Of a stretch of 57,789 nucleotides of DNA, positions 1-57,789 are shown in pieces. The notes beneath the pieces are model-generated. The model was not told the DNA's origin, did no database searches, and saw only the letters and a program-made list of their open reading frames with translations. The stretch comes from Salinivirgaceae bacterium. GTDB lineage: Bacteria > Bacteroidota > Bacteroidia > Bacteroidales > SZUA-534. Position 1 is the first letter of the stretch. Each line of letters opens with the position of its first letter. The position numbers and the translations under genes were made by a program. Where the stretch lies: the NCBI GenBank assembly GCA_017551905.1, contig JAFZKK010000116.1, forward strand, positions 1 to 57,789. The letters are read 5' to 3'.

Positions 1-233
1 GCTATGATAGTTTGATTTAACACCATAATGCACATTGAAAAACAGATTTTTTTCATTTTCTTGTAATTATTATTTTATGTGTGACTTTATTCCATTTGGG
101 ATGTCTGCTACTAATTTCTACTTCTCGTCGCTTTACCCAAGATACTATAGATAAGACAAAATCTAAAGACTGTTGCTCCGTATTTTTTCTTACATCTTTT
201 CCTCCTTGTTTTCTATTATCATACGACAAATTA
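1..233. other. Non-coding stretch, no gene seen
   Basis: AT-rich sequence downstream of the minus-strand gene that ends at 234. A plus-strand reading frame from 81 runs into that gene in antisense and looks like chance. I see no RNA gene, clear terminator or repeat here. Confidence 0.5.
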
Positions 234-935
234 TCAATTACTATACGGCATTTTCACACCTTCAGGGAAGACAAATCCATTCTTTTTTATCTTAGAAAAG
301 CATTTCACTTTCGTCATATCTTCTCCTGTATCATCATATTTATAATCAAATGAAGTCTTGTCTACATAATAGTATTCCCATTCTGTAGCGTTCATTACAC
401 TATCCACCTTAGATTCAAGGACAGGACTATTGGGCATTGTGCCTCGGTTTTTGTTAACTAATTTTTTATCAATTGCAATATCCCAGTAGGTTCTGAGTTC
501 TGTTATATCACAGAACATAGCGATGATTTCTTTCCCTTTCTTAGAACGGTCGTAGCCTTCGATATAAACATTATCATAATGTTCTTCCAAGCAAAGACGC
601 CCTTTCATAAAGAACATACGCTTGTATTCCATATTCCTCTTGTTATCAGTATCACAGTCACCTATCCATCTGTCCATACGATGTTCAACAAATACTAAAT
701 TGGAATCTTGGAAGTAGTAATAAATAGTATCTGGTTTTTCGTAGTCTATGTAGCAAGAATTATCGTCGATTTGATACATATTTAGAGGAAATTTTACACA
801 CAAAAAAACATCTCTTTTATTCAAGATACTTTCTCTGTACTCATCAATCTGATTCATTTTTATTGACAATGAATCTTGTGCATAAATCTCTTGCATAGCA
901 TTTAGTGCAAGAATCATAAGAATTATTCTCTTCAT
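234..935 (-). CDS. Secreted protein of unknown function
   Basis: Encodes 233 aa. The first 19-20 residues form a signal peptide (KR followed by a hydrophobic stretch ending in Ile-Tyr-Ala-Gln), so the product is probably exported to the periplasm or surface; no lipobox cysteine is seen. The mature part is rich in Asp, Tyr and Lys, with no recognised domain or catalytic motif. The gene is more AT-rich than most of the window and stands alone, with a 240-bp gap to the next remnant. I do not recognise the family. Confidence 0.7.
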   Translation of the reverse strand: MKRIILMILALNAMQEIYAQDSLSIKMNQIDEYRESILNKRDVFLCVKFPLNMYQIDDNSCYIDYEKPDTIYYYFQDSNLVFVEHRMDRWIGDCDTDNKRNMEYKRMFFMKGRLCLEEHYDNVYIEGYDRSKKGKEIIAMFCDITELRTYWDIAIDKKLVNKNRGTMPNSPVLESKVDSVMNATEWEYYYVDKTSFDYKYDDTGEDMTKVKCFSKIKKNGFVFPEGVKMPYSN

Positions 936-1092
936 CGTTTTATAGATTATTCGTTAAGTATTGTACTAACTCGTTGGCGGAATTTATTTTTTTGAAAAAC
1001 AATAAATTATATAATCTTCATATTAGCAACTTGTATACAAATTTCGCAATAATTCTTGAAATGAGCCATTAGTTTTTGCGGGGCGTCTGCCG

Positions 1093-1129
1093 ATAATAAA
1101 ACAAGGCCACCCTGTTAAGGCAGCCTTGC
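1093..1129 (-). terminator. Terminator left behind the acyl-CoA synthetase stump
   Basis: CAAGGC (1102-1107) and GCCTTG (1123-1128) form a hairpin. Read on the minus strand it is followed by TTTTATT. It lies about 50 bp beyond the stop codon of the truncated ligase remnant, so it was probably that gene's terminator. Confidence 0.5.
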
Positions 1130-1176
1130 TATTTAAACTCTGTGTTCTCTCGTTTCCTCTGCGCTCTCTGTGAAAA

Positions 1177-1287
1177 TTATTTTTTGAGTCCAAGTTTCTC
1201 CACAGCCTCCTCGCGCATCTTGTATTTCAGGATTTTGCCTGCGGCGTTCATCGGGAACGATTTGACGAAATCGATATAGCGCGGTAA
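1177..1287 (-). pseudogene. C-terminal stump of an AMP-forming acyl-CoA synthetase
   Basis: The minus strand encodes 36 codons ending in a proper stop at 1177-1179. The peptide begins LPRYIDFV, continues FPMNAAGKILKYKMRE and ends EKLGLKK. This is the characteristic C-terminal cap of adenylate-forming acyl-CoA synthetases: the catalytic-lysine loop (GKI) and the terminal helix. Upstream of 1287 the frame breaks into A-rich DNA, where the WYL promoter begins, so more than 90% of the gene is gone. The break marks a likely left edge for insertion of the accessory island, or a deletion endpoint. Seen directly: sequence and stop. Known: the family motif. Inferred: loss through island insertion. Confidence 0.75.
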
Positions 1288-1315
1288 GCAATTTTTTCAA
1301 AAAAAACGGTTTTTA

Positions 1316-1350
1316 CTCCCATTATTTGAGAGCGACGATTGCTATCTTTG
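1316..1350 (+). promoter_or_regulatory. Shared island promoter, copy 1 (WYL gene)
   Basis: CTCCCATTATTTGAGAG (1316-1332), 10 nt, then TATCTTTG (1343-1350), a good Bacteroidota -7 box (TAnnTTTG). The 17-mer is an imperfect dyad (CTCCCA / TGAGAG around TTATT). The same arrangement occurs at 5062, 11749 and 14599. A second dyad, TCGTTT (1353-1358) / AAACGA (1368-1373), sits just before the start codon and could serve autoregulation. Confidence 0.65.
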
Positions 1351-1374
1351 TGTCGTTTTTAAAATTGAAACGAT

Positions 1375-2319
1375 ATGGCAAAAAGCACTACAGGACATTT
1401 GTACCGTTGTTATGCGTGGTTGGTCGACACTATCGACCAATATCCAAAAGGGATTAGTTATGAGGAGATTAGCAAATTGTGGGGCGCTGATAGAGAGGTC
1501 AATGACGACAAAGAAGGGTACCTTGTTGAGAGTAAATTTCACCGTTGGCGACGTGCAGCCGAGGAATTTTTCGGCTTTGAAATTGTATGCGACAGCAATG
1601 GCTGTTACAGCATTGCCAACCACGACAATAGCTCGCTGTACAAGCTTGCCCGTCAGACACTTAACGCATTTGCTGTGAGCAATATAATCAAGGGAAATCG
1701 GACTCTCGACAAACAGATTTTGTACGAAGATGTGCCCTCGAGTCAGCAGCACCTCACGACCATTCTGTCGGCCCTGCGCAACCGCCACACGCTGCGTATG
1801 GTACACCAAAGTTATTGGCGCGATGAACCTTCCAATCCGACCGTCGAGCCATACGGCCTGAAGATGTTCCGCCAACGATGGTATCTGCTTGCAAAAGTGA
1901 TAGAAAGCGATGACAGCAGGAAAATCGGAAAGATACTCACATACGGGGTCGACCGCATTGTCAGCGCTGCCGAGACCGAAAGCAGATACACTCTGCCCGA
2001 CGATTTCGATGCCAATAAATATTTCGAGAATATTGTAGGCGTCAGCAATGTTGAGGGCAAAATCGAAAAAGTGACCATTGTGGCTGACGATGTGCAGCGC
2101 AAATATCTTCGCTCGCTGCCGTTGCACCATTCGCAAAAAGAAGTCTGGACGGACGAGTGGGCGTCGGAATTTGAATATAAACTGATTGTTAATGAGGAGT
2201 TTAAGCGCGAGTTGCGCGCCTTCGGAGCTGGCGTTGAGGTGTTGAAACCTGCCTGGTTGCGCAAAGAGTTCCGCGATGAGTTAGATGAACTGTGTAAAAT
2301 ATACGCCACTGGCAAATAA
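1375..2319 (+). CDS. WYL-domain transcriptional regulator
   Basis: Encodes 314 aa, predicted to be a DNA-binding regulator with a ligand-sensing WYL domain. The N-terminal ~75 residues look like a winged helix-turn-helix (ISYEEISKLW). The WYL core follows at about 150-215, with VEPYGL, then RWYLLAKV (the name-giving W-Y-L), then a 'YGVDRI' element, and a C-terminal WCX-like segment. WYL regulators commonly control defence islands and DNA-damage or nucleic-acid-linked genes. It heads the island, and its promoter shares a dyad element with three other units downstream, so it is the obvious candidate to bind that element. The start at 1375 fits the promoter, giving a leader of about 18-20 nt. 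Exonuclease and PLD genes follow on the same strand. Confidence 0.85.
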   Translation: MAKSTTGHLYRCYAWLVDTIDQYPKGISYEEISKLWGADREVNDDKEGYLVESKFHRWRRAAEEFFGFEIVCDSNGCYSIANHDNSSLYKLARQTLNAFAVSNIIKGNRTLDKQILYEDVPSSQQHLTTILSALRNRHTLRMVHQSYWRDEPSNPTVEPYGLKMFRQRWYLLAKVIESDDSRKIGKILTYGVDRIVSAAETESRYTLPDDFDANKYFENIVGVSNVEGKIEKVTIVADDVQRKYLRSLPLHHSQKEVWTDEWASEFEYKLIVNEEFKRELRAFGAGVEVLKPAWLRKEFRDELDELCKIYATGK

Positions 2320-2380
2320 TAACCGCATAATACGTTGATTAACAACCAACAAGCGTTTTGCAGACTTAAAAACCTTAAAG

Positions 2381-2902
2381 ATGAAGAATTTTGTAGCAAT
2401 CGATTTCGAAACGGCCAACGGCAAGCGCTCAAGCGTCTGCTCGGTTGGCATTGTTGTGGTGCGTGACGGCTGTGTTGTCGATTCGTTCTATTCGCTCATT
2501 CGCCCCGAGCCCAACTATTACGCGTGGTACTGTCAGGAAGTTCACGGCCTTGGTCCCGATGACACCGACACCGCCCCAACGTTTCCCTGCGTCTGGCGCG
2601 AGCTGATGCAACACGTTGAGAAGTATTTCCCGCAGATGGCTCAAGGCGAGGCACCGTTTGTGGCGCACAACGCTGCATTCGACAGGGGCTGCTTACAAGC
2701 CGCGTTCCAAACATATCGGATGGATTATCCTGAATATCAGTTTCTTTGCACCTGCGTGGCAGCGCGCCGCCATTTTGGCAAAGATTTGCCCAACCACCAA
2801 TTGCACACTGTTGCCGAGGCCTGTGGCTATAATCTCGAAAACCACCACCACGCCCTCGCCGACGCCGAAGCTTGCGCCGCGATAGCGATGGAGATTCTGT
2901 AA
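2381..2902 (+). CDS. DEDDh 3'-5' exonuclease (DnaQ/RNase T-like)
   Basis: Encodes 173 aa, essentially a free-standing exonuclease domain. Motif Exo I is IDFETAN, with D8 and E10. Exo II includes D101 in AHNAAFDRG. Exo III is HHALADA, with H156 and D161. All four metal ligands and the general-base His are therefore present, so it should degrade DNA or RNA 3'-5'. The size matches stand-alone DnaQ-like proteins fed by repair or defence systems rather than a polymerase subunit. It lies 61 bp after the WYL gene and is probably co-transcribed. A degraded copy of its first 28 codons lies at 14469-14552, so this gene was once duplicated inside the island. Confidence 0.88.
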   Translation: MKNFVAIDFETANGKRSSVCSVGIVVVRDGCVVDSFYSLIRPEPNYYAWYCQEVHGLGPDDTDTAPTFPCVWRELMQHVEKYFPQMAQGEAPFVAHNAAFDRGCLQAAFQTYRMDYPEYQFLCTCVAARRHFGKDLPNHQLHTVAEACGYNLENHHHALADAEACAAIAMEIL

Positions 2903-2982
2903 TTTTTTTCTCTATTTTCACCAGACTCTAAACTTCTAAACTCTAAACTTCTAACTCATAATTCCTAAATCCTAACTAAACT

Positions 2983-3498
2983 ATGTCAACCACGCTAATC
3001 ACCGACACCGAGCATTACAGCACCGTCATAACCCTTGCGGCAAAGGCGCGGCGCTCGCTGTGGATAGGCACCGCCGACATTAAGGATATGTATGTGAAGC
3101 AAGGCGCGCAAGAGAAGCCGTTTGTGGGCGTGCTGGCCGATTTGCTTGCCCACGGCGTCGAGGTGCGGCTCATTCACGCCAAAGAGCCTGGCGGCAATTT
3201 CCGCGACGATTTCGACTGTTATCCGATTCTTGCCAAGAGTTTGGAAAGGGCGCTCTGTCCGCGCGTGCATTTCAAGATAATCGTTATCGACCAAACGGTG
3301 TGCTACATTGGCAGCGCCAACCTAACGGGCGCGGGAATGGGAATGAAAGCCGCAGGTCGGCGCAATTTCGAGGCTGGCATTCTGACCGACGACCCCAAAA
3401 TTGTCGAGGCCGCCATTGAGGAGTTCGACAAAGTGTGGCGCGGCAGCGAGTGCAAGCGGTGCCAACGCCGTCAGTTCTGCGGTGACCCGATTGGGTGA
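2983..3498 (+). CDS. Phospholipase D-like protein with one HKD motif and Cys tail
   Basis: Encodes 171 aa. A single PLD catalytic motif is visible: H96, K98 and D103 in HFKIIVID, followed by IGSANLT (S111, N113). Proteins with one HKD motif normally dimerise to make the active site, and the group includes nucleases such as Nuc/BfiI as well as lipases. The C-terminus carries C157-x2-C160-x5-C166, which could bind a metal and is not part of the PLD core. It sits third behind WYL and the exonuclease, separated from the latter by 80 bp of 'CTAAACTTCTAA' words. A nuclease role is inferred from the neighbours. Confidence 0.8.
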   Translation: MSTTLITDTEHYSTVITLAAKARRSLWIGTADIKDMYVKQGAQEKPFVGVLADLLAHGVEVRLIHAKEPGGNFRDDFDCYPILAKSLERALCPRVHFKIIVIDQTVCYIGSANLTGAGMGMKAAGRRNFEAGILTDDPKIVEAAIEEFDKVWRGSECKRCQRRQFCGDPIG

Positions 3499-3543
3499 GG
3501 TAAGAGTGTTATCGCTTCGCGAGAAATTGATACAAAAATGCTT

Positions 3544-3603
3544 AAAAATTCGCAGTACCACTTCATATTTTCAATGAAAATTCGCAGTAGCATTGCAAGA
3601 TTT
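3544..3603 (+). repeat. 32-bp tandem repeat, upstream block
   Basis: One complete unit (3544-3575: AAAATTCGCAGTACCACTTC followed by ATATTTTCAAT) and the beginning of a second (3576 on, GAAAATTCGCAGTAG). Unit junctions form ATTTTC-AAT-GAAAAT palindromes. The same unit recurs immediately downstream of the DUF4143 gene, so the gene is bracketed by direct copies. Confidence 0.8.
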
Positions 3604-3630
3604 TATATATTTGCAAAAAAGTAATAAGCT

Positions 3631-4764
3631 ATGAACGAGCGAGTTTTGCAAATTATCGATGATGAAAGCGTATTTTTGTTCGGCGCACGCCAAACAGGCA
3701 AGACAACAATGCTGATGAACCGTTACCCCGAGGCCGTTTACTACGACCTGCTTCAAACCGACGTGCTGAACCGTTTCCGCCAGCGGCCGTCGCTGTTGCG
3801 TGAGACTCACAAAACCGCACCCGAAGGCCAGCTGATAATTATCGACGAGATTCAGCAGGTGCCCGAGCTTCTGAACGAGATTCACTGGCTGATAACCAAC
3901 CGCCACCTGCGGTTCATACTCTGTGGCTCAAGCGCTCGCAAACTCAAGCGGCAGGGCGTCAACACCCTTGGCGGACGCGCCGTGCCGCAGTATCTGTTCC
4001 CGTTTGTGAGTTACGAGGTTGCTGATTTCGATATCGACCGCGCCGTGAACAACGGAATGATTCCGCGCCACTATCTGAAAGACAATCCGACCAGTTTGCT
4101 CAAGGCATACGTGGGTGTTTATCTGCGCGAGGAGATTCAGGCTGAATCGCTGGTGCGAAACCTTGCAGGCTTCTCGCGATTCCTCGAAATTGCCGCTATG
4201 ACCGATGGCGAAATGGTTAATTATCTGAATATTGCGTCGGATTGCGGAGTGAGTGCCAACACTGTGAAGGAGTATTTTCAGATTCTTGTGGACACGCTTG
4301 TGGGCTATATGATTCCAGCCTACACGCACAAAGCCAAACGGAAGGTTGTGCAAGCGCCGCGCTTCTACCTGTTCGATGTGGGCGTTACCAACTACCTGCT
4401 GGGCCGCACGCGGTTGCAGCGCGGCTCGGTTGAGTATGGTCACTCATTTGAGCACGTTGTGGTTCAGGAGGTTATCGCATATTTAAGTTATACCGACAAC
4501 CCAAACAAACTCTCGTATTGGCGCACCTATACGCAGATTGAGGTCGATATGATTTTGGGCGATGCCCGTGTGGCCATTGAGATAAAATCGGCCGAGGAGG
4601 TGCTGCCCAAACACCGCAAAGGATTGAAAGCCTTTGCCGATGAGCACCCCGACTGTCGTCTGATTATAGTGTCGCTCGACCGCTTCAGCCGCATTGTCGA
4701 CGGAATTGAGTATCTGTACGTTACCGATTTCTTCAAGAAACTTTGGGCTCACAAAATTGTCTGA
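3631..4764 (+). CDS. AAA ATPase with DUF4143 nuclease-like C-terminus
   Basis: Encodes 377 aa. Walker A is GARQTGKT (18-25) and Walker B is IIIDEIQQV (D72, E73); a sensor-like 'ILCGSSARKL' follows. The C-terminal half (about 190-370) has DUF4143 hallmarks: FYLFDVGVTNYLLGR, then GHSFEHVVVQE, SYWRT and VDMILGDARVAIEIKSAE. The last resembles the D-x(n)-ExK core of a PD-(D/E)XK nuclease. These cytoplasmic ATPases are widespread and mobile in Bacteroidota, and no physiological role is settled. Here the gene is framed by 32-bp direct repeats and closed by a strong terminator, so it behaves as a cassette separate from its neighbours. Confidence 0.88.
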   Translation: MNERVLQIIDDESVFLFGARQTGKTTMLMNRYPEAVYYDLLQTDVLNRFRQRPSLLRETHKTAPEGQLIIIDEIQQVPELLNEIHWLITNRHLRFILCGSSARKLKRQGVNTLGGRAVPQYLFPFVSYEVADFDIDRAVNNGMIPRHYLKDNPTSLLKAYVGVYLREEIQAESLVRNLAGFSRFLEIAAMTDGEMVNYLNIASDCGVSANTVKEYFQILVDTLVGYMIPAYTHKAKRKVVQAPRFYLFDVGVTNYLLGRTRLQRGSVEYGHSFEHVVVQEVIAYLSYTDNPNKLSYWRTYTQIEVDMILGDARVAIEIKSAEEVLPKHRKGLKAFADEHPDCRLIIVSLDRFSRIVDGIEYLYVTDFFKKLWAHKIV

Positions 4765-4773
4765 AAAACGATT

Positions 4774-4865
4774 GAAAATTCGCAGTGCTACTTCATATTT
4801 TCAATGAAAATTCGCGGTGCTACTTCATATTTTCAATGAAAATTCGCAGTAGTGTTGCGAATTTT
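4774..4865 (+). repeat. 32-bp tandem repeat, downstream block
   Basis: Two complete 32-bp units (4774-4805, 4806-4837) and a partial third (4838-4865), matching the block at 3544. The partial units of both blocks diverge after GCAGTAG (then CATTGC versus TGTTGC). The gene is thus bracketed by about 1.5 and 2.5 units. Confidence 0.85.
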
Positions 4866-4876
4866 AAAGTTTTTTA

Positions 4877-4919
4877 GCAGCGTGGCAGGAGAAATTTCAG
4901 CCACGCTGCATTTTTTTTT
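4877..4919 (+). terminator. Strong rho-independent terminator
   Basis: GCAGCGTGGC (4877-4886) pairs perfectly over 10 bp with GCCACGCTGC (4900-4909), followed by a run of nine T (4911-4919). It ends transcription from the DUF4143 gene and insulates the MoxR operon. Confidence 0.85.
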
Positions 4920-5010
4920 GAAATTTTCCCAAACCTCTGCCGCAATCTCGCGCAGGTTGCCCGTTTCTTTGCATTCGTAATTTGATGTTGAACCTTTAAA
5001 ATGTTTGATT

Positions 5011-5103
5011 ATGAATGGTTTTGATGATTTTCTTCCTCGCTTTGGCGCTTTTGGGGCGGCGCTCTCATTATTTGGGAGCCACAACCATTTTCTTTGTCAG
5101 TAA
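5011..5103 (+). other. Possible 30-aa reading frame in a duplicated leader
   Basis: A 30-codon frame (starts MNGFDDFLPRFGAF, ends NHFLCQ) spans the shared promoter element. The DNA before it (about 4983-5020: TTGATGTTGAACC, then TGATTATGAATGG) closely resembles the leader and start of the FtsK-like gene (11794-11830: TTGATGTCGAACC, then TGATTATGAACG). It may be the decayed 5' end of a lost gene rather than a working peptide. Confidence 0.2.
5062..5096 (+). promoter_or_regulatory. Shared island promoter, copy 2 (MoxR operon)
   Basis: CTCTCATTATTTGGGAG (5062-5078), 10 nt, then TTTCTTTG (5089-5096), a near match to TAnnTTTG. It lies 44 bp before the MoxR start codon. Motif and spacing are as in copies 1, 3 and 4. 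Confidence 0.65.
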
Positions 5104-5139
5104 AAACATTAGTCAGTATAAACTTAAAACATTGAAATT

Positions 5140-6207
5140 ATGGCAATTGATTGTAAAGAACTGCAAAAAATTCTGTCGGCGATGCCAGCAGAGCAGAACC
5201 TGATGTTGGTGGGCAAGCACGGCATTGGCAAATCGGAGATTCTCACGCGACACTTTGAGCGGCAAGGCTTGCGGGTGGTAACGCTCTTTTTGGGGCAGAT
5301 GAGCGACCCTGGCGACTTGATTGGTCTGCCGCGGATGGACGAGGCCACGGGCCGCACCATTTTTATGCCGCCCTACTGGTTCCCTGTCGACGGCCAGCCT
5401 GTGGTGCTGTTCCTCGACGAGTTGAACCGCGCCCGCCCCGAGGTGCTGCAAACCATTATGGATTTGGCACTTAACCGCAAATTAGCGGGGCGCTCGCTAC
5501 CCGAGGGCAGCCGTCTGATTTCGGCCGTGAACGATGGCGAGGAGTACCAACTCACCGACCTTGACCCTGCGTTGGTGTCGCGCTTCAACATTTACACCTT
5601 CCAGCCGTCGGTGCCCGAGTGGCTGATGTGGGCAGCCGAGAGCAAACTCGACCAGCGAGTGATTGAGTTCATTCGCGCCACGCCCAAGTTTCTCGACAGC
5701 GACGGCACCACCAGCACCTTCGACCGTGGCCTTCAAAAAACACCCGACCGCCGCGCGTGGAAGAAGGTATCCGACTGTATATCAACATTGAACAGCCTTG
5801 AGCCTGTCCACAAGAAGATGCTTGCAGGAATTGTCGGTGCCGCTGCTACGCAGGCCTTTGTCGCCTTTTTGGGCGCAAGTCGGTTGCTGTCGGGCAAAGA
5901 CATTCTGCTCGATTTTGCCAAGCACAAGGAGACGCTCAAACGGTACAAGTTGCACGAGGTGGCAACCGTCAACGAGGACATTTTCCAGTTTATCGAAATT
6001 GGCGGCCAAACGCCTGAACAAAAGAAAGTTATGGCCAAAAATCTGGAAAAATATATCGAAGCGTTGCAGCAGGCCAAGCGCAACGAGGAACTGGCGCATT
6101 TCGCCTCGTTCTTCGAGAAAGACACCTACAAAAACGCCCTGACGTTTGTCATTACCGAGGTTCCCTCTGTGTATGAGGCGATTATTGGGTTCATTGAGAA
6201 TTTGTAA
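5140..6207 (+). CDS. MoxR-type AAA+ ATPase
   Basis: Encodes 355 aa. Walker A is GKHGIGKS (25-32), Walker B is LFLDELNR (D93, E94), sensor 1 is SAVND (N131), and an arginine-finger-like R148 lies in DPALVSRF. The 'SDPGDLIGLP' insert is typical of MoxR/RavA-like helix-2-insert ATPases. These hexameric motors pair with a VWA-domain protein to remodel or deliver metal to client proteins, and several MoxR-VWA sets have been proposed as conflict systems. The partner VWA gene lies two genes downstream. It is first in a same-strand run of six genes (MoxR, peptidase, VWA, three related unknowns) with no terminator visible between them. Confidence 0.9.
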   Translation: MAIDCKELQKILSAMPAEQNLMLVGKHGIGKSEILTRHFERQGLRVVTLFLGQMSDPGDLIGLPRMDEATGRTIFMPPYWFPVDGQPVVLFLDELNRARPEVLQTIMDLALNRKLAGRSLPEGSRLISAVNDGEEYQLTDLDPALVSRFNIYTFQPSVPEWLMWAAESKLDQRVIEFIRATPKFLDSDGTTSTFDRGLQKTPDRRAWKKVSDCISTLNSLEPVHKKMLAGIVGAAATQAFVAFLGASRLLSGKDILLDFAKHKETLKRYKLHEVATVNEDIFQFIEIGGQTPEQKKVMAKNLEKYIEALQQAKRNEELAHFASFFEKDTYKNALTFVITEVPSVYEAIIGFIENL

Positions 6208-6404
6208 GTTATTTAGGATGTAGGAGTTAGGAGTTGTAAGTGACAAGTTACAAGGTAAAAGGCATAATAAGTTAGGATTTAGGAATTACGATTTTTCAAT
6301 TTTCAATTTTCAATTTAAACCTGTTCAACCCGTTCAACTTTAAACTTAAAACTTCGAAAACTTAAAACTAAACTCTAAACTTCTAACCCTCTAAACTTTT
6401 AAAA

Positions 6405-6818
6405 ATGACCAATTTACACCAAGAATACGATTATTGCTGGACGATTTTCAGCCGTCGGTTTCCCGAATTGCCGAAGCCGAAGATGTACGTGCGGAAAATG
6501 AGGCAGAAATGGGGCTTGTGCGCGTGCGCTGCGAAGTCGCACATTACGCTGAACCGCTGTCTGCAAACTGCTGACGAGGAGTTTGTCCGTCACGTTATCT
6601 TCCACGAAATGTGCCACTTACTGCACCCAAACCACAAACGCGAGTTCTACGATTTGCTTAAGCAGTTCGACACCTCGCAGATGCGTGAGAATGAGCGAGT
6701 TAACCAACGAGTTGAACGACTCAAACAACGTGCCGAAGCCATTCGGAAGGCAGTGAACAATGAACAATTAAAAATTAAAAATGAAGGACAAAAAGTCGAG
6801 AAGGTTGAGATGGTTTAG
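6405..6818 (+). CDS. YgjP/SprT-like zinc metallopeptidase
   Basis: Encodes 137 aa. The zincin motif HEMCHLLHPNH supplies H67, E68, H71 and H77 (HExxH then a third His six residues on), followed by FYDLL. Together with 'WGLCACAAKSHITLN' upstream this matches the YgjP/DUF45 (WLM-SprT-like) family. Such peptidases are cytoplasmic, and SprT/Wss1 relatives process DNA-protein crosslinks. The last 20 or so residues (NNEQLKIKNEG...) are encoded by a dispersed intergenic repeat also seen at about 10546-10565, so the tail is probably an accidental extension. Between a MoxR ATPase and a VWA protein it may be the catalytic arm of the complex (inference). The gap before it (6208-6404) holds only repeat words. 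Confidence 0.82.
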   Translation: MTNLHQEYDYCWTIFSRRFPELPKPKMYVRKMRQKWGLCACAAKSHITLNRCLQTADEEFVRHVIFHEMCHLLHPNHKREFYDLLKQFDTSQMRENERVNQRVERLKQRAEAIRKAVNNEQLKIKNEGQKVEKVEMV

Positions 6819-6830
6819 AACGTCGAGAAT

Positions 6831-6960
6831 CTAAACCTTCTAAACAGCGAAGCGACTAAACTTCTCAACAGCGCAGCGACTCAACTTTAAACTTAAAACT
6901 TCGAGAACTTAAAACTAAACTCTAAACTTCTAAACAGCGAAGCGACTAAACTTCTAAACC
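6831..6960 (+). repeat. Tandem 'TAAACTTCTAAACAGCGAAG' words
   Basis: Three imperfect copies of a ~25-bp unit (TAAACTTCTAAACAGCGAAG plus CGAC) occur at about 6831-6855, 6856-6880 and 6916-6946, mixed with AACTTAAAACT words. Shorter versions of the words fill the gaps at 2925-2980, 6300-6400 and 10580-10605. No gene is seen. Confidence 0.7.
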
Positions 6961-6967
6961 TTTAACA

Positions 6968-8347
6968 ATGAACGAAATCCTAACCCATATTATCGAGCAA
7001 TGGTTCCTGACCGAGCCAGCCTTGTTTCGCATTTTCTGCATTCAGCAGTTGGAGCCGAACACCGAGATGCGTTGCCCTGTGCGGTGCGGCGGCGGGCGCG
7101 TGCAGTACAATCCAGCAATGATTACTGGCTGCCGCATAAGCAACGCCGAGTTGGAGGAACTGCTTCGTATTGAGATGATTAGGCTCTTGCTGAAGCACCC
7201 ATACGAGCGTCTGCCCGAAGGCTGTCTGCCCGAGGCGGCGAGCCTTGCCAGCAATATGGTTATCGACCAGCACGCCAACCTTCGACTTGTGCAATACGCC
7301 AAGGCCGCCGCGTTCCAACTGCCTGCAAATGAATGTTATGAGTGGTATGTCAACAAGCTCGATGTGCTGCTTCGCCAGCCAATTATTGAGGACGATACGC
7401 CGCCCGACCGTCAGTCATTCGGACCCGTCGCTGGCAGCGGCAATGGCAGTCCTTCCGACGATGCAAACGACTCTGATTCAGACGATTTGCCCGACAGAGA
7501 ACCCAATCCCGAGCAAGGCGATAATGAGCAAAATTCTAATTCCAACACTAAATCCAAAGGTGGCGGCAATTCGCTCTGGCGGAAACTATCGGAAAAAATG
7601 AACCGCTGGCTTGCCAAAGATTTCCAATATGGCCGAAAATTGGACGGTAATGCGGGGCAGCAGATGTTGCGCGACTGGTTAGCCGACAACACCGAGCTGT
7701 GGCAGGACGATGAGTTGCGCCGCGAGGAAATCAACGAGCTTATCCGCACCACAACGCAATGGGGCACGCTGCCTGGCAAGCTCGTGGAGCAGATTATCGC
7801 CTCGTTGGCCGTCAAAATGGACTACCGCAAGGCGCTGTCGTCGTTCCACACGAGCATTCTGTCGAGCAAGCGCCACCTCACGCGTATGCGCCCCAACCGC
7901 CGCAGCGGATTCGCGCAGATGGGCAGCCGTTACGACCTTGCGTCGCGGCTTCTGGTGGCCGTCGATGTGAGCGGCTCAATCGACTCGCGCACCCTGCAGG
8001 CCTTCTATTCGGTGGTGGCGCGGTTCTTCAAATACGGCGTCGAAACCATTGATGTGGTGCAGTTCGATGCCGCCCTTCAAGGCGATGTTGTCACCTTCAA
8101 AAAGCGCCCCACAAAAGTTGAGGTCCGCGGCCGCGGCGGCACAAGTTTCCAGGAGGTTTTCGACTATCTGAAAGACCACCGCCAATACGACGGCCTGCTG
8201 ATTTTCACCGACGGCTACGCCCCCGAGCCCCGCGTCGATTTCGCAATGCGGACAAAGGTGCTCTGGATTTGCCGCAGCGAGGCGGAGTACAACCAACACC
8301 ACGAGTGGATGTCGAAAACAGGCCGCGCCTGCTGGATTGAATTTTAG
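6968..8347 (+). CDS. VWA protein with degenerate DUF2201-type peptidase domain
   Basis: Encodes 459 aa. The C-terminal VWA domain (about 325-459) has a full MIDAS: D333-x-S335-x-S337 in DVSGS, T392 in GGTS and D415 in FTDG, so it should bind Mg2+ and a partner. Residues 141-200 are a low-complexity acidic, Asn/Ser-rich linker. The N-terminal part matches the layout of DUF2201_N (YNPAMI, then LEELL, then LLLKHPYER), but the position expected to hold HExxH reads IEMIR. The zincin there should therefore be inactive. A separate gene just upstream supplies an intact HExxH. It is the expected partner of the MoxR ATPase at 5140. Confidence 0.82.
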   Translation: MNEILTHIIEQWFLTEPALFRIFCIQQLEPNTEMRCPVRCGGGRVQYNPAMITGCRISNAELEELLRIEMIRLLLKHPYERLPEGCLPEAASLASNMVIDQHANLRLVQYAKAAAFQLPANECYEWYVNKLDVLLRQPIIEDDTPPDRQSFGPVAGSGNGSPSDDANDSDSDDLPDREPNPEQGDNEQNSNSNTKSKGGGNSLWRKLSEKMNRWLAKDFQYGRKLDGNAGQQMLRDWLADNTELWQDDELRREEINELIRTTTQWGTLPGKLVEQIIASLAVKMDYRKALSSFHTSILSSKRHLTRMRPNRRSGFAQMGSRYDLASRLLVAVDVSGSIDSRTLQAFYSVVARFFKYGVETIDVVQFDAALQGDVVTFKKRPTKVEVRGRGGTSFQEVFDYLKDHRQYDGLLIFTDGYAPEPRVDFAMRTKVLWICRSEAEYNQHHEWMSKTGRACWIEF

Positions 8348-8359
8348 GGAACGATGTAG

Positions 8360-8379
8360 GGACGTGGCGTGCCGCGTCC
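8360..8379. repeat. GGACGTGGC-type palindrome
   Basis: GGACGTGGCGTGCCGCGTCC, a 20-bp imperfect palindrome just after the VWA stop codon. It is one of a dispersed family in this window (also near 18060, 22335, 46830, 51965 and 56927). Confidence 0.7.
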
Positions 8380-8409
8380 GAATAAATGGAAATCAAAAAC
8401 AGTAACGCT

Positions 8410-9339
8410 ATGGACGCAGAAACAATATTTAAAAATATAGATTTAGACTCGTGGCAGACCGTTTTGCAGCAAGTCGGACGGCTGATAATCGCTCAAAAAA
8501 ATGATGAGTTTTGGAAGTTGCGAAATGCTGGAGCCAAAAACATTTCCTTCCCGTTTTGGGAAGATGATTTCAAGGTGTTTCGTGAAACTAACAAGGCGAA
8601 GATTATCGAATTAGAAAAGAAACGTCTTGTAAATAAATACGATAAGCGCAACATTGAGGGCGAGTATCTCGACAGCAAAATTTCTGACTTGCAATTTTTG
8701 CAGATGCCTTTGAAGCCCGACCAGCGCAACGAAGTTTTGGTTGCTTTGGCGCAGAAAGGAGTGCAGGTTTACGAAACCGAAATTCCGTTAAGCACCGATG
8801 TTTACTTTTCTTTGCAGAATATAACAATCGATTATCATAGCGACAATTACCACGACCGAGCGCAGTGGAAACTGACTGTCAAAGCGATGGCCCGCTGGTT
8901 CAAAACCGATTTGTACCCCGCCAGTGTCTATCTCGAAATCGACCGCAACATTCCGCAGTGGATTGAGGAAGGCAGAGAACTGAAACGCGAGTTCGACAAA
9001 ATTGAAAAGATTGAGCAGATAAACGCGAATTCGATTAAAGTGCTTGTAAAGAACAAGATGCGTGAGTTGGGCTGTGAGTATAGGTTTAATGAGAAAAAGG
9101 CCGAGCCATTTCAAAAACCCAAAAAGACGAAAGACTATTTGCTTGAAGTCAAATTACAGAAAGGCAGAGAGTTAGCCATAACAATTCCGTCCGCAAAAAT
9201 CGAAAAAGTGAGAACCCTGCTCGACTCGCTTTCCACCTATATCGATGCCATAAACAACGTACCAGCCAATGTCAGAATCCATTACCACAAAGTTGGCGGC
9301 GGCGAGCAATGGATTGTGGAAGAAAACGAAAATAGATAA
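8410..9339 (+). CDS. Unknown-family protein A (one MRELGxEY module)
   Basis: Encodes 309 aa from 8410; an in-frame ATG at 8386 is possible. I prefer 8410 because all three neighbours start as CTATGGA-x and encode MD-. No known domain is recognised. The C-terminal module (about 210-300) contains KVLVKNKMRELGCEY, then LEVKLQKGRELAITIP, then an amphipathic helix, and ends IDAINNVPANVRI. The same module recurs in the genes at 9374, 10609 (twice) and 15027 (twice). The ~50 residues before it (LEIDRNI, EFDK, INANS) are nearly identical to protein B. The N-terminal part is helical and charged. No signal peptide or TM segment is seen, so it is cytoplasmic. It probably belongs to the MoxR-VWA operon. 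Confidence 0.8.
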   Translation: MDAETIFKNIDLDSWQTVLQQVGRLIIAQKNDEFWKLRNAGAKNISFPFWEDDFKVFRETNKAKIIELEKKRLVNKYDKRNIEGEYLDSKISDLQFLQMPLKPDQRNEVLVALAQKGVQVYETEIPLSTDVYFSLQNITIDYHSDNYHDRAQWKLTVKAMARWFKTDLYPASVYLEIDRNIPQWIEEGRELKREFDKIEKIEQINANSIKVLVKNKMRELGCEYRFNEKKAEPFQKPKKTKDYLLEVKLQKGRELAITIPSAKIEKVRTLLDSLSTYIDAINNVPANVRIHYHKVGGGEQWIVEENENR

Positions 9340-9373
9340 TGCAAACATTTTCAACATATTAAACTTTAAAACT

Positions 9374-10507
9374 ATGGATACCCAAAAGTTATTCGACGAA
9401 TTAAAGATGAATAATATCTCGAAAAGCATTTCTCTGCAACTTAAGCAATTGTTTTTCAGCAAGAAGACGGAAGAGATATTGGAAAAATACAATCGTGTAC
9501 ACTTAACTTTGGAGCAAGGCTATTACATTTCTGGCTGTTTTGTCGCCAATATTCCGCAATTGTTGCCCGAAGCCGAAGTGATTCAAAACAAGTATAGCAA
9601 GTTCAACGAGCCAAAGTGGATAAAAATGAAAAACATTGATTTTGAGATGTGTAGTCCCAAATTTTTAAGTGCTTATTGTTCTTTTTCATATATGGATTTT
9701 TATAAGATAAATGATATCGCCGATGTAATGCGAGAAATCGATAATGCTGTACCTGAATGGGAAGCAGAGTTTCAGACATTTTGCACTAAAAATCAACAGA
9801 AAATCAAAGATTTAGACACAAAACGATTGCTCTTTGGTTCCAATATATCGAATGTTGCAATAAACTATGCGGTAAGCAAAGTCAGAGAAACAGCTTTTAT
9901 GCACCGTCGGTTGTTGCCAAATATGTGTGAGTCGGTTTATAAAGCGCTGGAAAACAAAGCCATAAAAAAGAAGGAGAGAACTCTTATATTTCAAAATTGT
10001 AGAATTGATTTTGGCACAGATGAGGCAATACAAATTGGAAAGTTAAAAGTTTATTTCACCAATTATAGTGGATTTTGCGGGATAGATTTATGTTCCCCAG
10101 AAGTTCTACTTGAAATCGACCGTAATATTCTGCAATGGATATACGAAGGTAAAGAATTGGAGCGTGAGTTCGACAAGCGGGAGAAAATAAAGCAGATAAA
10201 TGAAAATTCGACTAAAGTGCTTGTAAAAAACAAGATGCGCGAATTAGGCTGCGAGTACAGATTAGCTGATAAAGACAAAGGCCAATCCTATTATTATAAA
10301 CAATCGGAGAAGCCAAAAGAATACGAATTGGCAATTAAATTACAGAAAGGCAGGAAGTTGGTTGTAACCATTCCGACCGCCAACCTCGACCGCGTGCGCA
10401 AAATCCTCGACTCGCTTTCCGCCTCAATCAACGCCATAAACAGCGTGCCAATGAACCACCGAATCAAATTCCAGTTCGCTGGCAACGAAGCCTGGTTGAA
10501 GGAGTAA
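9374..10507 (+). CDS. Unknown-family protein B (one MRELGxEY module)
   Basis: Encodes 377 aa from ATG 9374 (MDTQKLFDEL), 34 bp after gene A; an upstream in-frame ATG at 9269 would overlap gene A and is unlikely. The C-terminal third is a close paralogue of A: LEIDRNILQWI, then KVLVKNKMRELGCEY, IKLQKGRKLVVTIP and SINAINSVP. The N-terminal ~230 residues differ from A but share a 'VPEW..EF..F' segment with protein C. The middle of the gene is AT-rich compared with the module, as if the module were grafted onto variable N-termini. No catalytic motif is seen. It may be an adaptor, effector or specificity subunit of the MoxR-VWA operon (inference). Confidence 0.8.
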   Translation: MDTQKLFDELKMNNISKSISLQLKQLFFSKKTEEILEKYNRVHLTLEQGYYISGCFVANIPQLLPEAEVIQNKYSKFNEPKWIKMKNIDFEMCSPKFLSAYCSFSYMDFYKINDIADVMREIDNAVPEWEAEFQTFCTKNQQKIKDLDTKRLLFGSNISNVAINYAVSKVRETAFMHRRLLPNMCESVYKALENKAIKKKERTLIFQNCRIDFGTDEAIQIGKLKVYFTNYSGFCGIDLCSPEVLLEIDRNILQWIYEGKELEREFDKREKIKQINENSTKVLVKNKMRELGCEYRLADKDKGQSYYYKQSEKPKEYELAIKLQKGRKLVVTIPTANLDRVRKILDSLSASINAINSVPMNHRIKFQFAGNEAWLKE

Positions 10508-10608
10508 GTTATTTAGAATGTAGGAGTTAGGAATTAGAAATTAACAATGAACAATTAAAAATGAAGAATTTCAACTTGTTAAACTCGTTCAACTTTAAAC
10601 TTAAAACT

Positions 10609-11595
10609 ATGGATATCAACATATTAATCGACAGGATTAAGAAATTCAAGAATTACCATTTCCCTAATACAGAATTGGTTAAGGTTTTGTTTTTCGAGGA
10701 GAAACTGAAAGCGATGAACTATGTGCCAAAGCCTGGATATGCAGATTTTTGGCAATTTTCGCGTAACGTAAATGAACTATGTCCTGGCATTGGCTCCAGC
10801 CTTTACAATATACGATTCAGCAATGTGTGGTTTGCAAATAAATGGCAAGGTGTGTGTTGTGGATTTTATGTTCACGGTGCCAATCGTTATTTCCCGCTCA
10901 CAAATAATTGGGACTTCGATGTTGAAGATGTAGTGCGTCAGATGCAGAAAATCAACGCTTTAATCCCCGAATGGGATAAGGAATTCAAGGTCTTTTGGAA
11001 CGAGAAACGCGAAACCTTGCAGCACGAATTGCAGAAGCATAACAAAACCAAGCAGATAGGCGCAAACACCGCCGTTATTCTCGCCCAAAGCCGAATGCGC
11101 GAGTTGGGTTGCGAGTATCAAATAGAAGGACAGACGCTCGAAATCAAACTCTTGCACGGACGCAAATTCTGCATATCGCTGCCAACCAATAATATGAGCG
11201 CCGTAAAGCGGATTCTCGCTCGAATTCCGCAGTACGCCGATGTTATTAACAGCGTGCCCGATGGCTACCAGATAAAGAACCTCTCGCTCAACGATATGAT
11301 GGCAGTTGGCGAGGCGCCCGCCGAGGTTGATAATCTGATGAAGCAATTGGGCTACAAATACGCGTGCGACCCCCAGCCCTCGCAAAACAATTCTGACACA
11401 TACACTTTGAGCAAGTTGTTTGTCAGTCTGCCCAAAAAGCGCGAGTTGGTGGTGTTGCAATCGCAAATGCTGCCGCAGCTGTTGTCGCGCCAGCTCGACG
11501 CCCTTCCCGCCTGCATTGACGCCATAAACAGTGTCCCCAGCAATTTCCGCATTCGCAAGGCGCTTCCGTGCGACAAGTGGACGAAGGAGGTGTAA
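10609..11595 (+). CDS. Unknown-family protein C (two modules)
   Basis: Encodes 328 aa from ATG 10609 (MDINILIDRI), after a 101-bp gap filled with A-rich words. The N-terminal ~130 residues include a 'LIPEWDKEFKVFW' segment like protein B. Module 1 then has QSRMRELGCEYQ, LEIKLLHGRKFCISLP and INSVPDGYQI. A second, more diverged module has LMKQLGYKY, KKRELVVL and IDAINSVPSNFRIRKALP. The closing stretch (NFRIRK-LPCDKW) is nearly identical to protein D at 15027 and to a remnant at 16227. It is last in the MoxR-headed run. The function is unknown. Confidence 0.8.
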   Translation: MDINILIDRIKKFKNYHFPNTELVKVLFFEEKLKAMNYVPKPGYADFWQFSRNVNELCPGIGSSLYNIRFSNVWFANKWQGVCCGFYVHGANRYFPLTNNWDFDVEDVVRQMQKINALIPEWDKEFKVFWNEKRETLQHELQKHNKTKQIGANTAVILAQSRMRELGCEYQIEGQTLEIKLLHGRKFCISLPTNNMSAVKRILARIPQYADVINSVPDGYQIKNLSLNDMMAVGEAPAEVDNLMKQLGYKYACDPQPSQNNSDTYTLSKLFVSLPKKRELVVLQSQMLPQLLSRQLDALPACIDAINSVPSNFRIRKALPCDKWTKEV

Positions 11596-11627
11596 ATTGT
11601 TGATAACAACCATTTTGCTTTAATCGC

Positions 11628-11705
11628 TGTCAAAAACACAAGCCATTTTTGCTCGATTTTGTCAAAAACACAATAAAATTTTGGCCGATTTTGTCAAAAA
11701 CACAA
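11628..11705 (+). repeat. Three TGTCAAAAACACAA repeats with 32-bp period
   Basis: The 14-mer TGTCAAAAACACAA occurs at 11628-11641, 11660-11673 and 11692-11705, starting exactly every 32 bp. The 18-bp spacers are partly conserved (TTTTG-x-YCGATTT before copies 2 and 3). The array lies between gene C and the FtsK-like promoter at 11749. Three helical turns between copies would suit a cooperative DNA-binding protein, but slippage-born tandem repeats would look the same. Confidence 0.8.
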
Positions 11706-11748
11706 GGTTCTCACAAAAAAACATTTCCACCACATTTTTTATCCACCA

Positions 11749-11783
11749 CTCTCATTATTTGGGAGTGATGAGCCTTAATATTG
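11749..11783 (+). promoter_or_regulatory. Shared island promoter, copy 3 (FtsK-like gene)
   Basis: CTCTCATTATTTGGGAG (11749-11765), 10 nt, then TAATATTG (11776-11783). The upstream flank (TTTTTTATCC) is also shared with copy 4. It lies about 37 bp before the FtsK-like start codon. Confidence 0.65.
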
Positions 11784-11820
11784 CTGTCATATTGATGTCG
11801 AACCATAAAAACGAATGATT

Positions 11821-13077
11821 ATGAACGATTTGTTAAACAACTATCATTTGCCGCCAATCGACCTACTTAACGACTACAAGCAGGACGATTCGGCTGTGAC
11901 CGAAGAGGATTTGATAGCCAACAAAAACAGAATTTTAGAGGTGCTGGATATGTTCAAAATCGGAGTTGACAAGATTTCAGCCACCGTCGGTCCAACAGTG
12001 ACGCTCTACGAGATAGTGCCGACAAATGATGTTAAAATCTCTGAAATCAATAATTTAAGAGAGGATATTGAATTTGGGTTCGCCGAACTTGGCGTTCGCA
12101 TTATTGCGCCGATTCCTGGGCGAGGAACAATCGGCATTGAGATGCCAAACCGTAAGCCGCAAACGGTAACGTTACGCTCGGTGATTGGGTCGAAACGGTT
12201 TCAGGAATCGGATTTTGAGTTGCCTGTGGCCATTGGCAAAACCATTGACAACGAGACAGTTGTGTTCGATTTGACAAAAGCGCCGCACTTGATTTTGGCA
12301 GGAGCTGTTGGGCAAGGTAAAACGGTGGCAATCAACACAATTCTGATGTCGTTACTCTACAAGAAAACACCCGAGCAACTGAAGATTGTGCTATTTGACC
12401 CTAAAAGAATGGAACTATCGCCATACAAGTTGGTAGAAAAACAATTTTTGGCCAAACTGCCCGATGACGAAACTGCCATTGTTACAGATAGATGGAAAGC
12501 CGCAGACACAATGCAGTCGCTTCTTTTTGAGATGAACAGCCGCTACAACTTGCTACAAAAATCTTTTTGCCGCAACATTAAAGAGTACAACGAAAAGTTT
12601 GTCTGCGGGCAACTCGACCCAAGTAATGGTTATGGCTATATGCCTTATATTGTTGTGGTTATAGATGAATTTTCTGACTTGATAATGACTCTTGAAAAAG
12701 ATATTGAAATGCCCGTCGCCCGTTTAGCACAATTGGGAGATGCGGTTGGCATTCACCTGATTATTGCAACGCAAAGGCCTACAAATAATGTCCTCACAGG
12801 TCTGATAAAAGCCAACTTCCCGTCGCGCGTCGTCTTCAAGGTGTTGAGTAATATGGATTCGCTCACCGTTCTTGATGCTTCGGGCGCCACACAACTGATT
12901 GGTCGTGGCGATATGCTGATTTCGGTGGGTTGCAACGTTCTCACACGAGTGCAATGCGCTTTCGCCGATGCAGCAGAAATTAAGCAAGTTGCGGAATATA
13001 TTGGCAGTCAGCAGGTGTGCGAATCGACATTTACGCTACCCAAGTGCGAAACGAATCGTGTGGACGGCGAAGAATAG
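11821..13077 (+). CDS. Soluble FtsK/SpoIIIE-type DNA translocase
   Basis: Encodes 418 aa from 11821, or 420 from an ATG at 11815. The first ~115 residues match the FtsK alpha domain (ISATVGPTVTLYEI, then PIPGRGTIGIEMPN). The beta/RecA motor follows: Walker A GAVGQGKT (about 161-168), 'VLFDPKRMEL', Walker B VVVIDEFSDL, and the IIATQRPTNNVLTG motif. It lacks both the N-terminal membrane segments and the C-terminal gamma (KOPS/SRS-reading) winged helix. It is much shorter than FtsK (about 800 aa) and unlikely to be the division protein. It should pump DNA as a cytosolic hexamer, perhaps recruited by a partner. The DNA-linked neighbours and the shared promoter tie it to the island. Confidence 0.9.
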   Translation: MNDLLNNYHLPPIDLLNDYKQDDSAVTEEDLIANKNRILEVLDMFKIGVDKISATVGPTVTLYEIVPTNDVKISEINNLREDIEFGFAELGVRIIAPIPGRGTIGIEMPNRKPQTVTLRSVIGSKRFQESDFELPVAIGKTIDNETVVFDLTKAPHLILAGAVGQGKTVAINTILMSLLYKKTPEQLKIVLFDPKRMELSPYKLVEKQFLAKLPDDETAIVTDRWKAADTMQSLLFEMNSRYNLLQKSFCRNIKEYNEKFVCGQLDPSNGYGYMPYIVVVIDEFSDLIMTLEKDIEMPVARLAQLGDAVGIHLIIATQRPTNNVLTGLIKANFPSRVVFKVLSNMDSLTVLDASGATQLIGRGDMLISVGCNVLTRVQCAFADAAEIKQVAEYIGSQQVCESTFTLPKCETNRVDGEE

Positions 13078-13139
13078 TAGAATGAAATGGGATAATTTTT
13101 AACTTTATGGATGTATAACATTTTAAAAATATTACTTGT

Positions 13140-13850
13140 ATGAAAAGTATTGAAGAATTAACCAAAGCACAAAATGATTTGATTGACGAAATCCAAGCAT
13201 TTGCAGAATCAAAAAAACTTGTCACAGAAGATATTTGCCCCATTTACGATGGGGTTGCAGACATTGACGCATATTTAAAATCATCACTTAAAATTATGTG
13301 GATTTTAAAAAATGCTTATGATGCCAATGATGGTAATAACAATCCGAATGGAGGTGGTTGGTATTTAAAAGATGTTTTGGATTCGAGTGTGCAAACGTGG
13401 AGAGGAATGGCATATGCGATTTATGGGTTTCGTAATGATTTGGATTGGGGTGCACTTCCTGCCATAAGTCAAAATAAAAAAATAATAGATGAAATTAAAA
13501 GTGTCGCATATATCAATATAAATAAAATGCCAGGATTAAAGAGCATATCTGATTCAGAGGCACTGTATTGCTATAATTTGTGGAAAGACATATTGAATAA
13601 ACAAATAGATGTATATGAACCAGATGTTATTATTTTCGGCGGGACATTTCGTTTCTTTTATAACTCTGACGAATTAGAATCAAGCAAACAGGAATGTTTT
13701 GAAAATCTTGATTCAAAAGCAGATAAGAAAGCAATTGTATATAAATACAATGGTAAATGGCTTATTTCCGTGCATCATCCTTCTAGATACGGCGGAGTAT
13801 ATATTGATACTCTGATAGATGCTTTAAATTATGTAAAAAATCACAAATAA
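13140..13850 (+). CDS. Uracil-DNA-glycosylase-like protein (tentative)
   Basis: Encodes 236 aa. Features recalling the UDG fold are a first-strand KIMWILKNAYDAN segment, an AYININKMPG segment, YEPDVIIFGGTF (the strand before the active-site loop), and a C-terminal 'SVHHPSRYGG' resembling the conserved His-Pro-Ser loop of UDG superfamily motif 2. I cannot confirm the catalytic Asp/Asn, so activity is open. The gene is clearly AT-rich compared with the FtsK-like gene 62 bp upstream, which suggests a separate origin. It is likely co-transcribed with the motor. It could instead be an unrelated Rossmann-like hypothetical protein. Confidence 0.55.
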   Translation: MKSIEELTKAQNDLIDEIQAFAESKKLVTEDICPIYDGVADIDAYLKSSLKIMWILKNAYDANDGNNNPNGGGWYLKDVLDSSVQTWRGMAYAIYGFRNDLDWGALPAISQNKKIIDEIKSVAYININKMPGLKSISDSEALYCYNLWKDILNKQIDVYEPDVIIFGGTFRFFYNSDELESSKQECFENLDSKADKKAIVYKYNGKWLISVHHPSRYGGVYIDTLIDALNYVKNHK

Positions 13851-13903
13851 TCGCTTTCGGGTGCCTATTTCAGCACACCCTTTATCTAAAAAAACATTGA
13901 TTT

Positions 13904-14425
13904 ATGAATAAGACAAACGTACAAAATCAATTGCCAAATGACTATTTCAACCTTGACAAGTGCAAAGACGATAAAGAACGGGCTGTGCTGATTGCTACCG
14001 AAATTGAAAAGAAGCAAGCAGAATTAAAGCAGTTGCAAAAACTATATGGCGAACTGATTATGAGTTTTCTTGTCGAACTGAAACAAAAGATTGAGAACCA
14101 ATTTCCAAATTTGAATTTTGAGTTCACAAAATTGGGTGATATTAAGGCAATATATGTGCTTAACAACATTCATTATGAAGTCAATATCTTCAAAGGCAAG
14201 GTGGCAAGTAAACTTGAGTGCGGTGTTAGAGTTGGAATAAGTGATGTCAAGAGAAAAAAGCAAATGGAGAAGGCTGTTATGTCAAAATTCAAAGATGTAT
14301 TGGAATATACTGATGGCAGATACACAATGTATAAAACGTTTAGTACCAAAGATTTTGACAGCGCAATTTCTTGCTACTACACTCTCATTGAAGGATTTGA
14401 GGAACTAACAAACTCGCAACAATAA
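13904..14425 (+). CDS. Unknown protein with N-terminal coiled coil
   Basis: Encodes 173 aa. Residues ~22-65 are heptad-rich (ATEIEKKQAELKQLQKLYGE) and likely form a coiled coil. A mixed alpha/beta remainder includes 'YEVNIFKGKVASKLECGVRVG'. No signal peptide, TM segment or catalytic motif is seen, and I do not recognise the family. It is AT-rich like the preceding gene, from which it is separated by 53 bp, and the two may have arrived together. Confidence 0.65.
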   Translation: MNKTNVQNQLPNDYFNLDKCKDDKERAVLIATEIEKKQAELKQLQKLYGELIMSFLVELKQKIENQFPNLNFEFTKLGDIKAIYVLNNIHYEVNIFKGKVASKLECGVRVGISDVKRKKQMEKAVMSKFKDVLEYTDGRYTMYKTFSTKDFDSAISCYYTLIEGFEELTNSQQ

Positions 14426-14468
14426 ATCTGTATAAATCAGTCGAATCAGTATTCCTAAAATTTGACTT

Positions 14469-14552
14469 ATGTAAAATTTCGCAGCAATCAATTTTGAAAC
14501 AGCAAACGGCAAACCGTCAACCATTTGCAATGTTGATGTGGTTGCTAAAACA
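14469..14552 (+). pseudogene. Remnant of a second DEDDh exonuclease gene
   Basis: ATG-TAA followed by 26 codons reading NFAAINFETANGKPS, then TICNVDVVAKT. These align codon by codon with the start of the exonuclease at 2381 (MKNFVAIDFETANGKRS, then SVCSVGIVVV). Codon 2 has become a stop, the Exo I Asp has become Asn, and the homology ends at the terminator at 14550. It is therefore a dead 5' fragment. Confidence 0.75.
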
Positions 14553-14590
14553 GCGCCGCCCGATAAAACTCGTCCGCGCTGTTTTTTTTT
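14550..14590 (+). terminator. Rho-independent terminator
   Basis: ACAGCGC (14550-14556) pairs perfectly with GCGCTGT (14576-14582), followed by a run of T to 14590. It closes the FtsK-like/UDG-like/173-aa unit just before promoter copy 4. Confidence 0.75.
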
Positions 14591-14598
14591 ATCCGTCA

Positions 14599-14633
14599 CT
14601 CTCATTATTTGGGAGCGTGGTGTCCTAATATTG
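14599..14633 (+). promoter_or_regulatory. Shared island promoter, copy 4
   Basis: CTCTCATTATTTGGGAG (14599-14615), 10 nt, then TAATATTG (14626-14633), identical in motif, spacing and -7 box to copy 3. It drives the 102-aa gene and probably the genes at 15027 and 15601. Confidence 0.65.
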
Positions 14634-14695
14634 CGTACAATAATTCCTTAAGGATGGCTTAATGTTCCCTTAATGATAAACACAAAAAAACGCGT

Positions 14696-15004
14696 ATGAA
14701 AAAGAGCAACAAAACCGACAGCAATCGCAGTCACAAGCACGACTTTCCCGATGAGGAGATTTGGAACACCGCCAACACTTTGGCGCGGCTCATTGCGCCC
14801 CGTTTGCGGGCCTTTGCCGCCATTGACAAGCACGGCTTTCCTGTCGGTTTTTCCGATATGCGCCAATGGAACAGCGCCATTCAGCAGATGGCCGATGCCT
14901 TCGAACTGATGAGCACCGTCCGCACGCTCACAGCCGACGAGGAAACCGCCGTAAGAACAGGGCTGGACCTTTTCTGCAAATACTACCGCAATTTATGGGA
15001 TTGA
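14696..15004 (+). CDS. Phage-type small protein (W-D/LF..Y..LWD family)
   Basis: Encodes 102 aa. The layout (Trp near the start, LARLIAPRLRAF, a 'G-x-P' turn, W-x5-M-x2-AFE, then GLDLFCKYYRNLWD at the very C-terminus) resembles small proteins common in phage genomes. The match is from memory of the pattern, and I know no assigned role. It is cytoplasmic and acidic, with no enzyme motif. It is first gene behind promoter copy 4 and 22 bp before gene D, so co-transcription is likely. Confidence 0.65.
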   Translation: MKKSNKTDSNRSHKHDFPDEEIWNTANTLARLIAPRLRAFAAIDKHGFPVGFSDMRQWNSAIQQMADAFELMSTVRTLTADEETAVRTGLDLFCKYYRNLWD

Positions 15005-15026
15005 CTAACTATCAACAATTTAAACA

Positions 15027-15569
15027 ATGAATCGAACAAACAAACCGCAAATTAAAGATTTGAAAACCAATCAAATCAGCGATGCCGAAGCCGCCACTCT
15101 CGTCAAAAACCGAATGCGAGAACTTGGCTTTGAGTACCAACTCAACGGGCGAACTTTGGAAATCAAACTCTTGCACAACAGAAAGTTAGTTGTGCACTTG
15201 CCCGACAATCCTGCCGCCGTGGAGCGAATGCTATTCCGTCTTCCGCAATATGCCGAGGCCGTCAACAGTGTGCCGAGCGAGTATCGGATAACGAGCCGTA
15301 CCCGCACCACCGACGATGTCCAAGCACTTGATAATCAAATCGCAAAGCCCACCACTACCGAAATCCCATTCGAAATGACCATTGAGGAGATAATCGTCCG
15401 TCTGTCCAAAAACCGCGAGTTGTCGCGCCAAACCGAAGGGTTGACAATGGCCGAGGTTGCGCAGCTCTGCGACGAAATGCCCGCCTACATAGATGCCATT
15501 GACAGCGTCCCGAGCAATTTCCGCATTCGCAAGTCGCTTCCGTGCGACAAGTGGGTGAGGGAATCGTAA
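15027..15569 (+). CDS. Unknown-family protein D (two modules only)
   Basis: Encodes 180 aa made almost wholly of the module found in A, B and C. Module 1 has LVKNRMRELGFEYQ, LEIKLLHNRKLVVHLP and EAVNSVPSEYRI. Module 2 is shortened (LSKNRELSRQ, then IDAIDSVPSNFRIRKSLPC). The C-terminal ~20 residues nearly equal those of C. With no extra N-terminal domain, this is the minimal form of the family. That argues the module folds and acts on its own, perhaps as a protein-protein or nucleic-acid-binding unit (inference). Confidence 0.8.
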   Translation: MNRTNKPQIKDLKTNQISDAEAATLVKNRMRELGFEYQLNGRTLEIKLLHNRKLVVHLPDNPAAVERMLFRLPQYAEAVNSVPSEYRITSRTRTTDDVQALDNQIAKPTTTEIPFEMTIEEIIVRLSKNRELSRQTEGLTMAEVAQLCDEMPAYIDAIDSVPSNFRIRKSLPCDKWVRES

Positions 15570-15600
15570 TTTAGATACATTTGAAACGAAATTTTGCGAT

Positions 15601-16176
15601 ATGAGGATACTTCACCTTTCCGATACTCACGGCCTTCACAATCAAATTGGCCATTTGCCCGAGGCCGATGTCATTGTCCATAGCGGCGATTTCACGCATT
15701 GCGGCACCGAGAAAGAGTGTCTCGATTTCCTGAATTGGTTTATCGCATTGCCCTACAAGCACAAGATTTTCGTTGTCGGTAATCACGATTTATGTCTTTA
15801 CGATGCCGATAATATCGAGGACCTGCCCGCCAACGTTCATTTTCTGCAAGACCGCGGCGTAACCGTCGATGGGGTGAGGTTCTATGGCACAGGTTTTATG
15901 CACTACCGCGCCATTCCGCCCGACACACAGGTGCTTGTCACTCACGAGCCCCCGCTCGGCATTCTCGACCGTGAGGAGAATCTCGGCATTGGCGAGTATG
16001 GCAGCACCGAGATTCGCAAACAGGTGTCGGCGTTGCCCGCCCTGCGTTTGCACCTTTTCGGCCACTCGCACAACGGATATGGCCTTTACCAAGAAAATGG
16101 TGTCACTTTCAGCAACGGCGCGCTTATGGCCTACGACATAAGAATTGAGCGTGAGCCGAGAGTGATAGAATTATGA
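15601..16176 (+). CDS. Calcineurin-like metallophosphoesterase
   Basis: Encodes 191 aa. All five metallophosphoesterase blocks are present: SDTHG, SGDFTHCG, GNHD, THEPP and GHSHNGYG. It should carry a dinuclear metal centre and hydrolyse a phosphomono- or diester. The size and motif spacing match compact MPPED/YfcE-like enzymes, and the substrate cannot be read from the sequence. It follows gene D by 31 bp on the same strand and is probably the last gene of the island unit behind promoter copy 4. Defence-linked phosphoesterases often act on nucleic acids or cyclic nucleotides, but that is inference. Confidence 0.88.
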   Translation: MRILHLSDTHGLHNQIGHLPEADVIVHSGDFTHCGTEKECLDFLNWFIALPYKHKIFVVGNHDLCLYDADNIEDLPANVHFLQDRGVTVDGVRFYGTGFMHYRAIPPDTQVLVTHEPPLGILDREENLGIGEYGSTEIRKQVSALPALRLHLFGHSHNGYGLYQENGVTFSNGALMAYDIRIEREPRVIEL

Positions 16177-16226
16177 CAATAATTTATTGAAGGTGTAAAG
16201 CAAATCTTTATCTCTTGTAGCGCCCG

Positions 16227-16280
16227 TGCAATTTCCGCATTCGCGCGGTGCTTCCTGGCGATAGGTGGGTGAGGAATTAA
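16227..16280 (+). pseudogene. Tail fragment of a fifth module-family gene
   Basis: Seventeen codons and a stop read CNFRIRAVLPGDRWVRN, matching the ends of proteins C and D (SNFRIRKSLPCDKWVRES). No upstream module remains. It is the right-hand trace of another duplicated copy, now only a C-terminal scrap. Confidence 0.75.
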
Positions 16281-16314
16281 TAATCGAAATCGAAAAACCT
16301 TAAATCTTACCCAC

Positions 16315-16378
16315 AAAAAAAGCGCCTCTCAATATAGAGAAGCGCTTTTTTCAATTATTCATCCCGATAACTATCGGG
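16315..16378. terminator. Bidirectional terminator and second hairpin
   Basis: An A-run, then AGCGCCTCTC / GAGAAGCGCT stem, then a T-run (16315-16351) can stop transcription from either side: the island on the left, the esterase gene on the right. A second perfect hairpin, CCCGATA-AC-TATCGGG (16363-16378), follows. They mark the right boundary of the island. Confidence 0.75.
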
Positions 16379-16396
16379 AATTCAATCCTTCAATCC

Positions 16397-18013
16397 TTAT
16401 TTTGCAGGTGCTGCAGCAGGAGCAGGTGCGGGACCGAAACCGAAGCCACCACCAAGGGTTGACTTAATCGGGTCGCCCATCTCTGAATTCTCAGCATCAG
16501 CGTCGTTCAGTTTAAAGAGCATAAACTTGTTGTTCTCTTTGGTGTATGGAGTCCATTCGCCACCTTGCGGGCCGTTCGGGTCGCTGTATTTTGCAAAGTT
16601 GGTCCAAGCGGTCAGCATCTTCTCTGAAAGGTCCCAGTCACCTTGAGTCCAAGGACGCCAGCAATGTTTGAGTGATTTAAATACAAACCACAAGTCAGAC
16701 GAGTGGAAAGCACCTTTCAGACGTTGAGTAACTTCTGGGTGTGAGCCGTCGTCAGGCAATGGACGGGCAAATTCATAAACATAGCATTTGTTGCCAATGC
16801 TGTCGCGGTTCAAGCCAAATGCGGCAATGCCACTTGACATATCACCCATATCGTCGAGAGTGTAACCCATCATATAAGGAACATCGGCAAGTGTGCCGTC
16901 GAGAGCTGCCTCATCGAAGCTTTCGCGAGAAACATAGCCATCAACCATCGGCATAGCAGTGATACCGCCAAAGTTGCCAGTTGCATTCGAATATATTGTG
17001 CCAACAGTATGCATAACTTCTGTTTCAGCGGCACGCATTTTAGCCAGTGTGTTGTAACCAGCCCAATCCATAATCACTTTAGTGTTGAATTCGGCACGTT
17101 GAAGAGCGTTAAGGTTTTCGGGAGCCTGCGGAGCTTTGTAAGCTGCAATTTTCTTTTCAGCAGGACGATTGCCAAAGTTGCCAAAGTTGAAACCTGCAGG
17201 CATACGCATACGGCCGCCACCCATTCCGCCAAGACCGCCAGCACTCATAATGACTGCCTTGTGGAAGAGACCACGGGCAAGCGGAGATTCGCAGATTGTG
17301 CGAACACTGCCGCCACCTGCACTTTGTCCGAAAATCATAACGTTGTCGGGGTCGCCACCGAATTGAGCAATATTTTTCTTAACCCATTTCAAAGATTCGA
17401 TTTGGTCCAGAATGCCATAGTTGCCCGATACGCCGTGCTCGCTTTCAGCCGACAGTTCGGGGTGGGCAAGGAATCCGAATACGCCAAGACGATAGTTGAT
17501 TGTTACAAGAACAACGTCTTTATTGCCCCATTCCTGACCGTCAAATTCGGGCTCTGTGCCAAAACCTTCGCGATAGCCACCGCCGTGAATCCAGACAGCA
17601 ACAGGAAGTTTCGCGTCAACTTTGCCCGAAGCCTTTGTCCAAACGTTCAGATAAAGGCAATCTTCAGAGAATGGTGCTTCGTCGCCATAGCCCCATTCGG
17701 TGTAGTAACCACCTTTATACTGAATGTGTTGGTAACTCGGGTTGGCAAAACGGTCGCATACCTTAACGCCTTCCCAAGGTTGAACAGGTTGCGGCTCTTT
17801 CCAGCGCAAATCGCGTATTGGTGCTGCAGCGTACGGAATGCCACGGTAAACAAGCACGCCTTCAGTTTCGGTCTTAACACCTTGAACCTGACCGCCCTCG
17901 ATGGTGAGCACAGGATTCTTCGAGTTGTCGCAGCACGATAGATTGCAGCCGCTGTTGTTGCAGCAACTAACCATTGTCAGCGCCGCAAATCCGAATAGAA
18001 TTGATTTTCTCAT
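16397..18013 (-). CDS. Type-B carboxylesterase lipoprotein
   Basis: Encodes 538 aa. The lipobox 'MVSC' (C17) predicts a lipoprotein. The alpha/beta-hydrolase core carries the oxyanion loop HGGGYREG (about 143-150) and nucleophile S231 in GQSAGGGS, with a likely catalytic His in AFHSSDLWF near the C-terminus. It belongs to the carboxylesterase/p-nitrobenzyl-esterase family, which in gut Bacteroidota often removes acyl or feruloyl groups from hemicellulose. The C-terminus ends in a Gly/Pro/Ala-rich tail. It lies 79 bp downstream of the GH3 gene and is probably co-transcribed with it, consistent with joint debranching and glycosidase action. The true substrate is unproven. Confidence 0.88.
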   Translation of the reverse strand: MRKSILFGFAALTMVSCCNNSGCNLSCCDNSKNPVLTIEGGQVQGVKTETEGVLVYRGIPYAAAPIRDLRWKEPQPVQPWEGVKVCDRFANPSYQHIQYKGGYYTEWGYGDEAPFSEDCLYLNVWTKASGKVDAKLPVAVWIHGGGYREGFGTEPEFDGQEWGNKDVVLVTINYRLGVFGFLAHPELSAESEHGVSGNYGILDQIESLKWVKKNIAQFGGDPDNVMIFGQSAGGGSVRTICESPLARGLFHKAVIMSAGGLGGMGGGRMRMPAGFNFGNFGNRPAEKKIAAYKAPQAPENLNALQRAEFNTKVIMDWAGYNTLAKMRAAETEVMHTVGTIYSNATGNFGGITAMPMVDGYVSRESFDEAALDGTLADVPYMMGYTLDDMGDMSSGIAAFGLNRDSIGNKCYVYEFARPLPDDGSHPEVTQRLKGAFHSSDLWFVFKSLKHCWRPWTQGDWDLSEKMLTAWTNFAKYSDPNGPQGGEWTPYTKENNKFMLFKLNDADAENSEMGDPIKSTLGGGFGFGPAPAPAAAPAK

Positions 18014-18092
18014 TTCAATTACGTTTTAAATAGTTGTTAAAATTTATTTCTGAATGGGGCGGGGGCACGTTGCCGCGTCCCCGTCCGATGAT

Positions 18093-20723
18093 TCATTTCA
18101 CTTCAAAATCGATTGATTTCAAATCTTTGTCGAGCGACGAGCAGCCATACAGAATCTGATATTTGCCCGCGCGTGTCGACAGTTCGTCAATCGAAGCGTC
18201 GTAATACTCAAACGAGCCGCCGTTGAGCGTGATTTCAGCCGTTTTGGTCTCGCCAGCGGCTAATTTCACACGTGTGAAGCCTTGCAGCGACTTGATTGGC
18301 GCTTCCGCATAATCCAGAGCCTTAACATAAACCTGCACAATCTCTTCGCCGTCGCGCTTGCCAGTGTTAGTAACAGGAATAGAGACAGTTACGCTGCCGT
18401 CCTTCGCCATTGATGCTGCCGACAGTTTGCCCTCGCCGTACTCGAAAGTGGTGTACGACAGGCCGTAACCGAAGGCGTAGAGCGGCGTTCCAGTGAAGTA
18501 TTTGTAGGTGCGGTTGTTCATACTGTAGTCAAGGAAATCGGGCAGGTCCGAGTTCGATGCGTAGAACGTTACAGGCAGTTTGCCCGACGGGTTGTAGTCG
18601 CCGAAGAGCACGTCAGCCAGTGCTTTTGCGCCGCCCTGACCAGCGTACCACGCTTGCAGCAGGCCGTCAACCTGATTCTCGATTGTCGCGAAAGCGATGG
18701 CCGAGCCCGAGCAGTTCACATAAACCACAGGCTTGCCAGTCTCGTGCATTGCCTTAATCATACGTTGCTGAACAGCAGGCAGTTCGATGTCGGCCTTGTC
18801 GCCGCCTTCGCCCTCAAGTTGGGCCGAGATGCCACCAATGACGATGATAACGTCAACGTCGTCGGCCATTTTCTTCTCTTCGGCAAAATCGGCGTATTTG
18901 CGCTCGCAGAAGTCGGCGCGCAACATTGCAAACGGGCCAGTGCCGCGCTTGTACTCAATGCTGATGTCGTAGGTTTGGCCAGCCTTGACGGGGAAGGTCT
19001 TGTACTGCACGCCACGGCGTCCGAATCCGAAGCCGAAACCGCCGCGTCCCATACCAGGTTTGGCGTCTTCAACAACCTTGCCGTTCACTTTAAATATGTA
19101 GCCGTTGTCCGACGAGATGGTGTAACTCAAATCGCCGCTGAAAGTTGCCTTGTATTGGCCTGTGATTCTGACCGAAAGGCTGTCGGTGCGGATGCCTTCG
19201 GCAAATCCGTAAGCGCCGAAAGTGCTGAAATTCAGAGTTGTATAGTCGCCCACAACGTCGGGTTGGCCTTTCAGTTCGCTGTTGTTGAAGAACTCAACTT
19301 TCACGCCCTTGCCGTCGTTGAAGTCGGGCAGATGATAGAACGTGTTGTAGTCGTCGGTCAACTCGCAAGCCTTTGAGTATTTGACGTTTGCGTTCGGCAG
19401 AGCGTTCTTGATGCCTTCCAAAAGCGAGTGAGTGTGCTCTTTGGTCGGCGAGCCGCCGTAGTTGCCTTCAAGCAGTTTGGCGTCGTCGGCGTTCGGGCCC
19501 ACAACAAGCACATTCTTAATGTCTTTCGACAATGGCAGAATACCGTTGTTCTTCAGCAGAACCATTGATTGGCGGGCGGCCTCTGTAGCCAGAGCGTCGT
19601 TCTCTTCGCTACTGATAACATCCTCGCCCAAGTTGGCCCAAGGCAGCATTTCAGCAGGGTCGAACATACCAAGTTCGAAGCGGCCGCGCAAGGTCTTGCG
19701 AAGGTGTCCGTCAAGGTCGGCTTCGGTAATCTTGCCTTCCTTAAGTGCCTCTGTCAGAACCATAAACACTTTGCCGCACTCAAGGTCGGTGCCGTTCAGA
19801 ACAGCGTCGACCGATGCCGACAGCGGACCGTCGTGGGTGCCGTGTTGGTTCTTGTTGTAGAAGTTGTTGATGGCGTCGCAGTCGGTCAGAATGATGGCGT
19901 CGTAGCCCCATTTGTCGCGAAGGATTTTCTGCAGCAGACGGTCGCTTGCGCAGCACGGAACGCCCTCGTAGCGGTTGTAGGCGCACATAAACTCACGAAC
20001 GTTGCCTTCGGTCACAAGTTTCTTGAACGCAGGCAGATAAGTTTCCCACAGGTCGCGCATTGAAACGCGGGCGTCGTATGAGTGGCGCAACGGTTCGGGA
20101 CCGCTGTGCACGGCGTAGTGTTTCGCACAAGCGTGAGTCTTGAAGTAGTGCTTGTCGTTGCCCTGCATACCCAGCACGGTCTGAACGCCCAGAACGCTTG
20201 TCAGATACGGGTCCTCGCCGCAAGTCTCTTGACCACGTCCCCAGCGCGGGTCACGGAAGATGTTCACATTGGGGCACCAGAATGTCAGTTCGGGGTTGCC
20301 AGGATAGTAGGTCACGCCCATTGGCACGTTAAAGAGCGACGAATCGCTGTGGTTGGTGCGGTTCCAGTTGGCGCGGGCCTCGTCCGACACCGTCGAGAAC
20401 ACGTTGTAGAACAGTTCGGGGCTGAACGAAGCGGCCATACCGATAGGCTGCGGATAAACCGTGTAGCCTTCCTGACGCACGCCGTGGCACGCTTCCGACC
20501 ACCAGTTGTACGACGGAATGCCCAATCGGTCAACCGACACTGATTTGTTCATCATCAATCCCACTTTCTCTTCAGGTGTGAGAAGCGATAGAAGGTTCTC
20601 AACTCGTTCGTCCACCGAGAGTTTCGGGTTTTGGAACGGATATTCGTATTTCTGACTGCAGGATACGAAACTGACCGCAACGGCGGCCAAAGCAAAAGGT
20701 TTGAAAAATCTGTTCATTTGCAT
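18093..20723 (-). CDS. GH3 beta-glycosidase lipoprotein with PA14 insert
   Basis: Encodes 876 aa. Lipobox 'FVSC' (C22). The GH3 N-terminal barrel includes WWSEACHGV, the KH(Y)A substrate loop (K201-H202) and nucleophile D281 in ILTDCDA. The GH3 C-terminal sandwich domain is interrupted by a PA14-like insert (about 465-610: VKVEFFNNSE, SYTISSDNGYIFKVNGK) and closed by a fibronectin-III-like domain (TNTGKRDGEEIVQVYV). The layout is that of Bacteroidota beta-xylosidases/beta-glucosidases. Translation starts at an ATG directly abutting the stop of the upstream DUF1573 gene (TAAATG), with a second ATG two codons on. This implies translational coupling. Aryl- or xylo-oligosaccharide hydrolysis is the likely role. 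Confidence 0.92.
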   Translation of the reverse strand: MQMNRFFKPFALAAVAVSFVSCSQKYEYPFQNPKLSVDERVENLLSLLTPEEKVGLMMNKSVSVDRLGIPSYNWWSEACHGVRQEGYTVYPQPIGMAASFSPELFYNVFSTVSDEARANWNRTNHSDSSLFNVPMGVTYYPGNPELTFWCPNVNIFRDPRWGRGQETCGEDPYLTSVLGVQTVLGMQGNDKHYFKTHACAKHYAVHSGPEPLRHSYDARVSMRDLWETYLPAFKKLVTEGNVREFMCAYNRYEGVPCCASDRLLQKILRDKWGYDAIILTDCDAINNFYNKNQHGTHDGPLSASVDAVLNGTDLECGKVFMVLTEALKEGKITEADLDGHLRKTLRGRFELGMFDPAEMLPWANLGEDVISSEENDALATEAARQSMVLLKNNGILPLSKDIKNVLVVGPNADDAKLLEGNYGGSPTKEHTHSLLEGIKNALPNANVKYSKACELTDDYNTFYHLPDFNDGKGVKVEFFNNSELKGQPDVVGDYTTLNFSTFGAYGFAEGIRTDSLSVRITGQYKATFSGDLSYTISSDNGYIFKVNGKVVEDAKPGMGRGGFGFGFGRRGVQYKTFPVKAGQTYDISIEYKRGTGPFAMLRADFCERKYADFAEEKKMADDVDVIIVIGGISAQLEGEGGDKADIELPAVQQRMIKAMHETGKPVVYVNCSGSAIAFATIENQVDGLLQAWYAGQGGAKALADVLFGDYNPSGKLPVTFYASNSDLPDFLDYSMNNRTYKYFTGTPLYAFGYGLSYTTFEYGEGKLSAASMAKDGSVTVSIPVTNTGKRDGEEIVQVYVKALDYAEAPIKSLQGFTRVKLAAGETKTAEITLNGGSFEYYDASIDELSTRAGKYQILYGCSSLDKDLKSIDFEVK

Positions 20724-21773
20724 TTAATTGTTATTATTAGTGAAAATTAGTTCCTTATATGGTCTTTGCGGGTCGTTGGTGAACAGGCGCACGCTGTATT
20801 TTCCGCCCGTTTTCGCCTCTGCCTTGACGGCGATTTTCCGCCCAGCCTTCACCACCGTTCCGTCGGCAATGCTCACCGTCACGCTCGCGGGCGATTCCAC
20901 CTTGTAAATCACCAGGTCGGCTTTTCCGTTGTTAGTCAGTTCGATAGTGCCCGACAGCGTCCCCGACAGCCAGCCGCTTTCGAGTTTCCCGACTGACGGA
21001 TATGTCTGCATATCAGGCCGTTCGGACGATTCGGCAGGTTTTGCCATTGCAATAGCCGAGATTGTTATCGGTGTCCGAGCCCGTTGCCCGTTGACAATCA
21101 GCCAGATGGTATCGTTGAAAGTTCGGAAAAGAGTCTTGTCGTCGGGCATTGTGTAGGTGATTGTCACTGCCGATTCGCGCCCAGCCTCAAGCCTGTACGG
21201 CGCCACGGCACGCAGTTCGGGCGTCGTGGTGGTCTGCACGTCAAGGTCCATTGCCTTGTCCGATGCGTTGGCTATATATACCTGTTTTTGAGCCATTTTG
21301 CCCTGATAGACATAGCCGAAAGGCATTGCCGTCTTGTTGGCGTAGAGCATATCGGCCAGCGTGTAGAAATATCGGTCCTGAATGCTGCGGTCGGCGGGCA
21401 CCACGTCGGCTTTGGTCGAGAGTGTGCCGAGCGAGCGTCCTTCGGTGTCAACAATCTCGATGGTGCGGAACGTCGGCCCCACAGCCCCCGACGGCGAGTA
21501 GGTGACAACCACGTCGGTCATTTTTCCAGGCTCGACGGGCGTGCTCAAAAAATCGGCATTGATGCACGAGCACCCAGGAATGGCGCGCGAGATGGCCACG
21601 CTGCGGTCGGAATTGTTCAGCAAATGGAACACGTGGCTCACAGGTCCGTCCGCCTCGCTGATGGTGCCGAAATCGTGCTCATAAATGTCGAAAACGGGCA
21701 TAGCACCACCACTTTGTGCCATAGCACAAAGCGATGTTAGTAGTGCGACAATGATAAGTGACAACCGTCTCAA
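20724..21773 (-). CDS. DUF1573 secreted protein
   Basis: Encodes 349 aa with an N-terminal signal peptide ending in AMAQ. Residues ~30-125 match DUF1573: DFGTISEADGPVSHVF, then PGCSCINADF, VEPGKMTDVVVTYSP. This is an Ig-like/ASH-type fold, normally with the 'CxC' seen here. A second similar beta-domain (about 265-345) ends with 'LFTNDPQRPYKELIFTNN'. DUF1573 proteins are periplasmic or surface beta-sandwich proteins common in Bacteroidota, with no firm function. It is first in a likely operon with GH3 and the carboxylesterase. Confidence 0.85.
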   Translation of the reverse strand: MRRLSLIIVALLTSLCAMAQSGGAMPVFDIYEHDFGTISEADGPVSHVFHLLNNSDRSVAISRAIPGCSCINADFLSTPVEPGKMTDVVVTYSPSGAVGPTFRTIEIVDTEGRSLGTLSTKADVVPADRSIQDRYFYTLADMLYANKTAMPFGYVYQGKMAQKQVYIANASDKAMDLDVQTTTTPELRAVAPYRLEAGRESAVTITYTMPDDKTLFRTFNDTIWLIVNGQRARTPITISAIAMAKPAESSERPDMQTYPSVGKLESGWLSGTLSGTIELTNNGKADLVIYKVESPASVTVSIADGTVVKAGRKIAVKAEAKTGGKYSVRLFTNDPQRPYKELIFTNNNN

Positions 21774-21789
21774 TCCGAAAGAAATTTTC

Positions 21790-21832
21790 CAAATTTATGC
21801 AAATTTTAATATAGTGAAGCAAAAAAGCGCTT
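21790..21832 (-). promoter_or_regulatory. Possible promoter for the DUF1573-GH3-esterase operon
   Basis: On the minus strand TTTTTTG (near 21830) is followed after about 22 nt by TAAATTTG (21797-21790), matching the Bacteroidota TTTG/TAnnTTTG pair. The start codon is at 21773. Confidence 0.35.
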
Positions 21833-21874
21833 GCTTAAATTTGGAGATGGCCAAACGGATGGTTGTCAGATTAA

Positions 21875-22252
21875 CTATTTGCGTGTCAGTAGGATTATCG
21901 ACAGAATCGAATCGACAAAAATGAAGAAGAAATAGGCGACCATGAAATTGATGCCCACGGCTGCGCCTTTGCCTGTCAGCGGAACGACAACCACAAACAG
22001 AAGAATCATCGCCAGAAGCATTTTTAACATATTCATGGCTATCACTATCAGTCCGGCCTGTGCGGGAAACGCTTTTTTCACCAAACACGAAAGACCGATG
22101 TGAAGCATCGTCAGACAGGCCAAAATGCCATAGATGACAAGCAGATGCGCCACACTGACCGATACAAACCCGGGGGCTAGCACCGCCAGCACAAAATGCG
22201 CTATAACAATCAACGCCGCAAGCAAAAAACTGAATGAAAAACGGTTATTCAT
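21875..22252 (-). CDS. Small four-TM membrane protein
   Basis: Encodes 125 aa from ATG 22252 (MNNRFSFSFLL). A longer frame from 22372 would run through repeat DNA and is rejected. There are four hydrophobic helices: about 7-28, 33-55, 66-88 and 98-118. No catalytic residues are seen. The size and topology recall small AtpI-like membrane proteins, but nothing here links it to ATP synthase, so I give no function. It lies downstream of hflX, separated by a repeat field. Confidence 0.65.
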   Translation of the reverse strand: MNNRFSFSFLLAALIVIAHFVLAVLAPGFVSVSVAHLLVIYGILACLTMLHIGLSCLVKKAFPAQAGLIVIAMNMLKMLLAMILLFVVVVPLTGKGAAVGINFMVAYFFFIFVDSILSIILLTRK

Positions 22253-22503
22253 AACGAAAACTAAAACGATAACGAAAATACTAACACTAACGATGACGAT
22301 AACGAAAACACTGACGTAAACCGTATTTTTTTTCGGACGTGGCAATGCCGCGTCCCTACATAGTACAGACATGCCATGGCGCGTCTCTACAGATTAAACA
22401 TTAATCATTAAACACTAACACTTACCTCTAAACTTTTAACTTAAAACTTATCACTTGTGCCTTATGCCTTATCACTTGTGCCTTGTGCCTTATCACTTGT
22501 AAC
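22253..22503 (+). repeat. Repeat field between hflX and the 4-TM gene
   Basis: Contains an ACTAACG/AACGATAACG array (about 22256-22320), then two palindromes: 22335-22355 (arms GGACGTGGCA / TGCCGCGTCC) and 22367-22386 (AGACATGCCATGGCGCGTCT). 'TTATCACTTGTGCC' words follow. About 130 bp from 22319 is almost identical to 56913 onward. No gene is seen. Confidence 0.8.
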
Positions 22504-23715
22504 TCAACTCTCCTCGTATTTCTCGAACAGGAAATTATTGTACGGATAGCGTTCGGCATGAATGGCCTTCGCTTTGTCGTAAATCATTTTTTTGAATTCT
22601 TCGATATTGAGTTTCTCTTTGGCCGAGATGAAGATGCACGGCAAGTTGTTTTTGGCAATCCACGAGCGTTTCAGTTCGTCGAGCGGAATGTTAGCGCGGG
22701 TTGGCGCAGTCATGTCAAACTCGTCTTGCGGCTCGTAGTGATAGTTGTCAACCTTGTTGAAGACCACGTAGGTTGGTATGCTGTGCGCGCCAATGTCGTG
22801 CAGCGTGTTGTTCACCACATCTATTTGCTCCTCAAAATCGGGGTGCGAAATGTCGACCACATGCAGCAGAATATCGGCTTCGCGCACCTCGTCGAGCGTT
22901 GATTTGAATGATTCAACAAGGTCGTGCGGCAGTTTGCGTATGAACCCGACGGTGTCCGACAACAAGAACGGCAGATTTTCAATCACCACCTTGCGGACAG
23001 TGGTGTCGAGCGTGGCGAACAGCTTGTTTTCGGCAAAAACATCGCTTTTGCTCAGCATGTTCATTATGGTCGATTTGCCGACATTGGTGTAGCCCACAAG
23101 CGCGATGCGCACCATTTGGCCGCGGTTTTTGCGCTGCGTGGCCATTTGTCGGTCAATTTTATCTAACTGTTCTTTCAGATGCGATATTTTGTCGAGGATG
23201 ATTCGGCGGTCGGTCTCTATCTGCGTCTCGCCCGGGCCGCGCATACCGATACCGCCGCGTTGCCGTTCAAGGTGCGTCCACATTCGTGTCAGGCGGGGCA
23301 GAAGATATTGGTATTGAGCAAGTTCAACCTGCACTTTGGCGTGAGCCGTGCGTGCCCGCTGGGCAAAAATATCGAGAATCAGGTTGGTGCGGTCCAAAAC
23401 GCGGGCTTTGAACATTTTTTCGATGTTGCGGAGTTGTGTCGGAGTCAACTCGTCGTCAAAAATCACTAAGTCGATGCTGTTTTCCTCAACAAAAGCGGCC
23501 ACCTCCTGTATTTTTCCGGCACCAAGAAATGTCGCGCCGTTTGGTCGGTCCATTTTCTGCGTGAACCGTTTAACAGCCACGGCGCCGGCGGTGTCGGCCA
23601 GAAAAGCCAACTCGTCAAGGTATTCGTTCACCTTTTCCTCGTTCTGTTCTTGAGTTATAACGCCCACTAAAACAGCCGTTTCTGCAATTCGTTCTCTTGA
23701 TATGCCGTTGTCCAT
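22504..23715 (-). CDS. hflX: GTPase HflX
   Basis: Encodes 403 aa from ATG 23715; an upstream TTG at 23730 would fall on the predicted transcription start and is rejected. The HflX-specific N-terminal domain contains ATFLGAGKIQE and FDDELTPTQLRN, followed by the conserved 'RGGIGMRGPGETQIETDRR' linker. The G domain has G1 GYTNVGKST, G3 DTVGFIRKLP and G4 NKVD. HflX binds the ribosome and splits or rescues stalled 70S particles, for example after heat or antibiotic stress. It is complete and of normal length. Upstream is a TAGCTTTG promoter box. Confidence 0.95.
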   Translation of the reverse strand: MDNGISRERIAETAVLVGVITQEQNEEKVNEYLDELAFLADTAGAVAVKRFTQKMDRPNGATFLGAGKIQEVAAFVEENSIDLVIFDDELTPTQLRNIEKMFKARVLDRTNLILDIFAQRARTAHAKVQVELAQYQYLLPRLTRMWTHLERQRGGIGMRGPGETQIETDRRIILDKISHLKEQLDKIDRQMATQRKNRGQMVRIALVGYTNVGKSTIMNMLSKSDVFAENKLFATLDTTVRKVVIENLPFLLSDTVGFIRKLPHDLVESFKSTLDEVREADILLHVVDISHPDFEEQIDVVNNTLHDIGAHSIPTYVVFNKVDNYHYEPQDEFDMTAPTRANIPLDELKRSWIAKNNLPCIFISAKEKLNIEEFKKMIYDKAKAIHAERYPYNNFLFEKYEES

Positions 23716-23737
23716 ATTGTCAGTAATCAAAATCGTG

Positions 23738-23745
23738 CAAAGCTA
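23738..23745 (-). promoter_or_regulatory. hflX promoter -7 box
   Basis: TAGCTTTG on the minus strand is a perfect match to TAnnTTTG, 23-30 bp upstream of the ATG at 23715. It supports that start over the upstream TTG. Confidence 0.55.
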
Positions 23746-23904
23746 AAAACTTTTTCGGCTGTTCAGTGTCGACAGTAATGGCTGAGAAATCATCCTTCGA
23801 AATAAAAAAATGCCTTAAATGCAATAAATTGCTATATTCGCACGCTTAATTTTGAGCTTTATGTTCAGAATCTACTGATTTAGAAAAACTTAAATATTTT
23901 ATAG

Positions 23905-25023
23905 ATGAAAAATAAACTCGCTTCAGCTCTTTTGGTGTTTACCGTTGCGCTGACTTTCTGTAATTGCGAAAAAAACTCAGACTTATTGGGAAACTGGCGG
24001 ACACTCTCGTCGCTTAACGCCCGCGGACGCGGCGGCGCCACTTGCTTTGTGATAGACGATAAAGCATATATCGTTGGTGGCTCAGGTTATTACAAAACCA
24101 TTGAATATTATAAGGAGACATGGCAGTTCAACCCCGACACACGCTCGTGGACTGAGTATGCGCCTATCGACACCGCCTCGCATATCAAAGGCCGTATGAA
24201 TGGCGCCGGTTTCGCCATCAAGGGAAAAGGCTATTATGGTACCGGCTACGGAAAAGACGCCACTTATTTTAACGACTTTTATGAATTCGACCCCGAAGGA
24301 ACAACAAAAGTTCTGGATGTGAATGGCAAGGTTAAGGAACTTCCGGGTGAATGGACTGTTACCGATTCGTTCCCGGGCGGAAAAGTTACCGCAACAATCA
24401 GTTTCGCACTCAACGACATAGGATATGTAGGCACCGGTTATTCGAAAGAGCTTGGTGCTTCTAACACTTTCTATTCGTACAACCCCGACAATGCCGATGG
24501 CGAAAAATGGTCGGTTGTTGAGAATATCAACGCCGCAAAACGTCAGGGTGGCAGCGTGTTCATCATCGATGGATATGTCTATATTTTTGGCGGAGTCAAC
24601 AACGGAATAGCTGTTGAGGATTTGGAGCGTTTCAATCCGGCCGAGCCTAAAGGCGATTACCGCTGGTTCAAGATTAGCCAGGATTTGTACGATGACTATC
24701 GCCGGAGCGGTGAGCTTCAGCGTCAGCGTGCTGTGGCATTCTCGGTCAACGGACGCGGATATCTATGCTGCGGTTCGGGTTCGGCAGGTGGCGCAAAGAA
24801 CGACACTTGGGAGTATATTCCGTTTGCCGGTTCCGAAGGTCGTGGCAAGTGGATAAAAGTGGCTTCGTTCGAGGGCTCTAACCGCTACAACGCTTGCAGT
24901 TTTGTTGTCAACAATACGGCCTACGTTTTGTGCGGACAGAACGGAACAAGCGAGAGTAGCTATTACGATGATGTCTGGAGCTTTGACCCGACACAGGATT
25001 ACGACGAAAAGAAGTATAAATAA
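23905..25023 (+). CDS. Kelch-repeat lipoprotein 1
   Basis: Encodes 372 aa. The signal peptide ends in 'LTFCNC', so it is a probable lipoprotein. The rest is built of about six Kelch-like blades, each with a GG or G-x-GY turn and a closing 'tW.fnPdt..W' strand: ATCFVIDDKAYIVGG, TWQFNPDTRSWTEY, GAGFAIKGKGYYGTG, GSVFIIDGYVYIFGG. A beta-propeller on the cell surface or in the periplasm is expected, for binding rather than catalysis. A paralogue follows at 25098. A TATATTCG box at 23833-23840 may be its promoter. Confidence 0.82.
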   Translation: MKNKLASALLVFTVALTFCNCEKNSDLLGNWRTLSSLNARGRGGATCFVIDDKAYIVGGSGYYKTIEYYKETWQFNPDTRSWTEYAPIDTASHIKGRMNGAGFAIKGKGYYGTGYGKDATYFNDFYEFDPEGTTKVLDVNGKVKELPGEWTVTDSFPGGKVTATISFALNDIGYVGTGYSKELGASNTFYSYNPDNADGEKWSVVENINAAKRQGGSVFIIDGYVYIFGGVNNGIAVEDLERFNPAEPKGDYRWFKISQDLYDDYRRSGELQRQRAVAFSVNGRGYLCCGSGSAGGAKNDTWEYIPFAGSEGRGKWIKVASFEGSNRYNACSFVVNNTAYVLCGQNGTSESSYYDDVWSFDPTQDYDEKKYK

Positions 25024-25044
25024 TCAGGTTCCCTGAAACAAAAC

Positions 25045-25081
25045 CAAGGGAAATCTGTAAATATGGTTTCCCTTTGTTTTT
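25045..25081 (+). terminator. Hairpin between the two Kelch genes
   Basis: AAGGGAAA (25046-25053) pairs with TTTCCCTT (25067-25074), followed by TGTTTTTT. It could terminate or attenuate read-through from Kelch gene 1 into Kelch gene 2. Confidence 0.65.
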
Positions 25082-25097
25082 TAAAGAAACAAGGCAA

Positions 25098-26156
25098 ATG
25101 AGGAACGCACTACGTTCAATACTTTTGACGGCAGTAACGGCCGTGGCGCTTGTCGGTTGCAACGATGACGAATATCTTGGCAACTGGCTCAAAGTATCGA
25201 CTTTGAACGCCAAAGGCTGTGGCGGTTCGTCTGTTTTCAGCATCGACAACAAGGCCTATCTGGTTGCCGGTTACGGATATTATTACACCGTTAAATATTT
25301 CAACTCAACTTGGGTTTTCGACACTGAAGATTACTCGTGGACCGAAACCGACACTTTGCCCGGTGCGCCCCGCAAAGATGGTGTGGCCTTTACGATAGGT
25401 GGCAAGGGATATTACTGTGGAGGCATTGGTGCCGACGGCTCGTATTTCGGAAACATGTATGAGTTTGACCCTGAAGCTGAAAAAGGCTCAAAGTGGCGCG
25501 AGTTGGAAAACGACCCTTATCCCGATGGGGCGTTCTTTGGCGGAGTAGGCTTTGCCATTGGCGACTGCGGCTATGTGGGCGGCGGAATGAACGATAAAAC
25601 TGGGCCCACGAACAAATATTTCCGTTTCGACCCGTCGAAGCCCGAAGGCTCGCGCTGGACACAGATTGATGAGGAAGGACTTGCGGTGAAACGTTTTGGC
25701 GGCAACTCGTTTGTGATAGGCGACAAGGCTTACATTTTGGGCGGCCGGCACAACGACTACCGCGTGAAACATTTTGAATGCTACAACGCATCGACTGACG
25801 AATGGAAGGTGATAAGCGAAGACATGCTCGAGGATTACAACATCGACATGTTGTTCCGTTACAATGCATCGACATTCTCAATAGGCAACAAAGGCTACAT
25901 AACCTGCGGCGTTAAGTTCACCGGTGAGGTGCTGCGCGACACTTGGGAGTTCACTCCCGATGTCAATAACGGCAAAGGTGCCTGGCAGATGATTGCCAAA
26001 TTTGATGGCGCCAGCCGCTATTGCGCGCCCACAGCCACAATCAACGGTAGCGGATATTTGTTCTGCGGACAGAATGGCGTTGGTTCCACCAATTTTAAAG
26101 ACGATGTTTGGAAATTCAACCCTGACGAGAAGTATAATAGGAGGACATATAGATAA
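25098..26156 (+). CDS. Kelch-repeat lipoprotein 2
   Basis: Encodes 352 aa from ATG 25098; an ATG at 25074 lies inside the terminator and adds non-signal residues. The lipobox is 'LVGC'. The beta-propeller repeats parallel those of gene 1: SSVFSIDNKAYLVAGYG, TWVFDTEDYSWTET, GVAFTIGGKGYYCGG, NSFVIGDKAYILGG. Both proteins open with 'LGNW..(V)STLNA(K/R)G-GG' and end 'DDVW.F(D/N)P', so they are tandem duplicates that have diverged. The stop codon overlaps the next start (TAATG), so cvpA-like translation is coupled to it. Confidence 0.82.
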   Translation: MRNALRSILLTAVTAVALVGCNDDEYLGNWLKVSTLNAKGCGGSSVFSIDNKAYLVAGYGYYYTVKYFNSTWVFDTEDYSWTETDTLPGAPRKDGVAFTIGGKGYYCGGIGADGSYFGNMYEFDPEAEKGSKWRELENDPYPDGAFFGGVGFAIGDCGYVGGGMNDKTGPTNKYFRFDPSKPEGSRWTQIDEEGLAVKRFGGNSFVIGDKAYILGGRHNDYRVKHFECYNASTDEWKVISEDMLEDYNIDMLFRYNASTFSIGNKGYITCGVKFTGEVLRDTWEFTPDVNNGKGAWQMIAKFDGASRYCAPTATINGSGYLFCGQNGVGSTNFKDDVWKFNPDEKYNRRTYR

Positions 26157-26719
26157 TGGCACAGACATTTGATATAATTGTACTTATCTTGCTCGGTATT
26201 TCGGCTGTTATGGGAATATTCAAGGGCTTGATAACCATGCTTACATCGCTCATTGCCATTTTGCTTGGCGCATGGCTCACAATGAAGTTCTCGTACATTA
26301 CAGGCGGATTTCTGCAGGAGCATTTCAACTTCAACGAACAGTATGTCACGGTGGCGTCGTTCGTCATCACTTTTCTGGCGGTTGTGGTGGGCGTTCATTT
26401 GCTTGGCCGCACTGTCAGTAGCCTTGTCAAGGCCATTGCGCTTGGTTGGGCCGATAAGATTCTCGGCTTGGTTTTCAGTGTGTTGCGCAGCGCATTCATA
26501 ATCAGCGCCATTGTGTCGGCGTTGAGCTCTTTTGGACCAACATCGTCGTTGTTCAATGGCGAAATCAAAAACGATAGCAAACTCTACAACAAGATTGCGC
26601 CCATTGCGCCGTTTGTGTTCGAACAACTCAACTTCAATCTTGGCGACCACATCCCGACTGTTCCGTCCATTCCATCGGACCTCGGCGATATTTTGCCAGA
26701 AGACGCAAAAATCTTGTAA
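26156..26719 (+). CDS. CvpA-family membrane protein
   Basis: Encodes 187 aa. Four TM helices and the CvpA pattern are seen: FDIIVLILLGISAVMGIFKG at the N-terminus, then 'SLIAILLGAWLTMKFS', 'LAVVVGVHLLGRTVSSLVKA' and 'GWADKILGLVFSVLRSAFIIS'. CvpA is an inner-membrane protein named from colicin V production and linked to envelope homeostasis. The start ATG overlaps the stop of the upstream Kelch gene by one base. tyrS follows after 35 bp. Confidence 0.88.
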   Translation: MAQTFDIIVLILLGISAVMGIFKGLITMLTSLIAILLGAWLTMKFSYITGGFLQEHFNFNEQYVTVASFVITFLAVVVGVHLLGRTVSSLVKAIALGWADKILGLVFSVLRSAFIISAIVSALSSFGPTSSLFNGEIKNDSKLYNKIAPIAPFVFEQLNFNLGDHIPTVPSIPSDLGDILPEDAKIL

Positions 26720-26754
26720 TATTTCGATAAATCATTTAAAATAAAATAGATACA

Positions 26755-28047
26755 ATGAATTTCATAGAAGAATTGACATGGAGAGGCATGATTCACCAGA
26801 TGATGCCCGGAACCGAAGAATTGCTTGCAAAAGAACAAGTTACAGCATATTTAGGAATCGACCCAACGGCCGACTCTCTGCATATTGGCCACCTTTGCGG
26901 TGTGATGATGCTGCGCCACTTCCAACGCTGCGGTCACAAGCCGTTAGCCTTGATTGGCGGTGCCACAGGTATGATTGGCGACCCGTCGGGCAAGAGCCAA
27001 GAGCGCAACCTGCTCGACGAGGAGACTCTGCGCCACAACGTTGCCTGCATCAAAAAGCAACTGTCGAAATTCCTTGATTTTGACAGCGATGCACCAAACC
27101 GCGCTGAGCTGGTGAACAACTACGACTGGATGAAGGATTTCACCTTCCTCGATTTTGCGCGCGAGGTGGGCAAGCACATCACCGTCAACTATATGATGGC
27201 CAAAGATTCGGTGCAGAAACGTCTGAACGGCGAGGCCCGCGACGGTCTGTCGTTCATCGAGTTCACCTATCAGCTGCTTCAGGGTTACGATTTTCTGTAT
27301 CTTAACGAGCACAAAAACTGCAAGCTGCAGCTTGGCGGCGCCGACCAATGGGGCAACATCACCACCGGTTCGGAACTTATTCGCCGCACCAATGGCAACG
27401 AGTGCTTCGCGCTCACCTGCCCGCTCGTAACCAAAGCCGACGGCGGCAAATTCGGCAAGACCGAGAGCGGCAACGTATGGCTCGACCCTGTCCGTACATC
27501 GCCGTACCAATTCTATCAATTCTGGATTAACACGTCGGATGCCGACGCCGAGAAATACATCAAAATTTTCACCACCCTCTCGAAAGAGGAGGTTGACGAG
27601 CTGGTTGCTGAGCAAGCCAAAGACCCTGGGCTTCGTCCACTGCAAAAGCGTTTGGCAAAGGAAGTTACCATTATGGTTCACTCGGAGGATGACTACAATA
27701 TGGCCGTTGAGGCGTCGGGCATTCTGTTCGGCAAATCGACCAAAGACAGCCTGCTGAAACTCGACGAGCGCACGTTCCTCGATGTGTTTGCCGGCGTGCC
27801 CACATACGAAATCAGCAAAGCCGAGCTTGCCGCTGGCATTGGTATCCTCGACCTTCTGACCGAAAAGGCACCCGTCTTCCCATCGAAAGGCGACTTGCGT
27901 CGCAACATTCAGGGCGGTGGCGTATCGATTGACAAAGAGAAAGTTACCGACCCCAACCTGATTGTAAACGACTCGTTCCTGGTCAATGGCAAATATCTGC
28001 TTGCGCAAAAAGGCAAGAAAGACTACTCGCTGCTGATTGCGAAATAA
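26755..28047 (+). CDS. tyrS: Tyrosyl-tRNA synthetase
   Basis: Encodes 430 aa, full length. Class I signature HIGH is in LHIGHLCGV, and the KMSKS-equivalent loop is KFGKTESG. The tyrosine-binding segments '[13 protein letters not shown]' and '[11 protein letters not shown]' are present. The C-terminal S4-like RNA-binding domain follows ('[10 protein letters not shown]', '[17 protein letters not shown]'). It charges tRNA-Tyr. It is the bacterial TyrS type with a standard C-terminal domain. Confidence 0.96.
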
Positions 28048-28054
28048 CTATGTC

Positions 28055-29170
28055 GTGTTTCGTAAGATTCTGAGACATATCATCTTGATTATCAACATCG
28101 GCTTTGTCGTGCTGATGTTGGTGTCAGGATTGGCGCGTTATTTCAATCCGGCAAAATACACGCTGATAGCCATAACTGGTCTCGGTTTCCCGATTCTGCT
28201 TATCATCAATGTCATTTTTACCGCAGGTTGGCTCATTGCGCGGAGGCTCTACTGCCTCATCTCGCTTGTTCCTATTCTGCTGTTTATGTTCCGCCATATC
28301 GATTTTGGTAATGGTGGGCGCAATACTCCAAGCACCGAGAAATTCAGGGTGATGACCTACAACTCGCACGGGACAGGCTATTCGTACTGGCCCAACCACA
28401 AAAAGACAATGGAGGAAATGGTCGATTTCATTCATTCGCGCAGTGCCGATATTGTCTGCATACAGGAGTTTGCCAGCGGAAAAAACGATATGCCGGCCGA
28501 GCGTCTGTTGCAGAAGGAATACGGCTATGCCCATGTGGCTATGGCCGCTCCCAACTGGATGCGCGGTGACATAAGAAACGGCATTGCCACATTCAGCCGC
28601 TTCCCTATAGTGGCCAAGCAAAACATCGAATCGTCGAAAGGCGGAAACACCTTTTTGCTGACCGATGTGCTCATAGGCACCGACACCGTGCGTATTATCA
28701 ACTGTCACTTGCAGTCGAATCGGTTTTCGGTTGGCGAGTATGAGTTTATCGAGGATATGAACTCGTTCAATGCCGGTGTCTACAAGAAAACGGAAATGGA
28801 CCAGAAGCTTGAGGGCGTGCGTAGTGTGCTGGCGCGTATGCGAAAGGCCTACAAATGGCGCGTGAAACAGACCGAGAAACTGACAAAGCTCATCAAGGAG
28901 TCGCCTTACCCAACATTTTTGTGCGGCGATTTTAACGACACTCCGTCGTCGTATGTTTATCGGAAGGTGAGCCGCCGAATGCACGACTCGCACCGGATAG
29001 CCGATTTCGGTTGGCATAACACCTACCGCCGTTTCTGGCCCGGTCTTCGCATCGACTATATAATGTATAACGGCGCTCTCCGCTGTTGCGACCACAATGT
29101 GCCGGCTTACGATGTGTCGGACCATCGCCCCGTTGAAGCGGAGTTTTTCATAGCCAAACCGAAAAACTGA
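28055..29170 (+). CDS. Membrane-anchored endonuclease/exonuclease/phosphatase-family protein
   Basis: About 371 aa. No in-frame ATG is near: GTG at 28055 or TTG at 28037 (overlapping tyrS) are the options, and I choose GTG with low certainty. About three N-terminal TM helices are followed by an EEP domain: VMTYNSHGTG, IVCIQEF (metal-binding Glu), INCHLQSN (His), LCGDFNDTPSS (Asp/Asn), and the closing 'VSDHRPVEAEF' with the catalytic Asp-His. Such proteins are usually phosphodiesterases acting outside the inner membrane; the substrate is not evident. Confidence 0.82.
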   Translation: MFRKILRHIILIINIGFVVLMLVSGLARYFNPAKYTLIAITGLGFPILLIINVIFTAGWLIARRLYCLISLVPILLFMFRHIDFGNGGRNTPSTEKFRVMTYNSHGTGYSYWPNHKKTMEEMVDFIHSRSADIVCIQEFASGKNDMPAERLLQKEYGYAHVAMAAPNWMRGDIRNGIATFSRFPIVAKQNIESSKGGNTFLLTDVLIGTDTVRIINCHLQSNRFSVGEYEFIEDMNSFNAGVYKKTEMDQKLEGVRSVLARMRKAYKWRVKQTEKLTKLIKESPYPTFLCGDFNDTPSSYVYRKVSRRMHDSHRIADFGWHNTYRRFWPGLRIDYIMYNGALRCCDHNVPAYDVSDHRPVEAEFFIAKPKN

Positions 29171-29231
29171 CCGCAGTGACAACAACAAATGCTTTTTTGA
29201 TTATGTTTGTATAATCTTGAACATACAGAGA

Positions 29232-30053
29232 ATGAAACATTTTGCATTGTCGTTATTATTGGCGTTTGTCGTAGGGCAGATGTCGGCACAAACACAAGTG
29301 TCGGACGATAAATACTTTACCGCAGAGGGGCCGTTCTGCATAGGTTCAACTATTAAATTCAAAGTTGACGATAGCAATCGCTTTACTGAATTCTCGTGGA
29401 ATGGCGGCAGTTTTGGCACCGACAGAACATTTGAGACATCCTTCGACGCTGCAGGTGTTTACACTGTAACCCTTTCGGGCAAATTCAACTCACAGAGTTT
29501 CAGCGACGAGATTGATGTCGAAATTTTCAAAAGTCCCGAAATGGCTATCCGAATCGACACCACATCGCAGCGCGTGAAACGTGTGTTTACCGACACCGCC
29601 GAGCACACGTATAAAATATCATCGTACAAATGGTATTTTGGCGATGGCTCAACCGACGCCACGGAGAAAACAACAACTCACAGCTACGCTGCCGCCGGCT
29701 CTTACACGGCTTCGCTCGTACTTACCGATGAGCATAACTGCACCGATTCGGTTTCGGAAACTGTTGTCGTTGAGGGACTTTCGACTATCCCGAATGTCTT
29801 TACTCCAAACGGTGACGGCCAAAACGATTTCTTCTTGATAACCGCCGACAATGGCTCAAAGCTGACACTTGAGATATTCAACCGTTGGGGCTACCGCGTA
29901 TTCCGCCGCACCGGCACCGAGAATATCGTGTGGGACGGCTACAATCCGCAAGGCACTCTTGTGCAGCCTGGCACCTATTATTATGTGATAACAGTTGAGG
30001 AAGGCTCAACCAACTATAATCCGCTAAATGGCTATATCACAGTATTTTATTAA
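29232..30053 (+). CDS. PKD-domain protein with T9SS type-B sorting signal
   Basis: Encodes 273 aa from ATG 29232 (an ATG at 29217 precedes a poorer signal peptide). The signal peptide ends 'MSAQ'. One PKD domain has the 'YKWYFGDGSTDATEKTTTHSY' type of core. The C-terminal ~85 residues are a gliding-motility-associated/CHU_C domain: IPNVFTPNGDGQNDFF, FNRWGYRVFR, WDGYNPQG, PGTYYYVI. This type-B domain targets the protein for type IX secretion to the cell surface. The passenger is very short, so it probably has a structural or adhesive role. Confidence 0.9.
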   Translation: MKHFALSLLLAFVVGQMSAQTQVSDDKYFTAEGPFCIGSTIKFKVDDSNRFTEFSWNGGSFGTDRTFETSFDAAGVYTVTLSGKFNSQSFSDEIDVEIFKSPEMAIRIDTTSQRVKRVFTDTAEHTYKISSYKWYFGDGSTDATEKTTTHSYAAAGSYTASLVLTDEHNCTDSVSETVVVEGLSTIPNVFTPNGDGQNDFFLITADNGSKLTLEIFNRWGYRVFRRTGTENIVWDGYNPQGTLVQPGTYYYVITVEEGSTNYNPLNGYITVFY

Positions 30054-30093
30054 TCGAAATAAACAGTCATCTACTATAAAAACCTAACAAAAA

Positions 30094-30468
30094 ATGGCAC
30101 CATTAATTTTTTCGCCAACCGAGGACACTCCGGAGATATCTTTCGATTCAACAACAGGCAAAATGCTGATAGGCGGCACCTCAATCCCTGAGAACGCCCG
30201 CAAATTCTACGATAATATAATCGAGTGGATTGGCGAATATGTCAAGTCGCCGAGCGCTAACACTTCTATCGACTTCAAACTCAAATACTTCAATACAGCT
30301 TCAACCAAATATCTTTTCGATATTATGGTGCTGTTGAAAGAGATTATGAAGGCCGGAAACACGCTGGTTATCAACTGGTTTTATCAGGAAGACGACGAGG
30401 ATATGTACGAAGCCGGCATGGGTTTCTCAAAAATGCTTCGCTACCCGTTCAATTTTGTTAAATATTAA
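30094..30468 (+). CDS. SiaC-like DUF1987 regulatory phosphoprotein
   Basis: Encodes 124 aa. It matches DUF1987/SiaC throughout: SPTEDTPEISFD, the 'G(T)SIPENA(R)KFY' segment, IDFKLKYFNTASTKYLFDI, and 'WFYQEDDEDMYEAGMGFS'. In characterised systems SiaC is phosphorylated on a Thr/Ser in the equivalent of the NTASTK loop, and it controls a diguanylate cyclase or chemotaxis-type partner with the SiaA phosphatase and SiaB kinase. No siaA, siaB or cyclase gene lies nearby, so its partners must be elsewhere or different. Confidence 0.88.
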   Translation: MAPLIFSPTEDTPEISFDSTTGKMLIGGTSIPENARKFYDNIIEWIGEYVKSPSANTSIDFKLKYFNTASTKYLFDIMVLLKEIMKAGNTLVINWFYQEDDEDMYEAGMGFSKMLRYPFNFVKY

Positions 30469-30481
30469 AAACTGATTGGCG

Positions 30482-30521
30482 GAATAACTGAATGGATTGA
30501 AGGAGCTTCAATCTGTTATTC
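30482..30521. terminator. Convergent bidirectional terminator
   Basis: GATTGAAG (30495-30502) pairs with CTTCAATC (30506-30513), extended by GAATAAC (30482-30488) / GTTATTC (30515-30521). It sits between the convergent siaC-like and M14 peptidase genes and overlaps the latter's stop codon. Confidence 0.6.
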
Positions 30522-32813
30522 AATTACAACGCGCATTGCCGATGTGCGGGTTTTCACAATGTAAATACCTGTTTTGCGGATAACAAACTCTGTGTGTCCG
30601 TTGGCTGTTTTTGTGTTGATGCAGCGGCCTGCCATATCGAAGATGCGCATCGTTCCGTTGGTGTTTTCAACCACCACAGTGTTGTTTCTTACATAAATAA
30701 TAGGTGTTGCCGATTGTTCGGTAATTGAGGTTGTGTCAACAGGCGGGTTCTGTTTTGTGGTGTCGGTGGGGTTGGTTCCACCGTTGTTTTCGTTGCCGTT
30801 GTTACCGGTTCCGTTGCCATTCCCTGAATTGTTGCCCGACTCGCCGCCATTGTTATTGCCTTCGTTGCCGTTTTCATTACCGTTTCCGCCTTCGCCGTTA
30901 TTGCCGGAGTTGCCGTTCTCGGTATTGTTGCCTTGCTCGTTGCCGTTGTTTCCTTCGTTGTTATTGCCTTGATTTTCGTTTCCACCGTTATTGTTGCCGT
31001 TTTCATTACCGTTACCCGACTCGTTTCCATTTTCGGTGTTTCCGCCTTCGCCGTTGTTGCCATTTTCATTTCCATTTTCAGAACCTTGTTGGTTTTCATT
31101 GCCGCCGCCATTGTCAGGGGTGTTTTTTGCGGTAACAGCCACATTGATTGTAACACTGACGGTTCCGCCATTGGTTTGGAACAGGCATTGTGCCGAATAA
31201 TTTCCAACGCTAAGCCCCACCGAATTGACAGTCAAGCGAATGGTGTCGGTTTGTTCGGCGGCAATCTCGCCACCGTTTTTGTCGGCTGTCAGCCAGCTGA
31301 TGGTGTCGTTCTGGAGCGCGTAAAGGATGGCAACGCTATTATCGTTATGCAGCACAACGTCTATTTGAGTTGTTGTATCGGAGGTCATCTCCACTGGCAG
31401 ACAATCTGTTTCGGCCGAGAATTTTGAGAATACAACATCGAGCCACGTTGGTTGTCCGTCTTTAACCACAACATTGTCAATGGTTTTCGACGGATAGCCC
31501 TCGACAGTGAAAGTGATGTTGTAGGTTCCGGCTTTCAGGTAGCGGTGATAGTCGCCGGCGCGTGGGTCGGTTTCAATCCACGAGTTGTCCTTGTCATGTC
31601 CGTCGATAGTTATTTTAGCCAATAGTGGTTCGCCGCCCATATCGGTAACAATGCCGCGCACACCATTCAGACTTTCGCCGAAATAGTTGAGCAAGGCGTT
31701 GCGGTTGCCATCCCAGTATTTATACAGATTCTCGCTGCTTGGTGTTTTTGTGTCGCTTATTTCAAGTGTAACCTCGCGGCAGTGCATGAAATAATTTGAA
31801 TAATCTTGCTGTCCACCTACCATTGAATACCAGGAGGCTCCATATGTTAGTCCATTGTTGCAATCGGTGAAGTATCCTGAGGAGCTGTAGGCATGAACCG
31901 TATCGCAGTAGGCACGGCCAACCATTTTCCACCAATTATCATCGGCAGTACTGCGGGAGTAGCTCCAAGTGTCCCACGGATAGTTAAAACACTCGGCTCC
32001 GGCGTGTAGGCAGGCGGCAAGCGAGAAATGGTGCGCACCATAAAACTCCATAAGGGCGATGGTCTCGTCTTGACGATTATTATTGTTGGTAATGGTACCT
32101 AGTCTAATGTCCGGAAAATCTCGGTTCAAGTCCTCGCCCTTTTTATTGCTGCGCGTGGCGTTGCCTATGGTGTTGTCATCGTCCCGATACATTCCGTCGG
32201 GGTTGACAAGCGGAATAAACCACATCTCGGTGCTGTCAATCAGCCGTTTGACAGTCGGGTTGTCGTAATTGTTCAGAAGATAATCGCACATCCGCAGGGT
32301 GGTGGCCATCCCCACGCTCTCGTCGCCGTGTATGTTGGCGGAGCAAAGTATTTCCGGTTTGTCGGTTATGGTGCTGCTCACCTGCGACGATATTTTGAGC
32401 GCCAGAATCCGCCGCCCCGACTCAAGCGTGCTCAGCTCCGACAGGCTGCAAATGTCGGGATGGATTTCGGCAAACTGGTGCATCATCGAGTCATAGACGC
32501 TGTAGGTTGGGTAGCGGTCCCAGTCGGCCATCATAGCCACGGTGGTAGCCATTGCAGTGCCCTTGGCGGCATGCGGCTCGCATATTTTGTATTTGTGCTT
32601 TGTCTGGCGGAAAAGCTGCATCTCCTTCTCGTTGGCGTAAGCCCAAGCCTTGTCGCCCGACACATTGTCAATCGATATTATCCGCGAAAGACTGTCAAGC
32701 TCGCTTCTTGTGTCGAAGCGGAACGAGAAGTAATATTCGGTTGTCTGGGCCGAAAGCATTCCGCCAAACCCGAACAAAAGCATTATTAATATGTATAGCC
32801 TTCGTGCGAACAT
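30516..32813 (-). CDS. T9SS-secreted M14 zinc carboxypeptidase
   Basis: Encodes 765 aa from ATG 32813. The signal peptide ends 'LSAQ'. The peptidase M14 domain has Zn ligands H and E in NIHGDESVG, a later His in CLHAGAECFN, and a catalytic Glu in VTLEISDTKTP. A carboxypeptidase-regulatory beta domain follows (GVRGIVTDMGGEPLLAKI), then a further beta domain. A linker of ~120 residues is almost only Asn, Gly and Glu. A C-terminal type-A T9SS sorting domain completes it (RIFDMAGRCINT, then TGIYIVKT). It is expected to be a surface or extracellular exopeptidase. The linker DNA is a degenerate AAT/GGT/GAA repeat prone to length change. Confidence 0.9.
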   Translation of the reverse strand: MFARRLYILIMLLFGFGGMLSAQTTEYYFSFRFDTRSELDSLSRIISIDNVSGDKAWAYANEKEMQLFRQTKHKYKICEPHAAKGTAMATTVAMMADWDRYPTYSVYDSMMHQFAEIHPDICSLSELSTLESGRRILALKISSQVSSTITDKPEILCSANIHGDESVGMATTLRMCDYLLNNYDNPTVKRLIDSTEMWFIPLVNPDGMYRDDDNTIGNATRSNKKGEDLNRDFPDIRLGTITNNNNRQDETIALMEFYGAHHFSLAACLHAGAECFNYPWDTWSYSRSTADDNWWKMVGRAYCDTVHAYSSSGYFTDCNNGLTYGASWYSMVGGQQDYSNYFMHCREVTLEISDTKTPSSENLYKYWDGNRNALLNYFGESLNGVRGIVTDMGGEPLLAKITIDGHDKDNSWIETDPRAGDYHRYLKAGTYNITFTVEGYPSKTIDNVVVKDGQPTWLDVVFSKFSAETDCLPVEMTSDTTTQIDVVLHNDNSVAILYALQNDTISWLTADKNGGEIAAEQTDTIRLTVNSVGLSVGNYSAQCLFQTNGGTVSVTINVAVTAKNTPDNGGGNENQQGSENGNENGNNGEGGNTENGNESGNGNENGNNNGGNENQGNNNEGNNGNEQGNNTENGNSGNNGEGGNGNENGNEGNNNGGESGNNSGNGNGTGNNGNENNGGTNPTDTTKQNPPVDTTSITEQSATPIIYVRNNTVVVENTNGTMRIFDMAGRCINTKTANGHTEFVIRKTGIYIVKTRTSAMRVVIE

Positions 32814-32840
32814 AAATGTAAAGGTAGTGAAAATCAGCAA

Positions 32841-33133
32841 AAGGTGATTAAATTTTGATAAAACGGAGCGCCACTTTGAGAAAACCGAACAATTAAAAGT
32901 AAAAAAAAACTTTTATTTTTTGTCTTTTTGAAAGCGGCCGCCTGGTGTTATAATGCACAAATAATCAATAATTTAACAATGCCGGCAATGACTTATGTCA
33001 GCATATATCATGCCAATCAACTGATTTTTTGTGCCTTCGAGGGTTGCTATTATATCGGATTTTGTAGTAATATAGCCTCGCATTTTGTCGAAATGCGAAC
33101 GTTAATATTATACACTAATAAAAAAACTTTTTT
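32841..33133 (+). promoter_or_regulatory. Intergenic region with CGCATTT dyad upstream of the Sus-like locus
   Basis: This 293-bp gap separates the divergent M14 and SusC genes. A perfect dyad CGCATTT-TGTCG-AAATGCG lies at 33079-33097, 37 bp before the SusC start. It could be an operator or a 5'-leader hairpin. No sigma/anti-sigma or hybrid two-component gene lies near the locus. The rest is AT-rich with no gene seen. Confidence 0.45.
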
Positions 33134-36100
33134 ATGGGAAAATTTTTGAGGAAACGAGTGGCGGTATTATTGCCGTTCTTGCTGTTTTCTTCGTTTGCTT
33201 TTGCCCAGACAATTGGGGTGTCGGGTAAGGTGTTAGACGAAGGGCAGAATCCTATTCCCGGAGCAACAATTGTTGTGAAAGGGACAACAAATGGAACAAT
33301 TACGGGTGCCGACGGCCAATTCAAAGTTAATGTGGCTGATGGAAGCACTCTGGTGGTTTCCTATCTTGGTTACACCACAAAGGAGATTAAAGTAAGTGGA
33401 GCAGGCCCGTACAATATCGGCCTTTCACCCGATGTGGTTGGTTTGGACGAGGTGGTTGTCGTTGGTTACGGCCAGCAGAAGAAAGCCTCTGTTGTGGGTG
33501 CTATCACTCAGACTTCAGGTGCCACATTGCAGCGCGCCGCCGGTGTGTCTAACATTGGTGCAGCCTTGACTGGTAACCTGCCGGGTGTTATCACAATGGA
33601 AGGTTCAGGCCAGCCGGGTTCTGAGTTGGACGAAGGCGAAAACGCCAAGCAGAAAATCGTGATTCGTGGTACAAGTTCATGGAACGGCAGCGACCCGTTG
33701 ATTTTGGTCGATGGTATTGAACGTTCGATGAGCTCGGTCGACATCACTTCGGTTGAGAGCATCTCAGTTTTGAAAGACGCTTCGGCAACCGCCGTTTATG
33801 GTGTGAAGGGTGCCAACGGCGTTATCCTTATCACCACCAAGCGCGGTGAGGAAGGTAAGGCTCGTATCGATGCAGGTTTCACCACCACTGTAAAACGCGT
33901 TTCGAAGCTGCCTAACAAACTCGACTCTTACGATGCTTTGGTGGCTCGCAACAAAACCATTGAAATGGAGTTGCCTGTAACACCAAAAGATTCGTGGGAG
34001 TACATTACACCGCAAGAGACCATTGATAAATATCGTTATCGCACTGATGATGAAAAAGACGAACAAGGTAATTTGCTTACAGAGCGTTATCCTAACGTCG
34101 ATTGGCAGGAGGAGTTGTTTAAAAACCAAGCTCTTTCATATAACGCCAACTTAAGCATTAGCGGTGGTACAAAATCAGTTCGCTATTATGGTTCGGCCGA
34201 CTATGTGTTTGAGGATGACCTTATGCGTTTGTTTGATAATGGTCGTGGTTATGAAACAGGTTACAGCTACCAGCGTATCAACGCCCGTAGCAACCTCGAC
34301 TTCACTATTACCAAAACCACAGTGTTCAAGATGAACCTTGCAGGTTCGCTTGGTATCAAGAAAGCTCCGGCAGCAAACGCTGGTGATACATGGCAGGAAG
34401 GTCAGCGTTGGGCAGGTGCCTACAACATTGCTCCTGACGTGTTCATTCCGCAGTATGCCGATGGTTCTTGGGGTTATTATCCTCAGGTTTCTAACGTAAC
34501 CAACTCGGCACAGAACTTGGCTTTGGCTGGTATGTCGAAAACCACTTCGAACTCAATTACTACCGACTTCATTCTGGAGCAGAGTCTCGATTTCATCACA
34601 AAAGGCTTGAGCGCACGCGCCAACCTTTCGATGGATAACAACTTTGTTGAGAATGGCCGTGGTGTTCAAGATGCCTATAATGACCCGCAACAGAAATGGA
34701 TTGACCCGAAAACAGGAACTCTTTATAAACGTAAGAACATTGATGCGGATACCAATTTGGACTGGGGTGAGCCGGTTAGCTGGAGCACCAGCGGTGGTTC
34801 AATGGGTAATGTGAATCGTCGGTTGTACTATCAGGCACAGCTGAACTGGATGCGTGATTTCGGTCCGCATGCTGTTACCGCCATGGGATTGTTCTCGCGT
34901 AACAAACAGTTGAACGGTCATGGTATTCCAAACTATCGTGAAGACTGGGCGTTCCGTACCACTTATAACTACGACGGACGTTACTTCCTTGAGTACAACG
35001 GCGCTTACAACGGTTCGGAGAAATTCGCTCCCGAAAACCGTTTTGCATTCTTCAACTCGGGCGCTCTTGGTTGGATGATTTCAGAGGAGAGTTTCATGTC
35101 GTCATTGAAAGAGAACCACTACATCGATATGTTGAAAATCCGTGCTTCGTTGGGTGAGATTGGTAGCGACAACGCCGGACAATGGCTCTATATGGATGAA
35201 TGGAGCTTCGGCGGTCATGCCGGTATGACACTTGATGGTGGTGGCGACAGTATTTATACATTTTATAGAATGTCGAAGTTGGGTAATAAAGACGTTCACT
35301 GGGAGACAGTGCGCAAGTTCAACTTCGGTATCGACTATTCGTTGCTGCAAGGCTTGTTTGCCGGTAGTGTCGAAATCTTCCGCGATAAGCGTTACGATGT
35401 GCTCCTTAATGGTGGCGACCGTGCTGTTCCGGCTTATTTCGGTTTCGATGTGCCGGTGTCTAACCTTGGCGAGGTTCACGCAAAAGGTTATGAGATTGAG
35501 CTCCGCATCAACAAGCAGTTCAATCGCGACACCCGCGTATGGGGTAACTTCAGCATTACTCACAACGAGAACGAAATCATCAAGAAAGATGACGCTCCGT
35601 TGAAACCAAATTATCAGAAAGACGAGGGCTACGCAATTGGTCAGTATCGTTCGTTTATCGACAAGGGCTTCATCAACAACATCGATGAGTTGTATGGTAG
35701 CCCCGCATTCGAGACTGACGACCGCTTCCGCTTGCCGGGTAACTACTACATTGTTGATTTCAACGGTGATGGTGTGGTTGACAGCAAGGATAGCGCGCCA
35801 TACGGATACACTGGCACTCCGCAGAATACTTATAACGCCACATTGGGCTTTGAGTGGAAAGGATTCAGTTGCTTCGCTCAGTTCTATGGCGTTCGTAATG
35901 TAACCCGTGACGTTGTGCTGCAGAGCTTCGGTCAGAAACTGAACACAGTTTATGATATGGGTGAAATCTGGTCGAAAGAGAATCCGGATGCTGATGTAAC
36001 AACATATCGTTGGAGCACTGCTCCTGTCAGCAAGGAGGGTGGTCAATTCCCAGCATACGGTACTCAATATATCTTCGATGGCTCATACATCCGTTTGAAG

Positions 36101-36304
36101 AATGCAGAGTTGGCTTACTCATGGCATGACGGTTGGATTAAGAACATCGGTCTTACATATCTGAAGTTGTTTGTCAATGGCAACAACCTCTGGTTATGGA
36201 CCAAGATGCCTGACGACCGTGAGTCGAACTTGGGTGGCGGTGGTTTCTTGGGCGCTTACCCGACTGTGAAACGTTTCAATTTTGGTCTTAAAATAACTCT
36301 CTAA
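33134..36304 (+). CDS. SusC/RagA TonB-dependent receptor 1
   Basis: Encodes 1056 aa. Signal peptide (FAFAQ), then a carboxypeptidase-D-regulatory-like N-terminal extension (VSGKVLDEGQNPIPGATIVV), TonB box region LDEVVVVGYG, plug domain (LILVDGIERSMSSVD, ATAVYGVKGANGVILITTK) and a C-terminal beta-barrel ending 'FNFGLKITL'. It forms the outer-membrane pore under a SusD lid and imports oligosaccharides using TonB energy. Its partner is the SusD gene 11 bp downstream. No substrate can be named from the sequence. Confidence 0.95.
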   Translation: MGKFLRKRVAVLLPFLLFSSFAFAQTIGVSGKVLDEGQNPIPGATIVVKGTTNGTITGADGQFKVNVADGSTLVVSYLGYTTKEIKVSGAGPYNIGLSPDVVGLDEVVVVGYGQQKKASVVGAITQTSGATLQRAAGVSNIGAALTGNLPGVITMEGSGQPGSELDEGENAKQKIVIRGTSSWNGSDPLILVDGIERSMSSVDITSVESISVLKDASATAVYGVKGANGVILITTKRGEEGKARIDAGFTTTVKRVSKLPNKLDSYDALVARNKTIEMELPVTPKDSWEYITPQETIDKYRYRTDDEKDEQGNLLTERYPNVDWQEELFKNQALSYNANLSISGGTKSVRYYGSADYVFEDDLMRLFDNGRGYETGYSYQRINARSNLDFTITKTTVFKMNLAGSLGIKKAPAANAGDTWQEGQRWAGAYNIAPDVFIPQYADGSWGYYPQVSNVTNSAQNLALAGMSKTTSNSITTDFILEQSLDFITKGLSARANLSMDNNFVENGRGVQDAYNDPQQKWIDPKTGTLYKRKNIDADTNLDWGEPVSWSTSGGSMGNVNRRLYYQAQLNWMRDFGPHAVTAMGLFSRNKQLNGHGIPNYREDWAFRTTYNYDGRYFLEYNGAYNGSEKFAPENRFAFFNSGALGWMISEESFMSSLKENHYIDMLKIRASLGEIGSDNAGQWLYMDEWSFGGHAGMTLDGGGDSIYTFYRMSKLGNKDVHWETVRKFNFGIDYSLLQGLFAGSVEIFRDKRYDVLLNGGDRAVPAYFGFDVPVSNLGEVHAKGYEIELRINKQFNRDTRVWGNFSITHNENEIIKKDDAPLKPNYQKDEGYAIGQYRSFIDKGFINNIDELYGSPAFETDDRFRLPGNYYIVDFNGDGVVDSKDSAPYGYTGTPQNTYNATLGFEWKGFSCFAQFYGVRNVTRDVVLQSFGQKLNTVYDMGEIWSKENPDADVTTYRWSTAPVSKEGGQFPAYGTQYIFDGSYIRLKNAELAYSWHDGWIKNIGLTYLKLFVNGNNLWLWTKMPDDRESNLGGGGFLGAYPTVKRFNFGLKITL

Positions 36305-36315
36305 TACTTAAGACG

Positions 36316-38262
36316 ATGAAAAAGATACATAATTTAATATTATCCGTTGGGTTGCTGGGTTTGGCATTGTGCTCAACTTTCACATCGTGCAAGGATTATC
36401 TCGACCGCGAGCCAAACACCACAGTGTCGGCTACCGATGCCTTTAAAAACTTCAACAACTATCAGGGATTTGTTGAGTTGATAATCAACTGTATTCCCGA
36501 CAAAGAGAAATGTAACTGGTGTCCGTCGTGGAACTGGGGCGACGATGAGATATTCAACCCCGAGGCCGACGACCGTATGACACACCAGGCCGACCTTGGC
36601 AACTTCCGTGCATGGAGTCAGACAGGTAACTGGTTGCTTACAGCCAATAATAACCCGACTGATGCGAGTGCACCAAAAAACCACTCGTTGTGGGGACATG
36701 CTTGGTTCTGCATCCGTCAGGCCAATATGGCTCTTGAGCATATCGACGAAATGGACGGAACCGATGTGGAAAGAGATTTGATACTCGGTCAGAGCTACTT
36801 CTTCCGTGCTTGGTGGCACTTCGAGTTGATGGAGTATTTTGGCGGTCTGCCATACATCAACAAAGTGCTTGACCCGAACGACATTGAGAAACTTCCGCGT
36901 TTGTCGTTCCAAGACTGCGCTGACAGCTGTGCTCGCGATTTCCAACGCGCTGCCGATTATTTGCCATTGAAATGGGATGATATGACATTCAGTGGTAGTG
37001 CACAGGTAAAGGGTAAAAACCAATTGCGTCCGAACAAGATTACCGCACTCTGCTACAAAGGTAAATGTCTGCTTTGGGCTGGTAGTCCGCTTATGAAGAA
37101 TGGTGCGCAGCTTGGCGCCATTGCAAGCGGCAAAACCTACGAGTACGATGAGACTTACTGCAAACGTTCGGCCGAGACTCTTGGCGAAGCGCTTCAGTTG
37201 GTTGAAGACGGCGAAACAGAATATTCTCTTGTTTCGTTCGATTATGACAACATTTATGACCACGAAAAGGCAAAAAATGCCAAGAACTGTTATTCTGACT
37301 TGTTCTACACACAAAACCAGGGCTATCGCACCCCAGGCTCGACTGAAGCAATTATGCGCGGTCCGTCAAAAGACTGGAACAGTTCTAACTGGAACACCAC
37401 AAAAGTGTTTGGTCCTAAAGTGGCAGGTTTGGTTGAACACGACAACGTAATCCACCAACCGACAGCCAATTTGGTTGAGATGTACGGAATGGCAAACGGT
37501 CTGCCGATTGACGACCCTGCTTCTGGTTTCGACCCCGAGCATCCGTTCAATAACCGCGACCCGCGTTTCTATCACGACATTGTGTTCGATGGTTTCAAAT
37601 ACCTTATTGGTTCAGCGGGTGACAAAGAGCCATATCGCTATTGTGAGTTGTTCACCGGCGGAAATATGCGTCCGGTGGCAAACGGTAGCCAGACTGGTTA
37701 TTTCATTCAGAAACTTGTGCCGCACAACTGTAACATTGTTGATGACGGATATGGTTGGGGAAAACAAACACACACCTATTTGTCATATATGCGTTTGGCC
37801 GATGTTTATCTGATGTATGCTGAGGCTTGCGCCGCTGTTGGTGGAGCATCCTATAAGGCTTCATCGTTCTCTAAGACTGCAGAGCAGGCAGTGAATGTTA
37901 TCCGCAAGCGTTGCGGAGCTGGCAATGTTGGAGCAAAATATGTGGCCGACAAGAATAAGTTTATGGACGAGATTCGCCGCGAGCGCGCCGTAGAGCTTTC
38001 GTTCGAAGGCTTCCGTTTCTGCGACTTGCAGCGCTGGCTGCTCCTCACCGAGTATCCTTACAACACCAAGTTCCGTCAGGAATTTGACCGTTTGGAAGAC
38101 CTCGATTTCTTTAAGAATAACGACCCGCGTGAGGCAAAGGTTGCCAACTATCGCAAAGAGGTTATCCTTACCCGTAATTTTGGAACAAAACACTATTGGT
38201 TCCCGTTCCTCGACAGTGAAATTTATCTGTATCCTGAGTTTAAACAGAATCCGGGCTGGTAA
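36316..38262 (+). CDS. SusD/RagB lipoprotein 1
   Basis: Encodes 648 aa. Lipobox (FTSC), then 'KDYLDREPNTTVSATDAFKN', typical SusD N-terminal sequence, TPR-like helices with 'SYFFRAWWHFELMEYFGGLPYI', and the C-terminal SusD signature 'IRRERAVELSFEGFRFCDLQRW'. It is a surface glycan-binding lid for SusC 1. Somewhat longer than average (about 500-600 aa). Confidence 0.95.
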   Translation: MKKIHNLILSVGLLGLALCSTFTSCKDYLDREPNTTVSATDAFKNFNNYQGFVELIINCIPDKEKCNWCPSWNWGDDEIFNPEADDRMTHQADLGNFRAWSQTGNWLLTANNNPTDASAPKNHSLWGHAWFCIRQANMALEHIDEMDGTDVERDLILGQSYFFRAWWHFELMEYFGGLPYINKVLDPNDIEKLPRLSFQDCADSCARDFQRAADYLPLKWDDMTFSGSAQVKGKNQLRPNKITALCYKGKCLLWAGSPLMKNGAQLGAIASGKTYEYDETYCKRSAETLGEALQLVEDGETEYSLVSFDYDNIYDHEKAKNAKNCYSDLFYTQNQGYRTPGSTEAIMRGPSKDWNSSNWNTTKVFGPKVAGLVEHDNVIHQPTANLVEMYGMANGLPIDDPASGFDPEHPFNNRDPRFYHDIVFDGFKYLIGSAGDKEPYRYCELFTGGNMRPVANGSQTGYFIQKLVPHNCNIVDDGYGWGKQTHTYLSYMRLADVYLMYAEACAAVGGASYKASSFSKTAEQAVNVIRKRCGAGNVGAKYVADKNKFMDEIRRERAVELSFEGFRFCDLQRWLLLTEYPYNTKFRQEFDRLEDLDFFKNNDPREAKVANYRKEVILTRNFGTKHYWFPFLDSEIYLYPEFKQNPGW

Positions 38263-38303
38263 TGGTTCCATGAATAATTGTTGAATTTTATAAACGATAA
38301 AAG

Positions 38304-41273
38304 ATGAAACATAAACATAATATATTAGTCTTGAGTGCCGCACTGGCCTTTGCGCCATTTGCATCGAATGCCCAGACTGAAGAAGAGACGGAAGCACAGG
38401 ATTCTGTCTATATGGTCAAAACGGCATTCCGCAGTGTGGCGGAGAACGACCTGCTTGGTGGTGTTTCGTATGTCAATGTTGAGGATATGCTCACCAAAAA
38501 CTACACCACCTACAGTCTCGACCACATGGAGAGTTTGGTCGGTGGCTGGAACGGCAAGTCAATTTGGGGTAACGACGAAGGCGTTGAGCACGATTCGGGC
38601 CAAGGCTATCTGGTGCTTATCGATGGTATTCCACGCGACGCCAACAATGTGCAGCCATGTGAAATTGCGCAGATAACCTTCCTGAAAGGCGCTAACGCAG
38701 TTGTTCTTTATGGTAGCCGTGCTTCAAAAGGTGTGATACTCATCACAACCAAACGCGGACAGGCTCGCGAGAATCTGAAAATTGACCTGAATGTAAATAC
38801 AGGACTCGATGTTATTAAATGTCTTCCAGAGTATTTGAACGCTGCCGATTATATGGAGTGGTATAACCAGGCAAGAAAGAACGACTGGTTCGACGAGACG
38901 TACGGCGTTGATTATTTCGACGATGACTTGACCTATTCAAAAGACGAAATAGAGAAAACAAGAAGCGGTGTCAATCCTTATCGCTATGTTGACATCGATT
39001 ACTATTCTAAGGACTATATTCGCAAGGTCAGAAGCCGCAATGAGGCTGTGCTTGAAATGTCAGGTGGCAACCGCAGAGCCCGTTTGTATGGCAACATCAA
39101 CGCTTACACGCAGAACGACTTTGTGAAACTGGCCGATGCCAAAAACACTCGTATCAACCGTTTGAGCGTTCGTGGTAATGTCGATATTAATTTCAACGAC
39201 TATATCAGCGGTCATATTAATGCTAACGCTACATTCTACGATTCAAAACATCGTCAGTATAGCAGCAATCCAGGCGATAACATGACTTATTGGAGAAAGG
39301 CTGCTACAGGTCGTCCAAACTTCCCGAACCATGCGGCTCCGCTTATTCCGGTTGACATGATAGCGGATGATGCCGAAGGTCGTGAGTTGGTTGAAAATAC
39401 AAACAATATTTTCGACGGATGTTTCCTTGGTGGAACAAATTCTGACCAAACCAACGTGTTCAGCCAGATTTATGCCGGCGGTGAGTTGAAGTGGACAAGC
39501 CGTCAGTTCCAATTCGATGGCGGTTTGAATTTCGACCTTGGCAAAGTGGTTGAAGGTCTTTCGCTGAAAACCAATTTTGGTATGGATTTCAAAGCGTCGT
39601 ACAATACGCGTTTCGAGCCCAAATATGCGACTTTCCAACCAACTTGGGGTTATGAAGATGATAATGGCGATTATGTTGACGATAACAAGATTCACAAAAT
39701 TACCCAATATGGAACCGATGAGGTAACAGGTCAAAAGATGTTGTGGGGTACAAAAGAGACACGTACAATGGCTCTGTCGTTCCAGTTCGACTATGTCCGC
39801 AGCTTTGGCGACAACAACGTGTCGGCAATGTTGATAGGCAACGGCTTCCAGCAGACCAAAGACGGTGAGTATCACAACACCACCAATGCCAACCTTGGTT
39901 TCGATTTGAGCTACAATTTCGACCATCGCTACTATGCGCAATTCAGCGCTGCTGAGGTTCACTCGACAAAACTTGCACCGGGCCACCGCAATGCCTTCTC
40001 GCCGTCGTTGACACTCGGCTGGAATCTGGCTCACGAGTCGTTCCTCGATGGCTCTATCTTCGACGACCTTTTGGTTTCGGCATCTTTAAGCTTGCTGCAC
40101 GAGGATATGGATGTTACCAATATGCGTTGGGCGAACAACAATTGGGTTGCTGATAGATATTATCTGTATCGCGGTACGTGGGACAAAAACGATTACGGCG
40201 GCTATAACTTCGGTGATGATAAATACCGTAACCCGATAATTTACCCGAACCGCGGCGAGAACGAAAGACTTGAAATGATTAAGCGTAAAGAGTTCTCGGC
40301 CAGTGTTAGAGCCTCAATGCTCGACCATTTTATTAATGCAGAATTCACGGTTTTCAAAAACCGTTGGGAAGGATATCTGGTTAATACAACCGAGGATTGG
40401 CCAAGCCACATGCAGAAGTTCATTTCATTTTTGAATAATGACGTCAACAGCCGTCAAGGTTTCGATTTTGATGTCAGATTCAATAAGGATATTAACGAGG
40501 TTGGTGTATCACTCGGATTTGTGGGAACATACTACGACACCAAAGTTGTTACCAAACTTCAGACAGAACTCGACAAGGAGAACCAAAGCCAGCTTGATAA
40601 AGAGGGCAAACCAATTGATGCCATCTGGGGATACAAGAATCTTGGATTCTTCCAGAATGCCAGCGAGGTTGATTTTGATAACAGCGGCTTGCCGGAACAA
40701 TCTGGAAACATACGCCCGGGTGACTTGCGCTATGCCGATTTGAGCAACAATGGTGTTGGCGATTCTATCATCAATGCTGATGATAAGGTTTATCTTGGCA
40801 AGGAAGGACGTTTTGGCTCACCGTTCACAATGGGTGTCAACCTGACAGTCAAGTACAAGAACTTCACGTTCTATGCTTTGTGCTCGGCTAAGGCTGGTGC
40901 ATACGCACGGTTGAACAACTCATACTATCAGCCAAAAAGCAACGACAAATACTCTGTATTAGTCAAGGACACTTGGACACCCGAGAATCCGAATGCCAAA
41001 TACCCGGCTCTTACCTGTTCAAATGGCGCCAACAACTATGCCGAGTCCGACTTCTGGTTGTATAAAGACAATGCCTTTAAGTTGACCAAGATACAGGTAA
41101 CCTACGATTTGCCGAAAGAATTTCTTGGCGACAGCTTCGTGAATGGTGTTACCGCATTTGTCAGCGGCAAGGATTTGCTGACTATTTCGAAGAATCGCAA
41201 GATAATGGAGACGGCTATTGAGAGCGACCCCAAAACACGGTTCTTCCAACTTGGCGTAAAAGCAACTTTCTAA
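38304..41273 (+). CDS. SusC/RagA-like receptor 2, lacking the usual N-terminal extension
   Basis: Encodes 989 aa. The signal peptide ends 'SNAQ' and leads almost directly into the plug (YLVLIDGIPRDANNV, NAVVLYGSRASKGVILITTK). The carboxypeptidase-regulatory domain and a recognisable DEVVV-type TonB box seen in SusC 1 are absent; 'EEETEAQDSVYMVKTAF' stands in their place. A full-length barrel follows, ending 'RFFQLGVKATF'. It pairs with the SusD gene at 41300. This shortened type is less common and may couple to TonB differently. Confidence 0.9.
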   Translation: MKHKHNILVLSAALAFAPFASNAQTEEETEAQDSVYMVKTAFRSVAENDLLGGVSYVNVEDMLTKNYTTYSLDHMESLVGGWNGKSIWGNDEGVEHDSGQGYLVLIDGIPRDANNVQPCEIAQITFLKGANAVVLYGSRASKGVILITTKRGQARENLKIDLNVNTGLDVIKCLPEYLNAADYMEWYNQARKNDWFDETYGVDYFDDDLTYSKDEIEKTRSGVNPYRYVDIDYYSKDYIRKVRSRNEAVLEMSGGNRRARLYGNINAYTQNDFVKLADAKNTRINRLSVRGNVDINFNDYISGHINANATFYDSKHRQYSSNPGDNMTYWRKAATGRPNFPNHAAPLIPVDMIADDAEGRELVENTNNIFDGCFLGGTNSDQTNVFSQIYAGGELKWTSRQFQFDGGLNFDLGKVVEGLSLKTNFGMDFKASYNTRFEPKYATFQPTWGYEDDNGDYVDDNKIHKITQYGTDEVTGQKMLWGTKETRTMALSFQFDYVRSFGDNNVSAMLIGNGFQQTKDGEYHNTTNANLGFDLSYNFDHRYYAQFSAAEVHSTKLAPGHRNAFSPSLTLGWNLAHESFLDGSIFDDLLVSASLSLLHEDMDVTNMRWANNNWVADRYYLYRGTWDKNDYGGYNFGDDKYRNPIIYPNRGENERLEMIKRKEFSASVRASMLDHFINAEFTVFKNRWEGYLVNTTEDWPSHMQKFISFLNNDVNSRQGFDFDVRFNKDINEVGVSLGFVGTYYDTKVVTKLQTELDKENQSQLDKEGKPIDAIWGYKNLGFFQNASEVDFDNSGLPEQSGNIRPGDLRYADLSNNGVGDSIINADDKVYLGKEGRFGSPFTMGVNLTVKYKNFTFYALCSAKAGAYARLNNSYYQPKSNDKYSVLVKDTWTPENPNAKYPALTCSNGANNYAESDFWLYKDNAFKLTKIQVTYDLPKEFLGDSFVNGVTAFVSGKDLLTISKNRKIMETAIESDPKTRFFQLGVKATF

Positions 41274-41299
41274 TGTCTGATTTTAATACGATTTGAGAT

Positions 41300-43150
41300 A
41301 TGAAATTGAATAGAATAATAAAATTAGCGGTCTTGATTCCCGTAATTGCCGCATGCGACGATATGTTTGAGCCGGGAATTGAGAAGACTTCGAATTTTGA
41401 GACATTGGTAGAAGTCCCCAAATATGCCGTGGGAATGTCAAGCTATGGCTATCAGAACTTGCCTTATCAGGGCGGTTCGGCCGATTGGTATAGCGATGTT
41501 GCCACCGACGATGCTGTTTCCAACGATTTTAACAACCAGTACTTGAAAGTTGGTAATGGCTTGTGGAGCTCTAAAAATGGTGGTATCAACCCGTTGAACC
41601 AATGGACCGACAGACGCACAAACATTCAGTTTGTCAACAGGTTCCTCGAGGAAATGGACGGGTTCAAATTTGCGGATAAACCAGAGGTTAATGAGATGTT
41701 CAAATACCAGATGAGAGGAGAGGTGCATGCTCTGCGTGCATTGCAGACATTCTATTTCCTTCGCGCTCATGCCGGTTATGCTAATGGTGAGCTGCTGGGC
41801 GTTCCATTGCTCACACATTCTGAAACCGCAGGCGACGACTTTAATGTTCCTCGTGCCACGTTTAAAGATTGTATTGAGCAAATCCTTAAAGATTTGGAAG
41901 AAGCTCGCGAGTATCTGCCTTACGATTACGTTGACGTTAAAAACGTGGCTGACATACCGGAGAAATATAAAGAACTTGGAGTTGATAATGCCGAGGATTA
42001 TAACCGCGTTTGCGGAAGTTGGATGTGCCATCGCATATCGGGGCGTATTGTTGCCGCTTTTGAGGCTCAGTTCACACTGTTTGCCGCAAGTCCTGCTTAT
42101 AGCGAGCAGTCGGGAGTTACTTGGGACGACGCTGCCAAAAAAGCTGCTGATTTGCTTAACACCATTGGCGGCCCAAGCGGTCTTGACCCAAATGGCAACC
42201 GTTGGTATAACAATCTTGAGGAAATCCGCAATTATCGTGGTAAAGGTAATCCAGCTGAGATTATCTGGCGAGACCAAGTGGGTGAGACCAATGGTTTGGA
42301 GAACGATTGCTATCCGAAATCGTTGGGTGGAAAGGCAAAAATCAATCCTACCCAGAATCTTGTTGACGCCTTCCCGATGGCTAATGGCTATCCTATTACC
42401 GACGCAGCCAGCGGCTACGACCCGCAGAATCCGTATGATGACCGCGACCCGCGCTTCGACTTGTACATTGTTCACGATGGCTCTGATTTCGGTCCGAACA
42501 GGTCAACTGATAAAATTAAGAACACCGAATTGATTAACACAACTGTTGACGACAAGGACAATGTTGATGGTCTTGACGCCACAAAGGGTGGTGCTCCAAC
42601 ACGTACGGGCTATTATATGCGCAAACTGCTCAATGAGGATTGCGTTCTTCAAGGTACAGGCGGTACAGGCGGTATTAGTGCTCAGCACAAATATTATGCT
42701 CGTATCCGTTACACCGAGATTTTCCTTGCATACGCCGAGGCTGCTAACGAGGCTTATGGTCCAACAAGCCCGGCTCCGGGCGCAAGCTACAGTGCCTACG
42801 ATGTTATTAAGGCAATCCGCGAGCGCGCCGGTATTGAGAACGACCAGTATCTTGAGTCAATCAAATCGGACCAAAACAAAATGCGAGAGCTTATTCACAA
42901 CGAGCGCCGCATCGAGCTTTGCTTCGAAGGTCATCGCTTCTGGGACCTCCGCCGTTGGAAGGCTAATCTGAACGAAGAGGTTAAGGCGATGAAAATCGAG
43001 ACAAGCAATGGCAAGAAAACTTACACATCAGTTCCTGTCAAGAATGAAGTCCGTGACTACAAAGATTGTATGTATTATGGACCAATACCTGAATCAGAGT
43101 ATAACAAGTGGTCGGCTCTGAAACAAAACGATGGTTGGACTAGCTATTAA
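41300..43150 (+). CDS. SusD/RagB lipoprotein 2
   Basis: Encodes 616 aa. The start is followed by a short hydrophobic signal and Cys (IPVIAAC). TPR core: 'EVHALRALQTFYFLRAHAGYANG'. C-terminal signature: 'IHNERRIELCFEGHRFWDLRRWK'. It is the lid for SusC 2. Only about 26 bp separate it from susC 2, and 16 bp from the next gene, so the five genes of the locus form one operon. Confidence 0.95.
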   Translation: MKLNRIIKLAVLIPVIAACDDMFEPGIEKTSNFETLVEVPKYAVGMSSYGYQNLPYQGGSADWYSDVATDDAVSNDFNNQYLKVGNGLWSSKNGGINPLNQWTDRRTNIQFVNRFLEEMDGFKFADKPEVNEMFKYQMRGEVHALRALQTFYFLRAHAGYANGELLGVPLLTHSETAGDDFNVPRATFKDCIEQILKDLEEAREYLPYDYVDVKNVADIPEKYKELGVDNAEDYNRVCGSWMCHRISGRIVAAFEAQFTLFAASPAYSEQSGVTWDDAAKKAADLLNTIGGPSGLDPNGNRWYNNLEEIRNYRGKGNPAEIIWRDQVGETNGLENDCYPKSLGGKAKINPTQNLVDAFPMANGYPITDAASGYDPQNPYDDRDPRFDLYIVHDGSDFGPNRSTDKIKNTELINTTVDDKDNVDGLDATKGGAPTRTGYYMRKLLNEDCVLQGTGGTGGISAQHKYYARIRYTEIFLAYAEAANEAYGPTSPAPGASYSAYDVIKAIRERAGIENDQYLESIKSDQNKMRELIHNERRIELCFEGHRFWDLRRWKANLNEEVKAMKIETSNGKKTYTSVPVKNEVRDYKDCMYYGPIPESEYNKWSALKQNDGWTSY

Positions 43151-43166
43151 TTAAAACGTCAATACA

Positions 43167-44777
43167 ATGAAAATGAATAGAATAGTATCAGTTTTATCAA
43201 TAGGCGCGGTTGCTGTGGCATTCGCTGCTTGCCACAATAGCGAGCAAACGTTCCCCGACTACGACGGCGGAACAACAGCCTATTTCTCTTACCAATACCC
43301 AATCCGCACTATGATTTTGGGTAATGTTGAGACTTACGACAACACCAGCGACAACGAAGGCCGTTTTACCATCTATGGCACATTTGGCGGCTCGTACGAT
43401 GGCATTAATGCGAAAATCGACGTCAATGTTGACGAGTCGCTTACCGAAGGTCTGTATTTCGAAGACGGAACAAAAGTGAAGCCTCTGCCGAGAGATTATT
43501 ATAACTATGATGAAGTGAACGGCAGTGTGCTTGACTATGCCGGAGGTTTCCGAGGAGGAGTTGAGGTTAAATTGAACAAGGATAAGTTCTTCAACGACCC
43601 ATTGGCCGTTTCTAACAATTATGTTATTCCGGTTGTCATGGGCGAGAATTTCTCGGGTGTTGACCACATCTTCCGCGGCACTCCAATTTTAGAAGGCTCT
43701 AATCCGCAACGTCAGGACCCAACCAAATGGGATGTGGCGGCTAAAGACTACACCTTGTTCTGTGTAAACTACATCAACGAGTACACAGCAACTTATCTGC
43801 GCCGTGGCACCGATAATTTCGATAAGTTGAAATTCAAAGAGGTTAAAGAAACTGTAACCGGTGACGATATGTGTATAGCAATACACGCCGGTCCAAAGTA
43901 TGACCAGGTTTGGGATAACCAATTCTGGATTGACGCTGTTACCGAATTTGCCGAAGGCGATGAGTTTACTTTGACAATGGATGTTAAGGCAACCAAAGAA
44001 GCCAATTCGGGCACTCAGATTCATGCAGGAGCGGGCTCGTACAAAGATAATTTAGGTTCTATAACTTTCACAACAGAGTGGAAAACGGTTACCATTACAG
44101 GTACAATTTCAAGTTCGCAGGCTGGCGGTCACTCAATAGCTTTCAATCTTAGCGAGATAGCCGATTCTAACGACTACTACATCGACAATGTCAGCTTCTT
44201 GCTCAACAAAGTCGAGATGATGTCAAACGGCCGTTGCGACGACGTTGCAAGTGCTAACTATTACACAAAAGAGCGTCACACGGCTGCTGCTGAAGGTTCT
44301 ATTGTTTCAAGTACGTTTGAGCCGACAGGCAAAAAGCAGACTGTTACCTATACCTATCAAGTTCCTGATGGGTATGGAAAAGTTACCGAAAACCGTCATG
44401 GTGGTGAGTTTATCGAGAACGGTGAGGTTGTTTACACAACTTCGAAATCTCGCAATCAGGTTATTCTCCCGATTGCCACTACCGAAATTGCCGGTGTTCC
44501 AACAGCTTGCGAGTTGGTGCTCACCTTCAATGGCGACGATTGCACCATTGCCTCTAATAACGAGGATTTGTGCAAGGCGTCGGGTACAGGCAAATATGTG
44601 AAAAATGGCGCTCCGCTTGCATGGGGCAACAAAGACCGCGATGTGCTTTACCTTGACTACACCATCGAGTTTGATGAGGACGATGTTCACTATGCCACAA
44701 AAGACACCCTTGTTTGGCGTGACCGTGGCTCGGCTGCATCAATTCAGACTTATAAACCTGTTTACAAGGAAGAGTAA
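43167..44777 (+). CDS. Surface glycan-binding lipoprotein (DUF1735/DUF5627-like, with CBM)
   Basis: Encodes 536 aa. Lipobox 'AAC' near residue 21. The N-terminal DUF1735-like region has 'TTAYFSYQYPIRTMILGNVETYDN' and 'NNYVIPVVM'. A carbohydrate-binding-module-like jelly-roll sits in the middle (about 235-355: DEFTLTMDVKATKEANSG, WKTVTITGTI, YYIDNVSFLL), then a DUF5627-like C-terminal domain. This is the usual third outer-membrane component of a Sus-like locus, capturing the glycan. No hydrolase gene follows, and the operon ends at the terminator at 44798. Confidence 0.8.
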   Translation: MKMNRIVSVLSIGAVAVAFAACHNSEQTFPDYDGGTTAYFSYQYPIRTMILGNVETYDNTSDNEGRFTIYGTFGGSYDGINAKIDVNVDESLTEGLYFEDGTKVKPLPRDYYNYDEVNGSVLDYAGGFRGGVEVKLNKDKFFNDPLAVSNNYVIPVVMGENFSGVDHIFRGTPILEGSNPQRQDPTKWDVAAKDYTLFCVNYINEYTATYLRRGTDNFDKLKFKEVKETVTGDDMCIAIHAGPKYDQVWDNQFWIDAVTEFAEGDEFTLTMDVKATKEANSGTQIHAGAGSYKDNLGSITFTTEWKTVTITGTISSSQAGGHSIAFNLSEIADSNDYYIDNVSFLLNKVEMMSNGRCDDVASANYYTKERHTAAAEGSIVSSTFEPTGKKQTVTYTYQVPDGYGKVTENRHGGEFIENGEVVYTTSKSRNQVILPIATTEIAGVPTACELVLTFNGDDCTIASNNEDLCKASGTGKYVKNGAPLAWGNKDRDVLYLDYTIEFDEDDVHYATKDTLVWRDRGSAASIQTYKPVYKEE

Positions 44778-44797
44778 TAATCTTGTTTTCATAATCG

Positions 44798-44832
44798 AAA
44801 AAGGCTTTGGGCGTCGCTCAAAGCCTTTTTTG
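44798..44832 (+). terminator. Rho-independent terminator of the Sus-like locus
   Basis: AAAAGGCTTTG pairs with CAAAGCCTTTT around a GGCGTCGCT loop, followed by TTTTTTG. It separates the Sus-like operon from typA. Confidence 0.85.
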
Positions 44833-44865
44833 TTTGCAGTGCGATAATATTTTTTCAAAAATATA

Positions 44866-44873
44866 TACTTTTG
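44866..44873 (+). promoter_or_regulatory. typA promoter -7 box
   Basis: TACTTTTG fits TAnnTTTG, 24 bp before the typA start codon and just after the terminator. It indicates typA has its own promoter. Confidence 0.55.
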
Positions 44874-44896
44874 CACCCTCAAAAAACGGGCTAAAA

Positions 44897-46708
44897 ATGA
44901 AGCAAATCAGAAACATTGCAATCATTGCGCACGTCGACCACGGCAAGACAACGCTGGTTGACAAAATCCTCCTGCAAACCAAACAGTTCAAGGAACACGC
45001 CGCCGGCGAACTCTTTCTCGACAACAACGACCTTGAGCGCGAACGTGGCATAACCATTCTGTCGAAAAACGTTTCGATGGTTTACAAAGGTGTGAAAATC
45101 AACATTATCGACACTCCGGGGCACTCCGACTTTGGTGGCGAGGTTGAGCGCGTGCTGAATATGGCCGATGGTGTTTTGCTGTTGGTTGATGCCTTCGAAG
45201 GCCCGATGCCGCAAACCCGTTTTGTGCTTCAGAAAGCCCTGCAAATCGGCTTGAAACCGATTGTTGTAATCAACAAGGTTGACAAGCAGAACTGCCGTCC
45301 CGACGAGGTTTGCGAGCAGGTGTTCGAGCTGATGTTCCAACTCGACGCCAACGAGGACCAACTCGATTTTCCGGTAATCTACGGCTCGGCAAAGAACGGC
45401 TGGATGACCGACGACCTGAAAAAGCCGTCGACCGATATGCTGCCGCTGCTTGAGGCCATTCTGAAATATATTCCCGAACCGCACGCCGAAGAGGGCTCTC
45501 TGCAGATGCTCATCACATCGCTCGACTATTCGTCGTACGTTGGCCGAATTGCCGTGGGCCGCGTTCACCGTGGCGTTATCCACGCAGGCGAGCAAATCAG
45601 CCTTTGCAAACGCGACGGCTCAATTGTGAAATCGCGCGTCAAAGAGCTGTATGTGTTTGAGGGAATGGGCAAAGCGAAGGTTGAGCAGGTTGAGGCAGGC
45701 GATATTTGCGCAGTGATGGGAATTGAAGGTTTCGAAATTGGCGACACCATTGCCGACAACGAGAATCCCGATGCTCTGCCGCCAATCGCCGTCGATGAGC
45801 CGACAATGAGTATGTTGTTCACAATCAACAACTCACCATTCTTTGGCAAAGATGGCAAGTTTGTAACATCGCGCCACCTGAAAGAGCGTCTTGAAAAAGA
45901 GTTGGAGAAGAACTTGGCACTTCGCGTTGAGCCAACCGACTCTGCCGACTCGTTCACCGTTTACGGTCGTGGTGTGCTTCACTTGTCGATTTTGATTGAG
46001 ACAATGCGCCGCGAGGGCTACGAATTGCAAGTCGGTCAGCCACAGGTAATTATAAAGAACATTGGCGGCGAAAAATGCGAACCCGTCGAGGAACTTACCA
46101 TCGACCTGCCTGAAGATTGCTCGGGCAAGGCCATCGAAATGGTTACGCGCCGCAAGGGCGAGCTGCTGAATATGGACCGCAAGGGCGACCGCGTTCATTT
46201 GGATTTCAAAATCCCGTCGCGCGGCATTATCGGCCTGTCGAGCAATATGATGACCGCCACCGCCGGCGAGGCTGTGATTGCCCACCGCTTCATCGATTTT
46301 GAGCCGTACAAGGGCGAGATTGAGAAACGTATCAACGGCTCGCTAATTGTGATGGAAAGCGGAACAAGTATCGCCTACGCACTCAATAAGTTACAAGACC
46401 GCGGCACATTCTTCATCGAGCCGATGGAGGAGGTTTATGCCGGTCAGGTGATTGGCGAGAGTACACGCCCGGGCGACATTGTGATAAACGTTACTAAAAC
46501 AAAGAAACTCACCAATATGCGTGCCTCTGGCTCCGACGAGAAAGTGAGCATTGCACCACCGGTGAAATTCTCGCTCGAGGAAGCGCTCGAGTATATCCAA
46601 AAGGATGAATATGTGGAGATTACGCCGCACTCGATGCGTCTGCGCAAAATCATCCTCGACGAAACCGAGCGTAAACGGGCTAATATGCGTGAGCAAAGTT
46701 TAGGATAA
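44897..46708 (+). CDS. typA: Translational GTPase TypA/BipA
   Basis: Encodes 603 aa from ATG 44897 ([19 protein letters not shown]); an upstream in-frame ATG at 44807 lies in the terminator and is rejected. G1 is AHVDHGKTT, the switch region contains ERGITI, G3 DTPGHSDF and G4 NKVD. Domains II, III and V and the TypA-specific C-terminal domain follow, with '[20 protein letters not shown]' and 'TPHSMRLRK'. BipA is a ribosome-associated EF-G-like GTPase involved in 50S assembly and stress adaptation. Full length. Confidence 0.95.
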
Positions 46709-46945
46709 AAGATAGAGGAAACGTTAAACGATGACGATAACACTAACACTGACGTAAACGAAAAACTTAAATGTAAACTGTTGTCGTTAAAATCGTTATT
46801 TCACACATTCATCATTTTTGTTTTTTTTCGGACGTGGCAATGTCGCGTTCCTGCATTGTAATTACCAATACCCAACACCTAACACCACTTATGCCTTTTG
46901 CCTTATGCCTTTACCACTTTCCTCCTCATTTATCCAATAATTTAG
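46709..46945 (+). repeat. Repeat field between typA and the polyene-like cluster
   Basis: ACGATAACACTAACACTGACGTAAACG words (46727-46765) are followed by a T-run, then a palindrome at 46830-46851 (arms GGACGTGGCAA / TGTCGCGTTCC) and 'TTATGCCTTTTGCC' words. It has the same order of elements as 22253-22503 and 56820-57100. No gene is seen. Confidence 0.7.
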
Positions 46946-46953
46946 TACCTTTG
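46946..46953 (+). promoter_or_regulatory. Promoter -7 box of the polyene-like cluster
   Basis: TACCTTTG fits TAnnTTTG and lies 18 bp before the GTG start at 46971. It is the likely single promoter for the packed run of genes up to 53811. Confidence 0.5.
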
Positions 46954-46970
46954 CACCCAAATTTTCTGAG

Positions 46971-47399
46971 GTGAGTAGAACAATAACTGGTTCCGATATT
47001 TTAGCTCTTATTCCGCAGCGGTCGCCCGTAGTGATGGTCGATGCTTTTTATGGCATTGAGGACGGAGTGTCGCACACAGGCCTGACTGTCGGTGCCGACA
47101 ATATCTTCTGTTCGGGCAATTGCTTGCGCGAACCCGGAATTATTGAGCATATAGCCCAATCGGCGGCGGCGCGTGTGGGCTACATCTTCACACAGAAAGG
47201 CGAAACGGTTCCGCTGGGTTTTATCGGCTCAATCGACAAGCTGACAATAGAAAGCCTTCCGCCCGTTGGCAGCCAACTGCACACTTATGTGACTGTTATG
47301 CAGGAGGTTGGAGGAGTGTCGCTGATATCGGCGCAGACAAAAAACAATGATGATGTGGTGGCAGCGTGCCGTATGAAGATTTTTCTTAAGACAGAATAA
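46971..47399 (+). CDS. FabZ/ApeP-like 3-hydroxyacyl-ACP dehydratase
   Basis: Encodes 142 aa from a GTG start; no ATG fits. It is a hot-dog fold protein: IPQRSPVVMVD replaces the FabZ PHRxPFL motif (His to Gln), followed by 'REPGIIEHIAQSAAARVGY' with the conserved Glu. That pattern is typical of the dehydratases in aryl-polyene and flexirubin-type clusters rather than of housekeeping FabZ. It likely dehydrates ACP-bound intermediates of a polyene chain. First gene of the cluster. Confidence 0.78.
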   Translation: MSRTITGSDILALIPQRSPVVMVDAFYGIEDGVSHTGLTVGADNIFCSGNCLREPGIIEHIAQSAAARVGYIFTQKGETVPLGFIGSIDKLTIESLPPVGSQLHTYVTVMQEVGGVSLISAQTKNNDDVVAACRMKIFLKTE

Positions 47400-47414
47400 A
47401 GCAAAATACTGATA

Positions 47415-47861
47415 ATGAAGACAAAAAACAAGATTCGCGAGGCTGCCCTCATCGACCGCAAGACCATAACGGTGCGGTTCAGCGAGGTTGACTCTATGAA
47501 GGTGGTCTGGCACGGCGAGTATATCCGCTATTTTGAAGACGGCCGCGAATCGTTTGGCAATCATTACTGTGGATTGAGATACATCGATATTTACGACAGC
47601 GGCTATATGGCGCCAATGGTTGAGCTGAACTGCCAATACAAACAGTCGCTCACTTTCGGCGAGGAGGCCATTGTGGAGACGCGCTATATAAAATCGCCGG
47701 CGGCCAAGATAATGTTCGATTACACCATTTACCGCGCATCCGATGGTGCGGTGGTGGCAACCGGCAGCTCGACACAGGTTTTCATCAACGGCCAGACGCG
47801 CGAGCTTGAGCTAAGTAGCCCTCAGTTTTATTTGGATTGGAAGCAACGATGGATAAAATGA
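47415..47861 (+). CDS. Hot-dog acyl-CoA/ACP thioesterase
   Basis: Encodes 148 aa. The 4-hydroxybenzoyl-CoA-thioesterase pattern is present: TVRFSEVDSMKVVWHGEYIRYFEDGRE, with the catalytic-type Asp in VDSM. It probably releases or edits acyl chains of the pathway, as the thioesterases of aryl-polyene clusters do. The stop overlaps the next start (ATGA), indicating coupling to the ketosynthase. Confidence 0.82.
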   Translation: MKTKNKIREAALIDRKTITVRFSEVDSMKVVWHGEYIRYFEDGRESFGNHYCGLRYIDIYDSGYMAPMVELNCQYKQSLTFGEEAIVETRYIKSPAAKIMFDYTIYRASDGAVVATGSSTQVFINGQTRELELSSPQFYLDWKQRWIK

Positions 47862-49591
47862 ACATTTATATAACGGCCGATTCTATTGTCACTCCGCTCG
47901 GGTTCAACTCGCAGGAGAACATTGCCGCGCTCTGTTCTTACCATTCGGCAATTATGGAGCATAAGACATCGACCGTGGCCGACGCGCCCATAACGGCGTC
48001 AATCTTTGTCGACCACAAAATCAGGCTTCAGTCGAAGACGATGGACATCGAGTCGCAGTACACCAAGTTTGAGCGGCTTGTGATAATGGCCATTACCGAT
48101 GTCTTGGACCAGACGCATATCGACATTGCCGACAACACCGTGGGAATTGTAATTGCCACCGCCAAAGGCAACATCGACTTGCTCGACTACACTGCCGAGT
48201 CGATGGACGGTCGCATCAGTATCTGGAAATCGGTTGACCGCATAGCGCGCTATTTCAAGGCCGCCAACCGTCCGCTTATAGTGTCGAACGCTTGCATATC
48301 GGGCTTGTCGGCATTGATTGTGGGCAAACGGCTTATCGAAGCTGGAGTTTATTCAAACGTGATTGTGGCCGGCTGCGATGTGCTGTCGCATTTTGTCACC
48401 AGCGGATTCAAGTCGTTCAAGTCGCTGAGCTCGAAGCGGTGCGTTCCGTTCGACGCCTCACGCGACGGGCTTAATCTGGGCGAGGCTGCCGGGGCTGTCA
48501 TCCTGTCGACCGACAACACCGACAACAGCATCTTGCTTGCTGGCGGCGCCATCAGTAACGATGCCAATCACATATCGGGGCCGTCGCGCACGGGCTACGA
48601 GCTGAATCTGGCTATCCGTGGCGCTATGGACGAGGCCTGCGTCAAAAAATCGGACATTAGTTTTGTCGATATGCACGGAACGGCAACCGCCTACAACGAC
48701 GAGATGGAGTCGAAGGCCGTGACTCTTGCCGAGCTGCACGACAAGCCGGTGCAGAGCCTGAAGCCATATTTCGGTCACACGCTTGGCGCGTCGGGATTGA
48801 TTGAGGCCATTGTCTGCATGCACGAGTTGCGCATTGGCACGCTCTTCGGCACCATGGGATTCCAGAAACTTGGCGTCCCGATGCCGATAAAGGTGTCGCC
48901 GACGCACAAGACGATGAAGATGCGGAGCTGCGTTAAGACGGCATCGGGCTTTGGAGGCTGTAACGCGGCTGTTGTGCTGTCGTTGCCTGAGTACGCCAAA
49001 AAGAGCCGCCCTGAGCCGCAAAACGTTACGTTGAGGTCGATTTGCACGGTTTCGGTTGTCGATGCGCATGTCAAACGCGGCAACAAAACCATTTTCTCGT
49101 CGAAAGACACCGAGTTCAATGTTTTTATCCGCGAGGCGTTCAAAAAACTTGGCGACGAGAATATGAAATTCTACAAGATGGATAATCTTTGCAAGTTGGG
49201 ATACATTACGGCGGGTTATCTTCTTCGCGATTTCAAATATGAGCCGGAGGAGATGGGAATAATTCTGTCGAATGCGGCGGGCTCGCTCGACACCGACATT
49301 GAGCATCAGCGCAATATCGGCGAAAATGGCGACGCCATGGCAAGTCCGGCGGTTTTTGTCTACACGCTGCCCAATGTTGTAATAGGCGAGATATGTATCC
49401 GCTATCAGATTAAAGGCGAGAACACCTTCTTTATCAGCGAGGGGCACGATAGCGAGAAGGTGTCGAAATATGTGCAGATGGCCGTAAGCGAGTCGAACCT
49501 GCATTACTGCATTGTTGGTTGGTGCGAGTTGCTGGGAACACGCTATAGGTCGTCGTTCAGCCTGTTGGAAAATATGAATTACGTCAAATAA
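47858..49591 (+). CDS. Beta-ketoacyl synthase with C-terminal KS-like extension
   Basis: Encodes 577 aa from ATG 47858, which overlaps the thioesterase stop (ATGA). The KS domain (1-390) has C146 in SNACISG, H273 in HGTAT and H307 in GHTLGASG, so the Cys-His-His triad is intact. Residues ~400-577 form a second region resembling a ketosynthase N-terminal half (MGIILSNAAGSLDTD, then PNVVIGEICIRYQIKGENTFF) with no active-site Cys motif. Such double or fused KS proteins occur in Bacteroidota pigment clusters. It likely condenses malonyl-ACP units during polyene assembly, and the extension may be a dimerisation or chain-length partner. Confidence 0.82.
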   Translation: MNIYITADSIVTPLGFNSQENIAALCSYHSAIMEHKTSTVADAPITASIFVDHKIRLQSKTMDIESQYTKFERLVIMAITDVLDQTHIDIADNTVGIVIATAKGNIDLLDYTAESMDGRISIWKSVDRIARYFKAANRPLIVSNACISGLSALIVGKRLIEAGVYSNVIVAGCDVLSHFVTSGFKSFKSLSSKRCVPFDASRDGLNLGEAAGAVILSTDNTDNSILLAGGAISNDANHISGPSRTGYELNLAIRGAMDEACVKKSDISFVDMHGTATAYNDEMESKAVTLAELHDKPVQSLKPYFGHTLGASGLIEAIVCMHELRIGTLFGTMGFQKLGVPMPIKVSPTHKTMKMRSCVKTASGFGGCNAAVVLSLPEYAKKSRPEPQNVTLRSICTVSVVDAHVKRGNKTIFSSKDTEFNVFIREAFKKLGDENMKFYKMDNLCKLGYITAGYLLRDFKYEPEEMGIILSNAAGSLDTDIEHQRNIGENGDAMASPAVFVYTLPNVVIGEICIRYQIKGENTFFISEGHDSEKVSKYVQMAVSESNLHYCIVGWCELLGTRYRSSFSLLENMNYVK

Positions 49592-49600
49592 GATAAAGCA

Positions 49601-49858
49601 ATGGAAGAACTTATCGAAAAACTGAAAGGCGAACTTATTGCCGAACTGAATCTTGAGGAAATCAAACCTGCCGACATCGATGCCGAAGCACCGCTTTTTG
49701 GCGACGGCGGTCTGGGTTTGGACTCTATCGACGCGCTTGAGATAATCTTGATTCTGGAGCGCAACTATGGAATCAAAATCGACAATCCGGCGCAGGGCAA
49801 AGAGATTTTCTATTCGGTAAAAACTCTGGCAGAGTACATCACCGCTCATCAGAAATAG
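49601..49858 (+). CDS. Acyl carrier protein
   Basis: Encodes 85 aa, acidic. The phosphopantetheine site is the Ser in GLDSIDALE, a DSID variant of DSLD. It carries growing acyl chains for the two neighbouring ketosynthases. The stop codon is immediately followed by the ATG of the next gene (TAGATG). Confidence 0.92.
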   Translation: MEELIEKLKGELIAELNLEEIKPADIDAEAPLFGDGGLGLDSIDALEIILILERNYGIKIDNPAQGKEIFYSVKTLAEYITAHQK

Positions 49859-51043
49859 ATGCGGATAGCCGTAACAGGACTGGGCGCGGTGTCGGGCATC
49901 GGGCTCAATGTCGATGAAAACATTGAGGCTCTGAGGCTGAAACGGCACGGAATGGAGAAACCGCGGTTTTTCCAAACGGAGCTTGATGTGCCTGTGGCGG
50001 AAGTGAAAAAATCGAGTGCCGAACTTAAACAACTACTTGGCATCGAACTTGATAAGACGATGTCGCGCACGGCTTTGCTTGGAATGTTGGCGGCTCGTGA
50101 GGCTTTGACCGATTCGCAAATCGACACCAAAGCAATGCGTGTGGGGCTCATCTCGTCGACATCGGTTGGCGGAATGGACCTGAGCGAGGTGTTCTACAAC
50201 GATTTTCGTACCGACCACAACTGCGGACGCCTGCGAATGGTGAGTCAGCACGACTGCGGCTCAAGCACCCAACTGACGGCCAAATATTTGGGAATAACCG
50301 GTTTTACAACGACCATCAGCACGGCTTGTTCATCGGCGGGCAATGCCATAATGCTTGGCGCCCGAATGCTGAAACACAATATGTTGGACGCTGTCGTTGT
50401 CGGCGGCACCGACGCGCTCTGCAAGTTCACGCTCAACGGCTTCAACTCGCTGATGATTCTGGACAAGGAGCACTGCCGCCCGTTCGACGCCACACGCGCA
50501 GGACTGAACCTTGGCGAGGGCGCGGGCTACATTGTGATGCAGCGCCTTGACGATGCCAAACGCGAACCGTACTGTCTTTTAACGGGTTACGCCAACGCCA
50601 ACGACGCCTACCACCAAACAGGCTGCTCGCCCGAAGGCAACGGAGCCTACAAATCGATGAGCGAGGCGCTGGCCGTGGCAGGCTTGCAACCGTCTGATAT
50701 TGACTATATTAACGTTCACGGCACGGCCACACCCAACAACGACCTTTCGGAATCGACAGCCATTCGCCGTCTATTTGGCGACCGTGTGCCGCCGTTCAGT
50801 TCGGTCAAGGCGTTTATCGGGCACACGCTGGGCGCTTCGGAGGGAATTGAGGCTGTATACTCGGCTCTGTCAGTGAAGAATGGCTACATTTACCCGAACC
50901 TTAACTTTAAGTCGGTTGACCACGCAATTGGGCTTTCGCCCGAAACGGAGTTTGCCGAAGGGCGCACAATCCGCAATGTGCTGTCGAACGCCTTTGGTTT
51001 CGGCGGCAACGACACTTCGCTAATTTTCTCAAAAATCGATTGA
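49859..51043 (+). CDS. Beta-ketoacyl-ACP synthase (FabF/ApeR-like)
   Basis: Encodes 394 aa. Active site C157 is in TACSSAG, H287 in HGTATPNND and H322 in GHTLGASEG. The usual K..VGGTDAL region and 'GLNLGEGAGY' are also present. A complete elongating ketosynthase, second catalytic KS of the cluster, probably paired with the chain-length-factor-like protein encoded 1 bp downstream. Confidence 0.9.
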   Translation: MRIAVTGLGAVSGIGLNVDENIEALRLKRHGMEKPRFFQTELDVPVAEVKKSSAELKQLLGIELDKTMSRTALLGMLAAREALTDSQIDTKAMRVGLISSTSVGGMDLSEVFYNDFRTDHNCGRLRMVSQHDCGSSTQLTAKYLGITGFTTTISTACSSAGNAIMLGARMLKHNMLDAVVVGGTDALCKFTLNGFNSLMILDKEHCRPFDATRAGLNLGEGAGYIVMQRLDDAKREPYCLLTGYANANDAYHQTGCSPEGNGAYKSMSEALAVAGLQPSDIDYINVHGTATPNNDLSESTAIRRLFGDRVPPFSSVKAFIGHTLGASEGIEAVYSALSVKNGYIYPNLNFKSVDHAIGLSPETEFAEGRTIRNVLSNAFGFGGNDTSLIFSKID

Positions 51044-51044
51044 T

Positions 51045-51965
51045 ATGCAACCAATTACCATAACAAAATCGTGTCAATTGAAAGGCGATGTTCTCACCGT
51101 CGATGGGTGCGAAGAGCCATTCGATTTTAAGGAATTGGTAGCCGACGCGTCGCTGCGCCGCCGTATGAGCCGCATTGTGAAAATGGGCGTGGCGTGCGGC
51201 TTGAAATGCGCCGAAGGTCTGGCACCCGAAACTATCGACGGCATTATAACCGCCACAGGATTGGGCTGTCTGGCTGATACAGAGAAATTTATGGAGTCGA
51301 TAGTGGTGAACAACGAGCGGCTGCTCAACCCCACACCGTTCATTCAATCAACCTTCAACACCATTGGCGGACAGATTGCCCTGCTGCGCGGAATTCACTC
51401 ATACAATGTTACTTACGTTCACCGCGGCTTGAGTTTCGAAAGCGCACTGATTGACGCCGCAATGCAAATTGCCGAAGGACGGCGCAACATTCTACTTGGC
51501 GCCGTGGATGAGATTACGCCGTCGTCAGCCGACATTCAGCGCCGCCTTGGAATGACACGCGAATACGAACTTGGCGAAGGCGCCAACTTCTTCCTAATCA
51601 ACGCCGCCACCCCTGGCCGCCACCGCCCCGCCGTGCTCGACATTGCCACCCGCTCTGGCCGCCTAACTACCGATGAAATGATTGAATGGATTGTTGAAAT
51701 AACTAAACGCAACGGCATAAAAACAAGCGATTTATGCATTTATACAAACTGCGATGACGAACTTGCGAAAACAATAGACGACAAATTTGAACCAATTTCC
51801 ATAACATTGTTTAATTATAAAAACTGTGAATATCCTACACTCTCGGCTCGCTTTCTAGATTCTGCGGCCAGCGATATGTATATTATACGCAAAGACTATA
51901 ATGTATTGATTGTGAATGATTACCAACATATAAACCATTCGCTGATTTTGTTAGGAAAAATGTAG
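51045..51965 (+). CDS. Ketosynthase-like, chain-length-factor-type protein
   Basis: Encodes 306 aa. It has the thiolase-fold N-terminal half of a ketosynthase: 'IDGIITATGLGCLADTEKF', then 'YNVTYVHRGLSFESALIDAA'. The nucleophilic Cys position reads Gly (GLSFE), and no HGTAT or GHTLG motif is seen, so it should not condense by itself. By position and sequence it resembles the chain-length-factor/ApeC-like partner that forms a heterodimer with an active KS in polyene pathways. The last ~80 residues are AT-rich with no known motif. Confidence 0.72.
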   Translation: MQPITITKSCQLKGDVLTVDGCEEPFDFKELVADASLRRRMSRIVKMGVACGLKCAEGLAPETIDGIITATGLGCLADTEKFMESIVVNNERLLNPTPFIQSTFNTIGGQIALLRGIHSYNVTYVHRGLSFESALIDAAMQIAEGRRNILLGAVDEITPSSADIQRRLGMTREYELGEGANFFLINAATPGRHRPAVLDIATRSGRLTTDEMIEWIVEITKRNGIKTSDLCIYTNCDDELAKTIDDKFEPISITLFNYKNCEYPTLSARFLDSAASDMYIIRKDYNVLIVNDYQHINHSLILLGKM

Positions 51966-52029
51966 GGATGCGATTTATCGCGTCCGCATAAATCGGATAA
52001 AATCGGGTTAAATCGGTTAGAAACAAACA
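51963..52029 (+). repeat. Palindrome and AAATCGG words
   Basis: GGATGCGATTTATCGCGTCC is an imperfect palindrome similar in position and end sequence (GTAGGGA...GTCCG) to the GGACGTGGC family. It is followed by three copies of an AAATCGG word with ~10-bp period before the deacetylase gene. Confidence 0.55.
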
Positions 52030-52692
52030 ATGATTATCGCACTCGCCACCGTCGCCATTTTGGCATTCCTGTTTTACGCCTCATACAGCATAAAATCGCA
52101 GGTTTATGTGCGGGCGTTGTGCCGTGTGAAAACCGATGAAAAGGTTGTCTATCTGACCTTTGACGATGCGCCAGATGCAGTTCAGACACCAAAGGTTCTC
52201 GATGTTCTGAAACGTAACAACATAAAGGCGGCGTTTTTCTGCATTGGTAGCCGTGTTGCCGGTTGTGAGCCAATTGTGAAGCGCATTGCCGATGACGGGC
52301 ATTTGATTGGAAATCATAGCTATAGCCATAAAAACACGTTTCCGCTTTTGAGCCGCCGCAAGATGGTTGAAGACATTGAGCGTTGCCAGTCGGAATTGAA
52401 GCGGGCGACAGGCTCCGACACGCAGTTTTTCCGTCCGCCTTTTGGTGTTACAAATCCGCGCGTGGCTTACGCTGTCAAGAAACTCAATCTGAATGTAATT
52501 GGCTGGAGCATACGCACTTACGATACCAATCAGCCGCCAGTCGAGAAGGTTTTGCGGCGCATACGGCGGCAACTGAAAAGCGGCTCGATAATACTTTTGC
52601 ACGACGGCATCTGCGGCAGCGAGACATTGCTTCAAGCCGTTATCGACACAATAAGGAGTGAGGGTTATTCGTTTGGAGAATTAAAACTTTAA
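52030..52692 (+). CDS. Polysaccharide deacetylase family (NodB/CE4)
   Basis: Encodes 220 aa. One N-terminal TM segment anchors a NodB domain. Motif 1 is LTFDDAPD (catalytic Asp and metal Asp), motif 2 is GNHSYSH (two metal His), motif 3 is RPPFG, and motif 5 is ILLHDG. All key residues are present. Polysaccharide deacetylases of this short type are regular members of flexirubin/aryl-polyene clusters in Bacteroidota, although their substrate there is not known. It acts in the periplasm. Confidence 0.88.
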   Translation: MIIALATVAILAFLFYASYSIKSQVYVRALCRVKTDEKVVYLTFDDAPDAVQTPKVLDVLKRNNIKAAFFCIGSRVAGCEPIVKRIADDGHLIGNHSYSHKNTFPLLSRRKMVEDIERCQSELKRATGSDTQFFRPPFGVTNPRVAYAVKKLNLNVIGWSIRTYDTNQPPVEKVLRRIRRQLKSGSIILLHDGICGSETLLQAVIDTIRSEGYSFGELKL

Positions 52693-52703
52693 AAATCAGC
52701 ATA

Positions 52704-53333
52704 ATGAAACGTTTTTTGATAATCATCGTTATTAGCGCCACGGCAGGTCAGCTTTTCGCGCAAATGCACCCCATAACCGACCTTGCCGATTTCGAGAACC
52801 GCCTGAAAACCAGCGTGTCGGCATTGAAAACCATAGAGAGCGATTTTGAACAGATAAAGCACCTCGATATGTTTGACGAGGATGTGCGCTCAACCGGCAA
52901 ATTCGCCTACATGACCGAGAACAAGATTTATATGCACTATGCCAAACCGCTTGACTATCTGGTTGTTATAAATGACGGGAAGCTAAAAATGGTGTCGGAC
53001 GGCAAAAAGAGCATTGTGGCGCTGAACACCAACAAGATAATGGCCGGAATGCAGGATATGATAACCGCTTGCATGGTTGGCGATTTGAACCGCATGAAAG
53101 ACGGCTACAGTATTGATTATCAGGAGAATGAAAAATTCTATCAGGTTACTATAACTCCAAAAAGCCAGACCGTCCGCGACTATGTGGACAAAATCCGTCT
53201 GTTGCTCAGCAAGGCAAATATGTCGGTGAGCGAGTTGTATATGTTTGAAAATGAGGACGATTACACACGATACATTTTCAGCAACCAGCGCTTCAATCAG
53301 CTTAAAGACGATGGCATCTTCAGTGTTCAATAA
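52704..53333 (+). CDS. LolA-like outer-membrane lipoprotein carrier
   Basis: Encodes 209 aa. The signal peptide ends 'LFAQ'. The LolA-type incomplete beta-barrel pattern is seen: 'SALKTIESDFEQIKHLDMF', 'STGKFAYMTENKIYMHYAKPL' and 'VINDGKLKMVSDGKK'. LolA homologues in aryl-polyene-type clusters are thought to shuttle the lipid product to the outer membrane, which fits here. The last 23 bp overlap the next gene. Confidence 0.82.
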   Translation: MKRFLIIIVISATAGQLFAQMHPITDLADFENRLKTSVSALKTIESDFEQIKHLDMFDEDVRSTGKFAYMTENKIYMHYAKPLDYLVVINDGKLKMVSDGKKSIVALNTNKIMAGMQDMITACMVGDLNRMKDGYSIDYQENEKFYQVTITPKSQTVRDYVDKIRLLLSKANMSVSELYMFENEDDYTRYIFSNQRFNQLKDDGIFSVQ

Positions 53334-53811
53334 GGCGATTCTGATTCTGATTATTTGTTTTTCAGCCGTTTACTGTGCGGCGCAACCCGTTTTTACTCCC
53401 AACAAAACCGACAAATACAACATTCAGATTGATGCCCGAGGCAGCCACTTGAGCGGAATGTTGATAGCCCGCCCCACAAACGACGGTCCGCGCACGGTTG
53501 TGGCCTCATACATCGGTCCAACGCTTTTCGACTACACCTTGACAGCCGACTCGCTGCGCGTGAACACTAGTGCGGCGCCGCTGCGACGCAAAAAGCTGGA
53601 ACAGTTGCTCGACAACGATTTACGCATCGTCTTCATCGACGAGAGCCGCGCTAAACTAACGAGCCGGACCGCCACAACCCGAAAACGCAAAAGCGGACAT
53701 CTGTTCGAAAAAACTGTGGTGCAGATAAACGCCGATGCCAATCAAAACATTGAAACAGTAACAATTAAGCATCCGCTGATAAGGTTGAAATTAACAATCA
53801 ATCGCCTTTAA
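53311..53811 (+). CDS. Secreted protein of polyene-like cluster
   Basis: Encodes 166 aa from ATG 53311, inside the end of the LolA-like gene in another frame; the longer frame from 53245 lacks a signal peptide. The signal peptide is ILILIICFSAVYCAAQ, with Cys in 'VYC' just before the cut site. The mature part has 'HLSGMLIARPTNDGPRTVVASYIGPTLFDYTL', recalling the outer-membrane-associated DUF3261-type proteins found beside LolA in aryl-polyene clusters. That assignment is tentative. Last gene of the cluster. Confidence 0.65.
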   Translation: MASSVFNKAILILIICFSAVYCAAQPVFTPNKTDKYNIQIDARGSHLSGMLIARPTNDGPRTVVASYIGPTLFDYTLTADSLRVNTSAAPLRRKKLEQLLDNDLRIVFIDESRAKLTSRTATTRKRKSGHLFEKTVVQINADANQNIETVTIKHPLIRLKLTINRL

Positions 53812-53894
53812 TCAACTTATAACCTAAAACCAAAACCTTATAACTTTTAACTTATCACTTAAAATCATATCTTTACCCTGTTAAACCTACATCG

Positions 53895-55187
53895 ATGAAA
53901 AGGATTCTAATTCTGATAGCAGTTGCGGTGATGCTTGCCGGTTGCCAGCACAAGGAGCACGCCGACCTGATAATTCACAACGCCAAGATTTATTCCGTCA
54001 ACAACAATTTCTCGGTAATGCAGAGCGCGGCCATCTGCGACGGGCGGTTTGTGGCAGTCAGTAGCGACGCCATTATCAAAGCCCGCTACTATTCCGACAA
54101 TGTTGTCGATATGCAGGGCAAATATGTGTTTCCGGCGTTCATCGACTCGCACTCGCGGTTCTTGGATTACGCCTTTTCGTTGGCCGACAGCGCGCAGGGA
54201 CAGCTCTCGGAATCGCAGAAGGCTGAACTTTTGAAGAAAGCCGAAAAGCGTTGTTTTTCAATGGGAATATCCACGGTTACCGATTTCGGCGCTTCATATA
54301 ACAATGTCAAACTTATTGACAGTCTGCAACAAAAAGGAGAACTGATGTTGTCGGTTTATGCTGTTTTGGAGCCATCGGCCGAGAATATCAGTCACTATAT
54401 CAGCCGCATGCCGTATCACACCAACAAGCTGAAAGTGATTTCGGTAGGCGTCAATCTTGATGGCGGTTTGGCTTCGCAAGAGGCTGTCCTTTTGTCGCCA
54501 TATACCGACAACACTAACGGCCGTTTGCTGGCGAGCGCCGATAGTCTGGAGCGCATCTGCAGTATGGCTTACAACAACGGTTTCCAGATGTGTGTTGGTT
54601 GTGTGGGCGACTCCGCGGCGCGCGTGGCTCTGAAGACCTTTGCCAACATTCTGCCGCGTAAAAACAGCGCCCGCTGGCGTGTCGAAAACCTGCAAATGAC
54701 CAGCAAGCGCGATTTGCGCTTCATATCGCACTACAACATTCTGCCAATGGTGATACCAGCAAGCTATGCCAACACACGCGAGAAACTGCCGTCGATTTTG
54801 TCGAAAAAGCAGATACGCGAGACTTTTGCGTGGAAGAAAATACTGGGGCAGAATCAGGGCATATTGTGCGGCATAAACGCGCCCGACGAGCCGATTAACC
54901 CCATGCGGACGATGTACTCGGCCATGCGGCAGGAGAAACAGAAGCTGCGCAACAAACAAGGGCAGGAGATGACTTCGGTTCAGGCGCTTAAGGCGATGAC
55001 AATATGGGCGGCATACGCGCAATTCGACGAGGAGAACAAAGGCAGCATCGAGGTGGGCAAGAACGCCGATTTTATTGTCACAAACGAGAATCTGACCACA
55101 ATGTACAAGCCATACCTTCCTGATGTGAAGATTGTTAGCACCTATTTGTGCGGACAAAAGGTGTACGATATAACCCAAGGCGAATAA
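53895..55187 (+). CDS. Amidohydrolase-like lipoprotein lacking its metal ligands
   Basis: Encodes 430 aa. Lipobox 'LAGC' (C18). The fold matches the YtcJ/amidohydrolase-3 family: 'ADLIIHNAKIYSVNNNF', 'VVDMQGKYVFPAFIDSH' and the C-terminal 'ALKAMTIWAAYAQF', 'GSIEVGKNADFIV'. Every expected metal position is changed: HxH reads HSR (DSHSRF), HAIGD reads VGCVGDSA, RIEHAQ reads RVENLQ, and SDAPV reads INAPDE. At 430 aa it is also ~100 shorter than active relatives. It is probably a non-catalytic binding protein at the cell envelope. There are no frameshifts, so it is under selection as a protein rather than decaying. Confidence 0.82.
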   Translation: MKRILILIAVAVMLAGCQHKEHADLIIHNAKIYSVNNNFSVMQSAAICDGRFVAVSSDAIIKARYYSDNVVDMQGKYVFPAFIDSHSRFLDYAFSLADSAQGQLSESQKAELLKKAEKRCFSMGISTVTDFGASYNNVKLIDSLQQKGELMLSVYAVLEPSAENISHYISRMPYHTNKLKVISVGVNLDGGLASQEAVLLSPYTDNTNGRLLASADSLERICSMAYNNGFQMCVGCVGDSAARVALKTFANILPRKNSARWRVENLQMTSKRDLRFISHYNILPMVIPASYANTREKLPSILSKKQIRETFAWKKILGQNQGILCGINAPDEPINPMRTMYSAMRQEKQKLRNKQGQEMTSVQALKAMTIWAAYAQFDEENKGSIEVGKNADFIVTNENLTTMYKPYLPDVKIVSTYLCGQKVYDITQGE

Positions 55188-55199
55188 ATACTGTCGGCC

Positions 55200-56141
55200 A
55201 TGAGTAAAAAGTGGTTGACAATCATAAAGATAGTTGTGGCGTGTGCGGCTTTTGCGTTTATTGTTTTCCGCATAAAGGAGCAAATAGAAAAGGGCGCCGG
55301 CTTGCGGATAACCGATTTTAAATTGTTGCCGATGCTTGCCGCCGTAGCTCTGATGCCTCTCAATTATTTAATTGAAAGCTTTAAATGGCAGAATCTTTTA
55401 GTTAATATACAGCGACTTAAAATTTGGCAAGCGGCTAAGTCGGTGCTGGCAGGGCTTGCAGCCTCAATGGTGACACCAAACCGCATTGGCGACTTTGCCG
55501 GACGCATAATGATGCTCAGTACCGGCAACCGCGCCGCCGGCACAATGGCCTCGTTTGTAGGCAGTTGCGCACAGATGCTTGTTATTGCCTCGTTTGGAGT
55601 TGTGGCGTTTGCTTTCAACATCGAGCTTCCCCGTCAGCTGCAAATTTTTCAAGACAATCATTTGCTGACTCTTATAACGCTTATAATTATACTGATAGCC
55701 GCAGTTATCTTATTCTTTAATATAAGCCAAATGGCTGTCAAAATCAGAATCAAGCGTATCGATGTTCTGAAAAACTTTGTTGAGGCTATGGGGTTGTATC
55801 GGGCAAAGCATTTGGCAATGGTTTTGACCATTTCGGCTGTGCGCTATGTGGTTTTCGCCATTCAGTTTTACCTTGTCATTCAGTCGTTTGGCATCGACCT
55901 TGACCTTCTGACGGGGCTGTGCGCCATTGCTTTCATCTATTGCTTTGTGACCATTGTGCCCACGTTTGCCTTGGCTGAATGGGGTGTCCGTGGTTCGGCG
56001 GCGTTGTTCTTTCTGTCGCCTTTTGGAGGCTCGGCTGTCGCCATAATGTGGGCAACCATTGCCGTGTGGCTTATAAACATCGGGCTGCCGGCTTTGGCAG
56101 GAGCGGTGGTTATGCTCAAAAGCGCCAATCAGTCTTCGTAA
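55200..56141 (+). CDS. LPG-synthase-TM/UPF0104 family membrane protein
   Basis: Encodes 313 aa with about 8 TM helices. The lysylphosphatidylglycerol_synthase_TM/UPF0104 pattern is present: 'NYLIESFKWQNLL', 'SVLAGLAASMVTPNRIGDFAGR', 'GTMASFVGSCAQMLVI' and a C-terminal 'ALAEWGVRGSAALFF'. Members are proposed lipid or lipid-linked-glycan flippases, and some carry a synthase domain not present here. The gene starts 12 bp after the amidohydrolase-like gene and its 3' end overlaps the opposite-strand queC by 13 bp. Confidence 0.85.
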   Translation: MSKKWLTIIKIVVACAAFAFIVFRIKEQIEKGAGLRITDFKLLPMLAAVALMPLNYLIESFKWQNLLVNIQRLKIWQAAKSVLAGLAASMVTPNRIGDFAGRIMMLSTGNRAAGTMASFVGSCAQMLVIASFGVVAFAFNIELPRQLQIFQDNHLLTLITLIIILIAAVILFFNISQMAVKIRIKRIDVLKNFVEAMGLYRAKHLAMVLTISAVRYVVFAIQFYLVIQSFGIDLDLLTGLCAIAFIYCFVTIVPTFALAEWGVRGSAALFFLSPFGGSAVAIMWATIAVWLINIGLPALAGAVVMLKSANQSS

Positions 56142-56782
56142 ACGGTCGTATCCTCGATGCTGGCAAGCCGCAGAGCCTCGCGCCGTTCGACGCAGGTGCC
56201 GCATTTGCCGCAGTGCACCTTTCCGCCTTTGTAGCATGACCACGTTTCGGCATAATCAATCTTCAAGAGTTTGCCTCGCCGCGCAATGTCGGCTTTGGTG
56301 ATGTTGGTATAGGGAGCAAGAATCCGAGCGTTGTTGTAGGTGCCGTTGCTAATAGCCGCATCCATGGCCGAAATAAACTCCGGGCGGCAGTCGGGGTATA
56401 TGGTGTGGTCGCCGGCGTGGTTTGCAATCATGACATACTGCAGACCGTTGTTCTCGGCCAGTCCGGCAGCTACTGCCAGCATTATGCCGTTGCGGAAAGG
56501 CACCACCGTTGAGCGCATGTTGTCGTCGTTGTAATGGCCTTCGGGCACGGCGTCGGCACCTGCCAGCAACGATGAGTTGAAATATCGCTCGATGAAATCG
56601 AGAGGGATAATCAGGTGCTGAATGCCAAGCCGCTCGCAATGGAGCTTGGCAAACGCCAGCTCGCGGTCGTTGTGGTTGCTGCCGTAGTGGAACGATACCG
56701 CCATTGCAATGCGCTCGCGATATTCGTAAAGCATCGTTGTACTGTCAAGTCCGCCCGATAGAACTATTATGGAGTCTTTCAT
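56129..56782 (-). CDS. queC: 7-cyano-7-deazaguanine synthase QueC
   Basis: Encodes 217 aa. The PP-loop ATP-binding motif is SGGLDSTT. 'MRSTVVPFRNGIMLAVAAGLAE' is typical of QueC. The C-terminal zinc site is formed by Cys residues in WSCYKGGKVHCGKCGTC. It converts 7-carboxy-7-deazaguanine to preQ0 with ammonia and ATP, in queuosine (or deazaguanine DNA modification) synthesis. The local setting suggests the tRNA pathway only by default, since no DNA-modification genes adjoin it. A CACCTTTG box upstream is a weak promoter candidate. Confidence 0.94.
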   Translation of the reverse strand: MKDSIIVLSGGLDSTTMLYEYRERIAMAVSFHYGSNHNDRELAFAKLHCERLGIQHLIIPLDFIERYFNSSLLAGADAVPEGHYNDDNMRSTVVPFRNGIMLAVAAGLAENNGLQYVMIANHAGDHTIYPDCRPEFISAMDAAISNGTYNNARILAPYTNITKADIARRGKLLKIDYAETWSCYKGGKVHCGKCGTCVERREALRLASIEDTTVYED

Positions 56783-57376
56783 TTTTCGGTGTGTTTAAGT
56801 GATGCAAAGGTGCAAAAAAAGATAATGCTGACGCTGACGATAACACTGACGATGACGATAACTAAAACGAAAACACTGACGCTGACACTGACGCTGACAC
56901 TAACACTAACGAAACCGTATTTTTTCGGACGTGGCAATGCCGCGTCCCTACATAGTACAGACGTGCCATGGCGCGTCTCTACAGATTAAACATTAATCAT
57001 TAAACACTAAACTCTTACCTCTAAACTTTTAACTTATCACTTATGCCTTATGCCTTGTCACTTATCACTTATGCCTCATCACTTATAACAAATCACTTTT
57101 TTCATCAATCATTAACCATTAATCATTCTTTTTTCTATATTTCGCAGTTTTTTGACGTAGCAACCCAAACGATGAAGAAAAACTATTAAAACGATAACCA
57201 AAAACGATAACGATAACATTGACGAAAACATTGACGAAAACACTGACACTGACGCTAACGTAAACTGAAAACTTAAACGTAAACAACTTATGCCTTGTCA
57301 CTTGTAACTTATAACTTATAACTTTCCATCTTATAACTTTAAAAACTCAGAACTTACAACTAAAAAATCAAATAAC
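56783..57376 (+). repeat. 594-bp repeat field, no gene
   Basis: Contains an ACTGACG/ACGATAACG array (about 56820-56912), palindromes at 56927-56947 (arms GGACGTGGCA / TGCCGCGTCC) and 56959-56978 (AGACGTGCCATGGCGCGTCT), 'TTATCACTTATGCC' words, a second array of ACGATAACG/ACTGACG (57189-57265), and more words up to the gene at 57377. About 130 bp from 56913 is nearly identical to 22319 onward. I see no RNA gene. Confidence 0.8.
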
Positions 57377-57789
57377 ATGATAAAAGTAAAACACTTCTTT
57401 TTGGCATTTGCAACTTTGTTTGCAGCAACCGTATCAATGGCCCAGAGCGGCTTCAACTATCAAGCTGTTATCCGCGATGCCGACGGCAACCTTGTGTCTA
57501 ACAAGAACATCTCGCTTCGCATAACACTTACAACCGAGGCGGGCAACGACACCTATTATCAGGAAAAGCATACGGCTAAAACCAATGCCTACGGCGCTGT
57601 TTCTATTGTTGTGGGCGAAGGCACCGTTGTAAGAGGCAAATTTTCCGAAGTGCCTTGGAACAGCGGCAGCGTTTATATGAAAACCGAGTTTGACCCTACC
57701 GGCGGCGAGAATTTTGCCGAGATAGGCACCACCAAACTACATTCTGTTCCGGTGGCCGAATACGCCAAAAAGACCGGCGAGGTTGAAAA
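57377..57789 (+). CDS. Secreted surface protein, 5' part (runs off the window)
   Basis: The first 137 codons are open from ATG 57377 to the window end. The signal peptide ends 'SMAQ'. The mature N-terminus 'GFNYQAVIRDADGNLVSNK', followed by 'TNAYGAVSIVVGEG' and 'LHSVPVAEYAKK', is the N-terminal domain found on many large Bacteroidota surface proteins, which often end in a T9SS sorting domain. The C-terminal part cannot be seen, so function is unknown. Confidence 0.8.
   Translation, partial: MIKVKHFFLAFATLFAATVSMAQSGFNYQAVIRDADGNLVSNKNISLRITLTTEAGNDTYYQEKHTAKTNAYGAVSIVVGEGTVVRGKFSEVPWNSGSVYMKTEFDPTGGENFAEIGTTKLHSVPVAEYAKKTGEVE

Follow-up and report, generated by a model that had tools for sequence, protein, structure and literature searches.

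A lipid-anchored YtcJ-type amidohydrolase relative that has lost its metal site and is probably maintained as a pseudoenzyme in a Salinivirgaceae bacterium

Among the YtcJ-like hydrolases of the Pfam family Amidohydro_3 (PF07969), the solved structures 3igh and 3icj belong to uncharacterized YtcJ-type metal-dependent hydrolases, while essential residues have been described for the metalloBSH of Bilophila wadsworthia, an active, secreted member of the family with an extra C-terminal domain. In this enzyme, Ala at any of the positions H110, H112, K373, H441, H474, and D583 kills activity, and Ala at a seventh His, H196, likewise abolishes it (PMC13081902). Inactive relatives are known from elsewhere in the amidohydrolase fold. 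The CRMPs, which are eukaryotic, cytosolic, and derived from dihydropyrimidinase, are pseudoenzymes that function by binding proteins, and CRMP-4 keeps two of the six metal residues, with Leu in the place of the bridging Lys (PMC4051505). The pseudo-dihydroorotase of Pseudomonas, a cytosolic partner of aspartate transcarbamylase, and fungal CAD-like proteins are inactive amidohydrolase relatives kept for complex assembly (PMC4581275). In the literature that we searched, with partial coverage, we found no description of a YtcJ-type pseudoenzyme lipoprotein.

We analyzed a stretch of 57,789 nucleotides from a Salinivirgaceae bacterium (assembly GCA_017551905.1, contig JAFZKK010000116.1, here called the window), in which one gene encodes such a candidate (Table 1). 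Its reading frame is open throughout, and the product matched the Amidohydro_3 profile with 118 bits (cut-off, 29.7); the closest solved structures by sequence were 3igh (E value of 2e-21) and 3icj. The window protein shares with the YtcJ-like hydrolases the order of its domains, the motifs of the barrel, and a composite sandwich formed by the N and C termini, but differs from them in the replacement of most metal ligands, the loss of the substrate loops, and the deletion of the insert His. It also differs from the CRMPs, which have no insert deletion, and from the pseudo-dihydroorotase in being a lipoprotein. The lipobox Cys17 was invariant across all 18 aligned family members, and the outer membrane is its probable location. 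Since the mature N terminus, CQHKEH, does not fit the export signal C-X-K-(D/E)2-X of surface lipoproteins (PMC5080379), a weak test because this signal differs among species, the periplasmic side seems more likely than the cell surface. A single-sequence AlphaFold model reached a mean pLDDT of 35, so alignments are the basis both for the strand assignment and for how the short form, described below, would fold. PADLOC gave no match that would suggest an anti-phage defense role, no relatives of the protein were found on viral contigs, and the contig scan for relatives returned a single, uninformative match of 15 residues, to Paenibacillus. Scanning positions 53300 to 56800 for sigma-70-type promoters and terminators gave nothing telling, in an organism group that uses other promoters.

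Table 1. Coordinates, within the window, of the amidohydrolase-like gene, its altered sites, and the neighboring genes discussed
Feature	Position	Strand	Remark
SiaC-family gene	30094..30468	+	Remnant of ancestral neighborhood
M14 zinc carboxypeptidase	30516..32840	-	Second member of ancestral neighborhood
LolA2 of flexirubin-type clusters, upstream	52704..53333	+	NF053544, 203 bits (cut-off, 125)
LolB2-like, directly upstream	53245..53811	+	NF053540, 49 bits (under cut-off of 60); start codon uncertain
ORF	53895..55187	+	430-aa YtcJ/Amidohydro_3-type lipoprotein, metal site not intact
Lipoprotein signal peptide and lipobox (residues 1-17, VMLAGC)	53895..53945	+	LPAM_1, 18.7 bits, just below cut-off
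HxH motif, H86-S-R88	54150..54158	+	Second His gone; R-S-H in sister species
Joint (residues ~97-111)	54183..54227	+	YtcJ insert with its catalytic His missing, ~97-101 aa
G185	54447..54449	+	Replaces bridging (carboxylated) strand-4 Lys
G235	54597..54599	+	Replaces strand-5 His
N265	54687..54689	+	Replaces strand-6 His
N328	54876..54878	+	Replaces strand-8 Asp
Polar patch QxKxxxxNKQxQ (residues 346-357)	54930..54965	+	Newly conserved in pseudoenzyme genus; candidate new interface
LPG_synthase_TM (flippase-like) membrane protein	55200..56141	+	13 nt downstream

Metal ligand positions were assigned with the intact relatives as reference. The sequence-only reading of this gene had listed four altered motifs in an intact, lipid-anchored protein, and both points stand: all motifs were found as quoted (D84-S-H86-S-R88, V234-G-C-V-G-D239, R262-V-E-N-L-Q267, and I327-N-A-P330), and the frame and lipobox are in place. 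Its claim that all ligands are replaced has to be narrowed to five of the six (R88, G185, G235, N265, and N328), with H86 alone kept (sister species keep the second His and have Arg as the first), and the list had overlooked both the bridging Lys and the large deletion that removes a further catalytic His. We rejected the idea that ligands are preserved at shifted positions: no alignment column is ambiguous, and the Lys-to-Asp distance differs by at most 2 residues. Around the pocket, positions invariant in the enzymes have disappeared together (K185, the ADGALGSRG loop, H235, H265, and the H-x-T-S-D-M-x-W loop), and most of the residues that are new there are small or hydrophobic (V234, G235, L266, G322, and A329). 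Structural positions are retained (G124, G238-D239, N257, R260-W261-R262, W371, and G383). For the comparison with metalloBSH, H196 was equated with the His of the DGHAA motif in intact relatives by motif order and spacing rather than by aligning the Bilophila sequence; on that match, the window protein retains one of the seven essential residues (H86) and lacks the other six.

The deletion removed ca. 97 to 101 residues after strand 1, including the catalytic His that corresponds to H196. The spacing from HxH to Lys is 97 residues in the window protein, compared to 194 to 195 in congeners and 208 in intact enzymes. Dihydroorotase, hydantoinase, phosphotriesterase, and other plain amidohydrolases have a spacing of ca. 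84 to 112. We infer that the YtcJ insert was excised, leaving the core barrel and restoring the spacing of plain amidohydrolases, because insert-free models of non-YtcJ families (PRK09237, D-hydantoinase, Xaa-Pro dipeptidase, and PhnM) span the joint in the short proteins and stop there in the long ones, and the alignment to PDB 3feq also runs across it. The possibility that a barrel strand was lost with the deletion was dropped, since the plain amidohydrolase models continue through the joint.

To place these losses, homologues were searched in 20 genomes of the same family and 393 of the order (E value cut-off of 1e-60 for the order, with part of the matches read), and 104 homologues were examined. 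The complete set HHHKHHD (six ligands plus the seventh His) was present in 92 of 92 homologues outside two genera and in 0 of 12 inside them, a contrast that chance cannot account for. The listing of ligands proposed by the sequence-only reading confirmed the loss. The 12 proteins, from the window genus and one sister genus, form one clade (bootstrap/SH-aLRT of 100/100), and the Lys, the two distal His, and the seventh His are missing from all of them. Eight other congeners have full-length proteins (ca. 526 aa) that kept HxH in all cases (8/8) and have lost the Lys, the His of strands 5 and 6, and the His of the insert, while the strand-8 Asp is kept in three of them and is otherwise Asn. The sister genus (g5, a single genome) reads NAH, F, A, N, and E. 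Its homologue (G007; L045, 8055-9638) has a different pattern of ligand loss and, with 1.36, the longest terminal branch in the tree. The short form is found in the window species and in two others, G012 and G014 (79% identity), and each short-form lineage has lost one His of HxH, but not the same one (HSR in the window species, RSH in G012 and G014). Thus, the losses of Lys, His5, His6, and insert His are old and common to the clade, and the HxH change and the deletion are confined to the three-species branch. The description of four independent losses was wrong, since most of them are common to one clade of two genera. A sequencing or assembly error was rejected because the same short, ligand-poor form occurs in two further species. 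At the order level, a YtcJ-type homologue was present in ca. 37% of the 393 genomes (E value of 1e-60) and was intact wherever examined outside the clade.

This distribution also bears on whether the protein could still be an enzyme, either a metal-free or single-metal hydrolase or one with another activity that uses the rebuilt pocket. The HxH kept in every full-length congener, together with the Asp in three, the GDS and other near-pocket residues that remain invariant, and the residual activity suggested for CRMP-3 in its altered pocket (PMC4051505) would all agree with such an activity. However, the window protein has one ligand His left and the insert His deleted, each at a position essential in metalloBSH (PMC13081902), and the residues that have newly appeared in its pocket are in the main small or hydrophobic. 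HxH itself is not needed, because it was lost in differing ways (HSR, RSH, and the NAH of the sister genus). We therefore regard a remaining enzymatic activity as very unlikely.

None of these genomes, from the window species or its relatives, contains an intact copy. An intact paralog elsewhere in the genome was ruled out, the sole other PF07969 match reading as a dihydroorotase-like protein that has HxH, Lys, and His residues of its own. The ligand-less gene was retained in 11 of the 11 genomes searched in the genus. It is not indispensable, since it is absent from two of the family's seven genera. The clade could also derive from an old paralog or a transferred gene that replaced the enzyme of the family, instead of being its vertical descendant. 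The long stem branch (0.90 changes per site) and the different neighbors, SiaC beside the pseudoenzymes and YjbR or others beside the enzymes, would fit this origin, but both forms occur together in no genome of the family, and in the tree, which is unrooted, the clade attaches beside the enzymes of the same family. We consider a replacement unlikely, and the question is one of history that leaves the function unaffected.

Selection was estimated with pairwise codon models (GY94 with F3x4, in a script of our own). Omega was 0.11 between the window species and G014 and 0.135 between G014 and G012 (dS of 0.10; LRT of 38 against omega = 1), within the range of the neighbor genes (0.03 to 0.34). 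Throughout the clade, full-length congeners included, values lay between 0.05 and 0.15. The LRT against omega = 1 ranged from 38 to 223, one unsaturated pair had 30 synonymous and 9 non-synonymous codon differences, and no stop codons or frameshifts appeared in any of the 12 species. With the metal site gone and purifying selection preserved, omega values of 0.11 to 0.14, like those of working neighbor genes, indicate a maintained pseudoenzyme and not decay, in agreement with the selected pseudoenzyme that the sequence-only reading had proposed and with the dN/dS check that it had suggested. Neutral decay was rejected by the same values. That the gene is slowly decaying and still unbroken is extremely improbable; the fast protein evolution of the clade, the large deletion, and the two genera without a copy speak for it, but it conflicts with frames open in all 12 species and with the low omega. 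Some relaxation is nevertheless real, because the amount of change in the clade since the split is ca. three to four times that in the intact relatives (1.8 to 2.3 versus 0.46 to 0.64 changes per site). The most conserved segments are those of the N- and C-terminal beta-sandwich (93% and 89%, respectively). Within the genus, 22 positions have become newly invariant, six of them inside residues 346 to 357 (permutation P of 0.002). As a rough control, since the clades are unequal in size and depth, six intact family members show seven newly invariant positions.

The gene lies 84 nt past the LolB2-like gene, on the same strand as LPG_synthase_TM, with ketosynthases, a deacetylase, and LolA2 upstream, and the arrangement is the same in G012 and G014. 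The third ketosynthase-like gene of the window (51045-51965, Ketoacyl-synt_2) evolves much faster than the genes around it, with 56% identity to its G014 counterpart compared to 79 to 98% for the other genes, and the region of its usual active-site Cys reads VTYVHRG, with no Cys. In G014 and G012 (L065 and L066), the LPG_synthase_TM neighbor is a few codons shorter, with a TAG within the aligned stretch. The amidohydrolase gene of the sister genus and of the eight other congeners is found beside a SiaC-family gene, with the M14 carboxypeptidase also nearby in five congeners, and LolA2 and LPG_synthase_TM are located at separate places in the other congeners. The SiaC and M14 pair of the window, 23 kb away, has no amidohydrolase gene beside it. 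Compared with G016 (L034), the pair has the opposite orientation with respect to the tyrosyl-tRNA synthetase gene. Elsewhere in the window (23905-26156), two adjoining genes look like a tandem duplicate, since both match one G016 protein (61% and 40% identity).

The position beside the flexirubin/aryl-polyene LolA2-LolB2 genes, a linkage present in 3 of the 11 genomes of the genus, is thus a recent move restricted to three species. The adjacency to a polyene cluster pointed out earlier is real, but as a basis for envelope binding it is weak, as eight congeners and the remaining family members have the gene elsewhere, and a neighborhood this recent cannot explain the retention of the protein across the clade. 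For the window species, G012, and G014, it may still be relevant, because LolA2/LolB2 have been proposed as carriers of pigment precursors or of lipoproteins of the locus (PMC11885536). A component of the flexirubin/aryl-polyene pathway, either a lipoprotein delivered by LolA2/LolB2 or one that keeps the pigment, or a precursor of it, at the outer membrane, would account for the tight spacing on one strand in the three species, from LolB2 on one side to LPG_synthase_TM on the other. However, the other eight congeners have both the pseudoenzyme and the LolA2 locus, but apart, so the role of the pseudoenzyme arose without the LolA2 linkage, and we hold a pathway component to be distinctly unlikely. 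The narrower proposal that the LolA2/LolB2 system of flexirubin transport recruited the barrel in the three species as its dedicated cargo lipoprotein or partner is a long shot.

Taken together, the protein is probably a lipid-anchored pseudoenzyme that descends from a dinuclear-metal YtcJ-type amidohydrolase lipoprotein and acts by binding a partner and not by catalysis, in the manner of the CRMPs and pseudo-dihydroorotases. A non-catalytic scaffold or binding lipoprotein in the outer membrane is the most economical account and our best reading of the data. The metal centre and the surrounding pocket were lost in the common ancestor of the window genus and the sister genus, with fold-level residues kept meanwhile by purifying selection. 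On the three-species branch, the YtcJ insert with the seventh His is missing, and the gene lies in a flexirubin/aryl-polyene-type operon and no longer in its older neighborhood. The remaining barrel and composite beta-sandwich are predicted to point from the outer membrane into the periplasm and to bind a protein or a lipid/glycan, for which the loop at residues 346 to 357 would be the first candidate contact.

An annotation based on profiles only would name all these genes amidohydrolases. Should the recruitment by the LolA2/LolB2 system be true, the protein would be the first known client of a specialized Lol pathway and a pseudoenzyme made through excision of the YtcJ insert. The homologues form a natural series in single copy, from the intact enzyme to a full-length form without the metal site and on to a short form that lacks the insert, with purifying selection acting on each, so exchanging the forms among close relatives becomes a direct way to test what keeps dead enzymes alive.
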